From Acidobacteriota bacterium (GTDB taxonomy: Bacteria > Acidobacteriota > Vicinamibacteria > Vicinamibacterales > Fen-181): DNA of 49,543 nucleotides. The notes beneath the pieces were generated by a model. It saw only the letters and a list, made by a program, of their open reading frames with translations. It ran no database searches and had not been told where the DNA came from. Location: NCBI GenBank assembly GCA_017883185.1, contig JADGOB010000012.1, positions 1-49,543 on the forward strand, read 5' to 3'. Of this stretch, positions 1 through 49,543 are shown piece by piece. Both the position numbers and the translations under genes were made by a program. Positions within the stretch are counted from its first letter, which is position 1; each line of letters opens with the position of its first letter.

Positions 1-110
1 TTGTGACCGCAAACGCCGGAGTTCCGCGGCGGTGAGCGGAAACGCGCGGCGTTCGCTCTGGTCTAAGGTCACAGATTGTGATCTTAGACGCCGAAGACCT
101 TTGCGGCGCT
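1..110 (-). pseudogene. Possible ORF6N-domain fragment at window edge
   Basis: Read on the minus strand from about base 110 to base 1, one frame gives a stretch with LRSQSVTL, then AFPLTAAELRRLRSQ. This resembles the segment of ORF6N/KilA-N-type DNA-binding proteins that reads F-x-LT-x-x-E-x-x-x-LRSQ-x-VT. LRSQ occurs twice, which may reflect a small local duplication. ORF6N genes are often embedded in type I restriction loci, which fits the adjacent hsdM remnant. No start codon or full domain is visible and the frame runs off the window. The match is short and I hold it weakly; it could be chance in GC-rich sequence. Confidence 0.25.
61..89. repeat. Imperfect inverted repeat
   Basis: Bases 61-73 (GTCTAAGGTCACA) pair with 77-89 (TGTGATCTTAGAC), 12 of 13 positions complementary, around a 3-base loop. 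It lies about 35 bases from a perfect palindrome in the same degenerate region. Role unknown. Confidence 0.5.
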
Positions 111-125
111 TCTGAGGGCACCGCG

Positions 126-156
126 GCAATTGTGCAAGAGCCTCTTGCACAATTGC
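126..156. repeat. Perfect 31-bp palindrome with 15-bp arms
   Basis: GCAATTGTGCAAGAG at 126-140 is followed by one base and its exact reverse complement at 142-156. The palindrome sits where recognisable AlbA_2-type coding sequence ends (about base 160), so it marks a rearrangement junction. It is not followed by a T-run, so a simple intrinsic terminator is unlikely. It could be a REP-like mobile palindrome or a replication/recombination hotspot. Confidence 0.75.
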
Positions 157-159
157 TCA

Positions 160-406
160 CTCCGATCAAGGCGGCTACCTTGTGAGGCTCGGTCGCGTTG
201 CCGTGCCGTGGGCAAGCTCCGGTCACGGAGCCGTCGTCCTCGACGCCGATCAGCAGCCATGATGGTTCCGTGCCGGTACAGTTGGCGAGGCAAACCACGG
301 CCTCGACCAGGTCACTGTCGTTCAGGGCCGATCGCTGCTCGCCCTTGAACTCGACGTTCAGCGCTTCACCGCCGGCGATCGGTCCTTTCAGCGTCTCGGA
401 GGTCAT
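160..406 (-). pseudogene. AlbA_2-type domain protein, truncated
   Basis: Translation from ATG at 404-406 gives [20 protein letters not shown] and continues with FKGEQ, then LVEAVVCLANCTG and WLLIGVEDDGSVTGA. This is the start of the AlbA_2 (Schlafen-like, putative nucleic-acid-binding) family: an E-x-x-x-x-EFK core, an A-N segment, and a LLIGVxDDG strand. The start overlaps the hsdM stop by 4 bases (ATGA), the usual coupled order in type I loci of this kind. Family similarity ends after the AALIG residues near base 160. The frame stays open beyond that to the window edge, but the residues look unrelated and the DNA there is a palindrome. I therefore call it a truncated remnant; what lies before base 1 cannot be seen. 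Confidence 0.6.
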
Positions 407-1688
407 GGCGTGTCCGCCCAGAAGCCCAACTCGCGCAGGTTGGCGACGATGGCGGCGTCGAGCGTCGTCGCCTCGGCCTGCTGCTGCCGCAGGGTGGCGA
501 CCAGCCGCTTCATCTTCTCCCCGAACGGTTCGTCGTCCTCCTCGGCGGCCTCGGCTCCCACGTATCGCCCGGGCGTCAGGACGAAATCGTGGGCGGCGAT
601 CTCGTCACGCGTCGCCCGCCTACAGAACCCTGCGATGTCTTCGTACTTCGCGGCGCCCTTGTCTCCCCGCCACGCGTGGTAGGTGCCGGCGATCCTGGCG
701 ATGTCCTCGTCGTTCAGCTCCCGGTGAGTGCGGTCGACCAGCATCCCCATCTTGCGGGCGTCGATGAAGAGCGTCTCGCCCCGCCGGTTCCGGAACCGCC
801 CGTTCCGCTTGTCGCGGGCGATGAACCATAGACAGACTGGAATCTGCGTCGAGTAGAACAACTGGCCGGGCATCGCGACCATGCAGTCCACCTGGTCGGC
901 CTCGACGATCGCCTTGCGGATCTCGCCCCTCGCCCGACTGGTTGGACGACATGCTGCCGTTGGCCAGCACGAAGCCGGCGATGCCGGCCGGCGCCAGGTG
1001 ATGGATGAAGTGCTGGACCCAGGCGAAGTTGGCGTTCCCGGACGGCGGCGCCCCGTACTTCCAGCGCACGTCCTCGCGCAAGCGCTCCCCGCCCCAGTCG
1101 CTGTCGTTGAACGGCGGGTTGGCCAGGACGAAATCGGCCTTCAAATCCTTGTGGAGGTCGCGGTGGAAGCTGCCGGCGTGCTCCTCGCCGAGATTGCTGT
1201 CGATGCCGCGGATCGCGAGATTCATCTTCGCCAGGCGCCAGGTCGTGTGATTCGACTCCTGGCCGTAGACGGCAATGTCCCCCAGCTTGCCGCCGTGGGC
1301 CTCGACGAACTTCTCGCTCTGCACGAACATGCCGCCCGACCCGCAGCACGGGTCGTAGATGCGGCCCTTGTAGGGCGCCAATCGTCGCCTGCCTGGCGTG
1401 TGCCTGGAGATGCACCCAGCGGGCCTCTTTCGGCACCCAGAACACGTTCTCAGCCTGGTATTCGTCCCGGTCCTCCGGATTCGCGCCATCGGCCTTGTTG
1501 GCCACGAGCACTTTCCGGTGCTCGTCGAAGGCGTCTGAGATGTACTTCAGGAAGATGAGGCCGAGCAGCACGTGCTTGTACTCGCCGGCGTCCATGTTGT
1601 TCCGCAGCTTGTCGGCCGCGGCCCAGAGCGTGGCCTCGAATCCGAGGTTGGCGCCGGTACCGGCGTTCTTCGCTGATTTCTTGGGCAT
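403..1688 (-). pseudogene. hsdM: Type I restriction-modification methyltransferase HsdM, broken
   Basis: Three pieces in different frames make one N6-adenine methyltransferase subunit. The N-terminal part (1688 to about 1383) begins [10 protein letters not shown] and carries the HsdM_N motif [22 protein letters not shown]. The middle part (about 1380-930) has methyltransferase motif I ([11 protein letters not shown]) and catalytic motif IV (NPPFND). The C-terminal part (to 403) has [12 protein letters not shown] and GRYVGAE. The first junction, at about 1376-1385, also lacks roughly 100 residues expected between ATIG and LAPYKGR, so it is a deletion. The second is one extra base in a C-run at 926-929 (G-run on the coding strand). 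Protein from this locus would be truncated. The hsdS and hsdR partners are not in the window. Confidence 0.88.
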
Positions 1689-1796
1689 GTTGTACTCGAG
1701 GAGCCGTTCGCGCAGCGTGCGCGGTGAGGATACCACGTCGCAGCGCAGCTGGGGACGACGACGAAACGGCCCGTGCGGCTCGTATGGGAGGACGGC

Positions 1797-2693
1797 CTAC
1801 GAGCGGAACAGGTTCTTCATCACGTAGGCGCCCATCATCGGGTTGGCGGCCATGCGGCGCTTGCAGTAGGCGATGGCGTATTCCCACTCCTCGGCGAAGG
1901 GCACGTAGAGGCGCATCACGCGGCCGTCCCTGACGATCTCTTCCTGGATCTGGTGGCGAGGCACGCCGAGCAGCATCTGGAACTCGTAGGCGTCCTTGGG
2001 GCAGCCCCGCTTGTCGAGGTCGTCGATGACGCGCCGGATCAGGGGCTCGTCGTGGGTGGCGATCTCGGGGTAGTGGCCCTTGTCCAGCAGCAGCTGCACG
2101 TATTCGAACAGCCTCTCCTTCATCGCGGGCTTGTCCACGTAGGCGACTTCCCGGGGTTCCTTGTAGATGCCGATGCAGATGCGGACCTTGCAGCGCCTGG
2201 CGTGCAGGGCGAGGATGTCGTCCTTCGTGCGGAACAGGCGCGACTGCAGGACCGTGCCGACGTTGTCGAACTGGTCGCGCAGGGCCTTGAACAACCGCAG
2301 GGTGACATCCGTGAAATGGCGGTCCTCCATGTCCACGGTCACATGGAGCTGCCGCGACGCGGCGTAACCCACCACCTTGCGGATGTTCTCCAGGCAATAG
2401 GCTTCGCTCTCGTGGATCCCCAGCTGGGTGGGCTTGAGGGACATGCTCGTGTAGGTGCGGCCCGCGAGGGCGTCAACCATGCGGAAGTACAGCGCCACGG
2501 TCGCTTCGACGTCCTCGCGCTTGAAGACCTCTTCCCCCAGCAGGTCCACGGTCGATTGCAGCTTGCCCGCCTGCCAGATCTCGTCTGCCTTGCGCACGCC
2601 GCTCTCGAGACCCTTGCCCGCCACGTAGGGTCCCGCGAACAGCCGGACGATCGATGCGGGGGCCAGGTCGATAATCGCCCGCTTGATATCCAC
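1797..2693 (-). CDS. Proline dehydrogenase
   Basis: 298 residues, the normal size of stand-alone bacterial proline dehydrogenases (FAD-dependent TIM barrel). The enzyme oxidises proline to delta-1-pyrroline-5-carboxylate at the membrane and passes electrons to quinone. Visible family motifs in order: SLKPTQLG (about 85), VDMEDRHFTD (about 120), LQSRLFRT (about 148), RICIGIYKEP (about 170), ATHDEPLI (about 213), EFQMLLGV (about 237), and a C-terminal RLYVPFAEEWEYAIAYCKRR that corresponds to the substrate-binding helix. The start is GTG at 2693, preceded 6 bases upstream by a strong GAGGAGG ribosome site. No P5C dehydrogenase gene is nearby. It lies 88 bases downstream of the AAA ATPase gene on the same strand, so read-through transcription is possible, but a functional link is not implied. 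Confidence 0.9.
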   Translation of the reverse strand: MDIKRAIIDLAPASIVRLFAGPYVAGKGLESGVRKADEIWQAGKLQSTVDLLGEEVFKREDVEATVALYFRMVDALAGRTYTSMSLKPTQLGIHESEAYCLENIRKVVGYAASRQLHVTVDMEDRHFTDVTLRLFKALRDQFDNVGTVLQSRLFRTKDDILALHARRCKVRICIGIYKEPREVAYVDKPAMKERLFEYVQLLLDKGHYPEIATHDEPLIRRVIDDLDKRGCPKDAYEFQMLLGVPRHQIQEEIVRDGRVMRLYVPFAEEWEYAIAYCKRRMAANPMMGAYVMKNLFRS

Positions 2694-2781
2694 GCGTCCT
2701 CCTCGAGACTGACTGTGGTGTCGACGACAATAAGAAGCCCCAGGGGCAACCGACCGGTCGCCCGTGCAATATCGGCGGTGG

Positions 2782-4629
2782 CTACCGCCGGTTTCCGACG
2801 ACGGCCCTGAGCGCGCGCAACCGCACGTCGAGTTCCTCGGAGGTCATCGACGCGTACTTGGCCGGCAGGAGCCGGCGGCTCGATGACTCGAACACCGCCA
2901 GCAGTTCCATGTAATCCAGCAGTTCCGCGTCCCGGCTCGGGAAGTAGTCGGCGGCAGCCCTGGCCAGGTGCTCCGCGGTCACCGATGCCGCTCCCCCGTT
3001 TGCCCGCGCGGCATCGTCGTTGGCCATCAGCAGGACCGCCTCGACATCGGCATTGCTGTAGCCCACCAGCTTCGACGAGAAGGTGTCGCGAATCGAGGCG
3101 AAATCGACCGCCGTGACGATCCGGTTCTTGCGCACGAGCGCGCGCGCCACCTGCTCGACTTCCTCTGGCGTCTGCGAATAGAGGAACGGGATCTTCCGGT
3201 CCAGCCGACCGGCGCGCTTGAGATCGACGTCGAGCTTGTCGGGGCGGTTCGTCATCACCAGGAACAGGATGCGTCCGCGGTTGGACGTATCCGACATGAA
3301 CTCCTTGATGCGCGCGATCACGCGCGAGGAGGTCCCGCCGTCCCCTTCACTGTCGGTGTTGCCGAAGGCCCGGTCTCCCTCGTCGATGATGACGACGACC
3401 TGGCCAATCGCCTTGATGACAGTCAGGATCTTCTCGAGGTTGCCCTCGGTCGCCCCGACCCACTTCGAGCGGAAGTTCTTCAGCTTGATCGTCGTGAGGC
3501 CACACTCTCTGGCGAAGGCCTCGGCCACGAACGTCTTGCCAGTGCCCATCGGGCCGGTGAAGAGAATGCCCATGGGCACTCGGCTCGTGCGTCCCTCGCG
3601 GATGTTCTCCGCCACGAGCAGCAGGTCCTTCTTCACTTCCTCCATGCCGCCGACGACGTCGAAGCCGTAAGCGGGCTCGACGAACTCGACCAGGCCGAAG
3701 CACTCCCGCTCGAGGATCTCCCGCTTGCGGCGGGCGATGAGCCGGTCCGCCTCCCTGCGGGCGCGCTCCGCGGCGTCGAGCGCGGTGGCGACCGGATCGG
3801 GAGCGCCAGGCGCCAGTAGTTTCCGAATCTCGTCGCGCGACAGCGCGACGGTCAGCACGCCAAGCTTGCGCGCGCGGGCCGCGGCGTCGGCGCTCCCGCT
3901 CAGGATGCTCGCGATGAACGTCTCGCGCTCGCGCGCATCGTCTTCGGCCGCCGGCGACGGGGCGAGGATCGACGCAATCTGGATCGCCTTCAGCCCCGCC
4001 GTGGCCTCGGCGTAGCGCTCCACGTCCTTGTCGGCCAGGCGCGGGTCGGCCAGGCGCACCGCGCTTCGCCGCGCCTCGAGGTCCGGCATCGGGACCTCCA
4101 CGACGCCCACCTTGGGGTTCGAGACGATCTTCGGCGAGAGTTCGCTGAGGTTCTCGGCGACCAGCAGGACCAGGTTGTCGCCGCGATCGATCTCCGGCAG
4201 GAACGACCATCGCTGGAGGGTGATGACGGCCGCGCGGTCCGAGTCGGCCTGGAAGGCCGGGTCGCCTGCCGGCGCGATCGCCTCGGCGTACTCGAGGATC
4301 ACAGCGACCTTCGAGCCGCCGATCAACACCCGCTCGAGTGAGGCCAGCGCCTTCGGCTTCTCGATGGCGAGCACCGCCTCCTCGAACCCCGACACACCGG
4401 CCTCGCGGCGCGCGAACCGGACGCCCGTCGCCAGGTTGTAGACCGCGATCGTCTGGCGCGAATCCTTGAGCAGCGCCCCGGTCAGGAAATCGGTCAGCGT
4501 CAGCATCCGCTGCTCGTGGACGACCGAGTCGAACACGTTGCCGTGGAGGACGAACATCGACGCTTCGCCGCGCAAGTAGCGCCGGCGGAGGTCATCAGCC
4601 CACGGTGGAAACAGTCGAGGTTCCGTCAT
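2782..4629 (-). CDS. AAA ATPase with degenerate N-terminal domain (Ycf46-like layout)
   Basis: 615 residues. The C-terminal half is a classical AAA module: Walker A GPMGTGKT (359-366), pore-loop region KWVGATEGN (389-397), Walker [10 protein letters not shown] (411-419), sensor-1 MTNRPDKLD (459-467), and Arg-finger segment [12 protein letters not shown] (471-482). The N-terminal part (about 20-200) has [11 protein letters not shown] and a Walker-B-like strand [11 protein letters not shown] but no Walker A, so it is probably a degenerate AAA domain. A helical Arg/Glu-rich stretch (about 285-310) links the two. It is the last gene of the PspA/ABC cluster, after a 115-base gap that holds repeats. 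AAA proteins of this class remodel protein assemblies; disassembly of the PspA polymer, as Vps4 does for ESCRT-III, is an attractive but untested idea. Confidence 0.85.
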
Positions 4630-4657
4630 GCTCTCCCTCGAGACGACCGATCCGAAT

Positions 4658-4742
4658 ACCGACCCCTCATCGTCCCGCCTTCGTCGCTCCGCGACTTCGG
4701 CGTGGCAGGCAGCACCGACCCCTCATCGTCAGTTCCGACTAT
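4658..4742. repeat. Intergenic repeat block with hairpin
   Basis: The only sizeable gap in the PspA/ABC operon. The 17-mer ACCGACCCCTCATCGTC occurs at 4658-4674 and again at 4714-4730. Read on the minus strand, the 19-mer ATAGTCGGAACTGACGATG at 4742-4724 is also present exactly in the tandem array near 38.4 kb. Between the two copies lies an imperfect hairpin centred near 4687 (GTCGC/GCGAC stem, then CGCC/GGCG). This is dispersed repeat DNA. It could also attenuate transcription before the AAA gene. Confidence 0.7.
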
Positions 4743-4744
4743 CG

Positions 4745-5671
4745 CTATGCCATCGTCGTCAGCATCGATTCGGTTTCGACGGCGGTCTGGCGAATCGACT
4801 CCACGCCGTCCAGCAACTCGTTCAGCTGCCCCGACAGTTCCTGCGGCGACTGCATCGTGACGATGTTGTCGGCGATGAGCTGGAAGGAGTTCTCAATCAG
4901 GTCGAGCTGTCCGCGCGCCACGTCCAGGTAGCGCCGGATCTCCTTCATCTTGTCCTGGCGCTTGAGGATAATCGCCAGGTTCTTCTTCGCGAGGCCGATC
5001 TGCGGGTCGCCGTCCTTGCCGAACTTGATGTCGCGCTCCAGGCGGGCGCGGTCGGCATCGAGCGCGTCGAGATTCACCGACCGGAGGTACGCGTCGTACC
5101 GGGCCGACGTGACAGCCATGTCGATGAACGCGTCCACCAGCCGCTCGGTCTTGGTCAACTCGCTGCGCAACAGCTCGCCGGTAAACGACGGGTTCTGCGA
5201 GGCGAGGCGGTGAATCTCGGCCTGGCGGGCGATCAACCCGTCCACCCGCTCGCGCTCGGGCGGCGCCAGCAGCGCCACACGCTGGCCTCGCTCCTCGGCG
5301 ACGAGCACCTGCCGGATCTTGTCGAACCTCGGATCCCAGAGCAGGTGGCGCAGCCGCTTCGAGTCGGGCGCGTACAGCAACCACAGCGCCTCGAGGCCGA
5401 CAGCGAGGATGGCGAGGAACGGGTTGAGCGTCAGGCCGGCCGCCGCGAGGGTGCCGCCGAACAGCGACAGGTTGAACGGGTTCGAGAACGCGAACTCGAG
5501 GTAGGGCCGCTTCTCGAGGATCGCGGCCTTCGCGGCATCCTTCACCGCGCTGATCATCGCCGGGCTCATCGCCGGCGTGACAGGGCTCTGCCAGGTGCGC
5601 GGCCGGACGGCGTCGGCCGGGGCGGCAACGGGCTTGACGACGGGCGCCTTCGGCCGATCGGGCGTAGCCAT
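4745..5671 (-). CDS. Membrane coiled-coil protein of unknown family
   Basis: 308 residues. After a Pro/Ala/Lys-rich N-terminus (1-30) there are probably two transmembrane helices with a short turn: FNLSLFGGTLAAAGLTLNPF and FLAILAVGLEALWLLYA (about 65-102). The remaining 200 residues are charged and helical, with heptad-like Leu/Ile spacing typical of coiled coil (about 130-300). No enzymatic motif is visible. The start ATG at 5671 is 9 bases downstream of the ABC ATPase stop, so the two are probably co-translated. A short-hairpin membrane anchor with a long coiled coil beside PspA, a AAA ATPase and an ABC transporter suggests an adaptor at the inner membrane. I do not recognise the family. 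Confidence 0.75.
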   Translation of the reverse strand: MATPDRPKAPVVKPVAAPADAVRPRTWQSPVTPAMSPAMISAVKDAAKAAILEKRPYLEFAFSNPFNLSLFGGTLAAAGLTLNPFLAILAVGLEALWLLYAPDSKRLRHLLWDPRFDKIRQVLVAEERGQRVALLAPPERERVDGLIARQAEIHRLASQNPSFTGELLRSELTKTERLVDAFIDMAVTSARYDAYLRSVNLDALDADRARLERDIKFGKDGDPQIGLAKKNLAIILKRQDKMKEIRRYLDVARGQLDLIENSFQLIADNIVTMQSPQELSGQLNELLDGVESIRQTAVETESMLTTMA

Positions 5672-5680
5672 GCGTCACTT

Positions 5681-6478
5681 CTACGCGGGCTGAGACACCG
5701 GGGCGTAGAGCATCTCGAGCAGTGTCTTCTCGATGGCCCGGAACTCGGACGAGGACTTGAGGCCGATATCGCGCACCTCGAAGAACGGCACGTCCACGCG
5801 GTACAGGACGCGCGCCGGCCGGCTCGAGAGGACGTAGACCGAGTCGCCCAGGTAGACCGCCTCGGACACGTCGTGCGTCACGAACACGATCGTGTTGTCC
5901 TCGGTCCTCGACGCGTCGAGCAGCAATCCCTGCATCTCCCAGCGCGTGTACGGGTCGAGCGCGCCAAACGGCTCGTCCATCAGGACAACGCGCGGCTTGT
6001 TGATGAGGGTCCGGGCAATCGCCACCCGCTGCTTCATGCCGCCCGAGAGGTCTTTCGGGTAGTGATCGGCGAACTCCTCGAGGCCGACCGACTTCAGGTA
6101 ACGCTTCGAGCGCTCGTGCCGCTCGGACTTCGGCACCCCCCGCAGCCGCAGGCCGTACTCGACGTTCTCCCGGACCGTCAGCCAGCCGAACGAGGTGTAG
6201 GCCTGGAACACCATGCCGCGGTCGGGGCCAACCGACTGAATCTTCTTGCCGTCGAGCAGGATCTCGCCGGTCGTCGGCCGGAGCAGGCCGGCCACCGATT
6301 TCAGGATCGTGGACTTGCCGCAGCCGGACGGCCCGAGCAAGACGATGATCTCGCCGAGGCCCGGCTTGTCCATGACGTCGATCGACACGTCGCGGACGGC
6401 CTCGGTGCGGCGCCCGTTCTGCTCGACGTAGGTGATGCCCAGGTCCTTGATGCGGAGCTTCGGGACGACCTCGCTCAT
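5681..6478 (-). CDS. ABC transporter ATP-binding subunit (SsuB/TauB-like)
   Basis: 265 residues. ATPase of the nitrate/sulfonate/taurine importer class. Walker A GPSGCGKST, Q-loop MVFQAYTSF, signature LSGGMKQR, Walker B VVLMDEPFGALD and the switch His in FVTHDVSEA are all intact. The chosen start (MSEVVPKLRI, ATG 6478) overlaps the permease stop codon by 4 bases (ATGA), typical translational coupling; an open stretch further upstream in this frame is just antisense to nothing but overlaps the permease and is not coding. The C-terminus has the extra segment (LYRVDVPFFEVRDIGLKSS) common in this subfamily. The substrate is unknown: the partner binding protein is membrane-anchored and fused to OmpA, so the complex may not be a conventional nutrient importer. 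Confidence 0.92.
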   Translation of the reverse strand: MSEVVPKLRIKDLGITYVEQNGRRTEAVRDVSIDVMDKPGLGEIIVLLGPSGCGKSTILKSVAGLLRPTTGEILLDGKKIQSVGPDRGMVFQAYTSFGWLTVRENVEYGLRLRGVPKSERHERSKRYLKSVGLEEFADHYPKDLSGGMKQRVAIARTLINKPRVVLMDEPFGALDPYTRWEMQGLLLDASRTEDNTIVFVTHDVSEAVYLGDSVYVLSSRPARVLYRVDVPFFEVRDIGLKSSSEFRAIEKTLLEMLYAPVSQPA

Positions 6479-7269
6479 GCGGCCTTCTCCCTCCAGCGGA
6501 ACAGCATGGCCGAGCAGGCTCGGATGAGGGCGTCGGTCAGGAGGCCGATGCCGCCAATCACCAGCAGGCCGGCAAACGACCACGAGGCCTTCTGGTGGGT
6601 GCGGGCGAGTTCCACCATGTAGCCGAGGCCGTGCTCCGGGTTGACCGCTTCCGCGAGGATCACGTACGTCCAGGAGATGGCGTTCATCACCCTGAACGAG
6701 TCGAAGATCTCGGGCAGCGCCGCCGGCAGCAGCACGGTCCGCACCGCCTGCCACCGCGACGCGCCGAGCGTGAGCGCGGTCTGCACGAGTTCGTCGGGCA
6801 CCGCCCTAATCGCCGTCACGACGACCGGGAGCAGGTACACGAAGACGCCGAGGAAGAGGAACGCAACCTTCTGCGACTCGTAGATGCCGAACCACAGGAT
6901 CAGCAGCGGGATGAACGCCGAGATCGGCATGTACCGCAGCGGCGCCATGATCGGCTCGAAGATCCGGTTGACCGGCTCGAACGCGCCCATCAGGACGCCG
7001 AGCGGCAGCGCGAGCGCAGAGGCCAGCGCGAACGCGATCAGGATGCGCTTGGTCGAGATCCAGATCGCCAGCCCCAGATCGTACTGGATGAACAACTGCA
7101 GCGTGCCGCGGACGACCTCGGTCGGCGACGGCAGAAAGTCCGCCGGCGCCAGCCGGCCGTAGGACACCAGGCACCACCCGGCGAGGACGATGACCGGCGC
7201 CACCAAGCCGAGCACCACCGAGATGGTGCGCGGCAACGGGGCGCGAAGAGCGAACCAATCGGACTTCAT
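6475..7269 (-). CDS. ABC transporter permease (SsuC/TauC-like)
   Basis: 264 residues with about six transmembrane helices and the BPD_transp_1 fold. The cytoplasmic coupling loop shows the EAA-type motif ALTLGASRWQAVRTVLLPAALPEI (about residues 165-190). The N-terminal helix (VVLGLVAPVIVLAGWCLV) and the PSPTEVVRGTLQLF segment are typical of sulfonate/nitrate/taurine permeases. Translation is coupled to the ATPase gene by a 4-base overlap. It is separated from the upstream binding-protein gene by 20 bases that contain two copies of AGTCAGG. Nothing essential appears missing, so it should form a standard homodimeric channel with the adjacent ATPase. Confidence 0.92.
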   Translation of the reverse strand: MKSDWFALRAPLPRTISVVLGLVAPVIVLAGWCLVSYGRLAPADFLPSPTEVVRGTLQLFIQYDLGLAIWISTKRILIAFALASALALPLGVLMGAFEPVNRIFEPIMAPLRYMPISAFIPLLILWFGIYESQKVAFLFLGVFVYLLPVVVTAIRAVPDELVQTALTLGASRWQAVRTVLLPAALPEIFDSFRVMNAISWTYVILAEAVNPEHGLGYMVELARTHQKASWSFAGLLVIGGIGLLTDALIRACSAMLFRWREKAA

Positions 7270-7272
7270 CGT

Positions 7273-7288
7273 AGTCAGGAGTCAGGAG
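7273..7288. repeat. Two heptanucleotide repeats (AGTCAGG)
   Basis: AGTCAGG at 7273-7279 and 7280-7286, then AG, fill almost the whole gap between the permease start and the binding-protein stop. The seven-base period matches the repeats at 32.4-32.5 kb and 38.4 kb. Confidence 0.6.
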
Positions 7289-7289
7289 C

Positions 7290-8924
7290 CTACTGCGTGA
7301 CGAGAACCACCTTGATGTCGGTCCGTCGGTTCAACTGGCGGCCCGTCTCGGTCGTGTTGGTCGAGACCGGGTTCGCCGAGCCGTGCCCGATCGTCTGGAA
7401 CCTGACCGCCTGGATGTTCGGGAAGTTCTTGAGCACGTAGTTCTTCACCGCCAGCGCGCGACGCTCGGACAACGTCATGTTCGCGGTCGGCGACCCGGTC
7501 GAGTCGGTGTTTCCCTCGACGCGGAGGTACGTGTTCCCGAACGAGGTCATCGTCTCGCCCAGCGCGTCGAGGACGAAGAACGAGCCGGCCATGATCTCGT
7601 CGGACCCGGGCGTGAAGTGGATCTGGATCTGCTTGTTGATGATCGCCCGGTCCTCGGCGCTCGCGGGATGCGCGGCCAGCTTCGGCTCCTCGACCTTCTG
7701 CCCGGGGTACATGGCGGCGAGCGACGAGATGAACCGGGTGTCCGCCCAGTCCTTGCCGGACACCGGCCGCGTGACGAGGCCCTTCTTGCGCCAGATCACG
7801 AAGGCCGTGTCGAACAGCGTCTCGTAGTGCGACTTCCCGCCGGTGAGGCCGTAGAACTGCGCGTTGTCGGCGAACGTCGTCAGCTTGAGGCCGGAGAGCA
7901 TCCCGGACACGGTGTCGGCGTCGAGCTTGAGCGCACGGCCGATCAGCGCGTACGACGACGCCGGATCGCGCTTGATCATCTCGATCCCCTCGAACCAGCC
8001 CTGCACGAAGTCGCGCGCGGTGCCCGGCGCCTGGTCAACCAACTGCTGACGGGCCACCAGCGTGTCGGCGATGATGTTGGTCGCCGCGGTCGTGGATACG
8101 AGCACATGCGCCTCGTCGCCGCGCGCGGTCACAGCCGCCGAGAGGTCGGGTTCCCAGGTCACCGCGGCATCCACCTGCCGGGCCTTGAACATGGCCGCCG
8201 CGGCCGGCGCGTCCTGCGTGAAGATGATGCCCTTCTCGAGCGCGTTGCGGTCGTCGGGCGGCAGGCCCGACTGCGCGAGCAGGTATAGCAGCAGGAAGTG
8301 CGACGGGGTGAACTGCGTGCAGGCGACCTTCCGGCCCTTCAGGTCCTCGATCGACTTGATGGACGAGAGCGACACGATGCCGTCGCCGCCTCGCGACCAG
8401 TCCTGCATGAGGATCGACTTCGCCCTCGCCCCGTTCTCCTCGAGGATCGACGCCTCGCGCGCCCAGTTGTCCACCGTGTCCCACATGATGTCGATGTCGC
8501 CCTTGCGGAACGCCGCCAGCTTGGCGCTCGGGTCCTCGAGCAGCACGAACTTCACGTCGAGGCCATATTTCTTGCGGTAGTTCGACGCAACGCCCGGATC
8601 CATTCCGCCGTTGAATACGACGCCCGGCGCATGGCCCGCCCACGTGTTGATGCCGACAACGAGCGTGCGCGACAGCTTTCCGCCCGACGCCAGGCTCGTC
8701 GCGGTCACGCCCGTGGAGCCGAAGCCCCGCTCCGGGTCGGATGGCGCGTTCCTGAGCGCGTCGAAGTCGTTGACGCCGGGCGTGTCAGCCGCCTGCGTGG
8801 AGGCCGGCTTGTCGCCGACCGCCCACGTGCTGAGGTCCGTACCCTTGTAATACCAGAAGGCATACCCGAGCACGGCCACGACCACCACGGTGATGAACAG
8901 CTTGGCGAATGGAGTGAGTTTCAT
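7290..8924 (-). CDS. Membrane-anchored solute-binding protein fused to OmpA domain
   Basis: 544 residues in three parts. Residues 1-26 form an uncleaved-looking signal anchor (LFITVVVVAVLGYAFWYY). Residues about 85-400 are an NMT1/SsuA-like solute-binding domain: LVVGINTWAGHAPGVVFNGG at the start, FRKGDIDIMWDTVD, LKGRKVACTQFTPSHFLLLYLL and VDAAVTWEPDLSAAV. Residues about 425-540 are an OmpA-like peptidoglycan-binding domain: IHFTPGSDEIM, VEGNTDSTGSPTANMTLSERRA and the diaminopimelate-binding GRQLNRRTDI. It precedes the permease and ATPase genes. Binding proteins are normally free or lipid-anchored; one fixed to both inner membrane and cell wall is more like a sensor or tether. Similar fusions exist in databases under generic phosphate-ABC/OmpA names, to my knowledge without a defined function. 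Confidence 0.88.
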   Translation of the reverse strand: MKLTPFAKLFITVVVVAVLGYAFWYYKGTDLSTWAVGDKPASTQAADTPGVNDFDALRNAPSDPERGFGSTGVTATSLASGGKLSRTLVVGINTWAGHAPGVVFNGGMDPGVASNYRKKYGLDVKFVLLEDPSAKLAAFRKGDIDIMWDTVDNWAREASILEENGARAKSILMQDWSRGGDGIVSLSSIKSIEDLKGRKVACTQFTPSHFLLLYLLAQSGLPPDDRNALEKGIIFTQDAPAAAAMFKARQVDAAVTWEPDLSAAVTARGDEAHVLVSTTAATNIIADTLVARQQLVDQAPGTARDFVQGWFEGIEMIKRDPASSYALIGRALKLDADTVSGMLSGLKLTTFADNAQFYGLTGGKSHYETLFDTAFVIWRKKGLVTRPVSGKDWADTRFISSLAAMYPGQKVEEPKLAAHPASAEDRAIINKQIQIHFTPGSDEIMAGSFFVLDALGETMTSFGNTYLRVEGNTDSTGSPTANMTLSERRALAVKNYVLKNFPNIQAVRFQTIGHGSANPVSTNTTETGRQLNRRTDIKVVLVTQ

Positions 8925-8935
8925 AGGATCCTGCT

Positions 8936-9649
8936 TCAGAGCGTCTTCGTCCCCTGCGCGGCCTGCGCGGCGGCCCGCTTCGCCTTCAGTTCGGCCAGCT
9001 GCTGCTTGGCCTGGACCTCGCCCACCTGCGAGCGCACGGCCTGCAGCTTCGCGTCGAGCGACGCCTCGGAGAGTTCCTTGCCAAGGTTGGCCTCGGCGAT
9101 CGTGTTCTTGATGTGCTCGCGGACGTTCTCGAGCGCCTTCACCTCGGCATCCACGGACAGGCCGTCCAGCTGTCCCTGGATCTTGATGCGCGCCTGCGCC
9201 GACTGCATCTTCGCCAGCATCGAGACGCGCTCGGCCTGCAGCTTGCGAATCTCGGCCTGCACGCTCATCAGTGAGGTCTTCGCGGAGTCGGCGTCGCGCT
9301 GCGCGCCTTCCATCTCCGCGTTCAGATCTCCGATGTCTGCCGTCAGCTGGTTCTTCTTCTGCAGCAGGATCAGCGCGACATCGTCCTGGCTGGTGTCCAT
9401 GGCGACACCGAGTTCGGCCTCGGTCTGCGCCAGCTCCCTGGTCACTCTCTGGAAGCGCTCGCTCGTGTCCTCACGGCGCCGGATGATGGCGGCCGTGGCG
9501 GACTTGAGCTTGGAGTACTTTTCCACCATCGAGTTGATGGCGTTCTCGTAGGCGATCTCCGGATGCTCCTTCTCCACGTCGGAGATCCAGATCGAGAGAA
9601 ACCCCTTCCACAGGTTTCCGAGGCGCTTGAAGAATCCGACTTCTGCCAC
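8936..9649 (-). CDS. PspA/IM30 family protein
   Basis: 237 residues, almost entirely helical and rich in Ala/Glu/Gln/Lys, with the long coiled-coil hairpin of PspA/Vipp1 (about 35-160). The N-terminus (MAEVGFFKRLGNLWKGFLSIW) can form the amphipathic helix that binds stressed membranes. PspA/Vipp1 proteins belong to the ESCRT-III superfamily and polymerise on membranes. The GTG start at 9649 has an AGGGGG ribosome site 7 bases upstream; an upstream in-frame codon would add 12 unlikely residues. The stop lies 11 bases before the binding-protein start, so they are co-transcribed. It differs from E. coli PspA in having FLSIWISDVEKEHPEIAYEN after the first helix. No PspB, PspC or PspF homologue is in the window. 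Confidence 0.85.
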   Translation of the reverse strand: MAEVGFFKRLGNLWKGFLSIWISDVEKEHPEIAYENAINSMVEKYSKLKSATAAIIRRREDTSERFQRVTRELAQTEAELGVAMDTSQDDVALILLQKKNQLTADIGDLNAEMEGAQRDADSAKTSLMSVQAEIRKLQAERVSMLAKMQSAQARIKIQGQLDGLSVDAEVKALENVREHIKNTIAEANLGKELSEASLDAKLQAVRSQVGEVQAKQQLAELKAKRAAAQAAQGTKTL

Positions 9650-9728
9650 GTCAGCCCCCTTCGAGAATCCCGAACCGATCACCACGTACTACGGAACTTG
9701 TTGCGGCGGGTTCCAGCTAGGCGCGGCG

Positions 9729-10400
9729 TTACGCGCTGGGGCCGGCCGCCGACGGGTCGTGGAGCCGCGGCGAGGCCTGCACCACGCGCGCGACCGCCTC
9801 CTGGCCGAAGAACTCGAGCACGTGCTGGATATCCAGCTTCCTTGCGTTGCAGGCGGCCACCACGCCCTGCTGCTGCTGGATCTGCTGCTCCATGCGGGCC
9901 TTCAGCTTGCGGACCTCGTCCTGGAACTGCGCGATGCGCTTCGTGGACTCCTCGAGCACGAGTTGCGTGTCGCCCGCGTTCTTCCGGATGTACCCCTCGA
10001 GCGCCTGGACCTCGGCCACGCCGGCCTCGATGATGTTGTCGATCGGTACGCCGAACGCCTTGAGGGACGCCTCGACGATTTGCTTCTTCACGGCCACGGG
10101 CGTTTCGGCCGGGAGGCTGCCGAGCAACTGCCGGGCCTTTCCCACGCGCTCGCGTTCGGAGACGTCGATTCCAGCCGCGTCGAACACCTCGTCGAACGCG
10201 ACCTGGCCGTCGGTCGGCGGCGGCGGTTCCTGCTGGAAGAATGTGGTGGCTGGCTGCGCCGACGCGGCCGCGGCAATCAACGCCGCGTCATCATCCGGCG
10301 TGGCCGTGGCGGGGGCGACACCGTCGGTCGCCGCCTGCCCGTCCTCCTGGACGATGAACCAACCGACCACGGTCGAACCCCAGGATTTCTTCTCGGTCAT
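9729..10400 (-). CDS. Coiled-coil protein of unknown family, first gene of PspA cluster
   Basis: 223 residues. The N-terminus MTEKKSWGSTVVGWFIVQED contains a short hydrophobic/amphipathic segment, like the membrane-binding start of PspA. A low-complexity Ala/Pro/Asp-rich region follows (20-65), then a predicted helical domain (DVSERERVGKARQLLGSLP, about 85-130). A coiled coil with a Gln run (KARMEQQIQQQQG) follows at about 150-195. No catalytic motif. The ATG at 10400 has GAGG 7 bases upstream; an open stretch 5-prime to it would start within the probable promoter. It lies 79 bases before the PspA gene on the same strand. Possibly a second ESCRT-III-like or regulator subunit, but I do not recognise it. 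Confidence 0.7.
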   Translation of the reverse strand: MTEKKSWGSTVVGWFIVQEDGQAATDGVAPATATPDDDAALIAAAASAQPATTFFQQEPPPPTDGQVAFDEVFDAAGIDVSERERVGKARQLLGSLPAETPVAVKKQIVEASLKAFGVPIDNIIEAGVAEVQALEGYIRKNAGDTQLVLEESTKRIAQFQDEVRKLKARMEQQIQQQQGVVAACNARKLDIQHVLEFFGQEAVARVVQASPRLHDPSAAGPSA

Positions 10401-10446
10401 GGCAGACCTCGCAACGGGAGCAGCAAAGGGAGCCAACGTCGCGGAA

Positions 10447-10452
10447 ATAATA
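10447..10452 (-). promoter_or_regulatory. Putative -10 element for the PspA/ABC/AAA operon
   Basis: On the minus strand the sequence reads TGCTATTAT: a TATTAT hexamer with an extended TG-N motif, about 46 bases upstream of the first gene's ATG at 10400. No good -35 hexamer was found at 17-18 bases. It is an AT-rich island in GC-rich DNA, which supports but does not prove promoter function. Confidence 0.4.
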
Positions 10453-10491
10453 GCACGCAGCCGACAGGCGCGATCCGGAACGCCGTCAGGC

Positions 10492-11490
10492 TCAGAACAC
10501 CTCGCGCTCGTCGAGCGTCATCTCGACCTTGAACCACCACCTGGGCTGATAGGTGAGGAAGACGGGGATCTCGGCCAGCGGCCCGTCCAGCCCGCACACG
10601 ATCGCGAAACTCTCGGTCCACGACTCGCCCCGCGCACGCACCTCGAAGTCGGACTTCAGGAGTTTCGCGTAGGTGGTTCCGCCGTACCTGGCGTTCCTCT
10701 GAATCTCCGACGAGATGCGGGCGACGTCGTACTGCTTGGCGTAGTAGGCATAGGCGAGGCTCTTCTTCCCCGGGGCCTTTCCCGCCCGGTGCACGCTTTC
10801 CACCGCGTCGTGCAGCAGCTCGACGATCCCTGTCAGCAGACCGGACCGTCCGCCGGGCGGCACCGGCGTCTTCCGGATCTTCGGCGGGGACGTTTCCTTC
10901 AGCAGGACCTCGAGCAACGCGTCGAGCTCGCGGTACGAGTAGTCGCGGCCGGCCTTCGAGATCGTGACCCTTGCCACAGACTCCGACCGGTCGATCGTCG
11001 CCTGGATCATCTTGAAGACGACCCCTTCATTCGCCTCGCTGGCGACGTGCGACGTCGCCTCGTTCAGAGTTTTCTCGTCGCTCTTCTTCATCACCCCGAG
11101 GACGGTCGCTCCCCCGCTCCGGGATTCCTCGAGGATGAACCCCCATCGGTTGACCCGCCGGGGTGCCCGGTCCGGATCCGACCCGATCAGCACGTCGTAT
11201 CCGCGCTCGTCGTTCTCGCCCCGCCGCCATCGCAGCCGCGCGCCCCCGACGTTGTCCTTGCCGATCCAGAACAGCAGCAACGGCCGGATTTTCGCCGCGA
11301 TCCGGTATCGGTGTTCGGCGACGATGGGGAGCGTGCCGTTGGTGAGCGCGGCCACTTGCGGCGCGGCATTGGGAACGACCGGAGCCGTGGGGCGAACCAT
11401 GCCCTGCTGCCCGCTGAGGACTGCCATCAGGCAGCCCGCGGCCAGAACGCCAGAGACGGCGACGGGCACTCGCGGTCGGATGGGACCCAT
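10492..11490 (-). CDS. Exported protein of unknown family
   Basis: 332 residues. The N-terminus (VPVAVSGVLAAGCLMAVLSG, about 9-28) is a hydrophobic signal; AAGC could serve as a lipobox, but hydrophobic residues continue after the Cys, so simple secretion or anchoring is equally possible. The mature part is soluble-looking and mixed alpha/beta. Segments such as RIAAKIRPLLLFWIGKDNVG, GYDVLIGSDPDRAPRRVNRW, ATSHVASEANEGVVFKMI and VYLTYQ-like FLTYQPRWWFKVEM near the end are conserved-looking, but I recognise no domain. It appears to be its own transcription unit, with a TATAAT box directly upstream, and ends 91 bases before the PspA cluster. Whether it belongs to that system is unclear. Confidence 0.7.
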   Translation of the reverse strand: MGPIRPRVPVAVSGVLAAGCLMAVLSGQQGMVRPTAPVVPNAAPQVAALTNGTLPIVAEHRYRIAAKIRPLLLFWIGKDNVGGARLRWRRGENDERGYDVLIGSDPDRAPRRVNRWGFILEESRSGGATVLGVMKKSDEKTLNEATSHVASEANEGVVFKMIQATIDRSESVARVTISKAGRDYSYRELDALLEVLLKETSPPKIRKTPVPPGGRSGLLTGIVELLHDAVESVHRAGKAPGKKSLAYAYYAKQYDVARISSEIQRNARYGGTTYAKLLKSDFEVRARGESWTESFAIVCGLDGPLAEIPVFLTYQPRWWFKVEMTLDEREVF

Positions 11491-11498
11491 CGACGCCG

Positions 11499-11504
11499 AT
11501 TATA
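11499..11504 (-). promoter_or_regulatory. Consensus -10 box (TATAAT), probably leaderless mRNA
   Basis: On the minus strand TATAAT ends 8 bases before the ATG at 11490 and no ribosome site lies between. Transcription would start at or next to the ATG, giving a leaderless mRNA. No clear -35 is seen. Confidence 0.45.
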
Positions 11505-11606
11505 CCCGACGGGACTTGCGCGCCAGCATCGTGGTGGGCTAGCATCCTTCTGTCCCAGCGCCCCCACCTGAGGCCTTTCATCCTGAGATCCGCTCGATTC
11601 CGCTTC

Positions 11607-11960
11607 GTGGCCCGGATGTTTGCCATCCTGCTCCTCTCAGGGACGACAGCCCATCTGTGCGGCCACGCCCTGTGCGTGCACAACCGCGAACCGGTGGCGC
11701 CAGGCGTGCCCGCCGGCGCGGGCGCACAGCACTCGGCCTGCAAGACGCCTGGCGAGGCCCCGCCAGGCGACGCCGACCACGACGGTCCGGACGACTGTTT
11801 CTCCTGTTCGCACTACGTGGACGTGCAGGTTCGCTTCCAGATCACCCTCGTCTACACCTCCGTGTCCGCGGTGTTCGCCGACAACCGCAGCCATCTTTGC
11901 CTCGCGCCATCCGAGCTGTACCACCCTCCGCTCGACCGGCCTCCCCAACTCACCGCGTAA
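11607..11960 (+). CDS. Small Cys/His-rich exported protein of metal operon
   Basis: 117 residues with a hydrophobic N-terminus (MFAILLLSGTTAHLCGHALC). It is rich in possible metal ligands: HLCGHALCVH, HSACK, HDGPDDCFSCSHYVDVQ and SHLCLAPSELYHPP. The end (YHPPLDRPPQ) resembles the RPP-type tail of short periplasmic proteins encoded just before CzcCBA or CusCBA pumps (DUF2946-like). Start GTG 11607 or ATG 11616 are both possible. It lies 54 bases before the outer-membrane factor gene and is probably the first gene of the efflux operon. A periplasmic metal-binding role is inferred from composition and position only. Confidence 0.6.
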   Translation: MARMFAILLLSGTTAHLCGHALCVHNREPVAPGVPAGAGAQHSACKTPGEAPPGDADHDGPDDCFSCSHYVDVQVRFQITLVYTSVSAVFADNRSHLCLAPSELYHPPLDRPPQLTA

Positions 11961-12014
11961 GTCGCGCTCTTCCGTTCCAAGACAACTGCTCGCCCCCAGG
12001 ACTGTCGGACTCTT

Positions 12015-13298
12015 ATGAGAAGTGTGTGCATAGCCGTCCTTGGCGTGGTGTTGGGTGGAACCCTGTACGCACAGGGACCCGATCTCCCCGCCAAGCTCTC
12101 GCTCGAAGACGCGCTTCGGACCGCGGAGGCGCGCAACCCGCTGCTCGTCGTCGCACAACAAGGTGTCGTCGCGTCGGAGGCCGACGTCATGGGCGCGAGG
12201 AAGCGTCCGAACCCGGCCTTCACGCTGAGTTCGGAGGGGATCCCCCTCTCTCAGCAAAACCGTCTCCCGTTCTTCGACAACCAGGAACTGGCCTTCGGCG
12301 TCCAACAGGAACTCGAACCGGGCGGACGCCGGCGGCTTCGGACCGAGCAGGCTCAGCATGGCGTCGAGGCGTCGCGGGCCTCGGTCCGGGACGCCCTCCG
12401 CCAGCTGCGCTTCGAGGTCCGTCGTGCCTACATGCAGGTGGTCCTCGCCAAGGCGGACGACGAGGTGGCGCGCACCACGCTCGAGGAGATCGACAAGGTG
12501 CTGGCGCTGAACCGCGCCCGATATGAGCAGGGCGAACTATCCGGCGTGGAACTGCGCCGCCTGCAGGTAGAGCGCTTCCGGTTTGCCGATGATGCGTTTG
12601 CCGCGGAACTCGCGCTGAGGAATGCGCGCAGCACGCTCCTCGCGCTGTTGAACGTCAGGCCGCTCGACCAGCCGTTCGACACGGTCGATGGCTTCCCATC
12701 GGCGCCGGCCGCGATTGCGCTGCCGGAGGGCGCGCAGGCGGTCCTTGCGCGAGCCCTCGCAAACCGGCCAGACGTCGAGACCGCGCGTCGGGAACAGGAC
12801 CGGGCCCGTACGGGGCTCGAGTTCCAGCGTGCCCTGCGCACGCCGTCCTTGGCCGTCGGCGCCGGGCTGAAGCGCGACTTCGGCACGACCGGCCTGGTGT
12901 TCAACCTCGCGATCCCGGTGCCGCTGTTCAATCACAACGAAGGCGGCCTGGCGCGGGCCGGCGCCGAGGAGCGCCAGGCTGCCGCCCGAGTCGTGGCTGC
13001 GGAAACGAGGGTCTCCCTGGACGTCCAGCAGGCCTTGAACGCGGTGGATGTCAGCCGGCGGCGGCTGAGCTACGTCGAGGGTGAGTACCTGAAGAACGCG
13101 CTCGAGGCGCGCGACATCGTGTTGGCCTCGTACAGAAGCGGCGCGGCCACGTTGATCGACTACCTGGACGCCCAGCGGTCGCTTCGCGAGGCACTGCGGA
13201 TCCAGAACCGTGCACGCTTCGATTACCAGATGAGCTTGTTTCAGTACGAGGCGGCCTCAGGGACTGCCGGGCCGGCCCAGGGAAAGGAACTGCGATGA
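12015..13298 (+). CDS. Outer-membrane efflux protein, CzcC/TolC-like
   Basis: 427 residues with signal peptide MRSVCIAVLGVVLGGTLYAQ and two OEP repeats: LSLEDALRTAEARNPLLVVAQ at the start and LPEGAQAVLARALANRPDVETAR in the second half. The end of the second repeat has the characteristic SYRSGAATLIDYLDAQRSLREA. Forms the outer-membrane channel of the tripartite metal efflux pump with the next two genes. Its stop overlaps the start of the adaptor gene by 4 bases (ATGA), so translation is coupled. Length and repeat structure are normal. Regulation: no metal-sensor gene (ArsR/MerR/two-component) is visible nearby. Confidence 0.9.
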   Translation: MRSVCIAVLGVVLGGTLYAQGPDLPAKLSLEDALRTAEARNPLLVVAQQGVVASEADVMGARKRPNPAFTLSSEGIPLSQQNRLPFFDNQELAFGVQQELEPGGRRRLRTEQAQHGVEASRASVRDALRQLRFEVRRAYMQVVLAKADDEVARTTLEEIDKVLALNRARYEQGELSGVELRRLQVERFRFADDAFAAELALRNARSTLLALLNVRPLDQPFDTVDGFPSAPAAIALPEGAQAVLARALANRPDVETARREQDRARTGLEFQRALRTPSLAVGAGLKRDFGTTGLVFNLAIPVPLFNHNEGGLARAGAEERQAAARVVAAETRVSLDVQQALNAVDVSRRRLSYVEGEYLKNALEARDIVLASYRSGAATLIDYLDAQRSLREALRIQNRARFDYQMSLFQYEAASGTAGPAQGKELR

Positions 13299-14515
13299 AG
13301 AGCCAATGGATCCGTCTGGCGCTGTTCGGCCTGGTCGCCTGCGGCGCGTGCAAGGCCACCAGCGCCGACGGCCCGAAGCCTGAAGCGCAGGAGTCGAAGT
13401 CGTTCGGCAAGACCGAAGAGCGGAACACCGTTCGCGCCTCCGGCGAGGTGCAGAAGAAATGGGGCATCGATGTGGCCGCGGCCACTCGGGCGACGGTGAC
13501 GGGAGGGATCACCATCCCCGGCGTCATTGCGCTCGATCCCCGGCACACGGCCCAGATCACCTCGCTCCTCGACGGCAAGGTCATATTCGTCGGCGCCCAG
13601 GTGGGCGACGACGTTCGCCAGAATCAAGTGCTCGTGACCGTGCATGCGCCTGCGTTGGCGCAGGCCAAGACCGTCTACATCCAGACCGGCGCCAAGCTGG
13701 AGCTCGCGCGCCGCGAGTTCGAGCGGGCGGCGATCCTCCTGAAGCAGGAAGCGATCGACCAGAAGGAGCACCTCCGGAGACGAACCGAGTTCGAGAACGC
13801 CTCGAGCGAGTTCGCCGTCGCCGAATCGAATCTGCACTCCTACGGCCTCGACCAGGCCGCCGTAGAAGAACTGCTCCGCCAGGCCCGCCGGCCGAACAAC
13901 GGCACGGCGGCGATGGACGATCTCACAGAGCCCTACCTCAAACTGACAGCACCGATCTCCGGCCACGTCGTCGAGCGCGACGTGATCAACGGGCAGCACG
14001 TTGAGCCGCAGAAGATGCTGCTCACTGTGTCCGATCTCTCCAACCTCTGGGCGCTTCTCGACGCCCGGGAGGCTGACCTGCCGCATGTGGCCCGCGGCCG
14101 AGACGTGCGTATCACGACCGGCATCTACCCGGAGCGTGTCTGGCTAGGGCGCGTGGATCACGTGGGCGACGTCGTGGACGAAAAGACGCGCACCGTCAAG
14201 GTGCGGGTCCTGGTCCGCAACGAGGGCCGGCTGCTCAAGCCCAACATGTACATCCAAGGCGAACTGCCCGACGCGGTCAGCTCACGCGACGTGCTCACGG
14301 TCCCGCAGGAAGCCGTTCAGACCATCGGCGGCGAGTCGGTGGTGTTCGTTCGCGAAGGCGCGGACAAGTTCGTGGCACGCCCGGTGGAGCTCGGGGACCG
14401 CGTGGGCACCCGCCGGGCGGTCCTTCGGGGTCTGAGCGGATCCGAGGTGGTGGTCGTCGCCGGGGCGTTCAACCTCAAGGCGGAACTCCTGAAATCGACG
14501 CTGGCCGGTGAGTAG
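13295..14515 (+). CDS. RND efflux periplasmic adaptor, CzcB/CusB-like lipoprotein
   Basis: 406 residues. Signal sequence with lipobox LVAC (cleavage before Cys18), so a lipid-anchored membrane-fusion protein. The order is typical: barrel-sandwich strand ITSLLDGKVIFVGAQVGDDV, helical hairpin (about 125-190), second lipoyl half LTAPISGHVVERDVINGQHV, beta-barrel LWALLDAREADLPHV and membrane-proximal domain (SVVFVREGADKFVARPVELG). It couples the CzcA-like pump to the CzcC-like channel. Neither a Met-rich CusB-type metal site nor a His-rich extension is obvious, so metal preference cannot be read from it. It is separated from the pump gene by 26 bases. Confidence 0.92.
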   Translation: MKSQWIRLALFGLVACGACKATSADGPKPEAQESKSFGKTEERNTVRASGEVQKKWGIDVAAATRATVTGGITIPGVIALDPRHTAQITSLLDGKVIFVGAQVGDDVRQNQVLVTVHAPALAQAKTVYIQTGAKLELARREFERAAILLKQEAIDQKEHLRRRTEFENASSEFAVAESNLHSYGLDQAAVEELLRQARRPNNGTAAMDDLTEPYLKLTAPISGHVVERDVINGQHVEPQKMLLTVSDLSNLWALLDAREADLPHVARGRDVRITTGIYPERVWLGRVDHVGDVVDEKTRTVKVRVLVRNEGRLLKPNMYIQGELPDAVSSRDVLTVPQEAVQTIGGESVVFVREGADKFVARPVELGDRVGTRRAVLRGLSGSEVVVVAGAFNLKAELLKSTLAGE

Positions 14516-14541
14516 CCGCCACCTGGTGAGAGGCACCTGCA

Positions 14542-17500
14542 ATGCTTGAACGGTTGATGGCACTGTCCCTCCGGAACCGGCTGGTCGTCGGCCTGGCGGT
14601 CCTGGCGATCGTGGGTCTGGGCGCCTACGCCGTCCGGACGATTCCGATTGACGCCTTCCCGGATGTCACGAACATCCAGGTCGAGGTGGTCAGCACGGCG
14701 GCGGGAATGTCGCCGCTGGAGATCGAGCAGTTCGTCACGTACCCGCTCGAGAACGCGATGCGCGGTCTCCCCGGGCTCGTGATGATGCGGTCGGTGACCA
14801 AGTATGGCATCTCCGTCGTGACGATCGTCTTTCGCGACGACGTGGACGTCTATTTCGCCCGCCAGCAGGTCCACGAGCGAGTGTCCGAGGTTGAGCGGAC
14901 ACTACCCGAAGGTGTGGAGACCGAGATGGGCCCCCTCGCGACGGCGATGGGCGAAATCTACCAGTACACCCTTGAGAGCGACAGACTGGACCCGGCTGCC
15001 AATGATGTCGCCGCGCTGACCAAGCTCCGAACCACCCAGGACTGGATGGTCACGCCGCTGCTCAAGGGCGTGGCTGGCGTCACCGAGATCAACTCGTTCG
15101 GCGGGTACATGCAGCAGTACCAGGTCCTGGTGGACCCGGACAAACTGCTGAAGTACGACCTATCGGTCGATGCGGTCGCCAATGCCGTCCGCAACAACAA
15201 CTCGAACGTCGGCGGTAACGTCGTCTCATTTGCGTCCGAGCAGCACATCATCCGCGGTGTGGGCTTGATCCGCACCGAGGACGACATTCGCAAGATCGTC
15301 CTCAAGGCCGAGCGCGGCACACCGGTCTCGATCCGCGACATCGGAGACGTCCGCATCGATCACGCTATCCGGCAGGGCGCCTCTCAGAAGAACGGCCAGC
15401 ACGAGGTGGTGGGCGGCATCGTGATGATGCTGCGCGGCGAGAATAGCCGCGAGGTAGTTAAGAACGTCGAGGCCAAGGTCCGCGAAATCAATGCGAACCA
15501 CATGCTGCCGGACGGCGTACGGATGGTTCCGTACTACAGGCGCTCAGAGATCGTCGGAAAAAGCATCTCGACCGTGCTCAAGGCGCTGGCCGAAGGGTCT
15601 GTTCTGGCGCTAGTGATTCTCTTCCTGCTCCTGCGCAGCGTCCGCGGGGCGCTCGCCGTGATCGTCGCGCTGCCCCTCTCGGCGCTGCTGACCTTCATCG
15701 TCATGCGATTCACGGGCCTGAACGCGAATCTCATGTCGCTTGGTGGCCTGGCGATCTCGATCGGCATGATCCTCGACGCCGCCATCATCCAGGTGGAAAA
15801 CGTCCAGCGCCACCTCGCCATGGACCCGGAGACAGACCGGAGGCTGACCACGGTGCTTCGAGCGGCCGTGGAAGTCCAGAAGCCGAGCATCTTCGGCCAG
15901 CTCATCATCGCCGTCACCTTCATCCCCATCGCCACGATGCAGGGGATGGAAGGCAAGATGTTCTCGCCGCTCGCGTACACCGTGGCCTTGGCGCTCTTGT
16001 CGTCGCTACTTCTCTCGGTGTTCGTGATTCCTTCGTTGTGTCTGGTGACGCTTAGGCCGGTTCACAAGGAAAGCCCCTTGCTGGCGTTGGCCAAACGGCG
16101 CTATCTGCCGCTCCTCGCGATCGCGCTTCGGCACCGTTGGGTCGTGGTATCGGTGGCGGGGGTCTCACTCGTGGCGGCCATCGCCGTCGTGCCGCGCCTC
16201 GGCACCGAGTTCGTCCCCGTGATGGACGAGGGGGCATTCGACATGGACGTCCAGTTGATTCCCGGCGTGTCCCTCGAGCACGCGATGAAGACGGCGGGGG
16301 AAGTGGAGCAGCGGCTGAAGCGTTTCCCGGAGCTGGAGACGGTTGTGTCGCGGACGGGCCAGACGGGCGTCGCCATCGAGGCCCGCGGCATCGACAAGAC
16401 GGGTTTTGTGGGCATGCTCAAACCCCGCGAGCAGTGGACGAGTGCCCACACTCGGGAGGAGCTGACGGAGAAGATGCGCGACTCGCTGGCGGACATCCCC
16501 GGGATGGTCTTCAGCTTCAGCCAGCCGATCCAGTGCCGAATCGACGAACTTGTCGCCGGGACCAAGGCCCAGATTATCCTCAAGCTCTTTGGTGATGATA
16601 CCGACGTGTTGAGGCGAAAGGCAGGCGAGATGGGCGCCATCCTCGGGAACATCCGTGGCGGCGCCGACCTGGTTGTGGAGCGCCTGGCTGGGCAGCCGTA
16701 CCTGACCGTGACCGTGGATCGGGACAAGGTCGCGCGTTACGGCACGAACACGGGCGACGTGCTCAGGGTCATCGAACTGGCCATCGGCGGCAAGCCGTTG
16801 TCACGCTTGTATCAGCAGAACCGGGCATTCGACATCGTATTGCGCTTCCCTGAAGAACGGCGGGAGTCGGTCGAGGCGCTCGGCAACCTACTGGTCGACG
16901 TTCCCGGCGGGTATCGCGTATCTCTTGGCCAGCTCGCGGATCTGAAGGCAGTCGAAGGGCCGACGCAGATTAGTCGCGAGAACGGCCAACGGAGAATCGG
17001 CCTCGAACTCAACGTCGTCGGACGTGACATCGGCAGCTTCGTGAAGGAAGCGCAGCAGCGCATCGCCCAGAACGTCGAGCTGCCGCCAGGCTACTACTTG
17101 AGCTGGGGTGGACAGTTCGAGAACCAGCAGCTGGCGATGCAGCGACTGACGATCATCACGCCAGTCGTGGTGGGCCTGGTCTTCTTACTGTTGTTGTTCA
17201 CCTTCGACTCCGTCTGGTTGGCGGGCCTCGTCCTCGTCAACCTTCCCTTCGCCATGGTCGGCGGCGTGTTCGCGCTGTTGCTCACCGGGCTGTACCTGTC
17301 GGTTCCCGCCTCGGTGGGTTTCCTCGTGCTCTTCGGCGTGGCGGTCTTGAACGGGGTCGTGCTGATCTCGTACATCTCGGACCTTCAGGACAACGGCGCC
17401 AGCGTCGCTGATGCGGTGCGGATCGGCTGCGAGGCGCGGCTTCGCCCCGTGCTGATGACTGCCAGCATCTCTATCCTCAGCTTGATTCCGATGGTCTTCG

Positions 17501-17643
17501 CCACGGGGCCGGGTTCCGAAGTGCAACGCCCGCTGGCCGTCGTCGTGATTGGCGGACTCTTGACGTCGACCGCGCTCACGCTGCTGGTGTTGCCGACGCT
17601 CTATCAGTGGTTCGCGCCGGAGCGGAAGGAGGTGGAACTCTAA
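14542..17643 (+). CDS. Heavy-metal RND efflux pump, CzcA-like
   Basis: 1033 residues, the usual length of HME-RND transporters. N-terminal ALSLRNRLVVGLAVLAIVGLGAYA helix followed by the DAFPDVTNIQVEV signature. Transmembrane helix 4 carries the proton-relay Asp in GLAISIGMILDAAIIQVENV. The periplasmic loop begins GTEFVPVMDEGAFDMDVQLI. The C-terminal helix set includes SVGFLVLFGVAVLNGVVLIS. The family exports divalent or monovalent heavy metals by proton antiport. The helix-4 motif differs from the classical CzcA (DFGxxVDG) and the CusA (MVDAA) forms, so I leave specificity open. The stop TAA shares its last base with the start codon of the PII-like gene. Confidence 0.93.
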   Translation: MLERLMALSLRNRLVVGLAVLAIVGLGAYAVRTIPIDAFPDVTNIQVEVVSTAAGMSPLEIEQFVTYPLENAMRGLPGLVMMRSVTKYGISVVTIVFRDDVDVYFARQQVHERVSEVERTLPEGVETEMGPLATAMGEIYQYTLESDRLDPAANDVAALTKLRTTQDWMVTPLLKGVAGVTEINSFGGYMQQYQVLVDPDKLLKYDLSVDAVANAVRNNNSNVGGNVVSFASEQHIIRGVGLIRTEDDIRKIVLKAERGTPVSIRDIGDVRIDHAIRQGASQKNGQHEVVGGIVMMLRGENSREVVKNVEAKVREINANHMLPDGVRMVPYYRRSEIVGKSISTVLKALAEGSVLALVILFLLLRSVRGALAVIVALPLSALLTFIVMRFTGLNANLMSLGGLAISIGMILDAAIIQVENVQRHLAMDPETDRRLTTVLRAAVEVQKPSIFGQLIIAVTFIPIATMQGMEGKMFSPLAYTVALALLSSLLLSVFVIPSLCLVTLRPVHKESPLLALAKRRYLPLLAIALRHRWVVVSVAGVSLVAAIAVVPRLGTEFVPVMDEGAFDMDVQLIPGVSLEHAMKTAGEVEQRLKRFPELETVVSRTGQTGVAIEARGIDKTGFVGMLKPREQWTSAHTREELTEKMRDSLADIPGMVFSFSQPIQCRIDELVAGTKAQIILKLFGDDTDVLRRKAGEMGAILGNIRGGADLVVERLAGQPYLTVTVDRDKVARYGTNTGDVLRVIELAIGGKPLSRLYQQNRAFDIVLRFPEERRESVEALGNLLVDVPGGYRVSLGQLADLKAVEGPTQISRENGQRRIGLELNVVGRDIGSFVKEAQQRIAQNVELPPGYYLSWGGQFENQQLAMQRLTIITPVVVGLVFLLLLFTFDSVWLAGLVLVNLPFAMVGGVFALLLTGLYLSVPASVGFLVLFGVAVLNGVVLISYISDLQDNGASVADAVRIGCEARLRPVLMTASISILSLIPMVFATGPGSEVQRPLAVVVIGGLLTSTALTLLVLPTLYQWFAPERKEVEL

Positions 17644-17969
17644 TGCAGGAGATCAAGGCGATCATCAGGACGGACCGTCTTCAGGATGTGATTCAGGCCC
17701 TTCACGCGCTGGTGCACATGCCGGGGGTCACCGTGTCCACGGTACGCGGTTTCGGCAGGCGGGCGTCCGGGACCGGGCCCGATGTGTACGATGAAACGGA
17801 CTTCACAAAACTGGAGACGGTCGTCGACGACGAGTCGGTTCCGACCGTGATTGACGCGATCGCGCGGCACGCGCGGACGGGAGGTCCCGGCGACGGCAAG
17901 ATCTTCGTCATGCCCGTGCTTCAAGCCATCAGGATTCGGGACTATCCGACGGGGCGTGACGACCGGTAG
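17643..17969 (+). CDS. PII-like protein of metal-efflux type (PII-NG group)
   Basis: 108 residues with the PII fold: IKAIIRTDRLQDVIQAL at the start, T-loop beginning VRGFGRRASGTGPDVYDE, and the B-loop ARTGGPGDGKIFVMPV. The conserved T-loop Tyr region and nucleotide-binding Gly/Lys residues are recognisable, but the T-loop sequence differs from GlnB/GlnK. Translation is coupled to the pump gene by the TAATG overlap. A separate PII group whose genes accompany heavy-metal RND pumps has been described (PII-NG, Sant'Anna and colleagues); this belongs there by sequence style and position. A likely role is sensing metal, bicarbonate or nucleotide state to control the pump, but that is not established. 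Confidence 0.85.
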   Translation: MQEIKAIIRTDRLQDVIQALHALVHMPGVTVSTVRGFGRRASGTGPDVYDETDFTKLETVVDDESVPTVIDAIARHARTGGPGDGKIFVMPVLQAIRIRDYPTGRDDR

Positions 17970-18000
17970 CGTGCGAGCATTTTTGAACGGAGAATGACAC

Positions 18001-20196
18001 GTGTCCTCTAACGCTGCCGGCGTCGGTAGCCGTCCAGACCGGCGAATCCTCCAGTTCCGGATTCACGGGATGGACTGTGCTGACGAAGTGGCCGTCCTTC
18101 GCAGGCAGCTTGGTCCTCTGGTCGAGGGTGAGGACAACCTCGCGTTTGACGTTCTGAAAGGCCGGATGTCCGTCGCGGTGGTGGCCGGCGCAACGCCGGC
18201 GATGATCGTCGAGGCGGTCGCGAAGACCGGCATGCGCGCGGAGCCGTGGATTGCAGCTGACGAAGGGGAACGTCCCCGACGACGCGGTACTATCCGCACC
18301 GTGCTCACGGTGGCCAGCGGGCTTCTGACCGCCGCCGGATTCGGATTCCATGCGGCGCTGGCCGGCAGCCTCAGCGCCGCGGTGGGCTCCGAGGGCGTGG
18401 GCCTGACGCACGGAGTGCCAGTGCCGGCTCGAATCATCTACGCCCTGGCGGTCCTCGCGGGTGTTTGGTTCATTCTGCCACGCGCCTGGTTGGCGCTCCG
18501 GGCGTTGCGGCCCGACATGAACCTGCTGATGACACTTGCCGCGTGCGGCGCGATGGTCATCGGAGAGTGGTTCGAAGCCGCGACGGTGTCGTTCCTGTTT
18601 GCCGTCGCGTTGGCCCTCGAACGATGGAGCGTCGGCCGGGCACGGCACGCAGTCGAGGCGTTGTTGGAACTCGCCCCGGACACCGTCCGCCTCGTTGTGC
18701 CCGACGGTCACAGGGAGGTGCCGGCGACGGAGGCGATGGTGGGGGCACGGTTCGCCGTCCGGCCCGGGGAACGAATCCCGCTCGACGGACGTGTGGTCGC
18801 TGGCACCAGCAGTGTCAACCAGGCGCCCATTACCGGTGAGAGTGTGCCGGTCCTCAAGGAACCGGGTCTCGAGGTCTTCGCCGGTACCATCAATGGCGAG
18901 GGCGCCCTCGAGGTGGAATCGACCAAGACCGCCGGGGACTCCACGCTGTCCCACATCATCCGCCTGATCGACTCTGCCCAGAGCCGCCGCGCCCCCGCGG
19001 AACAATGGGTTGAGCGGTTTGCGCGGGTCTACACGCCAGTCGTGCTCGCGACCGCGACCGCCGTCGCGCTTCTCGGGCCGCTCGTTACCGGCGAATGGAG
19101 CCGATGGTTCTACAGCGCGCTGGTGCTGCTCGTCATCGGATGCCCGTGCGCACTGGTGATCTCCACGCCGGTCAGCGTGGTCGCGTCGCTTGCCGCTGCC
19201 GCCCGCAACGGCGTGCTGATCAAGGGCGGGGCCTTCGTGGAGGCTCCCGCCACCATTCGGGCCATCGCGCTCGACAAGACCGGCACACTGACAGGGGGGC
19301 GACCGGCCGTCGTCGCCGTCCTGCCACACAGCGGTCATTCCGAACAGGAACTGCTCGCCATCGCCGCGGGACTCGAGACGCACAGCGACCATCCCCTGGC
19401 CCACGCCGTGCTGGTTCACGCGGAGCGCACGGCCGTCGCGCCAGCCCGGGTGACGGACTTCACCATCCTACCGGGCAAGGGCGCCACCGGGCAGATCGAC
19501 GGGGTGCCGTATTGGCTGGGATCCCACCGCTATCTCGAGGAGCGGCGCCAGGAATCCCCGGCCGTGCACGCCGAACTCGAGCAGTTGGCGAGCACCGGGC
19601 GTAGCGTGGTCGTCGTGGGCAATGCCGATCATGTGTGCGGCATGATCGCCCTCGCGGACGCCGTTCGTCCGGCGACACGTGATGCGATCGCTCGGCTGAG
19701 AGCGCTTGGCGTCCGGCACATAGTAATGCTGACCGGCGACAACCGACCGACGGCAGAGGCGGTGGCGCGGGACGCCGGCATCACCGAGGTGATGGCCGAG
19801 CTGTTGCCCGCGGACAAGGTCAAGGCCGTGGAAAGCCTGTCGGACAAGTATGGCGCGGTCGCCATGATCGGGGACGGCGTCAACGACGCGCCCGCGATGG
19901 CTCGTGCGACGCTCGGCATCGCGATGGGCGCCGCCGGAAGTGACGCCGCCATCGAGACGGCGGATGTCGCGCTCATGTCGGACGACCTTGCGAAGGTGCC
20001 GTGGCTGATCCAGCATTCGCGCCGCACCCTGGCGATTATCCGTCAGAACATCGCGGTCTCGCTTGGAGTGAAAGCCGTCTTCGTCGTGCTGACCCTGTTC
20101 GGGGCCGCCTCGCTGTGGGCCGCCATCGCGTCCGATATGGGGGTGTCGTTGCTCGTGATTGCCAATGCCCTTCGCCTCCTAAAGATCCGGTCATAA
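18001..20196 (+). CDS. P1B-2-type Zn/Cd/Pb-exporting ATPase (ZntA/CadA-like)
   Basis: 731 residues starting at GTG 18001. One N-terminal HMA-like domain has a single-Cys motif GMDCADE (Cys26) instead of CxxC. Catalytic features are intact: PITGES dephosphorylation loop, CPC metal site (381-383), DKTGT phosphorylation site (Asp near 425), HP-locus SDHPLAHA, MLTGDN and GDGVNDAPA. Group 2 determinants are visible in the last helices: a Lys in GVKAVF and the Asp in DMGVSLLVIANALRL, matching the Zn/Cd/Pb class. It moves the metal from cytoplasm to periplasm, where the RND pump can take it out of the cell. It follows the PII-like gene by 31 bases. Confidence 0.93.
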   Translation: MSSNAAGVGSRPDRRILQFRIHGMDCADEVAVLRRQLGPLVEGEDNLAFDVLKGRMSVAVVAGATPAMIVEAVAKTGMRAEPWIAADEGERPRRRGTIRTVLTVASGLLTAAGFGFHAALAGSLSAAVGSEGVGLTHGVPVPARIIYALAVLAGVWFILPRAWLALRALRPDMNLLMTLAACGAMVIGEWFEAATVSFLFAVALALERWSVGRARHAVEALLELAPDTVRLVVPDGHREVPATEAMVGARFAVRPGERIPLDGRVVAGTSSVNQAPITGESVPVLKEPGLEVFAGTINGEGALEVESTKTAGDSTLSHIIRLIDSAQSRRAPAEQWVERFARVYTPVVLATATAVALLGPLVTGEWSRWFYSALVLLVIGCPCALVISTPVSVVASLAAAARNGVLIKGGAFVEAPATIRAIALDKTGTLTGGRPAVVAVLPHSGHSEQELLAIAAGLETHSDHPLAHAVLVHAERTAVAPARVTDFTILPGKGATGQIDGVPYWLGSHRYLEERRQESPAVHAELEQLASTGRSVVVVGNADHVCGMIALADAVRPATRDAIARLRALGVRHIVMLTGDNRPTAEAVARDAGITEVMAELLPADKVKAVESLSDKYGAVAMIGDGVNDAPAMARATLGIAMGAAGSDAAIETADVALMSDDLAKVPWLIQHSRRTLAIIRQNIAVSLGVKAVFVVLTLFGAASLWAAIASDMGVSLLVIANALRLLKIRS

Positions 20197-20366
20197 ATGA
20201 GAGGACAGCCGGCGACCGCCTGACGGAATCGGAAGGGTCCGCGGCAGAGGGACTTCGCGCACCGAGGTGGGATTGGCCGCTGGTCGCGATCATCGTGATC
20301 GGGCTCGCGCTCCTCGTGTTCTTCTTCGCGGATTTCTGGATGCGACGCCCGTTCCCGCACGGCTGA
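20193..20366 (+). CDS. Small single-helix membrane protein, start uncertain
   Basis: An open frame ending at the TGA at 20364-20366 encodes a polar stretch (ERTAGDRLTESEGSAAEGL) followed by one transmembrane helix (WPLVAIIVIGLALLVFFFADFW) and RRPFPHG. It is clearly protein-like and follows the P1B-ATPase directly. There is no ATG, GTG or TTG between the ATPase stop and the helix in this frame: the first codons are ATA (20193) and later CTG. The nearest canonical in-frame start is GTG 20115, inside the ATPase gene and without a ribosome site. Either a non-canonical start is used or a base is wrong near 20197, where an ATG in another frame begins. Confidence 0.5.
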   Translation: MNERTAGDRLTESEGSAAEGLRAPRWDWPLVAIIVIGLALLVFFFADFWMRRPFPHG

Positions 20367-20456
20367 GCTGTCGCCAGGAGATCGTGTGAGACGACGACCC
20401 CGTAGAGGTCGGAGGCGTCAGTCGCGGTGACCAAGGGTTCGCTGCCTCATTGGCCG

Positions 20457-20630
20457 TCAGGCGTGTGATCGATATTGAATAGTCAACTTCGCCGCGGTCG
20501 CAATTCGTAGTTCCACTGCCGAATCGACGCGGCCGCGAACGCCGGGTCCAGGCGCCGCCGGCCCGCCGCAGGTCGGACAGAAGCGGGCGTCGCCGGGAAG
20601 CGGCGCGGCACACGTCGGGCAGTTGGACAT
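20457..20630 (-). CDS. Small double-CxxC zinc-ribbon protein
   Basis: 57 residues from ATG 20630: MSNCPTCAAPLPGDARFCPTC places two CPTC knuckles 14 residues apart, the zinc-ribbon pattern found at the N-terminus of many bacterial proteins. The rest (RVDSAVELRIATAAKLTIQY) is short and unremarkable. It is convergent with the metal operon and downstream of glyA. It may be a free-standing zinc ribbon or the front end of a longer broken gene; no continuation was found in other frames. Confidence 0.5.
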   Translation of the reverse strand: MSNCPTCAAPLPGDARFCPTCGGPAAPGPGVRGRVDSAVELRIATAAKLTIQYRSHA

Positions 20631-20842
20631 GGCACCATGGTAGATTGGGAGACCGCGCGTCACCGCATGGCCGTGCGGGAGACGCCGGCATCCACCGGGT
20701 GGATGTCGTCTTGTCCCGTGGACCCGCCCGTCGGGAAACGGAGAGCCTGGCCCACTCCCGGTCGCCAGCCGTCACCCGCAGCGTGACGACGTGGCGGGAC
20801 GCCTATGCAGACGGAATCGGTCACCGTCGCCGTCGCGTCGTT

Positions 20843-22093
20843 CTACAGTGCAATCCCCGGGCACGGGAAGCCCGCGCAGAGGTCGCGGACTTCGGCGGCA
20901 ATCGTATCGAGCTCGGCTTCGTTGGCCGCGTTCTCGGCGACGCGGCTGAACCAGGAGGCGATCTTCGCCATCTCCGGTTCCCTCATGCCGCGCGAGGTGC
21001 ACGCGGGCGTCCCGAGCCGGAGGCCGCTCGGGTCGAACGGCTTGCGCGGGTCGCCGGGCACAGTGTTGTAGTTGCACTCGAGGCCTGCGCGGTCGAGCGC
21101 CTTCGCGTACGCCTTGCCGGTCATCCCGCGCGGCGTCACGTCCATCAGGATCAGGTGAGTATCGGTGCCGCCCGACACCAGCTTGAACCCGTATCCCGCG
21201 AGGCCTTCCGCGAGCACGCGCGCGTTCTTGACGATCTGGTGGGCGTAGGCCTTGAACGTGTCGGTGGCCGCCTCGCGCAGCGCGACGGCAATGCCGGCGG
21301 TCGTGTGGTTGTGCGGGCCGCCCTGGAGGCCCGGGAACACCGCCTTGTCGATCGCCTTCGCCATCTCCTCCTTGCACAGCAGCATCGCCCCGCGCGGCCC
21401 GCGCAGCGTCTTGTGCGTGGTCGTGGACACGACGTGCGCGTGCGGGATGGGCGTCGGGTGCGCGCCGCCCGCCACCAGGCCGGCGATGTGCGCCATGTCC
21501 ACCAGCAGGTGAGCCCCCACTTCGTCGGCAATCGCGCGCATCGCCGGGAAGTCGATGACACGCGGGTAGGCGGTCGCCCCGGCGATGATCAGCTTCGGCC
21601 GCTCCTTGACGGCCAACTCGCGGACCTGGCCGTAGTCGATCAACCCGGTGTCGATCTGGACGCCGTACTGGACGCTCCGGAAGAACGTGCCGGTAATCGA
21701 CACGTTCCAGCCATGGGTCAGGTGGCCGCCGTGCGGCAGCGACATTCCCATGACGGTGTCGCCCGGCTTCAGCAGCGCGAAGTACACCGCGAGGTTAGCC
21801 GGCGAGCCTGAGTACGGCTGCACGTTCGCGTGGTCGGCCCCGAAGAGCGACTTTGCCCGCTGGATGGCGAGCTGCTCGAGCGGGTCCACGCACTGCTGCC
21901 CCTCGTAGTACCGCTTGCCGGCGTACCCTTCGGAGTACTTGTTGGTGAACACGCTGCCGGTCGCCTCGAGCACGGCGCGCGACACGTAGTTCTCGGACGG
22001 AATGAGGCGGATCTTCTCGAACTCCCGGCGTTCCTCGGCGGCCACGAGGGCCGCCACGTCGGGGTCAACCTGGGCGAGATGCGCGTCGATCAT
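20843..22093 (-). CDS. glyA: Serine hydroxymethyltransferase
   Basis: 416 residues, normal length. Interconverts serine and glycine using tetrahydrofolate and PLP in the cytosol. Motifs: IPSENYVSRAVLEATGSVFTNKYSEGY, YYEGQQCVDPLEQLAI, LVDMAHIAGLVAGG, and the PLP lysine in VVSTTTHKTLRGPRG (Lys228). The C-terminal domain has RLGTPACTSRGM. The start ATG at 22093 follows GAAGGAAC. The 124 bases upstream separate it from the oxidoreductase operon on the same strand and show only a short CGACATGTCG palindrome at 22153-22162. The gene may be transcribed from its own promoter or by read-through. Confidence 0.97.
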   Translation of the reverse strand: MIDAHLAQVDPDVAALVAAEERREFEKIRLIPSENYVSRAVLEATGSVFTNKYSEGYAGKRYYEGQQCVDPLEQLAIQRAKSLFGADHANVQPYSGSPANLAVYFALLKPGDTVMGMSLPHGGHLTHGWNVSITGTFFRSVQYGVQIDTGLIDYGQVRELAVKERPKLIIAGATAYPRVIDFPAMRAIADEVGAHLLVDMAHIAGLVAGGAHPTPIPHAHVVSTTTHKTLRGPRGAMLLCKEEMAKAIDKAVFPGLQGGPHNHTTAGIAVALREAATDTFKAYAHQIVKNARVLAEGLAGYGFKLVSGGTDTHLILMDVTPRGMTGKAYAKALDRAGLECNYNTVPGDPRKPFDPSGLRLGTPACTSRGMREPEMAKIASWFSRVAENAANEAELDTIAAEVRDLCAGFPCPGIAL

Positions 22094-22217
22094 GAGTTCC
22101 TTCTCAAAATGAAAACTGCCGAGCGGGCAACGGACGAGTCAGGGTCCGGCGCCGACATGTCGCCGACGAGGCACCCTCAATCATCGACCGCCGGTCGGCA
22201 GCAGGTCAATAGCCGCC

Positions 22218-25200
22218 CTACCGCGCCGCGAACAGGCCCGTGAACCACCTCTCGAATCGGACATCGAGACAGTCGAGAGACGCGGTAGAGACCGGCCCTA
22301 CCGCGGGACCCGTCGCCGCCCCGTTGACGGGGAGAGCGGCCATCGGCGACCGGGCCGCATCCCAGATCGCGTCCGGGCCCTGGCTCCCCACCTCGACGTA
22401 CCGGTAGATGGGCGCCACGCGGCGGATCTCCTCGAACACCTCGGACGGCGCCAGGTAATTCATCTTGAAGCGCAGTCCCATCCTGGCCGCCAGCTCGGTG
22501 ATGATGCGCCAGGTCTCGATGCCCGACCGCGCCGGGATCGCCTTCCGGAGCAGCTGCACGCGCCGCTCGGAGTTGGTCATCGTCCCCGAGGTCTCTGGCG
22601 TGCTGCTCATCGGGAACACCACGTGCGCGGCCCTGGCCGTCCTGGTCGCGAACAGGTCGGCCACCACCAGGAACTCCGCGGCTTCGAGGCCCGCTCGAAT
22701 CTCCGCGGGCAGGTCCTCGGCGCCCAGCGGATCCTCGCCGAGCACCACCGCCACCTTGATCGCCTTCTCGGCCAGCAGGCGAGCCACGTCCACATCGCCG
22801 GTGTCGAGGTCCCTCAGCGACACGCTCCAGTCCTTCTCGAGGTCCTCGATGGTGCCCGCGTCGGTCACCGCGCGATAGCCCGGGTACCACGCCGGGTGCG
22901 CGCCCATGTCGAGCAACCCCTGGGCATTGGACTTCTCGTGCAGCGGCAGCACGCCGCACCCGAGGGCGGTGCCGGCCGCCGCGAGCCACGAGACGTCGCC
23001 CGCGCGCCGGACGCCGCGGTAATCGCGGTTGAAGATCAGCACCTTACGCTGGCTGCCCGCCAGGATTTCTGCGGCCTCCGTGATGGCCGCGGGATCGACC
23101 CCCGTCTTCTCGCCGATCTGCGCCGGCGACAGGCCGGCGATGGCCCCGACCAGTTCCGCTGCCGGAGGCTGGCCGGCCAGGCGCGACGCCTCGGCGACGA
23201 TGGCCTGCACGACCAGCGTCTCGGAGTCCGGCGCGCACTCGAGGAACAGTTCCGCGACCCGCGCGCTCCGGTTCTCTTTTGGCCCGATGTACACGAGTTT
23301 CGCGCCGTCCCTGATGGCCCGCTTGGCCACCAGGTCCACGACGAAGTGCTCCTCGTCGAGCCCCGAGTTCACCACCAGGATCGCCTGCGCCCGGGCGAGT
23401 TCCGGGTAGGTCGTCGTCGCCAGCACGTCGGGAGCGAAGAACTCCCGGTTCACCAGGTGGCTGAACGAAGTCACGTTGTGCGTGCGGAGCGCCACCCGCG
23501 CGAACTTCTGCGCAAGGTAGATCTCTTCGTTGGTGAGCCTGGGCGAGACGAACACGGCGATTTCCCGCGGAGAGTACTTGCGGGACAGTTCCTTCAGCCG
23601 CAGCGCCGCGTGGTCCAGCGCCTCTTCCAGGGGCACCTCGATCGCCGCCTGCCCGTTGTGCACGCGCGCGGTCAGCAGCCGGTCGTGCGCGTGGACGAAG
23701 TTGAACCCGAACCGTCCCTTCCGGCAGTGATTGCCGAAGGTCACGTCGTTCCGTTCGTGGCGCGACACCTTCACGAGCGTGTCGCCGAAGGTGTCGTAGT
23801 TGATCCGGCAACCGACGCCGCAGTAGTGGCAGACGCTCTCGGTCGACTCGGTTTTCCAGGGCCCCGGCTTGGCCAGCGGGAGGCGCTGCGCGATCGCGCC
23901 GGTCGGGCACGTGCCGATGCACAGGCCGCACGCCACGCACTCGGTGTCCAGCAGCGACCCGCCGAGCGCCGGCGCGACCACGGTGCTGAACCCACGGTTG
24001 ATGAAGCCGTACGCCGAGACGCCGACGACGTCGTTGCAGATCCGGACGCAGCGGCCGCACAGGATGCACTTGTTGGCGTCGAGCTCGATCAGCGGGTGCG
24101 AGATGTCGCGCTCGTGCTGCCGCGCCTCGCCCATGAAGTGCTTCACGTCCACGCCGTACTCGGTCGCGTACTTCCGGAGGTCGCAGTCGAACAGCGCGAC
24201 GCAGCCGCACTCGAGACACCGGGTGGCCTCTTCGCTCAGGTCGGCGGCCGAGTAGCCCAACTCGACCTCGACGAAGCTGTTCACCCGCTGATCGATCGGG
24301 ATCAACGGGATGTGCCGCTTCGCCTTCTTCTCCTGCGACCGCAGGTCGTGGATCCCGACCTTCGAGAACACGTCCTTCCGGCTGAGGAACTCCTCGGGCT
24401 CCGGCCGCACCGTCCCCTCGCGGATGTAAGTGTCGATCGCGTACGCCGCCTTGCGCCCGGCCGCGATCGCCTCGATCGCGGTGGCCGCCCCGGTCACCAC
24501 ATCGCCGCCCGAGAACACGCCGTCCACCGTGGTCTCGAACGTCTTCTCGTTCACCTGCACGGTCTGCCAGCGGGTCAGACCGAGCGACTCGCCCTGCGGC
24601 AGGAAGTTCGGGATCTTCCCGCCCACCAGGTCGGCGACCGTCGTGCTCTGCCCGATCGCCGAGATGATGAAGTCACACGGCTCGACGTATTCGGAGCCGC
24701 GAATGGGCTTCGGGCTCCGCCGCCCGGAGGCGTCGGGCTCGCCCAGTTCCATGCGCTGGCACTCGATCCCCTTGAGCGCCCCGTTCTCGTCGGTGACGAC
24801 CCTGGTCGGCGCGATCAGGAACTGCATCGTCACGCCTTCCTCGATCGCGTCCCTGATCTCGGAGTCGTTGGCGGGCATCTCCACGCGCGTCCGGCGATAC
24901 AGGAGCTTCACCTCGCCCACGCCCAGGCGGATCGCCGTCCGGGCGCAGTCGATCGCCGTGTTGCCGCCCCCGACGACGGCCACCGTGCCGTGGATGTCGA
25001 TCTTCTTGCGCAGGCCGAAGTCCTTGAGGAACTCGATGCCCGAGAGCACGCCGGCCGCGTTCTCGTTCTGGACGCGCATCAACGAGCTGCGCCACGCGCC
25101 GATCCCCAGGAACACCGCGTCGAACTGCTCCCGCAGGCTGGCCAGCGTGAAGTCTTTCCCAAGGAACGTGTTCGTCTTCAGGCGCGGCCCGAGGCCCAGG

Positions 25201-25964
25201 ATCTGGGCAATCTCGAGGTCGAGCACGTCTTTCGGCAGGCGATACTCGGGGATGCCGTACCGCAGCATGCCGCCCGGCTCGGGCTGCCCTTCGAGGATCT
25301 CGACCTCGTACCCCTTGATCGCCAGGTAGTACGCCGCCGAGAGCCCCGCGGGCCCGGCCCCGACCACAGCGACCTTCTTGCCATTCGAGGCCGCGACCTT
25401 AGGCCGGTACACGTCGGGGCTGTTGAGGTCGAGGTCGCTGATGTAGCGCTTGATGTAGTCGATCCCGACCGCCTCGTCCAGGAGCGTGCGCCGGCACCCC
25501 TTGACCTCGCACGGCCTGGTGCACACGCGGCCGCACACCGACGGCAGCGGGTTGCTCTCCTTGATGAGCGCGATCGCGTCCTTGTATTTCCCGATCGCCG
25601 CCAGCGCGATGTAGCCCTGGATGTCGATGCCGGCCGGGCAGGAAATCTGGCAGGGCCCGACGCAGTCGGCGTAGTGATCCGACAGCAGGAGCTCCAGCGC
25701 GGCCTTGCGCGACTGCCGGACCTCGGCCGAGTTGGTCTCGATGACCATCCCGTTGAGAACCTTGGTGGCGCAGGCGGGCATCAGCGACCGCGCCCCCTTC
25801 ACCTTCACCACGCAGACGAAGCACGAGGCAAACGGCTCGAGCTGCGCATCGTCGCACAGCGTGGGAATGGTCTGGATGCCTTGCCGACGGGCGACCTGGA
25901 GGATCGTCTGGTTGCCGTCCGCCATCACCCGCTTGCCATCTATTTCCAGCTTCACAAGCGCCAT
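22218..25964 (-). CDS. NuoG/HydA-type Fe-S subunit fused to GltD/NfnB-like NADPH domain and FDH-like domain
   Basis: 1248 residues. Domains in order: 2Fe-2S ferredoxin (C37, C48, C51, C65); GltD/NfnB-type N-terminal 4Fe-4S region (C101, C105, C109, then VCGRVCTRPCEVKGC); FAD/NADPH Rossmann pair (VGAGPAGLSAAYYL and VVGGGNTAIDCARTAIRLG); double 4Fe-4S ferredoxin (CILCGRCVRIC near 633 and CVACGLCIGTCP); molybdopterin-oxidoreductase Fe4S4 domain (CHYCGVGC near 712, GNHCRKGRFG) and about 480 residues of MopB fold. The position of the catalytic Cys/Sec of formate dehydrogenases reads NVTSFSHLVN, with neither residue, so this part is NuoG-like. The start ATG 25964 lies 11 bases after the NuoF-like stop. 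The first two-thirds match the large subunit of Stn-type electron-bifurcating transhydrogenases. Confidence 0.85.
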   Translation of the reverse strand: MALVKLEIDGKRVMADGNQTILQVARRQGIQTIPTLCDDAQLEPFASCFVCVVKVKGARSLMPACATKVLNGMVIETNSAEVRQSRKAALELLLSDHYADCVGPCQISCPAGIDIQGYIALAAIGKYKDAIALIKESNPLPSVCGRVCTRPCEVKGCRRTLLDEAVGIDYIKRYISDLDLNSPDVYRPKVAASNGKKVAVVGAGPAGLSAAYYLAIKGYEVEILEGQPEPGGMLRYGIPEYRLPKDVLDLEIAQILGLGPRLKTNTFLGKDFTLASLREQFDAVFLGIGAWRSSLMRVQNENAAGVLSGIEFLKDFGLRKKIDIHGTVAVVGGGNTAIDCARTAIRLGVGEVKLLYRRTRVEMPANDSEIRDAIEEGVTMQFLIAPTRVVTDENGALKGIECQRMELGEPDASGRRSPKPIRGSEYVEPCDFIISAIGQSTTVADLVGGKIPNFLPQGESLGLTRWQTVQVNEKTFETTVDGVFSGGDVVTGAATAIEAIAAGRKAAYAIDTYIREGTVRPEPEEFLSRKDVFSKVGIHDLRSQEKKAKRHIPLIPIDQRVNSFVEVELGYSAADLSEEATRCLECGCVALFDCDLRKYATEYGVDVKHFMGEARQHERDISHPLIELDANKCILCGRCVRICNDVVGVSAYGFINRGFSTVVAPALGGSLLDTECVACGLCIGTCPTGAIAQRLPLAKPGPWKTESTESVCHYCGVGCRINYDTFGDTLVKVSRHERNDVTFGNHCRKGRFGFNFVHAHDRLLTARVHNGQAAIEVPLEEALDHAALRLKELSRKYSPREIAVFVSPRLTNEEIYLAQKFARVALRTHNVTSFSHLVNREFFAPDVLATTTYPELARAQAILVVNSGLDEEHFVVDLVAKRAIRDGAKLVYIGPKENRSARVAELFLECAPDSETLVVQAIVAEASRLAGQPPAAELVGAIAGLSPAQIGEKTGVDPAAITEAAEILAGSQRKVLIFNRDYRGVRRAGDVSWLAAAGTALGCGVLPLHEKSNAQGLLDMGAHPAWYPGYRAVTDAGTIEDLEKDWSVSLRDLDTGDVDVARLLAEKAIKVAVVLGEDPLGAEDLPAEIRAGLEAAEFLVVADLFATRTARAAHVVFPMSSTPETSGTMTNSERRVQLLRKAIPARSGIETWRIITELAARMGLRFKMNYLAPSEVFEEIRRVAPIYRYVEVGSQGPDAIWDAARSPMAALPVNGAATGPAVGPVSTASLDCLDVRFERWFTGLFAAR

Positions 25965-25975
25965 AGGAGTGCCTC

Positions 25976-27742
25976 TCAGTCCTTCGCAATCGCGCCCAGG
26001 TTGCAGACCTTGTAACACTCACCGCAGACGGTGCACTTCGCCTGGTCGATGACGTGCACCTTCTTCCGCTCGCCGGTGATGGCGCCGACCGCGCACGCCT
26101 TCAGGCAGAGCATGCAGCCGCTGCAATCGTCGGTGATCGTGTAGGTCAGCAGCTTCTGGCAGTGGTGGGCCGGGCACTTCTTGTTGGTGAGGTGCGCTTC
26201 GTACTCGGACCGGAAGTACTTCAGGGTCGTCAGCACCGGATTGGGCGCCGTCTGTCCGAGGCCGCAGAGCGACGAGTTCTTCACGCGAGCGGCCAGGTCC
26301 TCGAGCAGCTCGATGTCGCCGTCCCGCCCGCCACCTTCGGTGATCCGCGTCAGCACCTCCAGCATGCGCTTGGTGCCGATCCGGCAGAAGGTGCACTTGC
26401 CGCACGACTCGCGCTGCGTGAATTCCAGGAAGAACCGGGCGACGTCCACCATGCAAATGGTCTCGTCCATGACGACGAGGCCGCCCGAGCCCATGATCGC
26501 GCCGGTCTTGTTGATCGACTCGTAGTCGATCACCGTGTCCTGGAGCTCGGCCGGGATGCAGCCCCCGGACGGCCCGCCCATCTGGACCGCCTTGAACTTG
26601 CGATCGTCGCGGATGCCGCCGCAGATGTCGAAGACGATCTCGCGGATCGAGATGCCCATCGGCACCTCGACGAGGCCGCCGTGGCGAATCTTTCCCGCCA
26701 TCGCGAAGACCTTCGTGCCCTTGCTGTTCGCCGTGCCGAGCGAGTTGAACGCCTTCGCGCCGTTGATGACGATCCACGGCACGTTGGCGAAGGTCTCGAC
26801 GTTGTTGATGGAGGTCGGCTTCTCCCACAACCCCCTGGTCGCGGGGAACGGCGGGCGGACGCGCGGCATCCCGCGCTTGCCCTCGATCGACATCATCAGC
26901 GCGGTTTCCTCGCCGCACACGAAGGCGCCCGCGCCTTCCTTCAGCTTTACGTGGAACGAGTGGGTGCTCCCCAGGATGCCGTCACCCAGGAAGCCGCGCT
27001 CCTGTGCCTGCGCGATCGCGATCGTGAGCCGTTCGATCGCTTTTGGGTACTCCGCGCGCACGTAGATATAGCCGTGGTCCGCCCCGATGGCGTACCCGGC
27101 GATGATCATCCCCTCGACCACCGAGTGCGGATCGCTCTCCAGGACGGAGCGGTCCATGAACGCGCCCGGGTCGCCTTCGTCGGCATTGCAGATGATGAAC
27201 TTCTCCGTGCCGGGCGCCATGCGCGTGAAGCGCCACTTCATCCCGGTGAGGAAGCCCGCACCGCCGCGGCCGCGCAGCCCCGACTCGATCATGACGTTGA
27301 CGAGACCGTCCGGGTCCTTCGCCTCGATCACCTTCTGCAGCGCGAGGTAGCCGCCCGTCCTGATGTACTCGTCGATCGACTCGGGATCGATGTTCCCGCA
27401 GTTCCGCAGGACAATGCGATGCTGACGCGAGAGGTAGGCGTGATCGCTGCCCTTGCCGCCGCTCGTCCAGACCAGCCAGTCGGTAATCGGCGCCCCCTGG
27501 CCGAGGTGCTCGTCGATCAGCCGCCCGACCTTGTCGGGGCTGATGTGGCCGTACAGATACCGCACACCGTCGCCGTTGCTGATCTCGACGAGCGGTTCCT
27601 GGTAGCACATGCCCACGCACCCGGTGCGCTGCAGCTCGGGCGCGTCCGGCAGGCTCGCCAGCTTCGTCTCGAGCGCCGTGAACGTCTCCTCGGCGCCAGC
27701 CGCAATCCCGCACGTCGAAAGGCCAACGGTGACCCGCGTCAT
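25976..27742 (-). CDS. NuoF/HndC/HydB-like NADH-binding flavoprotein
   Basis: 588 residues. N-terminal thioredoxin-like 2Fe-2S domain (STCGIAAGA and TGCVGMCYQEP), NuoF core with NADH/FMN-binding segments RGRGGAGFLTGMKW, ICNADEGDPGAFMDR and GAGAFVCGEETALMMSIEG, SLBB domain, 4Fe-4S motif ESCGKCTFCRIGTKR with the distal Cys in SSLCGLG, and a C-terminal double ferredoxin (CSGCMLCLKACAVGAI and CTVCGECYKVCNLGAI). This is the layout of the flavin-bifurcating beta subunits of HydABC, HndABCD and Stn complexes rather than respiratory NuoF, which lacks the C-terminal ferredoxin. Translation is coupled to the NuoE-like gene by a 4-base overlap (ATGA at 27739-27742). Confidence 0.93.
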   Translation of the reverse strand: MTRVTVGLSTCGIAAGAEETFTALETKLASLPDAPELQRTGCVGMCYQEPLVEISNGDGVRYLYGHISPDKVGRLIDEHLGQGAPITDWLVWTSGGKGSDHAYLSRQHRIVLRNCGNIDPESIDEYIRTGGYLALQKVIEAKDPDGLVNVMIESGLRGRGGAGFLTGMKWRFTRMAPGTEKFIICNADEGDPGAFMDRSVLESDPHSVVEGMIIAGYAIGADHGYIYVRAEYPKAIERLTIAIAQAQERGFLGDGILGSTHSFHVKLKEGAGAFVCGEETALMMSIEGKRGMPRVRPPFPATRGLWEKPTSINNVETFANVPWIVINGAKAFNSLGTANSKGTKVFAMAGKIRHGGLVEVPMGISIREIVFDICGGIRDDRKFKAVQMGGPSGGCIPAELQDTVIDYESINKTGAIMGSGGLVVMDETICMVDVARFFLEFTQRESCGKCTFCRIGTKRMLEVLTRITEGGGRDGDIELLEDLAARVKNSSLCGLGQTAPNPVLTTLKYFRSEYEAHLTNKKCPAHHCQKLLTYTITDDCSGCMLCLKACAVGAITGERKKVHVIDQAKCTVCGECYKVCNLGAIAKD

Positions 27743-28209
27743 GACCGCTCCCCCTTCTGGTACTTCTTCACAACCTTCACCGCGGCGGACGGGCTCAGGT
27801 TGCCGAACGTTGCGCCGTTGATCATCATGGCGGGCGCGAGCGAGCAGCACCCGAGGCACGACACCGTCTCGATGCTGAACATCCGGTCGGCCGTCGTCTC
27901 CCCGTTCGGCACGCCGAGGTGCTTCTCGACCGCCTGGCTCAACTCGACCGCGCCGCTCACGTGACACGCGGTGCCGTGGCAGGCACGCAACAGGAACTTG
28001 CCCACCGGCTTCAGCCGGAACTGCGCGTAGAAGGTGGCCACCCCATAGATGTGTGCCAGGGGGATCCCCGAGAGCTTGTGGATCTCCTCGAGCCGCTCAC
28101 GACGCAGATAACCGTCCTCGGTCTGCGCCTGCTGCAGGAGCGGGATCAATCGCCCCTCCTGCCCCGCGAAATGCTGGTTCTTGAAGTTGTACCGCCGGTG
28201 GGTGTGCAT
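27739..28209 (-). CDS. NuoE/HndA-like 2Fe-2S subunit
   Basis: 156 residues with the thioredoxin-like 2Fe-2S fold: helical N-terminus LIPLLQQAQTEDGYLRRERLEE, then VATFYAQFRLKPVG, and four cluster ligands in CHGTAC and CLGCC. Partner of the NuoF-like subunit in NADH-linked flavin/Fe-S complexes. Overlaps the next gene by 4 bases. It starts 18 bases after the zinc-ribbon gene, so four genes form one unit. Full length and no unusual substitutions seen. Confidence 0.93.
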   Translation of the reverse strand: MHTHRRYNFKNQHFAGQEGRLIPLLQQAQTEDGYLRRERLEEIHKLSGIPLAHIYGVATFYAQFRLKPVGKFLLRACHGTACHVSGAVELSQAVEKHLGVPNGETTADRMFSIETVSCLGCCSLAPAMMINGATFGNLSPSAAVKVVKKYQKGERS

Positions 28210-28227
28210 AAGGACTCCGAAGCCGCC

Positions 28228-28629
28228 CTAGTCGTGCGGGATCTTGAACATCCGGTTCAGGAGGTCGGTCATCTCGTCAACGTCGCCGAAGCCGCCCAGC
28301 GCGTGCCCCCGGCAGCCCCGTTGCCCGCAGAACTCCATCGTCTCGCCGCTCGCGAGGTTCACCGACGCGAGCGGCCCGCCACACAGCTTGCACGGTGTCT
28401 CCACCATCAGGCTTCGCTCGCAGTACGGGCACGTGAACGTCGCGACGTCCCCGTCGCCCATCGCCAGGTCCGTCTGGACCTGGTCGTCGCCGAACAAGGC
28501 GCTCAGCCGGATCTCGCCATCCTGGTGGGTCGCGACGAGATGCGCCCCGAGAATGACCTGCTGACCATGCGTGAGTGCCGCCTGGCAGTTCGGACAATTG
28601 ACCTCGAGCAGAAGGAGTGGCTGGCTCAT
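28228..28629 (-). CDS. Zinc-ribbon protein of unknown family, first gene of redox operon
   Basis: 133 residues. Two CxxC pairs, CPNCQAAL (about 12) and CPYCERSL plus CKLCGGPL (about 68-84), frame a hydrophilic region (GAHLVATHQDGEIRLSALFGD), followed by CGQRGCRGHALGGFGDVDEM and a helical end (LLNRMFKIPHD). At least four CxxC-type knuckles indicate one or two zinc ribbons, or possibly an Fe-S site. It is immediately upstream of the NuoE-, NuoF- and NuoG-like genes with 18-base spacing. No such subunit belongs to the characterised bifurcating complexes I know. It could be an assembly factor, a regulator or an added subunit; I do not recognise the family. Confidence 0.75.
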   Translation of the reverse strand: MSQPLLLLEVNCPNCQAALTHGQQVILGAHLVATHQDGEIRLSALFGDDQVQTDLAMGDGDVATFTCPYCERSLMVETPCKLCGGPLASVNLASGETMEFCGQRGCRGHALGGFGDVDEMTDLLNRMFKIPHD

Positions 28630-28647
28630 GCCGTCCGTCCTCCACGG

Positions 28648-28668
28648 CCGCGGGCATTCGTCCCGCGG
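28648..28668. promoter_or_regulatory. Inverted repeat upstream of redox operon
   Basis: CCGCGGG (28648-28654) and CCCGCGG (28662-28668) are separated by 7 bases, 18-39 bases upstream of the zinc-ribbon start. It could be an operator or an mRNA leader hairpin. The rest of the 215-base gap (28630-28844) shows no gene. Confidence 0.35.
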
Positions 28669-28844
28669 GGATAGATCAGTACCCGTCCGCCCATCAGTGC
28701 CCCCCTCCCGGGGCGTGCAAAAACAAGGCAGAGGGGATTCGAGAAAACAGGAGGGTACGGCGAGTTTACCAACAACCGCCAGCCAGCGACAAGCTATGCT
28801 GTAGCAATTGCTTAAGTGCGACGTCGCCCGCCGGCCCGCCGCTC

Positions 28845-31691
28845 TTACTGTTGTTTCTTCAGTCGCTCCAGCGTCTTTTTCAGCGACTCGAGGCGTTGGC
28901 CGGCCTCACCGAGCTTGCCGTCGGCCGTCAGCCGCTGGTAGTCCACCAGGTCGCGCGCCGCCTGGTCGATCAAGACCTGGACTCCCGGGGGCACATTCGC
29001 ACCACCGGCGGCGGCAGGCTGTCCCAGCGCGGGAGACGGGCCGGGAGGCGCCGGGGTGGCGGCGTCGGCCGGCACCGTTGGTTCTGCCCCCTCGCCGAAC
29101 AGGCTGGTCATCGCAGTATCGAAGGTCGGGCCATAGCCGAGCTGCTCCTGCAAGGCGAGCACGACCAGCCGCAACTGCGGCATCGGGCTTCTCTCGGCCT
29201 GCAGGTAGATCGGTTTGGCGTAGAGCAGCGCCCGTCCGATGGGGATCACGATCAGGCTGCCGCGGCGGACGCGGGATCCCTGCTGGTTCCAGAGCGTTAA
29301 CTGCGAGGACAACTGGGGATTCTGATCGATCCGGGCCTCGATCTGCAGGGGGCCGTCCACGAGACGCGATTTCGGGAAATCGTAGACGAGCGCGCTGCCG
29401 TAGGCCGTGCCGTCGCTGCGGCCAGCGATCCAGCCAATCAGGTTGTTCCGGTTCGAAGGCGTGAACGGCAGGATCTCGACGAACTCGAGCCCCTTCTCGC
29501 CGGGCAGCGTCATCAGCACGAAGTTCGGGTCGAGTGGGCGCGTAACCTGCTCGCGATCCTCGCTCAACGTCACCTCGCTGGCCACGCTCCACAGGTCTTC
29601 CCGGTTGTAGAACATCTCGGGATCGCGCATGTGATACAGGCTGAACGCGGTCGCCTGCACCCTGAGCAGCAACTCGGGGTAGCGCACATGAGCGCGCACG
29701 TCGGCGGGCATCCGGCTCCCGTCCGCGAACAGCGTCGGGAACATCCCGCGGTAGGCCGCGATGATCGGGTCGTCCTGGTCGAAGACGTAGAAGGTGACGC
29801 TCCCGTCGTAGGCGTCCACCATCACCTTGACGCTGTTCCGCATGTAGCTCACGGCCTGGTCGCCGAGCCGGTAGTGCGTGGCATATGGGAACATGTCCGA
29901 CAGGGTGAAGCCGTCCATCAGCCAGAACAGCCGACCCTGGCCGCTGACGACAATGTAGGGATCGGGGTCGAAGACGAGGAACGGGGCGAGCGCTCGCACC
30001 CGCTCGCGGATGTTCCGCCGCATCAGCAGGAGGCTGTCGGGGGTGATGTCGTCGCTGAACGGCAGCTTCGACAGGTCGGCTCCGCCACGGCTCGCGGCAA
30101 TCAGCAGCCGGCGTCCGAACGACCCGATCGGGATCCCGCCCTTCCCCTCGTAGGACGTGTAGCTGTTGCTCTCGCCCTGCGGGAAATTGAACTCCTTCTG
30201 CCTTGTGCGCACGTAGACGTCGGTGTTGGTCAACTCGCCGAAGTAGATTTCCGGCCGCGTCACACGGATATCCGGCGAGGTGCTCCGGACCGGCATGTCG
30301 CTGAGGACGAGCTGGGGCAGCCCCTCCGTCGTGAACCCGTTCACCGGGTTCATCGTCACGCCGTAGCCGTGCGTGTAGATCAGCTTCTCGTTGATGAAAT
30401 TGCGGCTGCTCTCGGGGAGTTTCTCGACGTTCAGCTCGCGCGCGGCCACCATCATCTGCCGCACCTGGCCGCCGATCTGGTAGCGGTCGATGTCGATGTC
30501 GGGGAAATCGTAGTAGGTCCGGATCCCCTGGATTTGCCGCAGCGTGTCCTGCAGCGCCCGCGAGTCCCACAGCCGGATGTTCTGGATCGTCGCGCTGTTG
30601 TTCGCCAGGTCCACCGCGGCGATCCCGCTCTCGGCCGGGAAGGCCCGCTGCTCGATGCGCGCCAGGTCGAAGGCGCGGCGCGTGAAGTCGATGTTGTGCG
30701 AGATGTACGGCCGCTCGCGAACCAGCTGGTTGGGCTTCACGATGAAGCCGCTGACGTACCAGGACACGACGGTCAGGCCGGCGTACACGAGCACGACGGG
30801 GGCGAGGGCGCCCAGCAACGTGACCAGTCGCCGGGGACCGATGCCGTTGTAGACGGCGACGACCGCGCCGACGACCAGCGCCAGCGCGACGATCAGCAGC
30901 CCGGGAATAAGGATGTGCGCCTCGGTGTAACCGGCGCCGGAAAACACCGTGTGGTCGTCGAACAGCCGCTCGTAGCGCGAGAGCGCGACCCGGGCCGCGA
31001 TGACGAGCATCAGGAACGCCACCGCGAACGAGACACCGCGGTATCCCGCGCGTCGTTCGCGCATGCCCGCCAGCACCAGCGGGTTCTCGGCGTTCGATAG
31101 GAGCAGGATCAGCAGCGCGGCGACGAGGATCACGAGGCTGATTGTCGTCAGCCAGGTGGCGATCAACTGCCACACCGGCAGCGTGAACAGGTAGAACGTG
31201 ATCGGACGCCCGAAGATCGGATCGGTCATGGCGGTGGCGCCGGTGACGGCCGGGGCGTGCAGGTACTGGCCGAACGTCGTCCATTCCGCCATTAACCCGG
31301 TCCCGGCCCCGAGCGCGACGACCAGCGCGACCACCCAGGACACCACGCGGACGACGGACTGCAACGGGAGCGAGACGGGCTGCCCGTTGACGTAGAGCAG
31401 GCGGGCGTCGAGCTGGGACGGCCGAAGGAGGCGAAGCGCCGCGTACACCAGGATGAAGGTGACGAGCGTGAAGCCACAGAAGAGCGTGGACTTCAGCTCG
31501 AGCGTCTTCCAGAACACGTCGGAGTAGCCCAGCGAGCCGAACCACAAGGCCTCGACGTACCACGACAGCATGCTGCTGGTACCGAGCACCAACCCGACGG
31601 CGATCGCGAAGAACACCAGCCGGCCGCGACGCTGGTGACTCGCACCCGTCGCGCGGCCGCCCGGCTCACCACCCAGTCCTAACAATGGCAT
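28845..31691 (-). CDS. UPF0182 family membrane protein
   Basis: 948 residues, normal for the UPF0182 (COG1615) family, whose function is unknown. Seven or so transmembrane helices occupy the first third: FFAIAVGLVLGTSSMLSWYV with the conserved EALWFGSLGYSDVFWKTL just after, then helices near 75, 120, 165, 190, 250 and 300. The last two-thirds are a large extracytoplasmic domain containing QRAFPAESGIAAVDLANN, YGVTMNPVNGFTTEGLPQL, GPLQIEARIDQNP and LWNQQGSRVRRGSLIVIPIG. The C-terminus is Pro/Ala-rich and ends in a coiled coil. ATG 31691 is preceded by AGGGGG. It is 21 bases after the rhodanese-like gene and may be co-transcribed with the sulfur cluster. Confidence 0.93.
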   Translation of the reverse strand: MPLLGLGGEPGGRATGASHQRRGRLVFFAIAVGLVLGTSSMLSWYVEALWFGSLGYSDVFWKTLELKSTLFCGFTLVTFILVYAALRLLRPSQLDARLLYVNGQPVSLPLQSVVRVVSWVVALVVALGAGTGLMAEWTTFGQYLHAPAVTGATAMTDPIFGRPITFYLFTLPVWQLIATWLTTISLVILVAALLILLLSNAENPLVLAGMRERRAGYRGVSFAVAFLMLVIAARVALSRYERLFDDHTVFSGAGYTEAHILIPGLLIVALALVVGAVVAVYNGIGPRRLVTLLGALAPVVLVYAGLTVVSWYVSGFIVKPNQLVRERPYISHNIDFTRRAFDLARIEQRAFPAESGIAAVDLANNSATIQNIRLWDSRALQDTLRQIQGIRTYYDFPDIDIDRYQIGGQVRQMMVAARELNVEKLPESSRNFINEKLIYTHGYGVTMNPVNGFTTEGLPQLVLSDMPVRSTSPDIRVTRPEIYFGELTNTDVYVRTRQKEFNFPQGESNSYTSYEGKGGIPIGSFGRRLLIAASRGGADLSKLPFSDDITPDSLLLMRRNIRERVRALAPFLVFDPDPYIVVSGQGRLFWLMDGFTLSDMFPYATHYRLGDQAVSYMRNSVKVMVDAYDGSVTFYVFDQDDPIIAAYRGMFPTLFADGSRMPADVRAHVRYPELLLRVQATAFSLYHMRDPEMFYNREDLWSVASEVTLSEDREQVTRPLDPNFVLMTLPGEKGLEFVEILPFTPSNRNNLIGWIAGRSDGTAYGSALVYDFPKSRLVDGPLQIEARIDQNPQLSSQLTLWNQQGSRVRRGSLIVIPIGRALLYAKPIYLQAERSPMPQLRLVVLALQEQLGYGPTFDTAMTSLFGEGAEPTVPADAATPAPPGPSPALGQPAAAGGANVPPGVQVLIDQAARDLVDYQRLTADGKLGEAGQRLESLKKTLERLKKQQ

Positions 31692-31710
31692 AATTCCCCC
31701 TGGGCGGGGA

Positions 31711-31719
31711 GTTTAGCAT
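31711..31719 (-). promoter_or_regulatory. Possible extended -10 for the UPF0182 gene
   Basis: Minus-strand TGCTAAACT fits an extended -10 (TG-N-TAAACT) about 20 bases before the ATG at 31691. It overlaps the stop codon of the rhodanese-like gene. No -35 seen, so weak. Confidence 0.25.
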
Positions 31720-32366
31720 CCTTCCCTCTTCTTGGCAGGCGCCGCCTTCTTCGCGGCTGGTATCGGCGGCACCGGAACGACCGCCTGCGCGACGGCCGGC
31801 GCGGACATCGTGTCGCTGGCAGCGGCCGTTTCGCCGCTGCGCGGCGCGCCGCCGAAATGCGCACTGATCGCCTCGAGTCTCGCGCGCTGGGCGGCATCCA
31901 CGCCGTCCACGCGCGGATACATCACCTGCTCCCGCCAGCCACGCAGGCCGCCCTCCACGATGCGGACTCCCTTGTATCCCTGCGCCTCGAGCAGGAACCA
32001 CGCCTGCGCGGCCCTCGTCTCGTCGTCGGCCACGAGCAGGATCTTCTCGTCGCGGGCGAGGCCGGCTTGAGCCAGTGTTCCGACCGGAACGTTCTCGGCG
32101 GTGGGAATCCGGAGACCGGCGGCGAACGTTGCCGGATCGCGGAGGTCGATCAGGCGAAAGTCGGACCGCGCCTGGATGATCCAGTCAGCAAGCGTCCGGG
32201 CGGGCACGCGGTCGGCGCCTTTCTCCATGAGGAGCGCCATCTCGCGGGCATCGACCGTGACGCGCCCGCCGCGCGCGGGCGTGGCGGCAATCGCCACAAG
32301 CCCGAGCACGAACGCCAGCAGCGCGAGGCGCTGGTTGGTGGACAGTGTGGTGAAGAACTGAAGCAT
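31713..32366 (-). CDS. Membrane-anchored rhodanese-like protein lacking the active-site Cys
   Basis: 217 residues from ATG 32366. An N-terminal helix (RLALLAFVLGLVAIAATPARGG) exports or anchors it. The rhodanese domain spans about 50-160: ADWIIQARSDFRLIDLRDPATF, then KILLVADDETRAAQAWFLLEAQGYKGVRIVEGGLRGW. Where active rhodaneses have Cys followed by a 4-5 residue loop, this has VADDETRA, so no catalytic Cys. The C-terminus is a flexible Ala/Pro/Lys tail ending KKREGC, with the only Cys of the protein as last residue. It sits directly downstream of two YeeE-type genes and the PsrABC-like genes, so it probably handles or senses a reduced sulfur compound outside the cytoplasm. Confidence 0.85.
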   Translation of the reverse strand: MLQFFTTLSTNQRLALLAFVLGLVAIAATPARGGRVTVDAREMALLMEKGADRVPARTLADWIIQARSDFRLIDLRDPATFAAGLRIPTAENVPVGTLAQAGLARDEKILLVADDETRAAQAWFLLEAQGYKGVRIVEGGLRGWREQVMYPRVDGVDAAQRARLEAISAHFGGAPRSGETAAASDTMSAPAVAQAVVPVPPIPAAKKAAPAKKREGC

Positions 32367-32391
32367 GAGAACTCTTTCGCTGCCGGGAGTC

Positions 32392-32436
32392 AGTGGCCAA
32401 GGGTCAGTGGCCAGTTGTCGGTGGCCAGTTGTCAGT
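32392..32436. repeat. Heptanucleotide tandem repeats (AGTGGCC/AGTTGTC)
   Basis: From 32392 the sequence runs in seven-base steps: AGTGGCC (32392 and 32406), AAGGGTC (32399), AGTTGTC (32413 and 32427), GGTGGCC (32420), then AGT. Six units with a strict 7-base period fill the upstream side of the rhodanese-like gene. Confidence 0.8.
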
Positions 32437-32503
32437 CTGTCACGCGTGCATGGATCGTATGACACGAAACCGGCGCTCAACGTTCGCGCGTGATCGGCTC
32501 ACC

Positions 32504-32538
32504 ACTGACAACTGAAAACTGGCAACTAGCCACTACGG
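32504..32538. repeat. Second heptanucleotide array, opposite orientation
   Basis: Five consecutive seven-base units, each starting ACT: ACTGACA (32504), ACTGAAA (32511), ACTGGCA (32518), ACTAGCC (32525), ACTACGG (32532). Read on the minus strand the period is AGT-type, the same as the array at 32392-32436, with which it can form an 11-bp stem (CAGTTGTCAGT with ACTGACAACTG). It ends 2 bases before the YeeE-like stop codon. Confidence 0.8.
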
Positions 32539-32540
32539 GT

Positions 32541-33152
32541 TCACGACGCAGTCGGTTCAATCGTCCTCTGAGTCGCCATTTTCTTCTCCACCCAGCCGGC
32601 GCCCGCAAAACCGCCGAGCGCCATCAGGACGACCGCAAACACCACGAGGCCGTACGGCAGGTTGAAGTACTGCGGGATCGTCGTCTGGCCCATCGGCGTC
32701 GCCGTGTGCAGCCCCTTCACCAGGGGGTAGGCTTCGGCGAACAGCAGCGTGCCCACGTAGAGCCCGGCGCCGTAGGTCAACGCGTCCACGCGGCCGGTCG
32801 CCGTCGCGGCGAGAGCCGTGCCCGGGCAGTAGCCGCCGATCACGAAGCCTGCGCCGAGCACCAGCCCACCGACGATCTGCGGAAGCAGGTTCGTCGGCAC
32901 GAGGTAGACGAGCGAGAGATTCAGGAAGCCGATCCACGACAGGTAAGTGACGCCCAGCATGGCCGTGACGATGGCCGTGAACATCACCTTGAAGACCGCC
33001 AGGTCGTCCAGGTAGAACTGCGACACCAGCTTGCGAGCGCTGCCAAAACCCGCCCGCTCGAGCGCGAAGCCGAAGCCGATTCCCAGCAGGAACGCGACGA
33101 CCAGGCTCGTCTCGCTGCCGAATACGCCGTACTTGAGGAATGGAGCCATCAT
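32541..33152 (-). CDS. YeeE/YedE-type sulfur transporter half (GYCPGT type)
   Basis: About 203 residues, mostly hydrophobic with at least four or five helices. Typical segments are GIGFGFALERAGFGSARKL, LVLGAGFVIGGYCPGTALAA (with the conserved GxCPGT Cys) and ATGRVDALTYGAGLYVG. YeeE/YedE proteins move thiosulfate or a related sulfur compound across the inner membrane through conserved Cys residues; in the full-length transporter (TsuA) both halves are in one chain. Three close ATG codons (33164, 33158, 33152) are possible starts; 33152 overlaps the stop of the preceding half by 4 bases and is preferred. Confidence 0.85.
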   Translation of the reverse strand: MMAPFLKYGVFGSETSLVVAFLLGIGFGFALERAGFGSARKLVSQFYLDDLAVFKVMFTAIVTAMLGVTYLSWIGFLNLSLVYLVPTNLLPQIVGGLVLGAGFVIGGYCPGTALAATATGRVDALTYGAGLYVGTLLFAEAYPLVKGLHTATPMGQTTIPQYFNLPYGLVVFAVVLMALGGFAGAGWVEKKMATQRTIEPTAS

Positions 33153-33685
33153 CGCCATTGCCATTTCACGAACGTCGCGACCGCGTACGCGCCCGCGAAC
33201 ACCATCAGCATGAACGCCCAGCTGCCGAGGTTCAGCAGCGCGCCGCCGGTCAGCGCCTGTCCACTGGTGCAGCCGCCCGCGAAGGCTGCGCCCACGGCCA
33301 TCAGTGACCCGCCGAAGAACGCCATCAGCAGGCGCGCGCGCCTCGAGACGCGCGGTCCCTTCTCGACCACGACCATCGCCCGCCGCGCGAGCAGGCCCGA
33401 CAGCAACGCCCCGAGGACGACGCCCATCCCCTCGAACACCAGCCACTCCTTGAGCGGGCTGGCGTCACCAGCCAGGCGTCCCGACAGCCACTCCAGCCGA
33501 TGCGCGTGTTCGGGCGCCACGGCGTGCAGGCCGCTCGCGACCACCGCGCTCACCCCGCCAGACGCGCCAAGCCCGCGGCCGACGAACACGAAGGCGGCCA
33601 GCAGCACGAGGCCCAGGCCGATACCGGCGAGATACGGATTCGAGTAGGGCGCCGGTGCCCGCGATACGTGCGTGTTTGAGACCAT
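33149..33685 (-). CDS. YeeE/YedE-type sulfur transporter half (GGCTSGQ type)
   Basis: 178 residues from ATG 33685 (GGAG 5 bases upstream). Several transmembrane helices: YLAGIGLGLVLLAAFVFVG, WLVFEGMGVVLGALLSGLLA and ALLNLGSWAFMLMVFAGAY. The conserved AFAGGCTSGQALTGGALLN motif holds the Cys of thiosulfate-transporter (TsuA-like) proteins. It pairs with the following half-size gene, whose translation it overlaps by 4 bases. It lies 27 bases downstream of the NrfD-like gene, which ties transport to the PsrABC-like enzyme. Confidence 0.88.
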   Translation of the reverse strand: MVSNTHVSRAPAPYSNPYLAGIGLGLVLLAAFVFVGRGLGASGGVSAVVASGLHAVAPEHAHRLEWLSGRLAGDASPLKEWLVFEGMGVVLGALLSGLLARRAMVVVEKGPRVSRRARLLMAFFGGSLMAVGAAFAGGCTSGQALTGGALLNLGSWAFMLMVFAGAYAVATFVKWQWR

Positions 33686-33712
33686 CTTTCTCCGTCCTCT
33701 GCCGGACAACAC

Positions 33713-34648
33713 CTATACCTTTGCCCAGTGACTCACTTGTCCCACCGCGACGATGACAAAACGAAGGGCGAGCCCGCCAGCCATCACCAGGAGCGGCCCC
33801 ACCGGCGTGTGCGCGATCCTATGCGTCACCGCGAGCAGCTGGATCATCAGGGGAATGACGATGCCGGCCCCCACCACCAGCACCCAGAACGGCGCGGTGA
33901 ACGGCCCGCCAAGCACGAGCCTCGCGGCGGCAACATGCGCCTGTGAGGAACTGAGCAGGCCAACGAGGAACAGCGCGACCACGAACAACTCGATGGCCAG
34001 GAACACGTTGTCGCTCCTGGCCAGCAGCTCCCGCTCCTCTTGATGACGGGCCACCATGTGCCCGAATGCGGCCGCCGACGAGAGGCCGGACACCAGGAAC
34101 AACGGCCCGAGAATCGCGCTGTTCCAGAACGGCCGGGCGCCGAGCGCACTCAGCAGAATGCCGGTGTAGATTCCCAGCGCGATGCCGAGGACGAGGTTCG
34201 CTGCCGCGATGCCTCTCACGCCAACCGGGGTGTCGAGGCGCCGAGACAGCCGATCGACGGCCGGGAACAGGTCACGCAGGATCCCGGGTGGGCGCAGCGC
34301 GAAGGCGGCAGCCAGGGCCGGGTAGACGAGGAGCAGGATCCACGCGCCCCAGGACATCGGCGACGTCACCTCGAACGTCGTGTACAGGCGCCAGACGTAG
34401 AGCTTGTGCTCCAGATCGAGGAACAGCGCGCCCATCCCCAGGCTCAACAGCACGAAGCTGGTCCCCGGCAGAACCGAGCACACGCAGGTGTCTTCGCGGT
34501 TGCGGCCCCGAAGCAGGAAGTAGCCGACGAGGATCATCATCCCGGCCACCCATCCGCCCAGGAACAGGTAGACCGGGATCTCCCAGCCCCAGACGCGAAC
34601 CAGGGGATCGATCAGGTCGTTGTGACGCGTCAGGACGAGTTCTCGCAT
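33713..34648 (-). CDS. NrfD/PsrC-type membrane subunit
   Basis: 311 residues with eight or nine transmembrane helices and the NrfD/PsrC pattern: WGWEIPVYLFLGGWVAGMMI in helix 1, LGMGALFLDLEHKLYVWRLYTTF after helix 2, SPMSWGAWILLLVYP in helix 3. It anchors the enzyme and exchanges electrons with quinol. ATG 34648 has GGGAG 7 bases upstream. It sits between the Fe-S subunit gene and the YeeE pair. No haem-binding His pairs are required in this family and none stand out. Confidence 0.92.
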   Translation of the reverse strand: MRELVLTRHNDLIDPLVRVWGWEIPVYLFLGGWVAGMMILVGYFLLRGRNREDTCVCSVLPGTSFVLLSLGMGALFLDLEHKLYVWRLYTTFEVTSPMSWGAWILLLVYPALAAAFALRPPGILRDLFPAVDRLSRRLDTPVGVRGIAAANLVLGIALGIYTGILLSALGARPFWNSAILGPLFLVSGLSSAAAFGHMVARHQEERELLARSDNVFLAIELFVVALFLVGLLSSSQAHVAAARLVLGGPFTAPFWVLVVGAGIVIPLMIQLLAVTHRIAHTPVGPLLVMAGGLALRFVIVAVGQVSHWAKV

Positions 34649-34682
34649 CGCGTGCTCCCGGCAACCCTGCGTGGTCCGCCGC

Positions 34683-35222
34683 CTACGTGAGATAGAAAAT
34701 CCGGGGTTCGGTCCCGGCCGCGGGCATCAGCGCGTGGTGCGGGCGTGATGCGAACTGGCGGTTGACCTCGCTGTTCGGGTCGTCGAGGTCGCCAAACGTC
34801 ATGCAATGTGTCGGGCACACCGACACGCAGGCCGGGTCGAGCCCGTCCTTGACCCGATGGATGCAGAACGTGCACTTGTCGGCGTAGCCGTCGGGGTGCA
34901 CGAACCGTGCATCATACGGGCACGATGCCAGACACGCCTTGCACCCGATGCACATCTCCGGCGTCACCAGCACGATCGCGCCGAACGGATCCACGTGGCT
35001 GGCGCCCGTCGGGCAGCACGCGACACACGGCGGGTTGTCGCAGTGGTTGCAGCGCTCGGTCCTGATCTCCAGGTGCAAGGTCGGGAAGCTACCCGTGGCG
35101 TCGTCGGTAATCCAGTCGCGGTTCAGTCCCTCGGGCACCTGGTTCTCGGTCTTGCAGGCGACGACGCAGTCGGTACAGCCCACGCACTTGCGGGTATCGA
35201 TGACCATGCCGTAACGCGCCAT
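34683..35222 (-). CDS. PsrB-type four-cluster Fe-S subunit
   Basis: 179 residues from ATG 35222 (MARYGMVIDTRKCVGCTDC). Sixteen Cys in four ferredoxin-like motifs: CVGCTDCVVAC, CNHCDNPPCVACCPTGA, CIGCKACLASCPYDA and CTFCIHRVKDGLDPACVSVCP. It wires electrons between the molybdopterin subunit and the membrane NrfD-like subunit. It starts 4 bases after the catalytic-subunit stop, so translation is coupled. Upstream in-frame codons exist but lie within the preceding gene. Confidence 0.94.
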   Translation of the reverse strand: MARYGMVIDTRKCVGCTDCVVACKTENQVPEGLNRDWITDDATGSFPTLHLEIRTERCNHCDNPPCVACCPTGASHVDPFGAIVLVTPEMCIGCKACLASCPYDARFVHPDGYADKCTFCIHRVKDGLDPACVSVCPTHCMTFGDLDDPNSEVNRQFASRPHHALMPAAGTEPRIFYLT

Positions 35223-35226
35223 CGCC

Positions 35227-37422
35227 CTATGCCTCCGCCTCGAGGGTGACGAAGTTGACATTCATCCCGGTGCCTCCCATGAGCGGGTCGGTGGCATAGC
35301 GGGTCACCAACTGCGCGTCGCTCGCGCCCTTGCCAAGCGCGCGCGTGAGCCTCTTCGAGGTGTGGCCGAAGCCGTGCACCATGTAGACGCAGTCCGGCCG
35401 GATGCGCTCGGTGGCTTTCAGCCGGATGCGCGCGCTCAGCACGCCGTCCTGGTTTCGCAGCCGGACGTAGGCGCCGTCGGTCAGCCCCAGCCGAGTGGCG
35501 ACGTGCACGTTCACCCACACTGCGTTCTCGGACATGCCGTCGTGGAGGATCGGATTCGACTGCGTGCGGCTGAACGAGTGCATGGGCGCGCGGCCGAACA
35601 GCAGGCGGAACGAGCCCTCTGGCGGCGGCTCGGGGCGCGTGAACTTCGGGACCGGATCGAAGCCGGCCTCGCGCAGCGTCGTGGAGTAGAAGTCGATCTT
35701 GCGTGAGGCCGTCGGGAAACTCGCCTCGGCTCCCTCGTCGAAAAACACCGGCTGCTTCTCGCCGTGAATGATCCCCTGCTTCTTCAGCGTGTCGAAGCTC
35801 AGGCCCGCCTTCGTCAGGCGGTAGTCCAGGTACTCTTCGATCGTCGTCCACGGGTAGTAGGCGCCGAGCCCGAGCCTGAGCGCCAGCTGCCGGGCAATCC
35901 ACCAGTTCGGCTTCTGTGCGTGAGGGGCGTGCACGACCGGCTGCCGCAGGGCCACGAACGGCTCGCGGAACCACTCGACGTTGAGGTCGTCGTAGCGTTC
36001 CAGGTAGGTGGTCTCGGGCAGCACCACGTCGGCCCACCCGGCGATCTCGCTCGGGATCACGTCCACGACAACCAGGAGATCCAGCGCCTGGATGGCGCGA
36101 ATCGTCTCCCGCTGGTCGGGCATCGCCTGCAGCAGGTTCGTGGCGTAGACCATCCACCCTTTCACCGGGTACGGCGCGCCGGTGATCGTCGCCTCGCGGA
36201 TGCCGGTGGTCAGCGCCTCGCTCGCGAACGGGTACTTCCCGTTCGGGTTGTCCACCTTCCCCTTGTCGGGCTTCGGATAGGGTGGGTACGGATAACCTGG
36301 CACGGTCATCTGCACCGGCTTCCAGAACCCGCCCTTCCGCCCCCAACTCCCGAGCAACGCGTTCAGCAGCGCGATCGCCCGGCTTCTCTGCGTATCGTCG
36401 CCGTACCAGGTCGCGTGGCGGCCGGGGTGCACGAGCGTCGCAGGCCGGTGCCGGGCCATCTCGCGGGCGGTTTCACGGATCACCGAGGGCTCGATGCCCG
36501 TCTCCGGGTACGCCCACTCCGGCGTGGAACTCGCAATCTCGGCCTTGAACGTGTCGAAGCCGAAGCCGTGTGCGTCCACGTACTCCTTGTCGTAGAGCCC
36601 TTCGGTGACGAGCACGTTCATCCAGGCCAGCAGCAGCGCGAGGTCGGCGCCGGGCTTGATCGGCAGGTAGTGCTTCGCCTTGCTCGCCGCCACCGAGAAC
36701 CGGGGGTCGACGACGATGATCGACGCGCCGGCGCCGATCGCCTCGGCGAACTCCTGCGCCTGCGTGTTGTGCATGTTCTCGCCGAGGTGCGAGCCGATGA
36801 GCACCAGGCAGCGAGCGTTGCGGATGTCGGTTCGTTCGGGCGACCCGACTTCCTCACCGAAGGTCAGGGCGAACCCCACGTCGCGCGGGCCGCGGCACTG
36901 CGCGAAGGAGGGCGCGGCCATGTTGGGCGTGCCGAACGCGCGCAGCGTGTGCTTCAGGAAGGTGCCGCCGATGCCGTGCGAAAAGAGCGCCACCGCTTCC
37001 GGGCCATACTCGGCCTTGATCTTCTGCAGTTTCTCGGCCACCACGTTGAGCGCTTCGTCCCAGGTGACCTCGGCCCATTCCTCCTGCCCGCGCTTCTGGC
37101 GCCGGACGAGCGGCGCCTTCAGCCGGTCGGGATCCACGTGCGCGCCGACACCGCCCGTGCCACGCGGGCACAGTCGTCCTCGGCTGAGAGGGTCGGCCGG
37201 GTTGCCTTCGATTTTCCAGAGCTGCCCATCCCGCACGTACGCAATCGCCCCGCACTTCCAGAAGCAGATGTCGCAGTAGGTGGGAACCGTCCGGACACCC
37301 GTCTCGGGCGCCTCCGCGACCGCACCGCCCCGGGCGAGGCCGCCCGCGACCGAGCCGGCGGCGGCCAGCCCGGCTGTTGTGCCGGAAATCTGGAGGAAAC
37401 GTCGCCTGGAAACCGTGATCAT
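35227..37422 (-). CDS. Tat-exported molybdopterin oxidoreductase, PsrA/PhsA-like
   Basis: 731 residues from ATG 37422. A Tat signal SRRRFLQISG opens the protein, so it works in the periplasm. The N-terminal Fe4S4 site is CDICFWKC plus the Cys of RLCPRG. The likely molybdenum ligand is the Cys in SFAQCRGPRDVGF (about 175). Domains that bind bis-MGD follow (IIVVDPRFSVAASKAKHYLPIKPG, then the C-terminal LTDGAYVRLRNQDGVL). Closest in style to polysulfide/thiosulfate reductase catalytic subunits. It begins the cluster with Fe-S and NrfD-like subunits, YeeE transporter halves and a rhodanese-like protein. Reduction of polysulfide or thiosulfate, or the reverse, fits; sulfite or other oxyanion substrates are not excluded. 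No TorD-type chaperone gene is present. Confidence 0.9.
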   Translation of the reverse strand: MITVSRRRFLQISGTTAGLAAAGSVAGGLARGGAVAEAPETGVRTVPTYCDICFWKCGAIAYVRDGQLWKIEGNPADPLSRGRLCPRGTGGVGAHVDPDRLKAPLVRRQKRGQEEWAEVTWDEALNVVAEKLQKIKAEYGPEAVALFSHGIGGTFLKHTLRAFGTPNMAAPSFAQCRGPRDVGFALTFGEEVGSPERTDIRNARCLVLIGSHLGENMHNTQAQEFAEAIGAGASIIVVDPRFSVAASKAKHYLPIKPGADLALLLAWMNVLVTEGLYDKEYVDAHGFGFDTFKAEIASSTPEWAYPETGIEPSVIRETAREMARHRPATLVHPGRHATWYGDDTQRSRAIALLNALLGSWGRKGGFWKPVQMTVPGYPYPPYPKPDKGKVDNPNGKYPFASEALTTGIREATITGAPYPVKGWMVYATNLLQAMPDQRETIRAIQALDLLVVVDVIPSEIAGWADVVLPETTYLERYDDLNVEWFREPFVALRQPVVHAPHAQKPNWWIARQLALRLGLGAYYPWTTIEEYLDYRLTKAGLSFDTLKKQGIIHGEKQPVFFDEGAEASFPTASRKIDFYSTTLREAGFDPVPKFTRPEPPPEGSFRLLFGRAPMHSFSRTQSNPILHDGMSENAVWVNVHVATRLGLTDGAYVRLRNQDGVLSARIRLKATERIRPDCVYMVHGFGHTSKRLTRALGKGASDAQLVTRYATDPLMGGTGMNVNFVTLEAEA

Positions 37423-37532
37423 GATGACCGTTCCGAGCGGCACCCGCGGTTCTGGCCGGATGCGCGCACTTGTGAAGACGAGCACAATCGCCGGCACAGG
37501 CGGGGCCGGCGCTATCCTTCAGGACAAGAGAT

Positions 37533-38390
37533 TCAGGGTCGGCGGGACTGGTGACAGCCACCTGCCAGGGCGAACTGCTCGATCGCGGCCGCGACTCCAC
37601 CGGCGTTGTTGTCGAGGGTGACCGGCCAGCCCAACCGTTTCAGATCGTCCACGGCGTTGCCCATCACCACGGGCACGCCGGCGAACTCGAGCATTTCGCG
37701 GTCGTTGAAATTGTCGCCGACCGCCATCACCTCGTCCCGCCCGATTCCCTGGCTCGCCACCCATTCCGCCAGCGTCGCGCCCTTCGTGCACCCCGCGCGG
37801 TTCACGTCTACCAGCGAGAAGTCATGCGATTCGTACTCGGTGAGCGCGATGGCCACCCGTGAACCGACCGAGAGGCTGCCCACCCTCACCACCAGCTCGC
37901 GCATCCGCGCGACGCCGCCGGAGTACATCACCTGGATCGGATCTTCGGTCAACGCCGCTTCGAGCGGCACGACCTCGGTGATGAAATCGCGGTTGCGCTG
38001 GAAGTACGACCGACGATGGGTGTCGCGGATGTCGAGCCGCTCGTGCACCACCTGCGCCGCGCGCGGCCGGTCGAACACCACAGCGGTCGCGTCCCGGAAG
38101 TCAGCCGTGCCCTCGACGACCTCGCGCGCCACGACGACGGGCAGCAGGTGCCGGACGAGCGTCTCGCCGTCGCGCCGCTTGACCAGGGCGCCGCCGCTCA
38201 CGATCAGCGTCAGCGGGGCCTCGATCTGATCGATCACCGGCCTGGCGAAGTCGAACCGTCGCCCGGTCACCAGCGCCACCTCGATGCCGGCGTCGGTCGC
38301 GCGCCTGATCGCGTCGCGGTTGACCTGGGGCACCTGCCACTGGCTGTCGAGCAGCGTGCCGTCGATGTCCAACGCTATCAGACGGATCAT
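37533..38390 (-). CDS. Cof-type HAD-IIB phosphatase
   Basis: 285 residues from ATG 38390 (MIRLIALDIDGTLLDSQWQV). HAD motifs: nucleophile DIDGT (residues 8-12), motif II VTGRR, motif III Lys in CTKGATL and motif IV GDNFNDREML. Cof/YidA-type enzymes dephosphorylate sugar phosphates and other small metabolites in the cytosol; substrates are usually broad. The region directly upstream (from 38394) is a tandem repeat that happens to be open in this frame; the extension it would add is repeat-derived and not part of the protein. C-terminal residues after NNAGGVAAAIEQF are short and poorly conserved. Confidence 0.92.
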   Translation of the reverse strand: MIRLIALDIDGTLLDSQWQVPQVNRDAIRRATDAGIEVALVTGRRFDFARPVIDQIEAPLTLIVSGGALVKRRDGETLVRHLLPVVVAREVVEGTADFRDATAVVFDRPRAAQVVHERLDIRDTHRRSYFQRNRDFITEVVPLEAALTEDPIQVMYSGGVARMRELVVRVGSLSVGSRVAIALTEYESHDFSLVDVNRAGCTKGATLAEWVASQGIGRDEVMAVGDNFNDREMLEFAGVPVVMGNAVDDLKRLGWPVTLDNNAGGVAAAIEQFALAGGCHQSRRP

Positions 38391-38393
38391 CGG

Positions 38394-38640
38394 TAGTCGG
38401 AACTGACGATGAGGAGTCGGGAACTGACGACAATAGTCGGAACTGACGATGCCAGTCGGAACTGGCGATGCCACTCGGAACTCACGATGCCAGTCGGAAC
38501 TCACGACGCCAGTCGGGGCTCACGACAATAGTCGGAACTGACGACAATAGTCGGGAACTGACGACAACAGTCGGAACTGACGACAATAGTCGGAACTGGC
38601 GATGCCAGTCGGAACTCACGACGCCAGTCGGAACTGACAG
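38394..38640. repeat. 13-copy tandem repeat, 19-20 bp unit
   Basis: Thirteen direct units start with AGTCGG (one ACTCGG), for example AGTCGGAACTGACGACAAT and AGTCGGAACTGGCGATGCC. Each unit is 19-20 bases, composed of two heptads (AGTCGGA, ACTGACG) plus five or six bases that alternate among ATGCC, ACGCC and ACAAT. Units 3-6 and 10-12 share a similar succession of variants, suggesting block duplication. There are no unique spacers, so it is not CRISPR. It occupies nearly all of the 304-base gap between the Cof-type gene and dinB. Confidence 0.92.
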
Positions 38641-38682
38641 GCGTCAGGGATTATACGCCCGTGCCGTGGGCGCGAACGATCA

Positions 38683-38688
38683 TAGAAT
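38683..38688 (+). promoter_or_regulatory. Possible -10 box of dinB, leaderless
   Basis: TAGAAT ends 6 bases before the GTG start at 38695, with no ribosome site between. No LexA-type operator was recognised in the 55 bases between repeat array and gene. Confidence 0.35.
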
Positions 38689-38694
38689 CGTCAC

Positions 38695-39831
38695 GTGACA
38701 CACTCGCCGGTCCGGCGCATCGTTCACGTGGACATGGACGCGTTCTACACGTCGATTGAGCAGCGGGACGACCCCTCCCTTCGGGGAAGGCCGGTGGCTG
38801 TCGGGCGCGAGCCTTCCGAACGCGGCGTCGTGGCTGCGGCCAGCTACGAGGCGCGCACGTTCGGCGTCCACTCGGCGATGTCGAGCGCGGTCGCGTTGCG
38901 CCTGTGCCCCGACCTCGTGCTCGTCCGCCCCGACTTCCCCCGGTACCGTTCGGTCTCGGACACCGTGTTCGGCATCTTCCGATCGGTCACGCCCCTGGTT
39001 GAACCCCTGTCGCTCGACGAAGCGTACCTCGACGTCACGGAGAACGCCTGGCACGAACCGCTCGGGATGACGGTGGCGCGACGGATCAAGGATGACATCC
39101 GCGCGACGACCGGCCTGACCGCCTCCGCCGGTGTCGCGCCGAACAAGTTTCTCGCGAAGATTGCCTCCGGCTGGAAGAAACCGGACGGGCTGACGGTGGT
39201 CGCACCAGGGCGCGTGGAGACGTTCCTTCGCGCTCTCCCCGTCGATGCGCTGTGGGGCGTGGGCCCCGTCACCGCGCGGCGGCTGCGGGCGATTGGCGTC
39301 ACCAAGACGGTGGAACTGCGGACGATCGATGCCGCCAGGCTCGAAGGGGCCGTGGGCAGCGCGGCCGAGTGGCTGGTGCAACTCGCGCACGGGATCGACA
39401 ACCGGCGTGTGGAACCTGACCGCCCGGCGAAATCATCGGGCACCGAGAACACCTACTCGCAGGACGTCGTGGACCTCGGCCGGATCAGGGACGAGATTGC
39501 CAGGATGGCGCGAGAGGCGGCGACGTGGCTGGAGCGGGAGGAACTCTACGCCCGGACCGTGACGATCAAGGTGCGGTATTCCGACTTCACCACGATCACG
39601 CGAAGCCACTCGACACTGCCGGCCTCGCGGGACGGGGAGGAGATCGCGCGGCGCTCGCTCGACCTCCTGCATCGCACCGAGGCGGGCAGAAGGCCGGTCC
39701 GCCTGCTCGGCGTCACGGTCCACAACCTGACCGACATCCCCGGCGAAGAGCAGCCCCATCGCCGCCGGAAGCCGCTACCGCTCTTCGACGGCGGGCCGGA
39801 CGCCGAGACCTTGAACAGGCAGAATCGATAG
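38695..39831 (+). CDS. dinB: DNA polymerase IV
   Basis: 378 residues starting at GTG 38695. Y-family polymerase for translesion synthesis. Catalytic residues: VDMDAFYTSIEQRDDPSLRG (first Asp pair), YEARTFGVHSAM, and SLDEAYLDVT with the second catalytic Asp-Glu. Then SAGVAPNKFLAKIASGWKKPDG, helix-hairpin-helix LWGVGPVTARRLRAIGV and the little-finger domain (YARTVTIKVRYSDFTTITRS). The C-terminal PLPLFDGG resembles a beta-clamp-binding motif. It lies between a tandem repeat array and a gene remnant on the opposite strand, which overlaps its last 57 bases. Full length. Confidence 0.95.
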   Translation: MTHSPVRRIVHVDMDAFYTSIEQRDDPSLRGRPVAVGREPSERGVVAAASYEARTFGVHSAMSSAVALRLCPDLVLVRPDFPRYRSVSDTVFGIFRSVTPLVEPLSLDEAYLDVTENAWHEPLGMTVARRIKDDIRATTGLTASAGVAPNKFLAKIASGWKKPDGLTVVAPGRVETFLRALPVDALWGVGPVTARRLRAIGVTKTVELRTIDAARLEGAVGSAAEWLVQLAHGIDNRRVEPDRPAKSSGTENTYSQDVVDLGRIRDEIARMAREAATWLEREELYARTVTIKVRYSDFTTITRSHSTLPASRDGEEIARRSLDLLHRTEAGRRPVRLLGVTVHNLTDIPGEEQPHRRRKPLPLFDGGPDAETLNRQNR

Positions 39832-40130
39832 GGTGCCGGGCGACGTCACGCCCGCGCTGCCGTGGCCCGCGCCGAAGAACTGGCCCTTCGCATCGAGGTA
39901 GAGTGCGCGCTCGACGACGACCGGCTGACCGTTCATCACCGAGACGACCGCCGATAGATCGGTTCTCGCAAGCCCGGGGTCCTCGCCGTTCACCCAGATG
40001 GTCAGCCGGCTCGAGGGCGCAATCACGTAGTCCTTCACGACCGGTGCCGCCGGCGCCGGCCGGAGATAGGCGATCCGGATGCGTTGCCGCTTGGCACCTT
40101 CGACCGTGACTTCGCCAGTCGATCGAAGGC
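39775..40130 (-). pseudogene. Fragment of large surface/secreted protein repeat domain
   Basis: In one minus-strand frame, bases 40130 to 39775 read TGEVTVEG, then RIAYLRPAPAAPVVKDYVIA, PSSRLTIWVNGEDPGLARTD, LSAVVSVMNGQPVVVERALY and GAGHGSAGVTSPGTLSILPV. This matches a repeated beta-domain, common in very large extracellular proteins of Acidobacteriota-like genomes, whose consensus runs SRxTIWVNxEDPxLAxTDVSAVVxxxNGxPIVVERAMY. A full unit is longer and normally begins with an EGATG-type segment; neither start codon nor rest of the protein is here. The upstream in-frame stop lies near 40140. The fragment overlaps the 3-prime end of dinB. I take it as a relic of a deleted gene. Confidence 0.6.
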
Positions 40131-40158
40131 GCCGTCAAGCAGAAGGAGTGACGTTGTC

Positions 40159-41880
40159 GTGAGCATCAGAACCATCGCCTGCATCGCCGTCGTGTTGGTG
40201 GTCGTCATGGTCGCCGTCGTCACGGCGCAGTTGCCCGGCGACCGACCCGCGCCCAATCCGCGCTCGACACGATCGGTCGTGATGGCCCGCCGCGGCATGA
40301 TGGCCACCAGCCAGCCGCTGGCGTCCGCCGCCGGACTGCAGGTGCTGCGCGAGGGCGGCAACGCGATTGACGCGGCAGTCACGGCTGCCGCGGTGCTCTC
40401 CGTCGTCGAGCCGACGATGAACGGGATCGGGGGAGATCTGTTCGCGATCGTCTACGACGCGAAGACGAAGCGGCTGACAGGGTTGAACGCAAGCGGCCGC
40501 GCCGGACGCGCGGCGACACCCGAGGAATTCGCGCGTCGCGGCGTCACGAAGATGCCCGAGTTCGGACCGCTTGCCGTCACCGTGCCCGGCGTCGTTGACG
40601 GGTGGAGCAGCCTGCTCGAGCGGCACGGCACGATCACGCTTGGTCGTGCGCTCAGGCCGGCCATCGAGTATGCCCGCGACGGCTTCCCGGTGTCCGAGAT
40701 CATCGCCGAGCAGTGGAAGGGTGAACAGAAGAGACTTGCGGCCGACCCGGCCGCCGCCGCGACGTTCATGCCCGACGGTCGCGCGCCGTTGCCGGGGCAG
40801 GTGTTCCGCAACCCTCGCCTGGCTGCAACCCTCGAGCAGGTTGCCGCGGGTGGGCGTGACGCCTTCTATCGCGGGCCCATCGCCGCCGCGATCGCCGCCG
40901 ACATGCGCAAGCGGCAGGGATTGCTGGACGAGAACGACTTCGCGGAGCACCGTTCAGACTGGGTGGAGCCCATCTCCACGAGCTACCGCGGCTACGACGT
41001 CTTCGAGCTGCCGTTCAACACACAGGGCTTTGTCGCGCTCGAGATGCTCAACATCCTCGAGGGCTTCGACCTGGCGCCGCTCGGGCACAACTCGGCGGCG
41101 TATCTTCATCTGCTGATCGAGGCCAACCGAATCGCCTTCGCCGACCGTGCTGCCTACCTGGCCGACGCTGGCGCCGTGCCGTCCTCCACGATGACGATGC
41201 TGATCTCCAAGGACTACGCGGCGGCCAGGCGGAAGGAGATCCAGTCGGACCGCGCGGCGGCATCGTACGCTCCCGGCCGGCCGCCGACCGGCGGCAATCG
41301 CGCGGCGCCCCTCGCGTTCGACATCACCGCCACCGGCGACACGATCTACCTGACCGCCGCGGATGGACAGGGCAACGTCATCTCCCTGATCCAGTCGCTC
41401 TACGACGCCTTCGGCGCAGGAATCGTCGCAGGTGAGACCGGGATTGCGCTTCAGAACCGCGGGGCGCTGTTCACGCTGGAGAAAGGACACCCGAACCGGA
41501 TCGCGCCGGGCAAACGCCCGTTTCACACGCTCGTGCCGGCGATGGTGATGAAGGACGGACGTCCGTGGCTCTCGTTCGGCGTGATGGGCGGCGACATGCA
41601 GCCGCAGGGACACGTCCAGGTGCTGCTCAACCTGATCGAGTTTCACATGAACATCCAGGAGGCTGGAGAGGCGGCCCGCTATCGCGTGACGGCCTCCGGT
41701 GTCGCGCTCGAGTCGGCGATTGGGGCCGACACGAGGGCCGGCTTGACCACGCGCGGGCACAACGTGCGGAACGGGTTCGGGATGTGGGGCGGGTTCCAGG
41801 GAATCCTGATCGATCCGCGAACCGGCGTGCTGATGGGCGGTTCCGACCCCCGCAAGGACGGTCTCGCGATCGGGTATTGA
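40159..41880 (+). CDS. Gamma-glutamyltransferase family protein
   Basis: 573 residues from GTG 40159, with AGAAGGAG 10 bases upstream. A signal anchor (IRTIACIAVVLVVVMVAVVTAQ) exports it. Family landmarks: MARRGMMATSQPLASAAGLQ, LREGGNAIDAAVTAAAVLSVVEP, GIGGDLFAIVYD, and the autoprocessing site in ATGDTIYLTAAD, where the Thr after GD aligns with the catalytic N-terminal Thr of the small subunit (the second Thr usual there is Ile). Also VMGGDMQPQGHVQVLLN near the end. These enzymes cut gamma-glutamyl bonds, for instance in glutathione. The small-subunit sequence is of the YwrD-like kind, whose substrates are less defined. The next gene is a large exopeptidase, 113 bases on. Confidence 0.9.
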   Translation: MSIRTIACIAVVLVVVMVAVVTAQLPGDRPAPNPRSTRSVVMARRGMMATSQPLASAAGLQVLREGGNAIDAAVTAAAVLSVVEPTMNGIGGDLFAIVYDAKTKRLTGLNASGRAGRAATPEEFARRGVTKMPEFGPLAVTVPGVVDGWSSLLERHGTITLGRALRPAIEYARDGFPVSEIIAEQWKGEQKRLAADPAAAATFMPDGRAPLPGQVFRNPRLAATLEQVAAGGRDAFYRGPIAAAIAADMRKRQGLLDENDFAEHRSDWVEPISTSYRGYDVFELPFNTQGFVALEMLNILEGFDLAPLGHNSAAYLHLLIEANRIAFADRAAYLADAGAVPSSTMTMLISKDYAAARRKEIQSDRAAASYAPGRPPTGGNRAAPLAFDITATGDTIYLTAADGQGNVISLIQSLYDAFGAGIVAGETGIALQNRGALFTLEKGHPNRIAPGKRPFHTLVPAMVMKDGRPWLSFGVMGGDMQPQGHVQVLLNLIEFHMNIQEAGEAARYRVTASGVALESAIGADTRAGLTTRGHNVRNGFGMWGGFQGILIDPRTGVLMGGSDPRKDGLAIGY

Positions 41881-41993
41881 GCCGCCTCCACGAACAGATC
41901 GACGGCGGTGACGCGCGCCCGCGAGGCCGAGTGTATGATGTGCCGTACGACCTTGGCCCCACGCTCTCTTCGTTCCCTCACCGAGACCTCAAG

Positions 41994-44900
41994 ATGCCGC
42001 GATTCACTCGCCCGAATGCCAGCCCCTCGAAGTTGACGCTGCGCCTCCTGACGTTGGTGGGTGTACTGCTCGCCGCGGGCGCGCCCTCAGGACAGGAGCG
42101 TCGCGCTGAGGGACCTCGCCCCATCACCGCTGCCGACTACGCCCGTGCCGAGCACTTTCTTGGACCAGGCGTGAACCCGTTGGTCATCGGCGGCCAGGTC
42201 ACGCCCAACTGGCTTTCGGACGATCGATTTTGGTATCGCAACCAGGTCTCCGACGGGTACGAGTTCATCCTGGTCGATCCCGTGGCCCGGACTCGGAAGC
42301 CGGCCTTCGACCACGCCAGGCTGGCGGCCGCGCTCTCGGCCGCAGCCAGGGGCCCTTACACGGCCCATACCCTGCCGTTCCAGTCCATCGAATTGTCCGG
42401 GGACATGAAGTCGCTCTCCTTCGACCTCAACGCCCGCCGTTGGACCTGCGATGTCCTCGGCGTGCGGTGCGCGGACACCGGCACCGCCACCGGCCGCAGC
42501 ACGGCCGCCGGAGCGGGGCGCCCGGCCGGGCGTGGCCAGGGACGTCTCGACGTGCCGTCACCGGACGGAACGCGCACGGCATTCATCCGCGACTGGAATC
42601 TCTGGGTTCGCGACGTCGTTACGGGACGGGAACGTCAGCTCACGAGGGACGGGGTCAAGTATTTCGGCTACGCCACGGACAACGCCGGCTGGAGCAGCAG
42701 CGACCGCGCGGTTGTCCTGTGGTCACCCGACTCGAAGAGGATCGCCACCTACCAGCAGGATGAGCGGGAGGTTGGCGAGATGTACCTGGTCAACACGCCG
42801 GTCTCGCCCGTCACACACCCGACGCTCCGGGTCTCCAAGTTCCCGCTGCCCGGCGACACGGTCATGGCCATGCTCCACCGCGTCATCATCGATGCCGACT
42901 TGGGCCAGGTCCTGCGCCTCCAGATGCCGCCGGACTTCCACCGCGCCACGCTCGGAGACGACGTGAGCCTCGACGACTGGAAGTGGAGTCCCGATGCGCG
43001 GCAGTTCGCGTTCATCTCCACCTCGCGGGATCACAAGGAGGCGGTCCTGCGTGTCGCGGACGCGGCCACCGGTTCGGTGCGGACCATCATCAGCGAGAAG
43101 GTGGCCACGCACTACGAGTCCCGGATCGGCTGCCAGGTGCTGTGGAGCTCGAACGAGGTCCTGTGGTACTCGGAGCGCGACAACTGGGGGCACCTCTTTG
43201 TCTACGACCTCACCACCGGCTCGTTGTTGCACCAGGTGACGTTCGGTGAAGGTCCCGTGATGCAACTGCTGCGGCTCGACGAGAAGACTCGGACCGTGTG
43301 GTTCCAGGCCCAGGGACGTGATCCCGGCGAGGACCCGTACTTCCGTCACGTGTACCGCATCGGGCTGGACGGCAAGGGCTATACATCCCTGACGCCCGTC
43401 GTCTCCGACCACACCGCTCAACTCTCGCCGTCCGGCCGATTCCTGATCGACACCTACTCCCAGCCCGACCAGGAGCCGGCGGTCGCCCTGCGGAATGGCG
43501 ACGGCAAGTTTGTCATGATGCTCGAGAAGGCCGACATCTCGAGACTCAGGGCCTCGGGCTGGCAGCCGCCGATGCCCATCAAGATGAAGGCACGTGACGG
43601 CAAGACCGACATCTGCGGCCTCCTCTTCAGGCCCACGAACTTCGATCCCGCGCGGAAGTATCCGATCGTGAACAACGTGTACCCGGGACCGCAAACGGGG
43701 TCGACGGGCAGTCGCGCGTTTGCCGCCGCGCGTGGCGACCGCCAGGCCCTCGCCGAACTCGGGTTCATCGTCGTCACGATCGACGGCATGGGCACGCCGG
43801 GCCGCTCGAAGTCGTTTCAGGATGCCTATTACGGCGCGATGGGTCGCGACAACACGATTCCGGACCAGATCGCGGGCATGAAGGAACTTGCCGCCAGATA
43901 CTCATGGATCGATTTGAGCCGCGCCGGCATCTGGGGCCATTCCGGCGGCGGATTCGCCACGACGACGGCCATGTTCCGCTTCCCCGATTTCTTCACGGCG
44001 GGCATTGCCGAATCGGGTAACCACGACCAGCGCCTCAACGAAGACGACTGGGGCGAGCGATACCAGGGGCTGGTGGTGCGCACTCCCGACGGCACGGACA
44101 CCTACGCGGCCGAGGCCAACCAGGAGTTTGCGAAGAACCTGAAGGGGCACCTGCTCCTGGCGCACGGCACCATGGACACCAACGTGCCGCCGTACCAGAC
44201 GATGCTCGTCGTGGACGCGCTCATCAAGGCGAACAAGGACTTCGACCTGCTCATGCTGCCGAACCAGAATCATGGATACGGCTCGGCGTCGGCCTACATG
44301 ATGCGCAAGCGCTGGGACTACTTCGTGAAGCACGTGATGGGCGTCGAGCCTCCGAAGGAGTACCTGATGCAGCAGGCGGGCACCGGGCGGGGAACCGCTC
44401 CCGGCGCGCCCCCGGCACCCGGCGCCGCCCCTGCCCCGGCGGCGCCGACGAAGGCCGACCTGCTGCGCGGCGCCTACGGGCCGTACCGCGCCAACAACGA
44501 CCTGCTGTCGTATCACCTCGACATCCGCGTCGACCCTGAGAAGAGGTACATCAGCGGCAAGAACACCATCCGGTTCAGGATGCTGAAGGATGACACGCGC
44601 ATCCAGCTCGACCTGGTTGACGTGCTCAGCATCGACAAGATCCTGATTGGTACGACTGCGCTGAAGTTCGAGCGCGAAGCCGGCGCGGTGTTCGTTGATT
44701 TCCCGGAAACCCTCAGGCGCGGAAAGACCTACGCCATCGACTTCTACTACTCAGGGAACCCGAAGGAGACCGGCCGGTTCGGCGGCCTCGCGTTCCGCAA
44801 GGACCCGGCGGGGCGTCACTGGATCAACACGGCGTGCCAGGGCATCGGTGCGAGCGTGTGGTGGCCGAACAAGGACCAGCTCCAGGACGAAGTGGAGAGC

Positions 44901-45989
44901 ATGCGCCTGAGCGTCTCGATCCCGAACGACCTGGTCGATGTCTCGAACGGGAAGTTCATGGGCAAGACCGACCTCGGCGACGGCTACACGCGCTGGGACT
45001 GGTTCGTGCAGTACCCCATCAACAACTACAGCGTGTCGCTGAACATCGGGAAGTACGTGCACTTCACCGATACGGCGAACGGGATGACGCTGGATTTCTA
45101 CACCCTGCCCGAGAGCCTCGAGAAGGCGAAGAAGCAGTTCGCGCAGGCGAAGTCGATGATCGAGTGCTTCGAGAAGTACTTCGGCGAATACCCGTTCAAG
45201 AAAGACGGCTACAAGCTCATCGAGGCGCCCTACTCCGGCATGGAGCACCAGAGCGCCGTCACCTACGGCAACCATTTTGCGAACGGGTATCTCGAGCGCG
45301 ACTGGACGGGCGTTGGCGTGAGCTTGAAGTTCGACTTCATCATCATCCACGAGAGCGCCCACGAGTGGTTTGGGAACAGCATCACCGACGCCGATGTGGC
45401 CGATATGTGGATCCACGAGGGCTGGGGCACCTACATGGAGTGCCTCTACGTCGAGCACATGTTCGGCTACGACGACGCGCTGAAGTACACGAACGGCTAC
45501 AAGTCCAAGGTGCGCAACCGCGAACCCATCGTGCCGGCGCGCGGCATCAACCGCACGCCGCCGCAGGACATGTATTTCAAGGGCGCGCTCTTCATCCATA
45601 CGCTGCGCAGCATCGTCAACGACGATGCCCGCTGGTGGCCGCTCGTGCGCGGGTTCTACCAGCACTTCAAGTACCAGAACATCACCACCGACGACGTCAG
45701 CGGGTTCTTCAACCAGAAGATCGGGAAGGACCTGACACCGATCTTCGACCAGTACCTTCGGCAGGCTCTTCTGCCCACGCTGGACCTCCAGTTCCTGGAG
45801 GGTGGCCAGGTGGCCTATCGCTGGACGGCGGGCGTGAAGGAATTCAACATGCCAATCAAGATCGGCCAGAAGGGCAAGTGGCAGGTCATCACGCCCACCA
45901 CCGACTGGAAGATGATGACGACCGCCTTGAAGAAAGAGGACTTCGACGTCGCGACGGACCTGTACTACGTGAACGTCAGCAAGCAGTGA
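41994..45989 (+). CDS. Two-enzyme fusion: S9B dipeptidyl peptidase plus M1 aminopeptidase
   Basis: 1331 residues from ATG 41994. A signal peptide (LTLRLLTLVGVLLAAGAPSG) opens it. Residues about 60-490 form the DPP-IV beta-propeller (FWYRNQVSDGYEFILVDP, then KRIATYQQDEREVGEMYLVN). The alpha/beta hydrolase follows, with nucleophile Ser650 in GHSGGGF, Asp728 in GTMDTNVP and His760 in NQNHGYG. A Gly/Ala/Pro linker (about 797-825) leads to an M1 metallopeptidase with HESAH (1119-1123) and Glu1142 in WIHEGWG, 18 residues later; the substrate motif GAMEN is replaced by YSGMEHQ. Both active sites are complete, so one secreted chain may remove dipeptides and single residues. Codons upstream of 41994 overlap the transferase gene in another frame and are not coding. 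Confidence 0.9.
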   Translation: MPRFTRPNASPSKLTLRLLTLVGVLLAAGAPSGQERRAEGPRPITAADYARAEHFLGPGVNPLVIGGQVTPNWLSDDRFWYRNQVSDGYEFILVDPVARTRKPAFDHARLAAALSAAARGPYTAHTLPFQSIELSGDMKSLSFDLNARRWTCDVLGVRCADTGTATGRSTAAGAGRPAGRGQGRLDVPSPDGTRTAFIRDWNLWVRDVVTGRERQLTRDGVKYFGYATDNAGWSSSDRAVVLWSPDSKRIATYQQDEREVGEMYLVNTPVSPVTHPTLRVSKFPLPGDTVMAMLHRVIIDADLGQVLRLQMPPDFHRATLGDDVSLDDWKWSPDARQFAFISTSRDHKEAVLRVADAATGSVRTIISEKVATHYESRIGCQVLWSSNEVLWYSERDNWGHLFVYDLTTGSLLHQVTFGEGPVMQLLRLDEKTRTVWFQAQGRDPGEDPYFRHVYRIGLDGKGYTSLTPVVSDHTAQLSPSGRFLIDTYSQPDQEPAVALRNGDGKFVMMLEKADISRLRASGWQPPMPIKMKARDGKTDICGLLFRPTNFDPARKYPIVNNVYPGPQTGSTGSRAFAAARGDRQALAELGFIVVTIDGMGTPGRSKSFQDAYYGAMGRDNTIPDQIAGMKELAARYSWIDLSRAGIWGHSGGGFATTTAMFRFPDFFTAGIAESGNHDQRLNEDDWGERYQGLVVRTPDGTDTYAAEANQEFAKNLKGHLLLAHGTMDTNVPPYQTMLVVDALIKANKDFDLLMLPNQNHGYGSASAYMMRKRWDYFVKHVMGVEPPKEYLMQQAGTGRGTAPGAPPAPGAAPAPAAPTKADLLRGAYGPYRANNDLLSYHLDIRVDPEKRYISGKNTIRFRMLKDDTRIQLDLVDVLSIDKILIGTTALKFEREAGAVFVDFPETLRRGKTYAIDFYYSGNPKETGRFGGLAFRKDPAGRHWINTACQGIGASVWWPNKDQLQDEVESMRLSVSIPNDLVDVSNGKFMGKTDLGDGYTRWDWFVQYPINNYSVSLNIGKYVHFTDTANGMTLDFYTLPESLEKAKKQFAQAKSMIECFEKYFGEYPFKKDGYKLIEAPYSGMEHQSAVTYGNHFANGYLERDWTGVGVSLKFDFIIIHESAHEWFGNSITDADVADMWIHEGWGTYMECLYVEHMFGYDDALKYTNGYKSKVRNREPIVPARGINRTPPQDMYFKGALFIHTLRSIVNDDARWWPLVRGFYQHFKYQNITTDDVSGFFNQKIGKDLTPIFDQYLRQALLPTLDLQFLEGGQVAYRWTAGVKEFNMPIKIGQKGKWQVITPTTDWKMMTTALKKEDFDVATDLYYVNVSKQ

Positions 45990-46075
45990 CCGAGCAGCGC
46001 AGGAGCGCCCGCCCCCGCCGGCCTTTTTCGCGAAGCGCTCCGGCGAAGCACGCCGTCTTCCTGCGCTGATGCCCG

Positions 46076-46375
46076 GGTGGTCTCGAGCGTCACGCGGTAC
46101 GCGGCGAGATCCGCGACGCTCTCCTGCGAGAACGGCTCTGCGGTCGGGGCCGGCCTGTCGCGGATCGTGACCGACGTCATCTCGATCCGCTCCGTCGCTT
46201 TCCCCTTGTCATCGACGGGCGCCTCGGAAATCTTCTGCACCACCTTCATGCCTTCGACCACACGGCCGAACACCGAGTACTGGCCGTCGAGCACCGGCTG
46301 ATCGACCACGCAGATGAAGAACTGCGAGCCGCCGCTGCCAGGCTTGCCCGGGAGAATCACACCTGACACCTCCCC
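46076..46375 (-). pseudogene. Cyclophilin-type peptidyl-prolyl isomerase fragment
   Basis: Minus-strand reading gives EVSGVILPGKPGSGGSQFFI, then CVVDQPVLDGQYSVFGRVVEGMKVV and TERIEMTSVTIRDRP. This is the C-terminal half of a cyclophilin domain (SQFFI, LDGxYxVFGRV). The last part, ESVADLAAYRVTLETT, looks like the linker to a second cyclophilin domain. The N-terminal half (FHR-type active-site segment) is missing and no start is present; upstream the frame is antisense to the MutS-like gene. Both ends are truncated, so it is a relic. The frame stays open to 45965, overlapping the end of the peptidase fusion. Confidence 0.8.
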
Positions 46376-46455
46376 TGGTGTGCTTCTCGATCCTGTAACG
46401 GCGACCCGGAGGCCGAGTGGCCGCAGGAAGTTGCCGGAACGGAGCGGGCGAGGGT

Positions 46456-48303
46456 ATGGTAGGCGCGATGGCCCTGCACGATGTGAACGGAGCCGACAGG
46501 TACCGGGAGGCGGCATCGCGCCACGCGGCGGAACGCGGTCGCCATGCACAGCGCTCGCGCCGGCTGTCGTACGCGCGGCTCGCGGTGTTCCTGGCCGCAA
46601 CCGCGAGCGTGTTGTCGGCATTCCCTGGCCCCGTCTCCTTCGCATCGCTTCGGATCGGGGCTGGCATGGCAGGCTTCATCGTGTTCTTCATCCTCGTCTA
46701 CTGGCACAGCCAGGTGGAGGCGTTGGAGCGCTGGTTCGCGACGCTGGCGCAGGTGAACACCGACGCCGCGGCGCGCGTGAACCGCGAATGGGACCAGCTG
46801 ACGCCTGCCGCCATTGCGGGCCCTGGCCCCGGGCATCCGTACGCCGACGACCTCGATATCTTCGGCCATGCGTCCGTCTTCCAGTTGCTCGGCTGGGTTG
46901 GCACTGAAGCGGGGCGCACGACGCTGGCCGACTGGCTCACGCGAGGTGCGAGTCCCGCGACGGTTCGCGACCGCCAGCAGGCCGTCGCGGAGCTGGCGCC
47001 CCTCGAACGCGTGCGCGAGGAGTTCGCGGCACTCGGCCGGATCGTCGAGCCAGCCCCCCAGGCGCTCGAAGGCCTCTACGCATGGGCGGAAGCGGGCCCA
47101 TGGTTCACCAGGACATGGTGGGCGGCCTGGGTGGTCCGGGGGCTGGCTGCCCTGATGCTCGGCCTGCTGGCCGCGCACATCGCCGGCGTCATCGACCGGC
47201 CCCTGTGGCTGTATCCGCTCGTCGTCTCGATCGGCCTGATGGTGGCGTTCGGGAAACGGACCGCGCACACGTTCACCCACGTCTTCTCGCGCTACGGCCT
47301 GCTCCAGCAGCACGGGGAGCTGTTCGCCTGCATCACCGGCACGCCGTTCACGTCGCCCTGCCTCAGGCGCCTGCAGGCCGACCTCCAGAAGTCGGGGATG
47401 ACGGCCGCCTGCGAGATGGCGCGGCTCTCGCGGATCGGACAGTTCGCCGACCTGCGCCTGGTGGTGCTGTTCCACCCCGTGATTACCCTGCTGACGCTCT
47501 GGGACTTCCACGTGCTCATCGAGCTCGAGCGCTGGCAGGTCCGGACGGCGCCTCACCTTCGACGATGGTTCGCCGCGCTCGGTGAGTTCGATGCGCTCGC
47601 GGCCCTCGCGTCGCTGTCGCACGACAATCCTGGATGGGCGTTTCCGGAGATCGTCGAATCGGCCACCGCGATCGAAGCCCGGCAACTCGGCCACCCGCTG
47701 ATTGCCGCGGACCGCCGGGTGCCCAACGACGTGTCGGTCGGCCCGCCGGGAGGCTTCCTCCTCGTCACCGGCTCGAACATGTCGGGCAAGAGCACGCTGC
47801 TGCGCGCGATCGGCGTGAACGCGGTGCTGGCACAGGCGGGCGCGCCGGTCTGCGCCGAGCGCATGCGGTTGCCGCCCCTCTCGATCTGCACGAGCATGCG
47901 CGTGCAGGACTCGCTGGAGGAGGGGGTGTCGTACTTCATGGCGGCCCTCCAGCGGTTGAAGCTCGTGGTGGCCGCCGCGAGGACCGTCCGGGATGGCGAG
48001 CCGATGCTGCTCTACCTGCTCGACGAGGTGCTGCAGGGCACGAACACCGCCGAGCGCCAGGTCGCGGTTCGCCGCATTCTCCGCCATCTGCTGACGCTTC
48101 GCGTGGTTGGCGCGGTCACGACCCACGACCTGGAACTGGCGGCCTGCGACGAACTCGAAGCAGGATGCCATGCGGTGCACTTCAGCGAAGCCGTCGAACA
48201 CCACGAGCAGGGGCTCCGCCTGTCGTTCGACTACCAGCTGAAGCCCGGCGTCGCCACGTCGCGCAACGCCCTGAAGCTGCTGCAGATGGTGGGGCTGGAC
48301 TGA
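46456..48303 (+). CDS. Membrane-associated MutS-like ATPase
   Basis: 615 residues (ATG 46456; ATG 46468 also possible). Two hydrophobic helices near the N-terminus (LAVFLAATASVLSAF and GAGMAGFIVFFILVYWH) and two central ones (VVRGLAALMLGLLAAHIAGV and LWLYPLVVSIGLMVAF) suggest a membrane protein. The C-terminal ABC-type ATPase of the MutS family is intact: Walker A TGSNMSGKST, signature DSLEEGVSYFMAALQRL, Walker B LLYLLDEVLQGTN and the TTHDLEL switch. There is no mismatch-recognition domain, so it is not canonical MutS. Similar membrane MutS-like proteins are known in several phyla without an assigned function. It is flanked by a cyclophilin relic on the opposite strand. Confidence 0.88.
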   Translation: MVGAMALHDVNGADRYREAASRHAAERGRHAQRSRRLSYARLAVFLAATASVLSAFPGPVSFASLRIGAGMAGFIVFFILVYWHSQVEALERWFATLAQVNTDAAARVNREWDQLTPAAIAGPGPGHPYADDLDIFGHASVFQLLGWVGTEAGRTTLADWLTRGASPATVRDRQQAVAELAPLERVREEFAALGRIVEPAPQALEGLYAWAEAGPWFTRTWWAAWVVRGLAALMLGLLAAHIAGVIDRPLWLYPLVVSIGLMVAFGKRTAHTFTHVFSRYGLLQQHGELFACITGTPFTSPCLRRLQADLQKSGMTAACEMARLSRIGQFADLRLVVLFHPVITLLTLWDFHVLIELERWQVRTAPHLRRWFAALGEFDALAALASLSHDNPGWAFPEIVESATAIEARQLGHPLIAADRRVPNDVSVGPPGGFLLVTGSNMSGKSTLLRAIGVNAVLAQAGAPVCAERMRLPPLSICTSMRVQDSLEEGVSYFMAALQRLKLVVAAARTVRDGEPMLLYLLDEVLQGTNTAERQVAVRRILRHLLTLRVVGAVTTHDLELAACDELEAGCHAVHFSEAVEHHEQGLRLSFDYQLKPGVATSRNALKLLQMVGLD

Positions 48304-48333
48304 CAGGCGTGGGGGATCGTCAGCGGGAAGGCG

Positions 48334-49543
48334 CTACTGGCCGGGGCCTGCGATCGTCGCGCGGCGCGCGAGATCGAGAATCGCGAGGACGCTGTTCCAC
48401 TGACCCTGCTTCGTCTCGTACGCGAGCGCCACGGCCACGCGCGAGGGGTCTGGAAGGAACGCGTTGTCGGCGGCAAACACGCCGTCGGCCTCGGCCACGT
48501 TCGCCCGGAACCAGGCGTGATCCCGCCAGCCGCTCTCGTTGAAGAACGTCAACCGCCTGGCGCCCGTGCCGTCGCGGTTCATCATCCACAGCTCGGTCTT
48601 GATCTCACGACGCCAGTTCACCCCTTCGATCGAGTGGAACCGGACGTTCAGGCCGCGAGATGAGGCCCAGAGAATCTGACGGCCGCCCGGCGAGTAGTGG
48701 GCATACTGATCCCAGTCCCGCGTACGGGTCAGCGCGCGAAACGTCCCCGTGTCGATCTCGTACTCGTAGATGTCCTGCTCGCTAACCGGCTGACCGGGCC
48801 GCGGATTCGCGCTCACCAGGACGCGCTTCCCGTCGGCCGACCAGTCGTCGAGCTGGTAGTAGCTGTGCTGGTCCCCGGGCTGGTGCGTCCGAATGTTCTT
48901 CAGGGCCGGCACGCCGGCCTGCACGTCGAAGTCGGCCAGAAAGAGCGCCCACTCACCCCACTCGTGGCCGGCCGTCACCTTCGAGGCGTCGGTCGGGCCC
49001 GACCAGCCCAGGCGCTTGCCGTCCGGCGAAAAGTGAGGATGGACCACGCCGTGCGGGTTCGCGACGTCGGTTTCATAGTCGGTCAGGCGCCACGCCTTCG
49101 ATCCATCGGCGCTCGCCACCCAGAGGTTCGAGTTCAGGCCGATGCCGGGCTCGGCCAGCCGGTCACCCTTCCTCGACCGCACATCGTCGTTCTCGCCCGA
49201 GAAGGCGACGAATCCGCCGGAGGGATGCCACGAGACGCTGCCGCGGTGCTTTGCCGGGGCCGTGAGGTTGCACGTCAGGCAATGGCGGCCGCTGCCCGAC
49301 GGCCGGACCGCCCAGATGTCCATGTACCAGTCGCGCGGATCCCGTCGAGGATAGGCAAGCCACTTGCCATCGTGCGAAAGGTCGAGGTCGGCAACCCACT
49401 CGTCGAGGAGCGTGATCCCGTTGTCGGGAAACAGCTTCGGATAGCTGGCAGACGGACGCCGCGGGCGCTGCTCAGCGGCCAGGATGCAGGCCGTTGCCAA
49501 CGCGATCGCGAACGCCACGACCGACCACCGATGCCCCCCGAAG
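48334..49543 (-). CDS. TolB-like beta-propeller protein, 5-prime end uncertain
   Basis: At least 394 residues. After a hydrophobic export signal (VAFAIALATACILAAEQRP) come WD40-like/PD40 blades: VADLDLSHDGKWLAYPRRD, SVSWHPSGGFVAFSGE, HPHFSPDGKRLGWSGP, DDWSADGKRVLVSANP and YAHYSPGGRQILWASS. The consistent S-x-DG-K pattern is that of TolB-type propellers, here in a secreted or periplasmic protein. A GTG at 49518 can start it, but the frame stays open to the window edge and reads GGHRWSVV just before, so the true start may lie outside. No enzymatic domain follows. Function is unknown; such proteins often bind cell-wall or substrate proteins. Confidence 0.8.
   Translation of the reverse strand, partial: FGGHRWSVVAFAIALATACILAAEQRPRRPSASYPKLFPDNGITLLDEWVADLDLSHDGKWLAYPRRDPRDWYMDIWAVRPSGSGRHCLTCNLTAPAKHRGSVSWHPSGGFVAFSGENDDVRSRKGDRLAEPGIGLNSNLWVASADGSKAWRLTDYETDVANPHGVVHPHFSPDGKRLGWSGPTDASKVTAGHEWGEWALFLADFDVQAGVPALKNIRTHQPGDQHSYYQLDDWSADGKRVLVSANPRPGQPVSEQDIYEYEIDTGTFRALTRTRDWDQYAHYSPGGRQILWASSRGLNVRFHSIEGVNWRREIKTELWMMNRDGTGARRLTFFNESGWRDHAWFRANVAEADGVFAADNAFLPDPSRVAVALAYETKQGQWNSVLAILDLARRATIAGPGQ

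Follow-up and report, generated by a model that had tools for sequence, protein, structure and literature searches.

In the tricorn system, a propeller-gated serine peptidase works in series with an M1 aminopeptidase; the system is cytosolic, the gated peptidase is not an S9 enzyme, and the factors are separate proteins. Among the M1 aminopeptidases, LTA4H, IRAP/ERAP and the two-domain enzyme of Deinococcus radiodurans (PDB 6a8z) have in common an N-terminal beta domain, a thermolysin-like catalytic domain, the HExxH-x18-E zinc site, a catalytic Tyr and the Glu of GxMEx. The dipeptidyl peptidases IV (DPP IV; MEROPS S9B; the bacterial PmDAP IV, PDB 5yp1, and human DPP4) and prolyl tripeptidyl aminopeptidase (PDB 2d5l) combine a beta-propeller with an alpha/beta hydrolase domain, a Ser-Asp-His triad and an oxyanion Tyr. 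In PmDAP IV, a double Glu (residues 208-209) anchors the N-terminus of the substrate and was called essential to the exopeptidase function, while Asn614, Val639, Trp642, Tyr645, Tyr649 and Val692 form the S1 pocket (PMC5807507). All the features named here for the M1 aminopeptidases, and the four named for DPP IV and prolyl tripeptidyl aminopeptidase, are shared by the two halves of a single bacterial protein described below, which differs from DPP IV in the double Glu and in the S1 pocket.

The window analysed, 49,543 nucleotides long, corresponds to one complete contig among the 395 that make up the 4.85 Mb draft genome of an acidobacterium. An open frame starting with the ATG at 41994 and closed by a stop codon ending at 45989 encodes, with no internal stops, a chain of 1331 amino acids (Table 1). 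Four Pfam domains, all exceeding the gathering cut-offs, follow one another in the order DPPIV_N, Peptidase_S9, Peptidase_M1_N and Peptidase_M1, and the chain is laid out as a signal-like N-terminus, an S9 module (residues ~36-790), a linker of 25 residues and a three-domain M1 module (~820-1331). The first-pass annotation of this DNA had proposed two peptidases in one secreted chain, connected by a Pro/Ala linker and having Ser650, Asp728, His760, HESAH and Glu1142 intact. The two-enzyme architecture was borne out by the single frame, by the Pfam domains of both families and by the occurrence of the same fusion in relatives (see below); the alignments put all the named residues at these positions, and the linker proved to be rich in Pro, Ala and Gly. 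As to secretion, hydropathy supports the signal-like N-terminus, in which (residues 1-33) no lipobox was seen; export itself is graded as probable. Judged by these features the fused chain is probably secreted, with both catalytic sites intact.

Table 1. Features of the fused S9-M1 peptidase gene and its product
Feature	Residues	Position in window	Strand	Evidence
Fused S9-M1 peptidase gene	1-1331	41994..45989	+	Single open frame; full-length relatives in G005, G010, G022
Signal-peptide-like N-terminus	1-33	41994..42092	+	Hydropathy: hydrophobic core LLTLVGVLLAA at 18-28
Beta-propeller, DPPIV_N	189-493	42558..43472	+	Pfam, E 1e-55; AlphaFold2 model
GYATDNAGWSSSDRA, replacing the DPP-IV double-Glu helix	225-239	42666..42710	+	Alignments; model without helix here
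Alpha/beta hydrolase domain, Peptidase_S9	583-781	43740..44336	+	Pfam, E 1e-43
Nucleophile Ser in GHSGGG	650	43941..43943	+	97/97 in S9 subfamily
NHDQRLNEDDW at S1 pocket positions	676-686	44019..44051	+	S9 subfamily alignment
Catalytic Asp	728	44175..44177	+	95/97 in S9 subfamily
Catalytic His	760	44271..44273	+	96/97 in S9 subfamily
Pro/Ala/Gly linker, 25 residues	795-819	44376..44450	+	Comparison with unfused S9 tails and M1 N-termini
Peptidase_M1_N domain	839-1006	44508..45011	+	Pfam, E 5e-8
Peptidase_M1 catalytic domain	1051-1254	45144..45755	+	Pfam, E 2e-20; model: small beta domain after it
GMEHQ, variant of exopeptidase motif GxMEN	1082-1086	45237..45251	+	GMEHQ in 39/39 M1 relatives
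Zinc motif HESAH	1119-1123	45348..45362	+	M1 alignment
Third zinc ligand Glu, HExxH-x18-E	1142	45417..45419	+	39/39 M1 relatives
Tyr, equivalent of M1 catalytic tyrosine	1194	45573..45575	+	39/39 M1 relatives

The N-terminal half is assigned to the S9 prolyl oligopeptidase family (clan SC) by its Pfam domains, its Ser-Asp-His triad and its fold, a propeller combined with an alpha/beta hydrolase domain. In the AlphaFold2 model of this half (pLDDT 89.6) the propeller strands begin near residue 79, well ahead of the start of the DPPIV_N match. With Z of 34-36 and rmsd of 3.3-4.5 over 609-659 residues, its best PDB matches were DPP4, FAP, DPP8/9 and prolyl tripeptidyl peptidase, and the best match by sequence was prolyl tripeptidyl aminopeptidase (2d5l, E 2e-59). 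In an alignment of the S9 subfamily, comprising 97 relatives that are 50% or more identical, the oxyanion Tyr563 was kept in every member, and the triad was near-invariant (Table 1). The nucleophile motif is GHSGGG, in contrast to GWS(Y/N)GG in DPP IV and prolyl tripeptidyl aminopeptidase.

The first-pass annotation had taken this half for a dipeptidyl peptidase that can get past X-Pro bonds, a view that the residues recognizing the substrate do not support. The double-Glu motif, which lies in propeller blade 4 of DPP IV, was absent from the fused chain in all alignments, including that of the 97 S9 relatives: GYATDNAGWSSSDR stands where DPP IV enzymes have DWVYEEE or EFVADEE, and the same holds across the subfamily, in which the region forms a GYAT(D/N)NAGW segment with G225, Y226, A227, T228, N230, A231, G232 and W233 each conserved in 97/97. 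Alignment with PmDAP IV showed that the fused chain lacks most of the Pro/Ala-specific S1 pocket of DPP IV. Asn614, Val639, Trp642 and Tyr645 are replaced by the non-equivalent Gly651, Asn676, Gln679 and Asn682, Tyr649 corresponds to Trp686, and Val692 to Val731. Asn682 was found in 5/97 relatives only, among them the fused copies together with the unfused relative closest to them, and Tyr in 92/97. Asn730 is conserved, and Glu683 occupies the position of PmDAP IV Asp646. A lone acidic residue, Asp237 (conserved in 75/97), could serve instead as anchor for the substrate amine. It occupies the first Glu column of the double Glu in the MAFFT alignment; pairwise alignment instead puts Ser234 and Ser235 at the double-Glu position.

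Because the double Glu is missing, and with it the greater part of the prolyl S1 pocket, nothing points to dipeptide release or X-Pro cleavage. As far as can be judged from alignments and model, the S9 half is a protein with the fold and catalytic residues of the S9 family, belonging to a broad bacterial subfamily without the substrate-end anchors of DPP IV. It fails on the DPP IV determinants that were tested, and may still be an exopeptidase by other means. On this residue-level comparison, neither the name 'dipeptidyl peptidase' nor an X-Pro bypass should be assumed pending assay. A large group of proteins is annotated by a DPP IV N-terminal domain and is devoid of the DPP IV recognition residues; its specificity merits assay.

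In the C-terminal half, H1119, E1120, H1123, E1142 and Y1194 are in place and domains I-III have the fold of the M1 family. All 39 members of the M1 subfamily alignment keep the zinc ligands, general-base Glu, catalytic Tyr and GMEHQ Glu; relative to GxMEN, the Glu is retained and Asn is replaced by His in all 39. The model (pLDDT 85) matched LTA4H (Z 38, rmsd 2.6-2.8, 415-420 residues), IRAP/ERAP/PepN over domains I-III and the short M1 enzyme of D. radiodurans (Z 36); over LTA4H, IRAP, ERAP and PepN together, Z ranged from 35 to 38. In contrast to LTA4H, IRAP/ERAP and the D. radiodurans enzyme, the fused chain has GMEHQ in place of GxMEN, no C-terminal helical domain and an S9 partner; the helical domain, known from PepN and IRAP, was absent both from the model and in the fold comparison. 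The natural reading of the M1 half is that of an aminopeptidase.

The junction could be dissected by comparison with unfused relatives. Unfused S9 proteins have Gly/Pro-rich C-terminal tails, such as PPKEYQMQQPAGGRGGTPPGR and GVEPPKEYQMQQPAGGRGGTPPGR, both running up to the stop codon, which correspond to the S9 side of the linker (GVEPPKEYLMQQAGTGRGTAPGAPPAPGAAPAPAAPTKADLLRGAYG). Unfused M1 proteins begin with a signal-like sequence followed by TRADILRGAYG, as in VAQTPQRTVTRADILRGAYG, which corresponds to the M1 side. These observations show that the chain consists of an S9 protein, tail included, and an M1 protein attached to it just past the place where cleavage of the M1 signal peptide is expected; in comparison with the unfused M1 N-termini, no M1 signal peptide is left at the junction. 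Since the nearest ATG upstream of the M1 part is residue 792, which belongs to the S9 tail, and the M1 part has no signal peptide before it, a separately exported M1 product is unlikely. At its origin, an S9 gene complete with the Gly/Pro-rich tail would have become linked in frame to an M1 gene stripped of its signal peptide.

The first-pass annotation knew the two families as separate enzymes only, which can no longer be said, and advised a search for the same domain order elsewhere. In this search the fusion was found end to end in G005, which belongs to the family of the host (72% identity), and in G010 (75%) and G022 (74%), which belong to another family of the same order; the contigs of the latter two measure 288 kb and 72 kb. 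In these three genomes the frames read were single and open across both domains. Two further copies are partial: in G001 (96% identical) the contig begins inside the S9 end and continues in frame over linker and M1, and in G002 (locus L065, on a contig of 1.7x coverage) an in-frame gap removes ~180 propeller residues. Including the host, the fusion is thus present in 6/193 genomes of the class. M1 proteins of the fused type were detected in 38/162 genomes of the order, as a separate gene in most of those read, and only in one copy per fused genome. Outside the order, no fusion was found among 396 genomes of the phylum, in the 80 best loci of a set of 84,980 species genomes, or among 72,556 plasmid records. 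By these comparisons the fusion is a genuine, patchy and inherited architecture of two families of one order, and its presence in so few genomes of the class means that it is not essential to the S9-M1 partnership. The S9 tree clusters the four complete fused copies with a support of only 48, an unfused copy (G458) being close. In the M1 tree the fused copies of the two families (f1 and f5) are separate, and a single group of all six was marginally rejected (p-AU 0.041). Two fusions, or one fusion followed by exchange or splitting, are possible.

We found no paper on an S9-M1 fusion, and this combination of two known peptidase families was previously undescribed as far as the open-access literature tells: the architecture is unusual, its parts are ordinary. 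With reasonable though not high confidence, we propose that the chain is a secreted peptide scavenger with two enzymes in a single polypeptide. The propeller of the S9 module probably lets in short peptides, which this module would cut either as an oligopeptidase or as an exopeptidase anchored otherwise than DPP IV; the M1 zinc aminopeptidase would then trim single residues off the N-termini of the products. Both activities would be exported by a single signal sequence, their ratio being fixed at 1:1. That one chain unites two large and for the most part uncharacterised peptidase subfamilies from environmental bacteria suggests common substrates (the 'Rosetta stone' argument). A more specific version, tentative and rather doubtful, is that a propeller-gated S9 peptidase of a new specificity class, defined by the missing double-Glu anchor, hands its products to the tethered M1 enzyme as an extracellular, covalent counterpart of tricorn and its factors. 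The likeness lies in the pairing of a propeller-gated serine peptidase with an M1 enzyme, and tricorn factor F3 (PDB 1z1w) is one of the structures that the M1 half matches by fold (Z 35.8); the differences are those of location, peptidase family and separate factors (see above).

If, alternatively, the chain were cleaved in the linker, the fusion would merely couple the expression and export of two independent enzymes. The linkers of the fused relatives, rich in small residues and Pro and variable in length and sequence, would fit such processing, as would the pLDDT below 50 over the linker part (residues 1-17 of the M1 model), but they share no conserved cleavage site, and since linkers of this kind are often stable, we regard cleavage as unlikely. 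It is quite unlikely that the S9 module acts as a genuine dipeptidyl peptidase after all, so that the chain would alternate between removing dipeptides and single residues and pass X-Pro bonds: the DPP-IV fold, the intact triad with the conserved Tyr563 and Asn730, Glu683 at its position and a possible anchoring role of Asp237 are set against the loss of a double Glu reported as essential and five altered S1 residues.

That one module is catalytically dead, or that the fusion is neutral, accidental and of no functional significance, would agree with its patchy distribution and with the M1 tree, whose weak rejection of a single fused clade indicates that gain and loss may be easy. This is nevertheless very unlikely, because the catalytic residues of both halves are conserved in the fused copies and near-invariant in unfused relatives, and the fusion spans two families at 72-75% identity. 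A misassembly or frameshift joining two neighbouring genes has nothing in its favour except the fragmentation of the host draft, and its probability is practically negligible: independent genomes have the same junction on long contigs, the M1 signal peptide is missing there, and an S9-M1 neighbour pair in the order of the fusion was not seen in the loci read.

A gamma-glutamyltransferase (GGT) gene (40156-41880, Pfam 5e-156) lies on the same strand 113 bp upstream of the fused gene, as the first-pass annotation had noted; the downstream neighbour encodes a functionally unrelated MutS domain V protein. The joint role suggested for GGT and peptidase did not hold: no GGT match was found at the fusion loci of G002, G005, G010 and G022 (up to 20 kb read each; 9.8 kb for G005), G001 having been left out because its contig begins inside the gene. 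A GGT-peptidase operon or functional unit was rejected on these grounds, and a shared role would be a guess from one genome.

As stand-alone genes, both modules are widespread in Acidobacteriota, Gemmatimonadota, Bacteroidota and Xanthomonadales. The S9 proteins ('DPP IV N-terminal domain-containing protein', ~50-73% identity) and M1 proteins ('M1 family metallopeptidase', 56-75%) have the same catalytic residues as the fused chain, but two genes encode them, and each product usually starts with a signal-like sequence of its own. Adjacent genes were seen only in G346, of the same phylum but outside the class, where separate M1 and S9 genes lie on one strand 12 bp apart, in an order (M1-S9) opposite to that of the fusion; no further adjacent M1-S9 pairs were found in the family and order of G346. 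This pair supports a link between the partners without supplying the direct ancestor of the fusion. The M1 module was also observed in other settings: in G075 (L051) it is joined to an uncharacterised N-terminal region, and in G080 and G081 (L059, L063) it carries a C-terminal DUF1223-like extension, the DUF1223 match being just under the cut-off.

The M1 subfamily of the window's chain was also found in other fusions (coordinates are listed in the table). A second fusion type is encoded in G075, a genome of the same taxonomic order, where a region of ~490 aa precedes the M1 part in a single frame and has no Pfam match. This frame is 1029 aa as read inside the locus, with no start codon reached at its 5' end. 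In a further type, kept in at least two genomes (G080 and G081), the M1 part is followed by an extension of ~500 aa; the last part of this extension is a DUF1223-like domain that carries an ACPPC motif. A frame of similar length is present in G082.

In the relative G002 the fused gene, read at L065 and L148, lacks ~180 propeller residues with the reading frame kept. The edges of the gap meet at similar QxTxG repeats, and sequence coverage is 1.7x; the gap may be a real deletion or, at this coverage, an assembly collapse.

Separate M1 and S9 relatives lie side by side on one strand in G346 (order M1-S9), separated by 12 bp. The window's genome also has an unfused S9 paralogue (L169, contig C46), which is 58% identical and carries the nucleophile motif GGSGGG instead of GHSGGG. 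Close relatives also occur in MAGs titled Betaproteobacteria (L144; M1, 73%) and Candidatus Kuenenia (L069; S9, 59%), probably reflecting mis-binned or mis-named contigs, or transfer.

For the MutS domain V protein encoded in the window, no further Pfam domains were found; its gene occupies the same place in G001.

Coordinates of features in the window and in relatives
Feature	Location	Strand	Remark
NuoF/G-like + molybdopterin oxidoreductase gene pair	window 22218-27967	-	large; formate-dehydrogenase-like
Second molybdopterin oxidoreductase	window 35227-37497	-	
MutS domain V (ATPase) protein	window 46417-48303	+	domain at C-terminus; directly downstream of S9-M1 fusion
M1 + C-terminal extension	L059 1441-4572	+	L059/L063 in G080 and G081
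M1 + C-terminal extension	L063 1-3132	-	L059/L063 in G080 and G081
N-terminal region + M1	L051 1501-4587	-	G075, contig C152
Shortened fused gene	L065 5854-9249		G002
Adjacent M1 and S9 genes	L160 5025-9041	-	G346, contig C22
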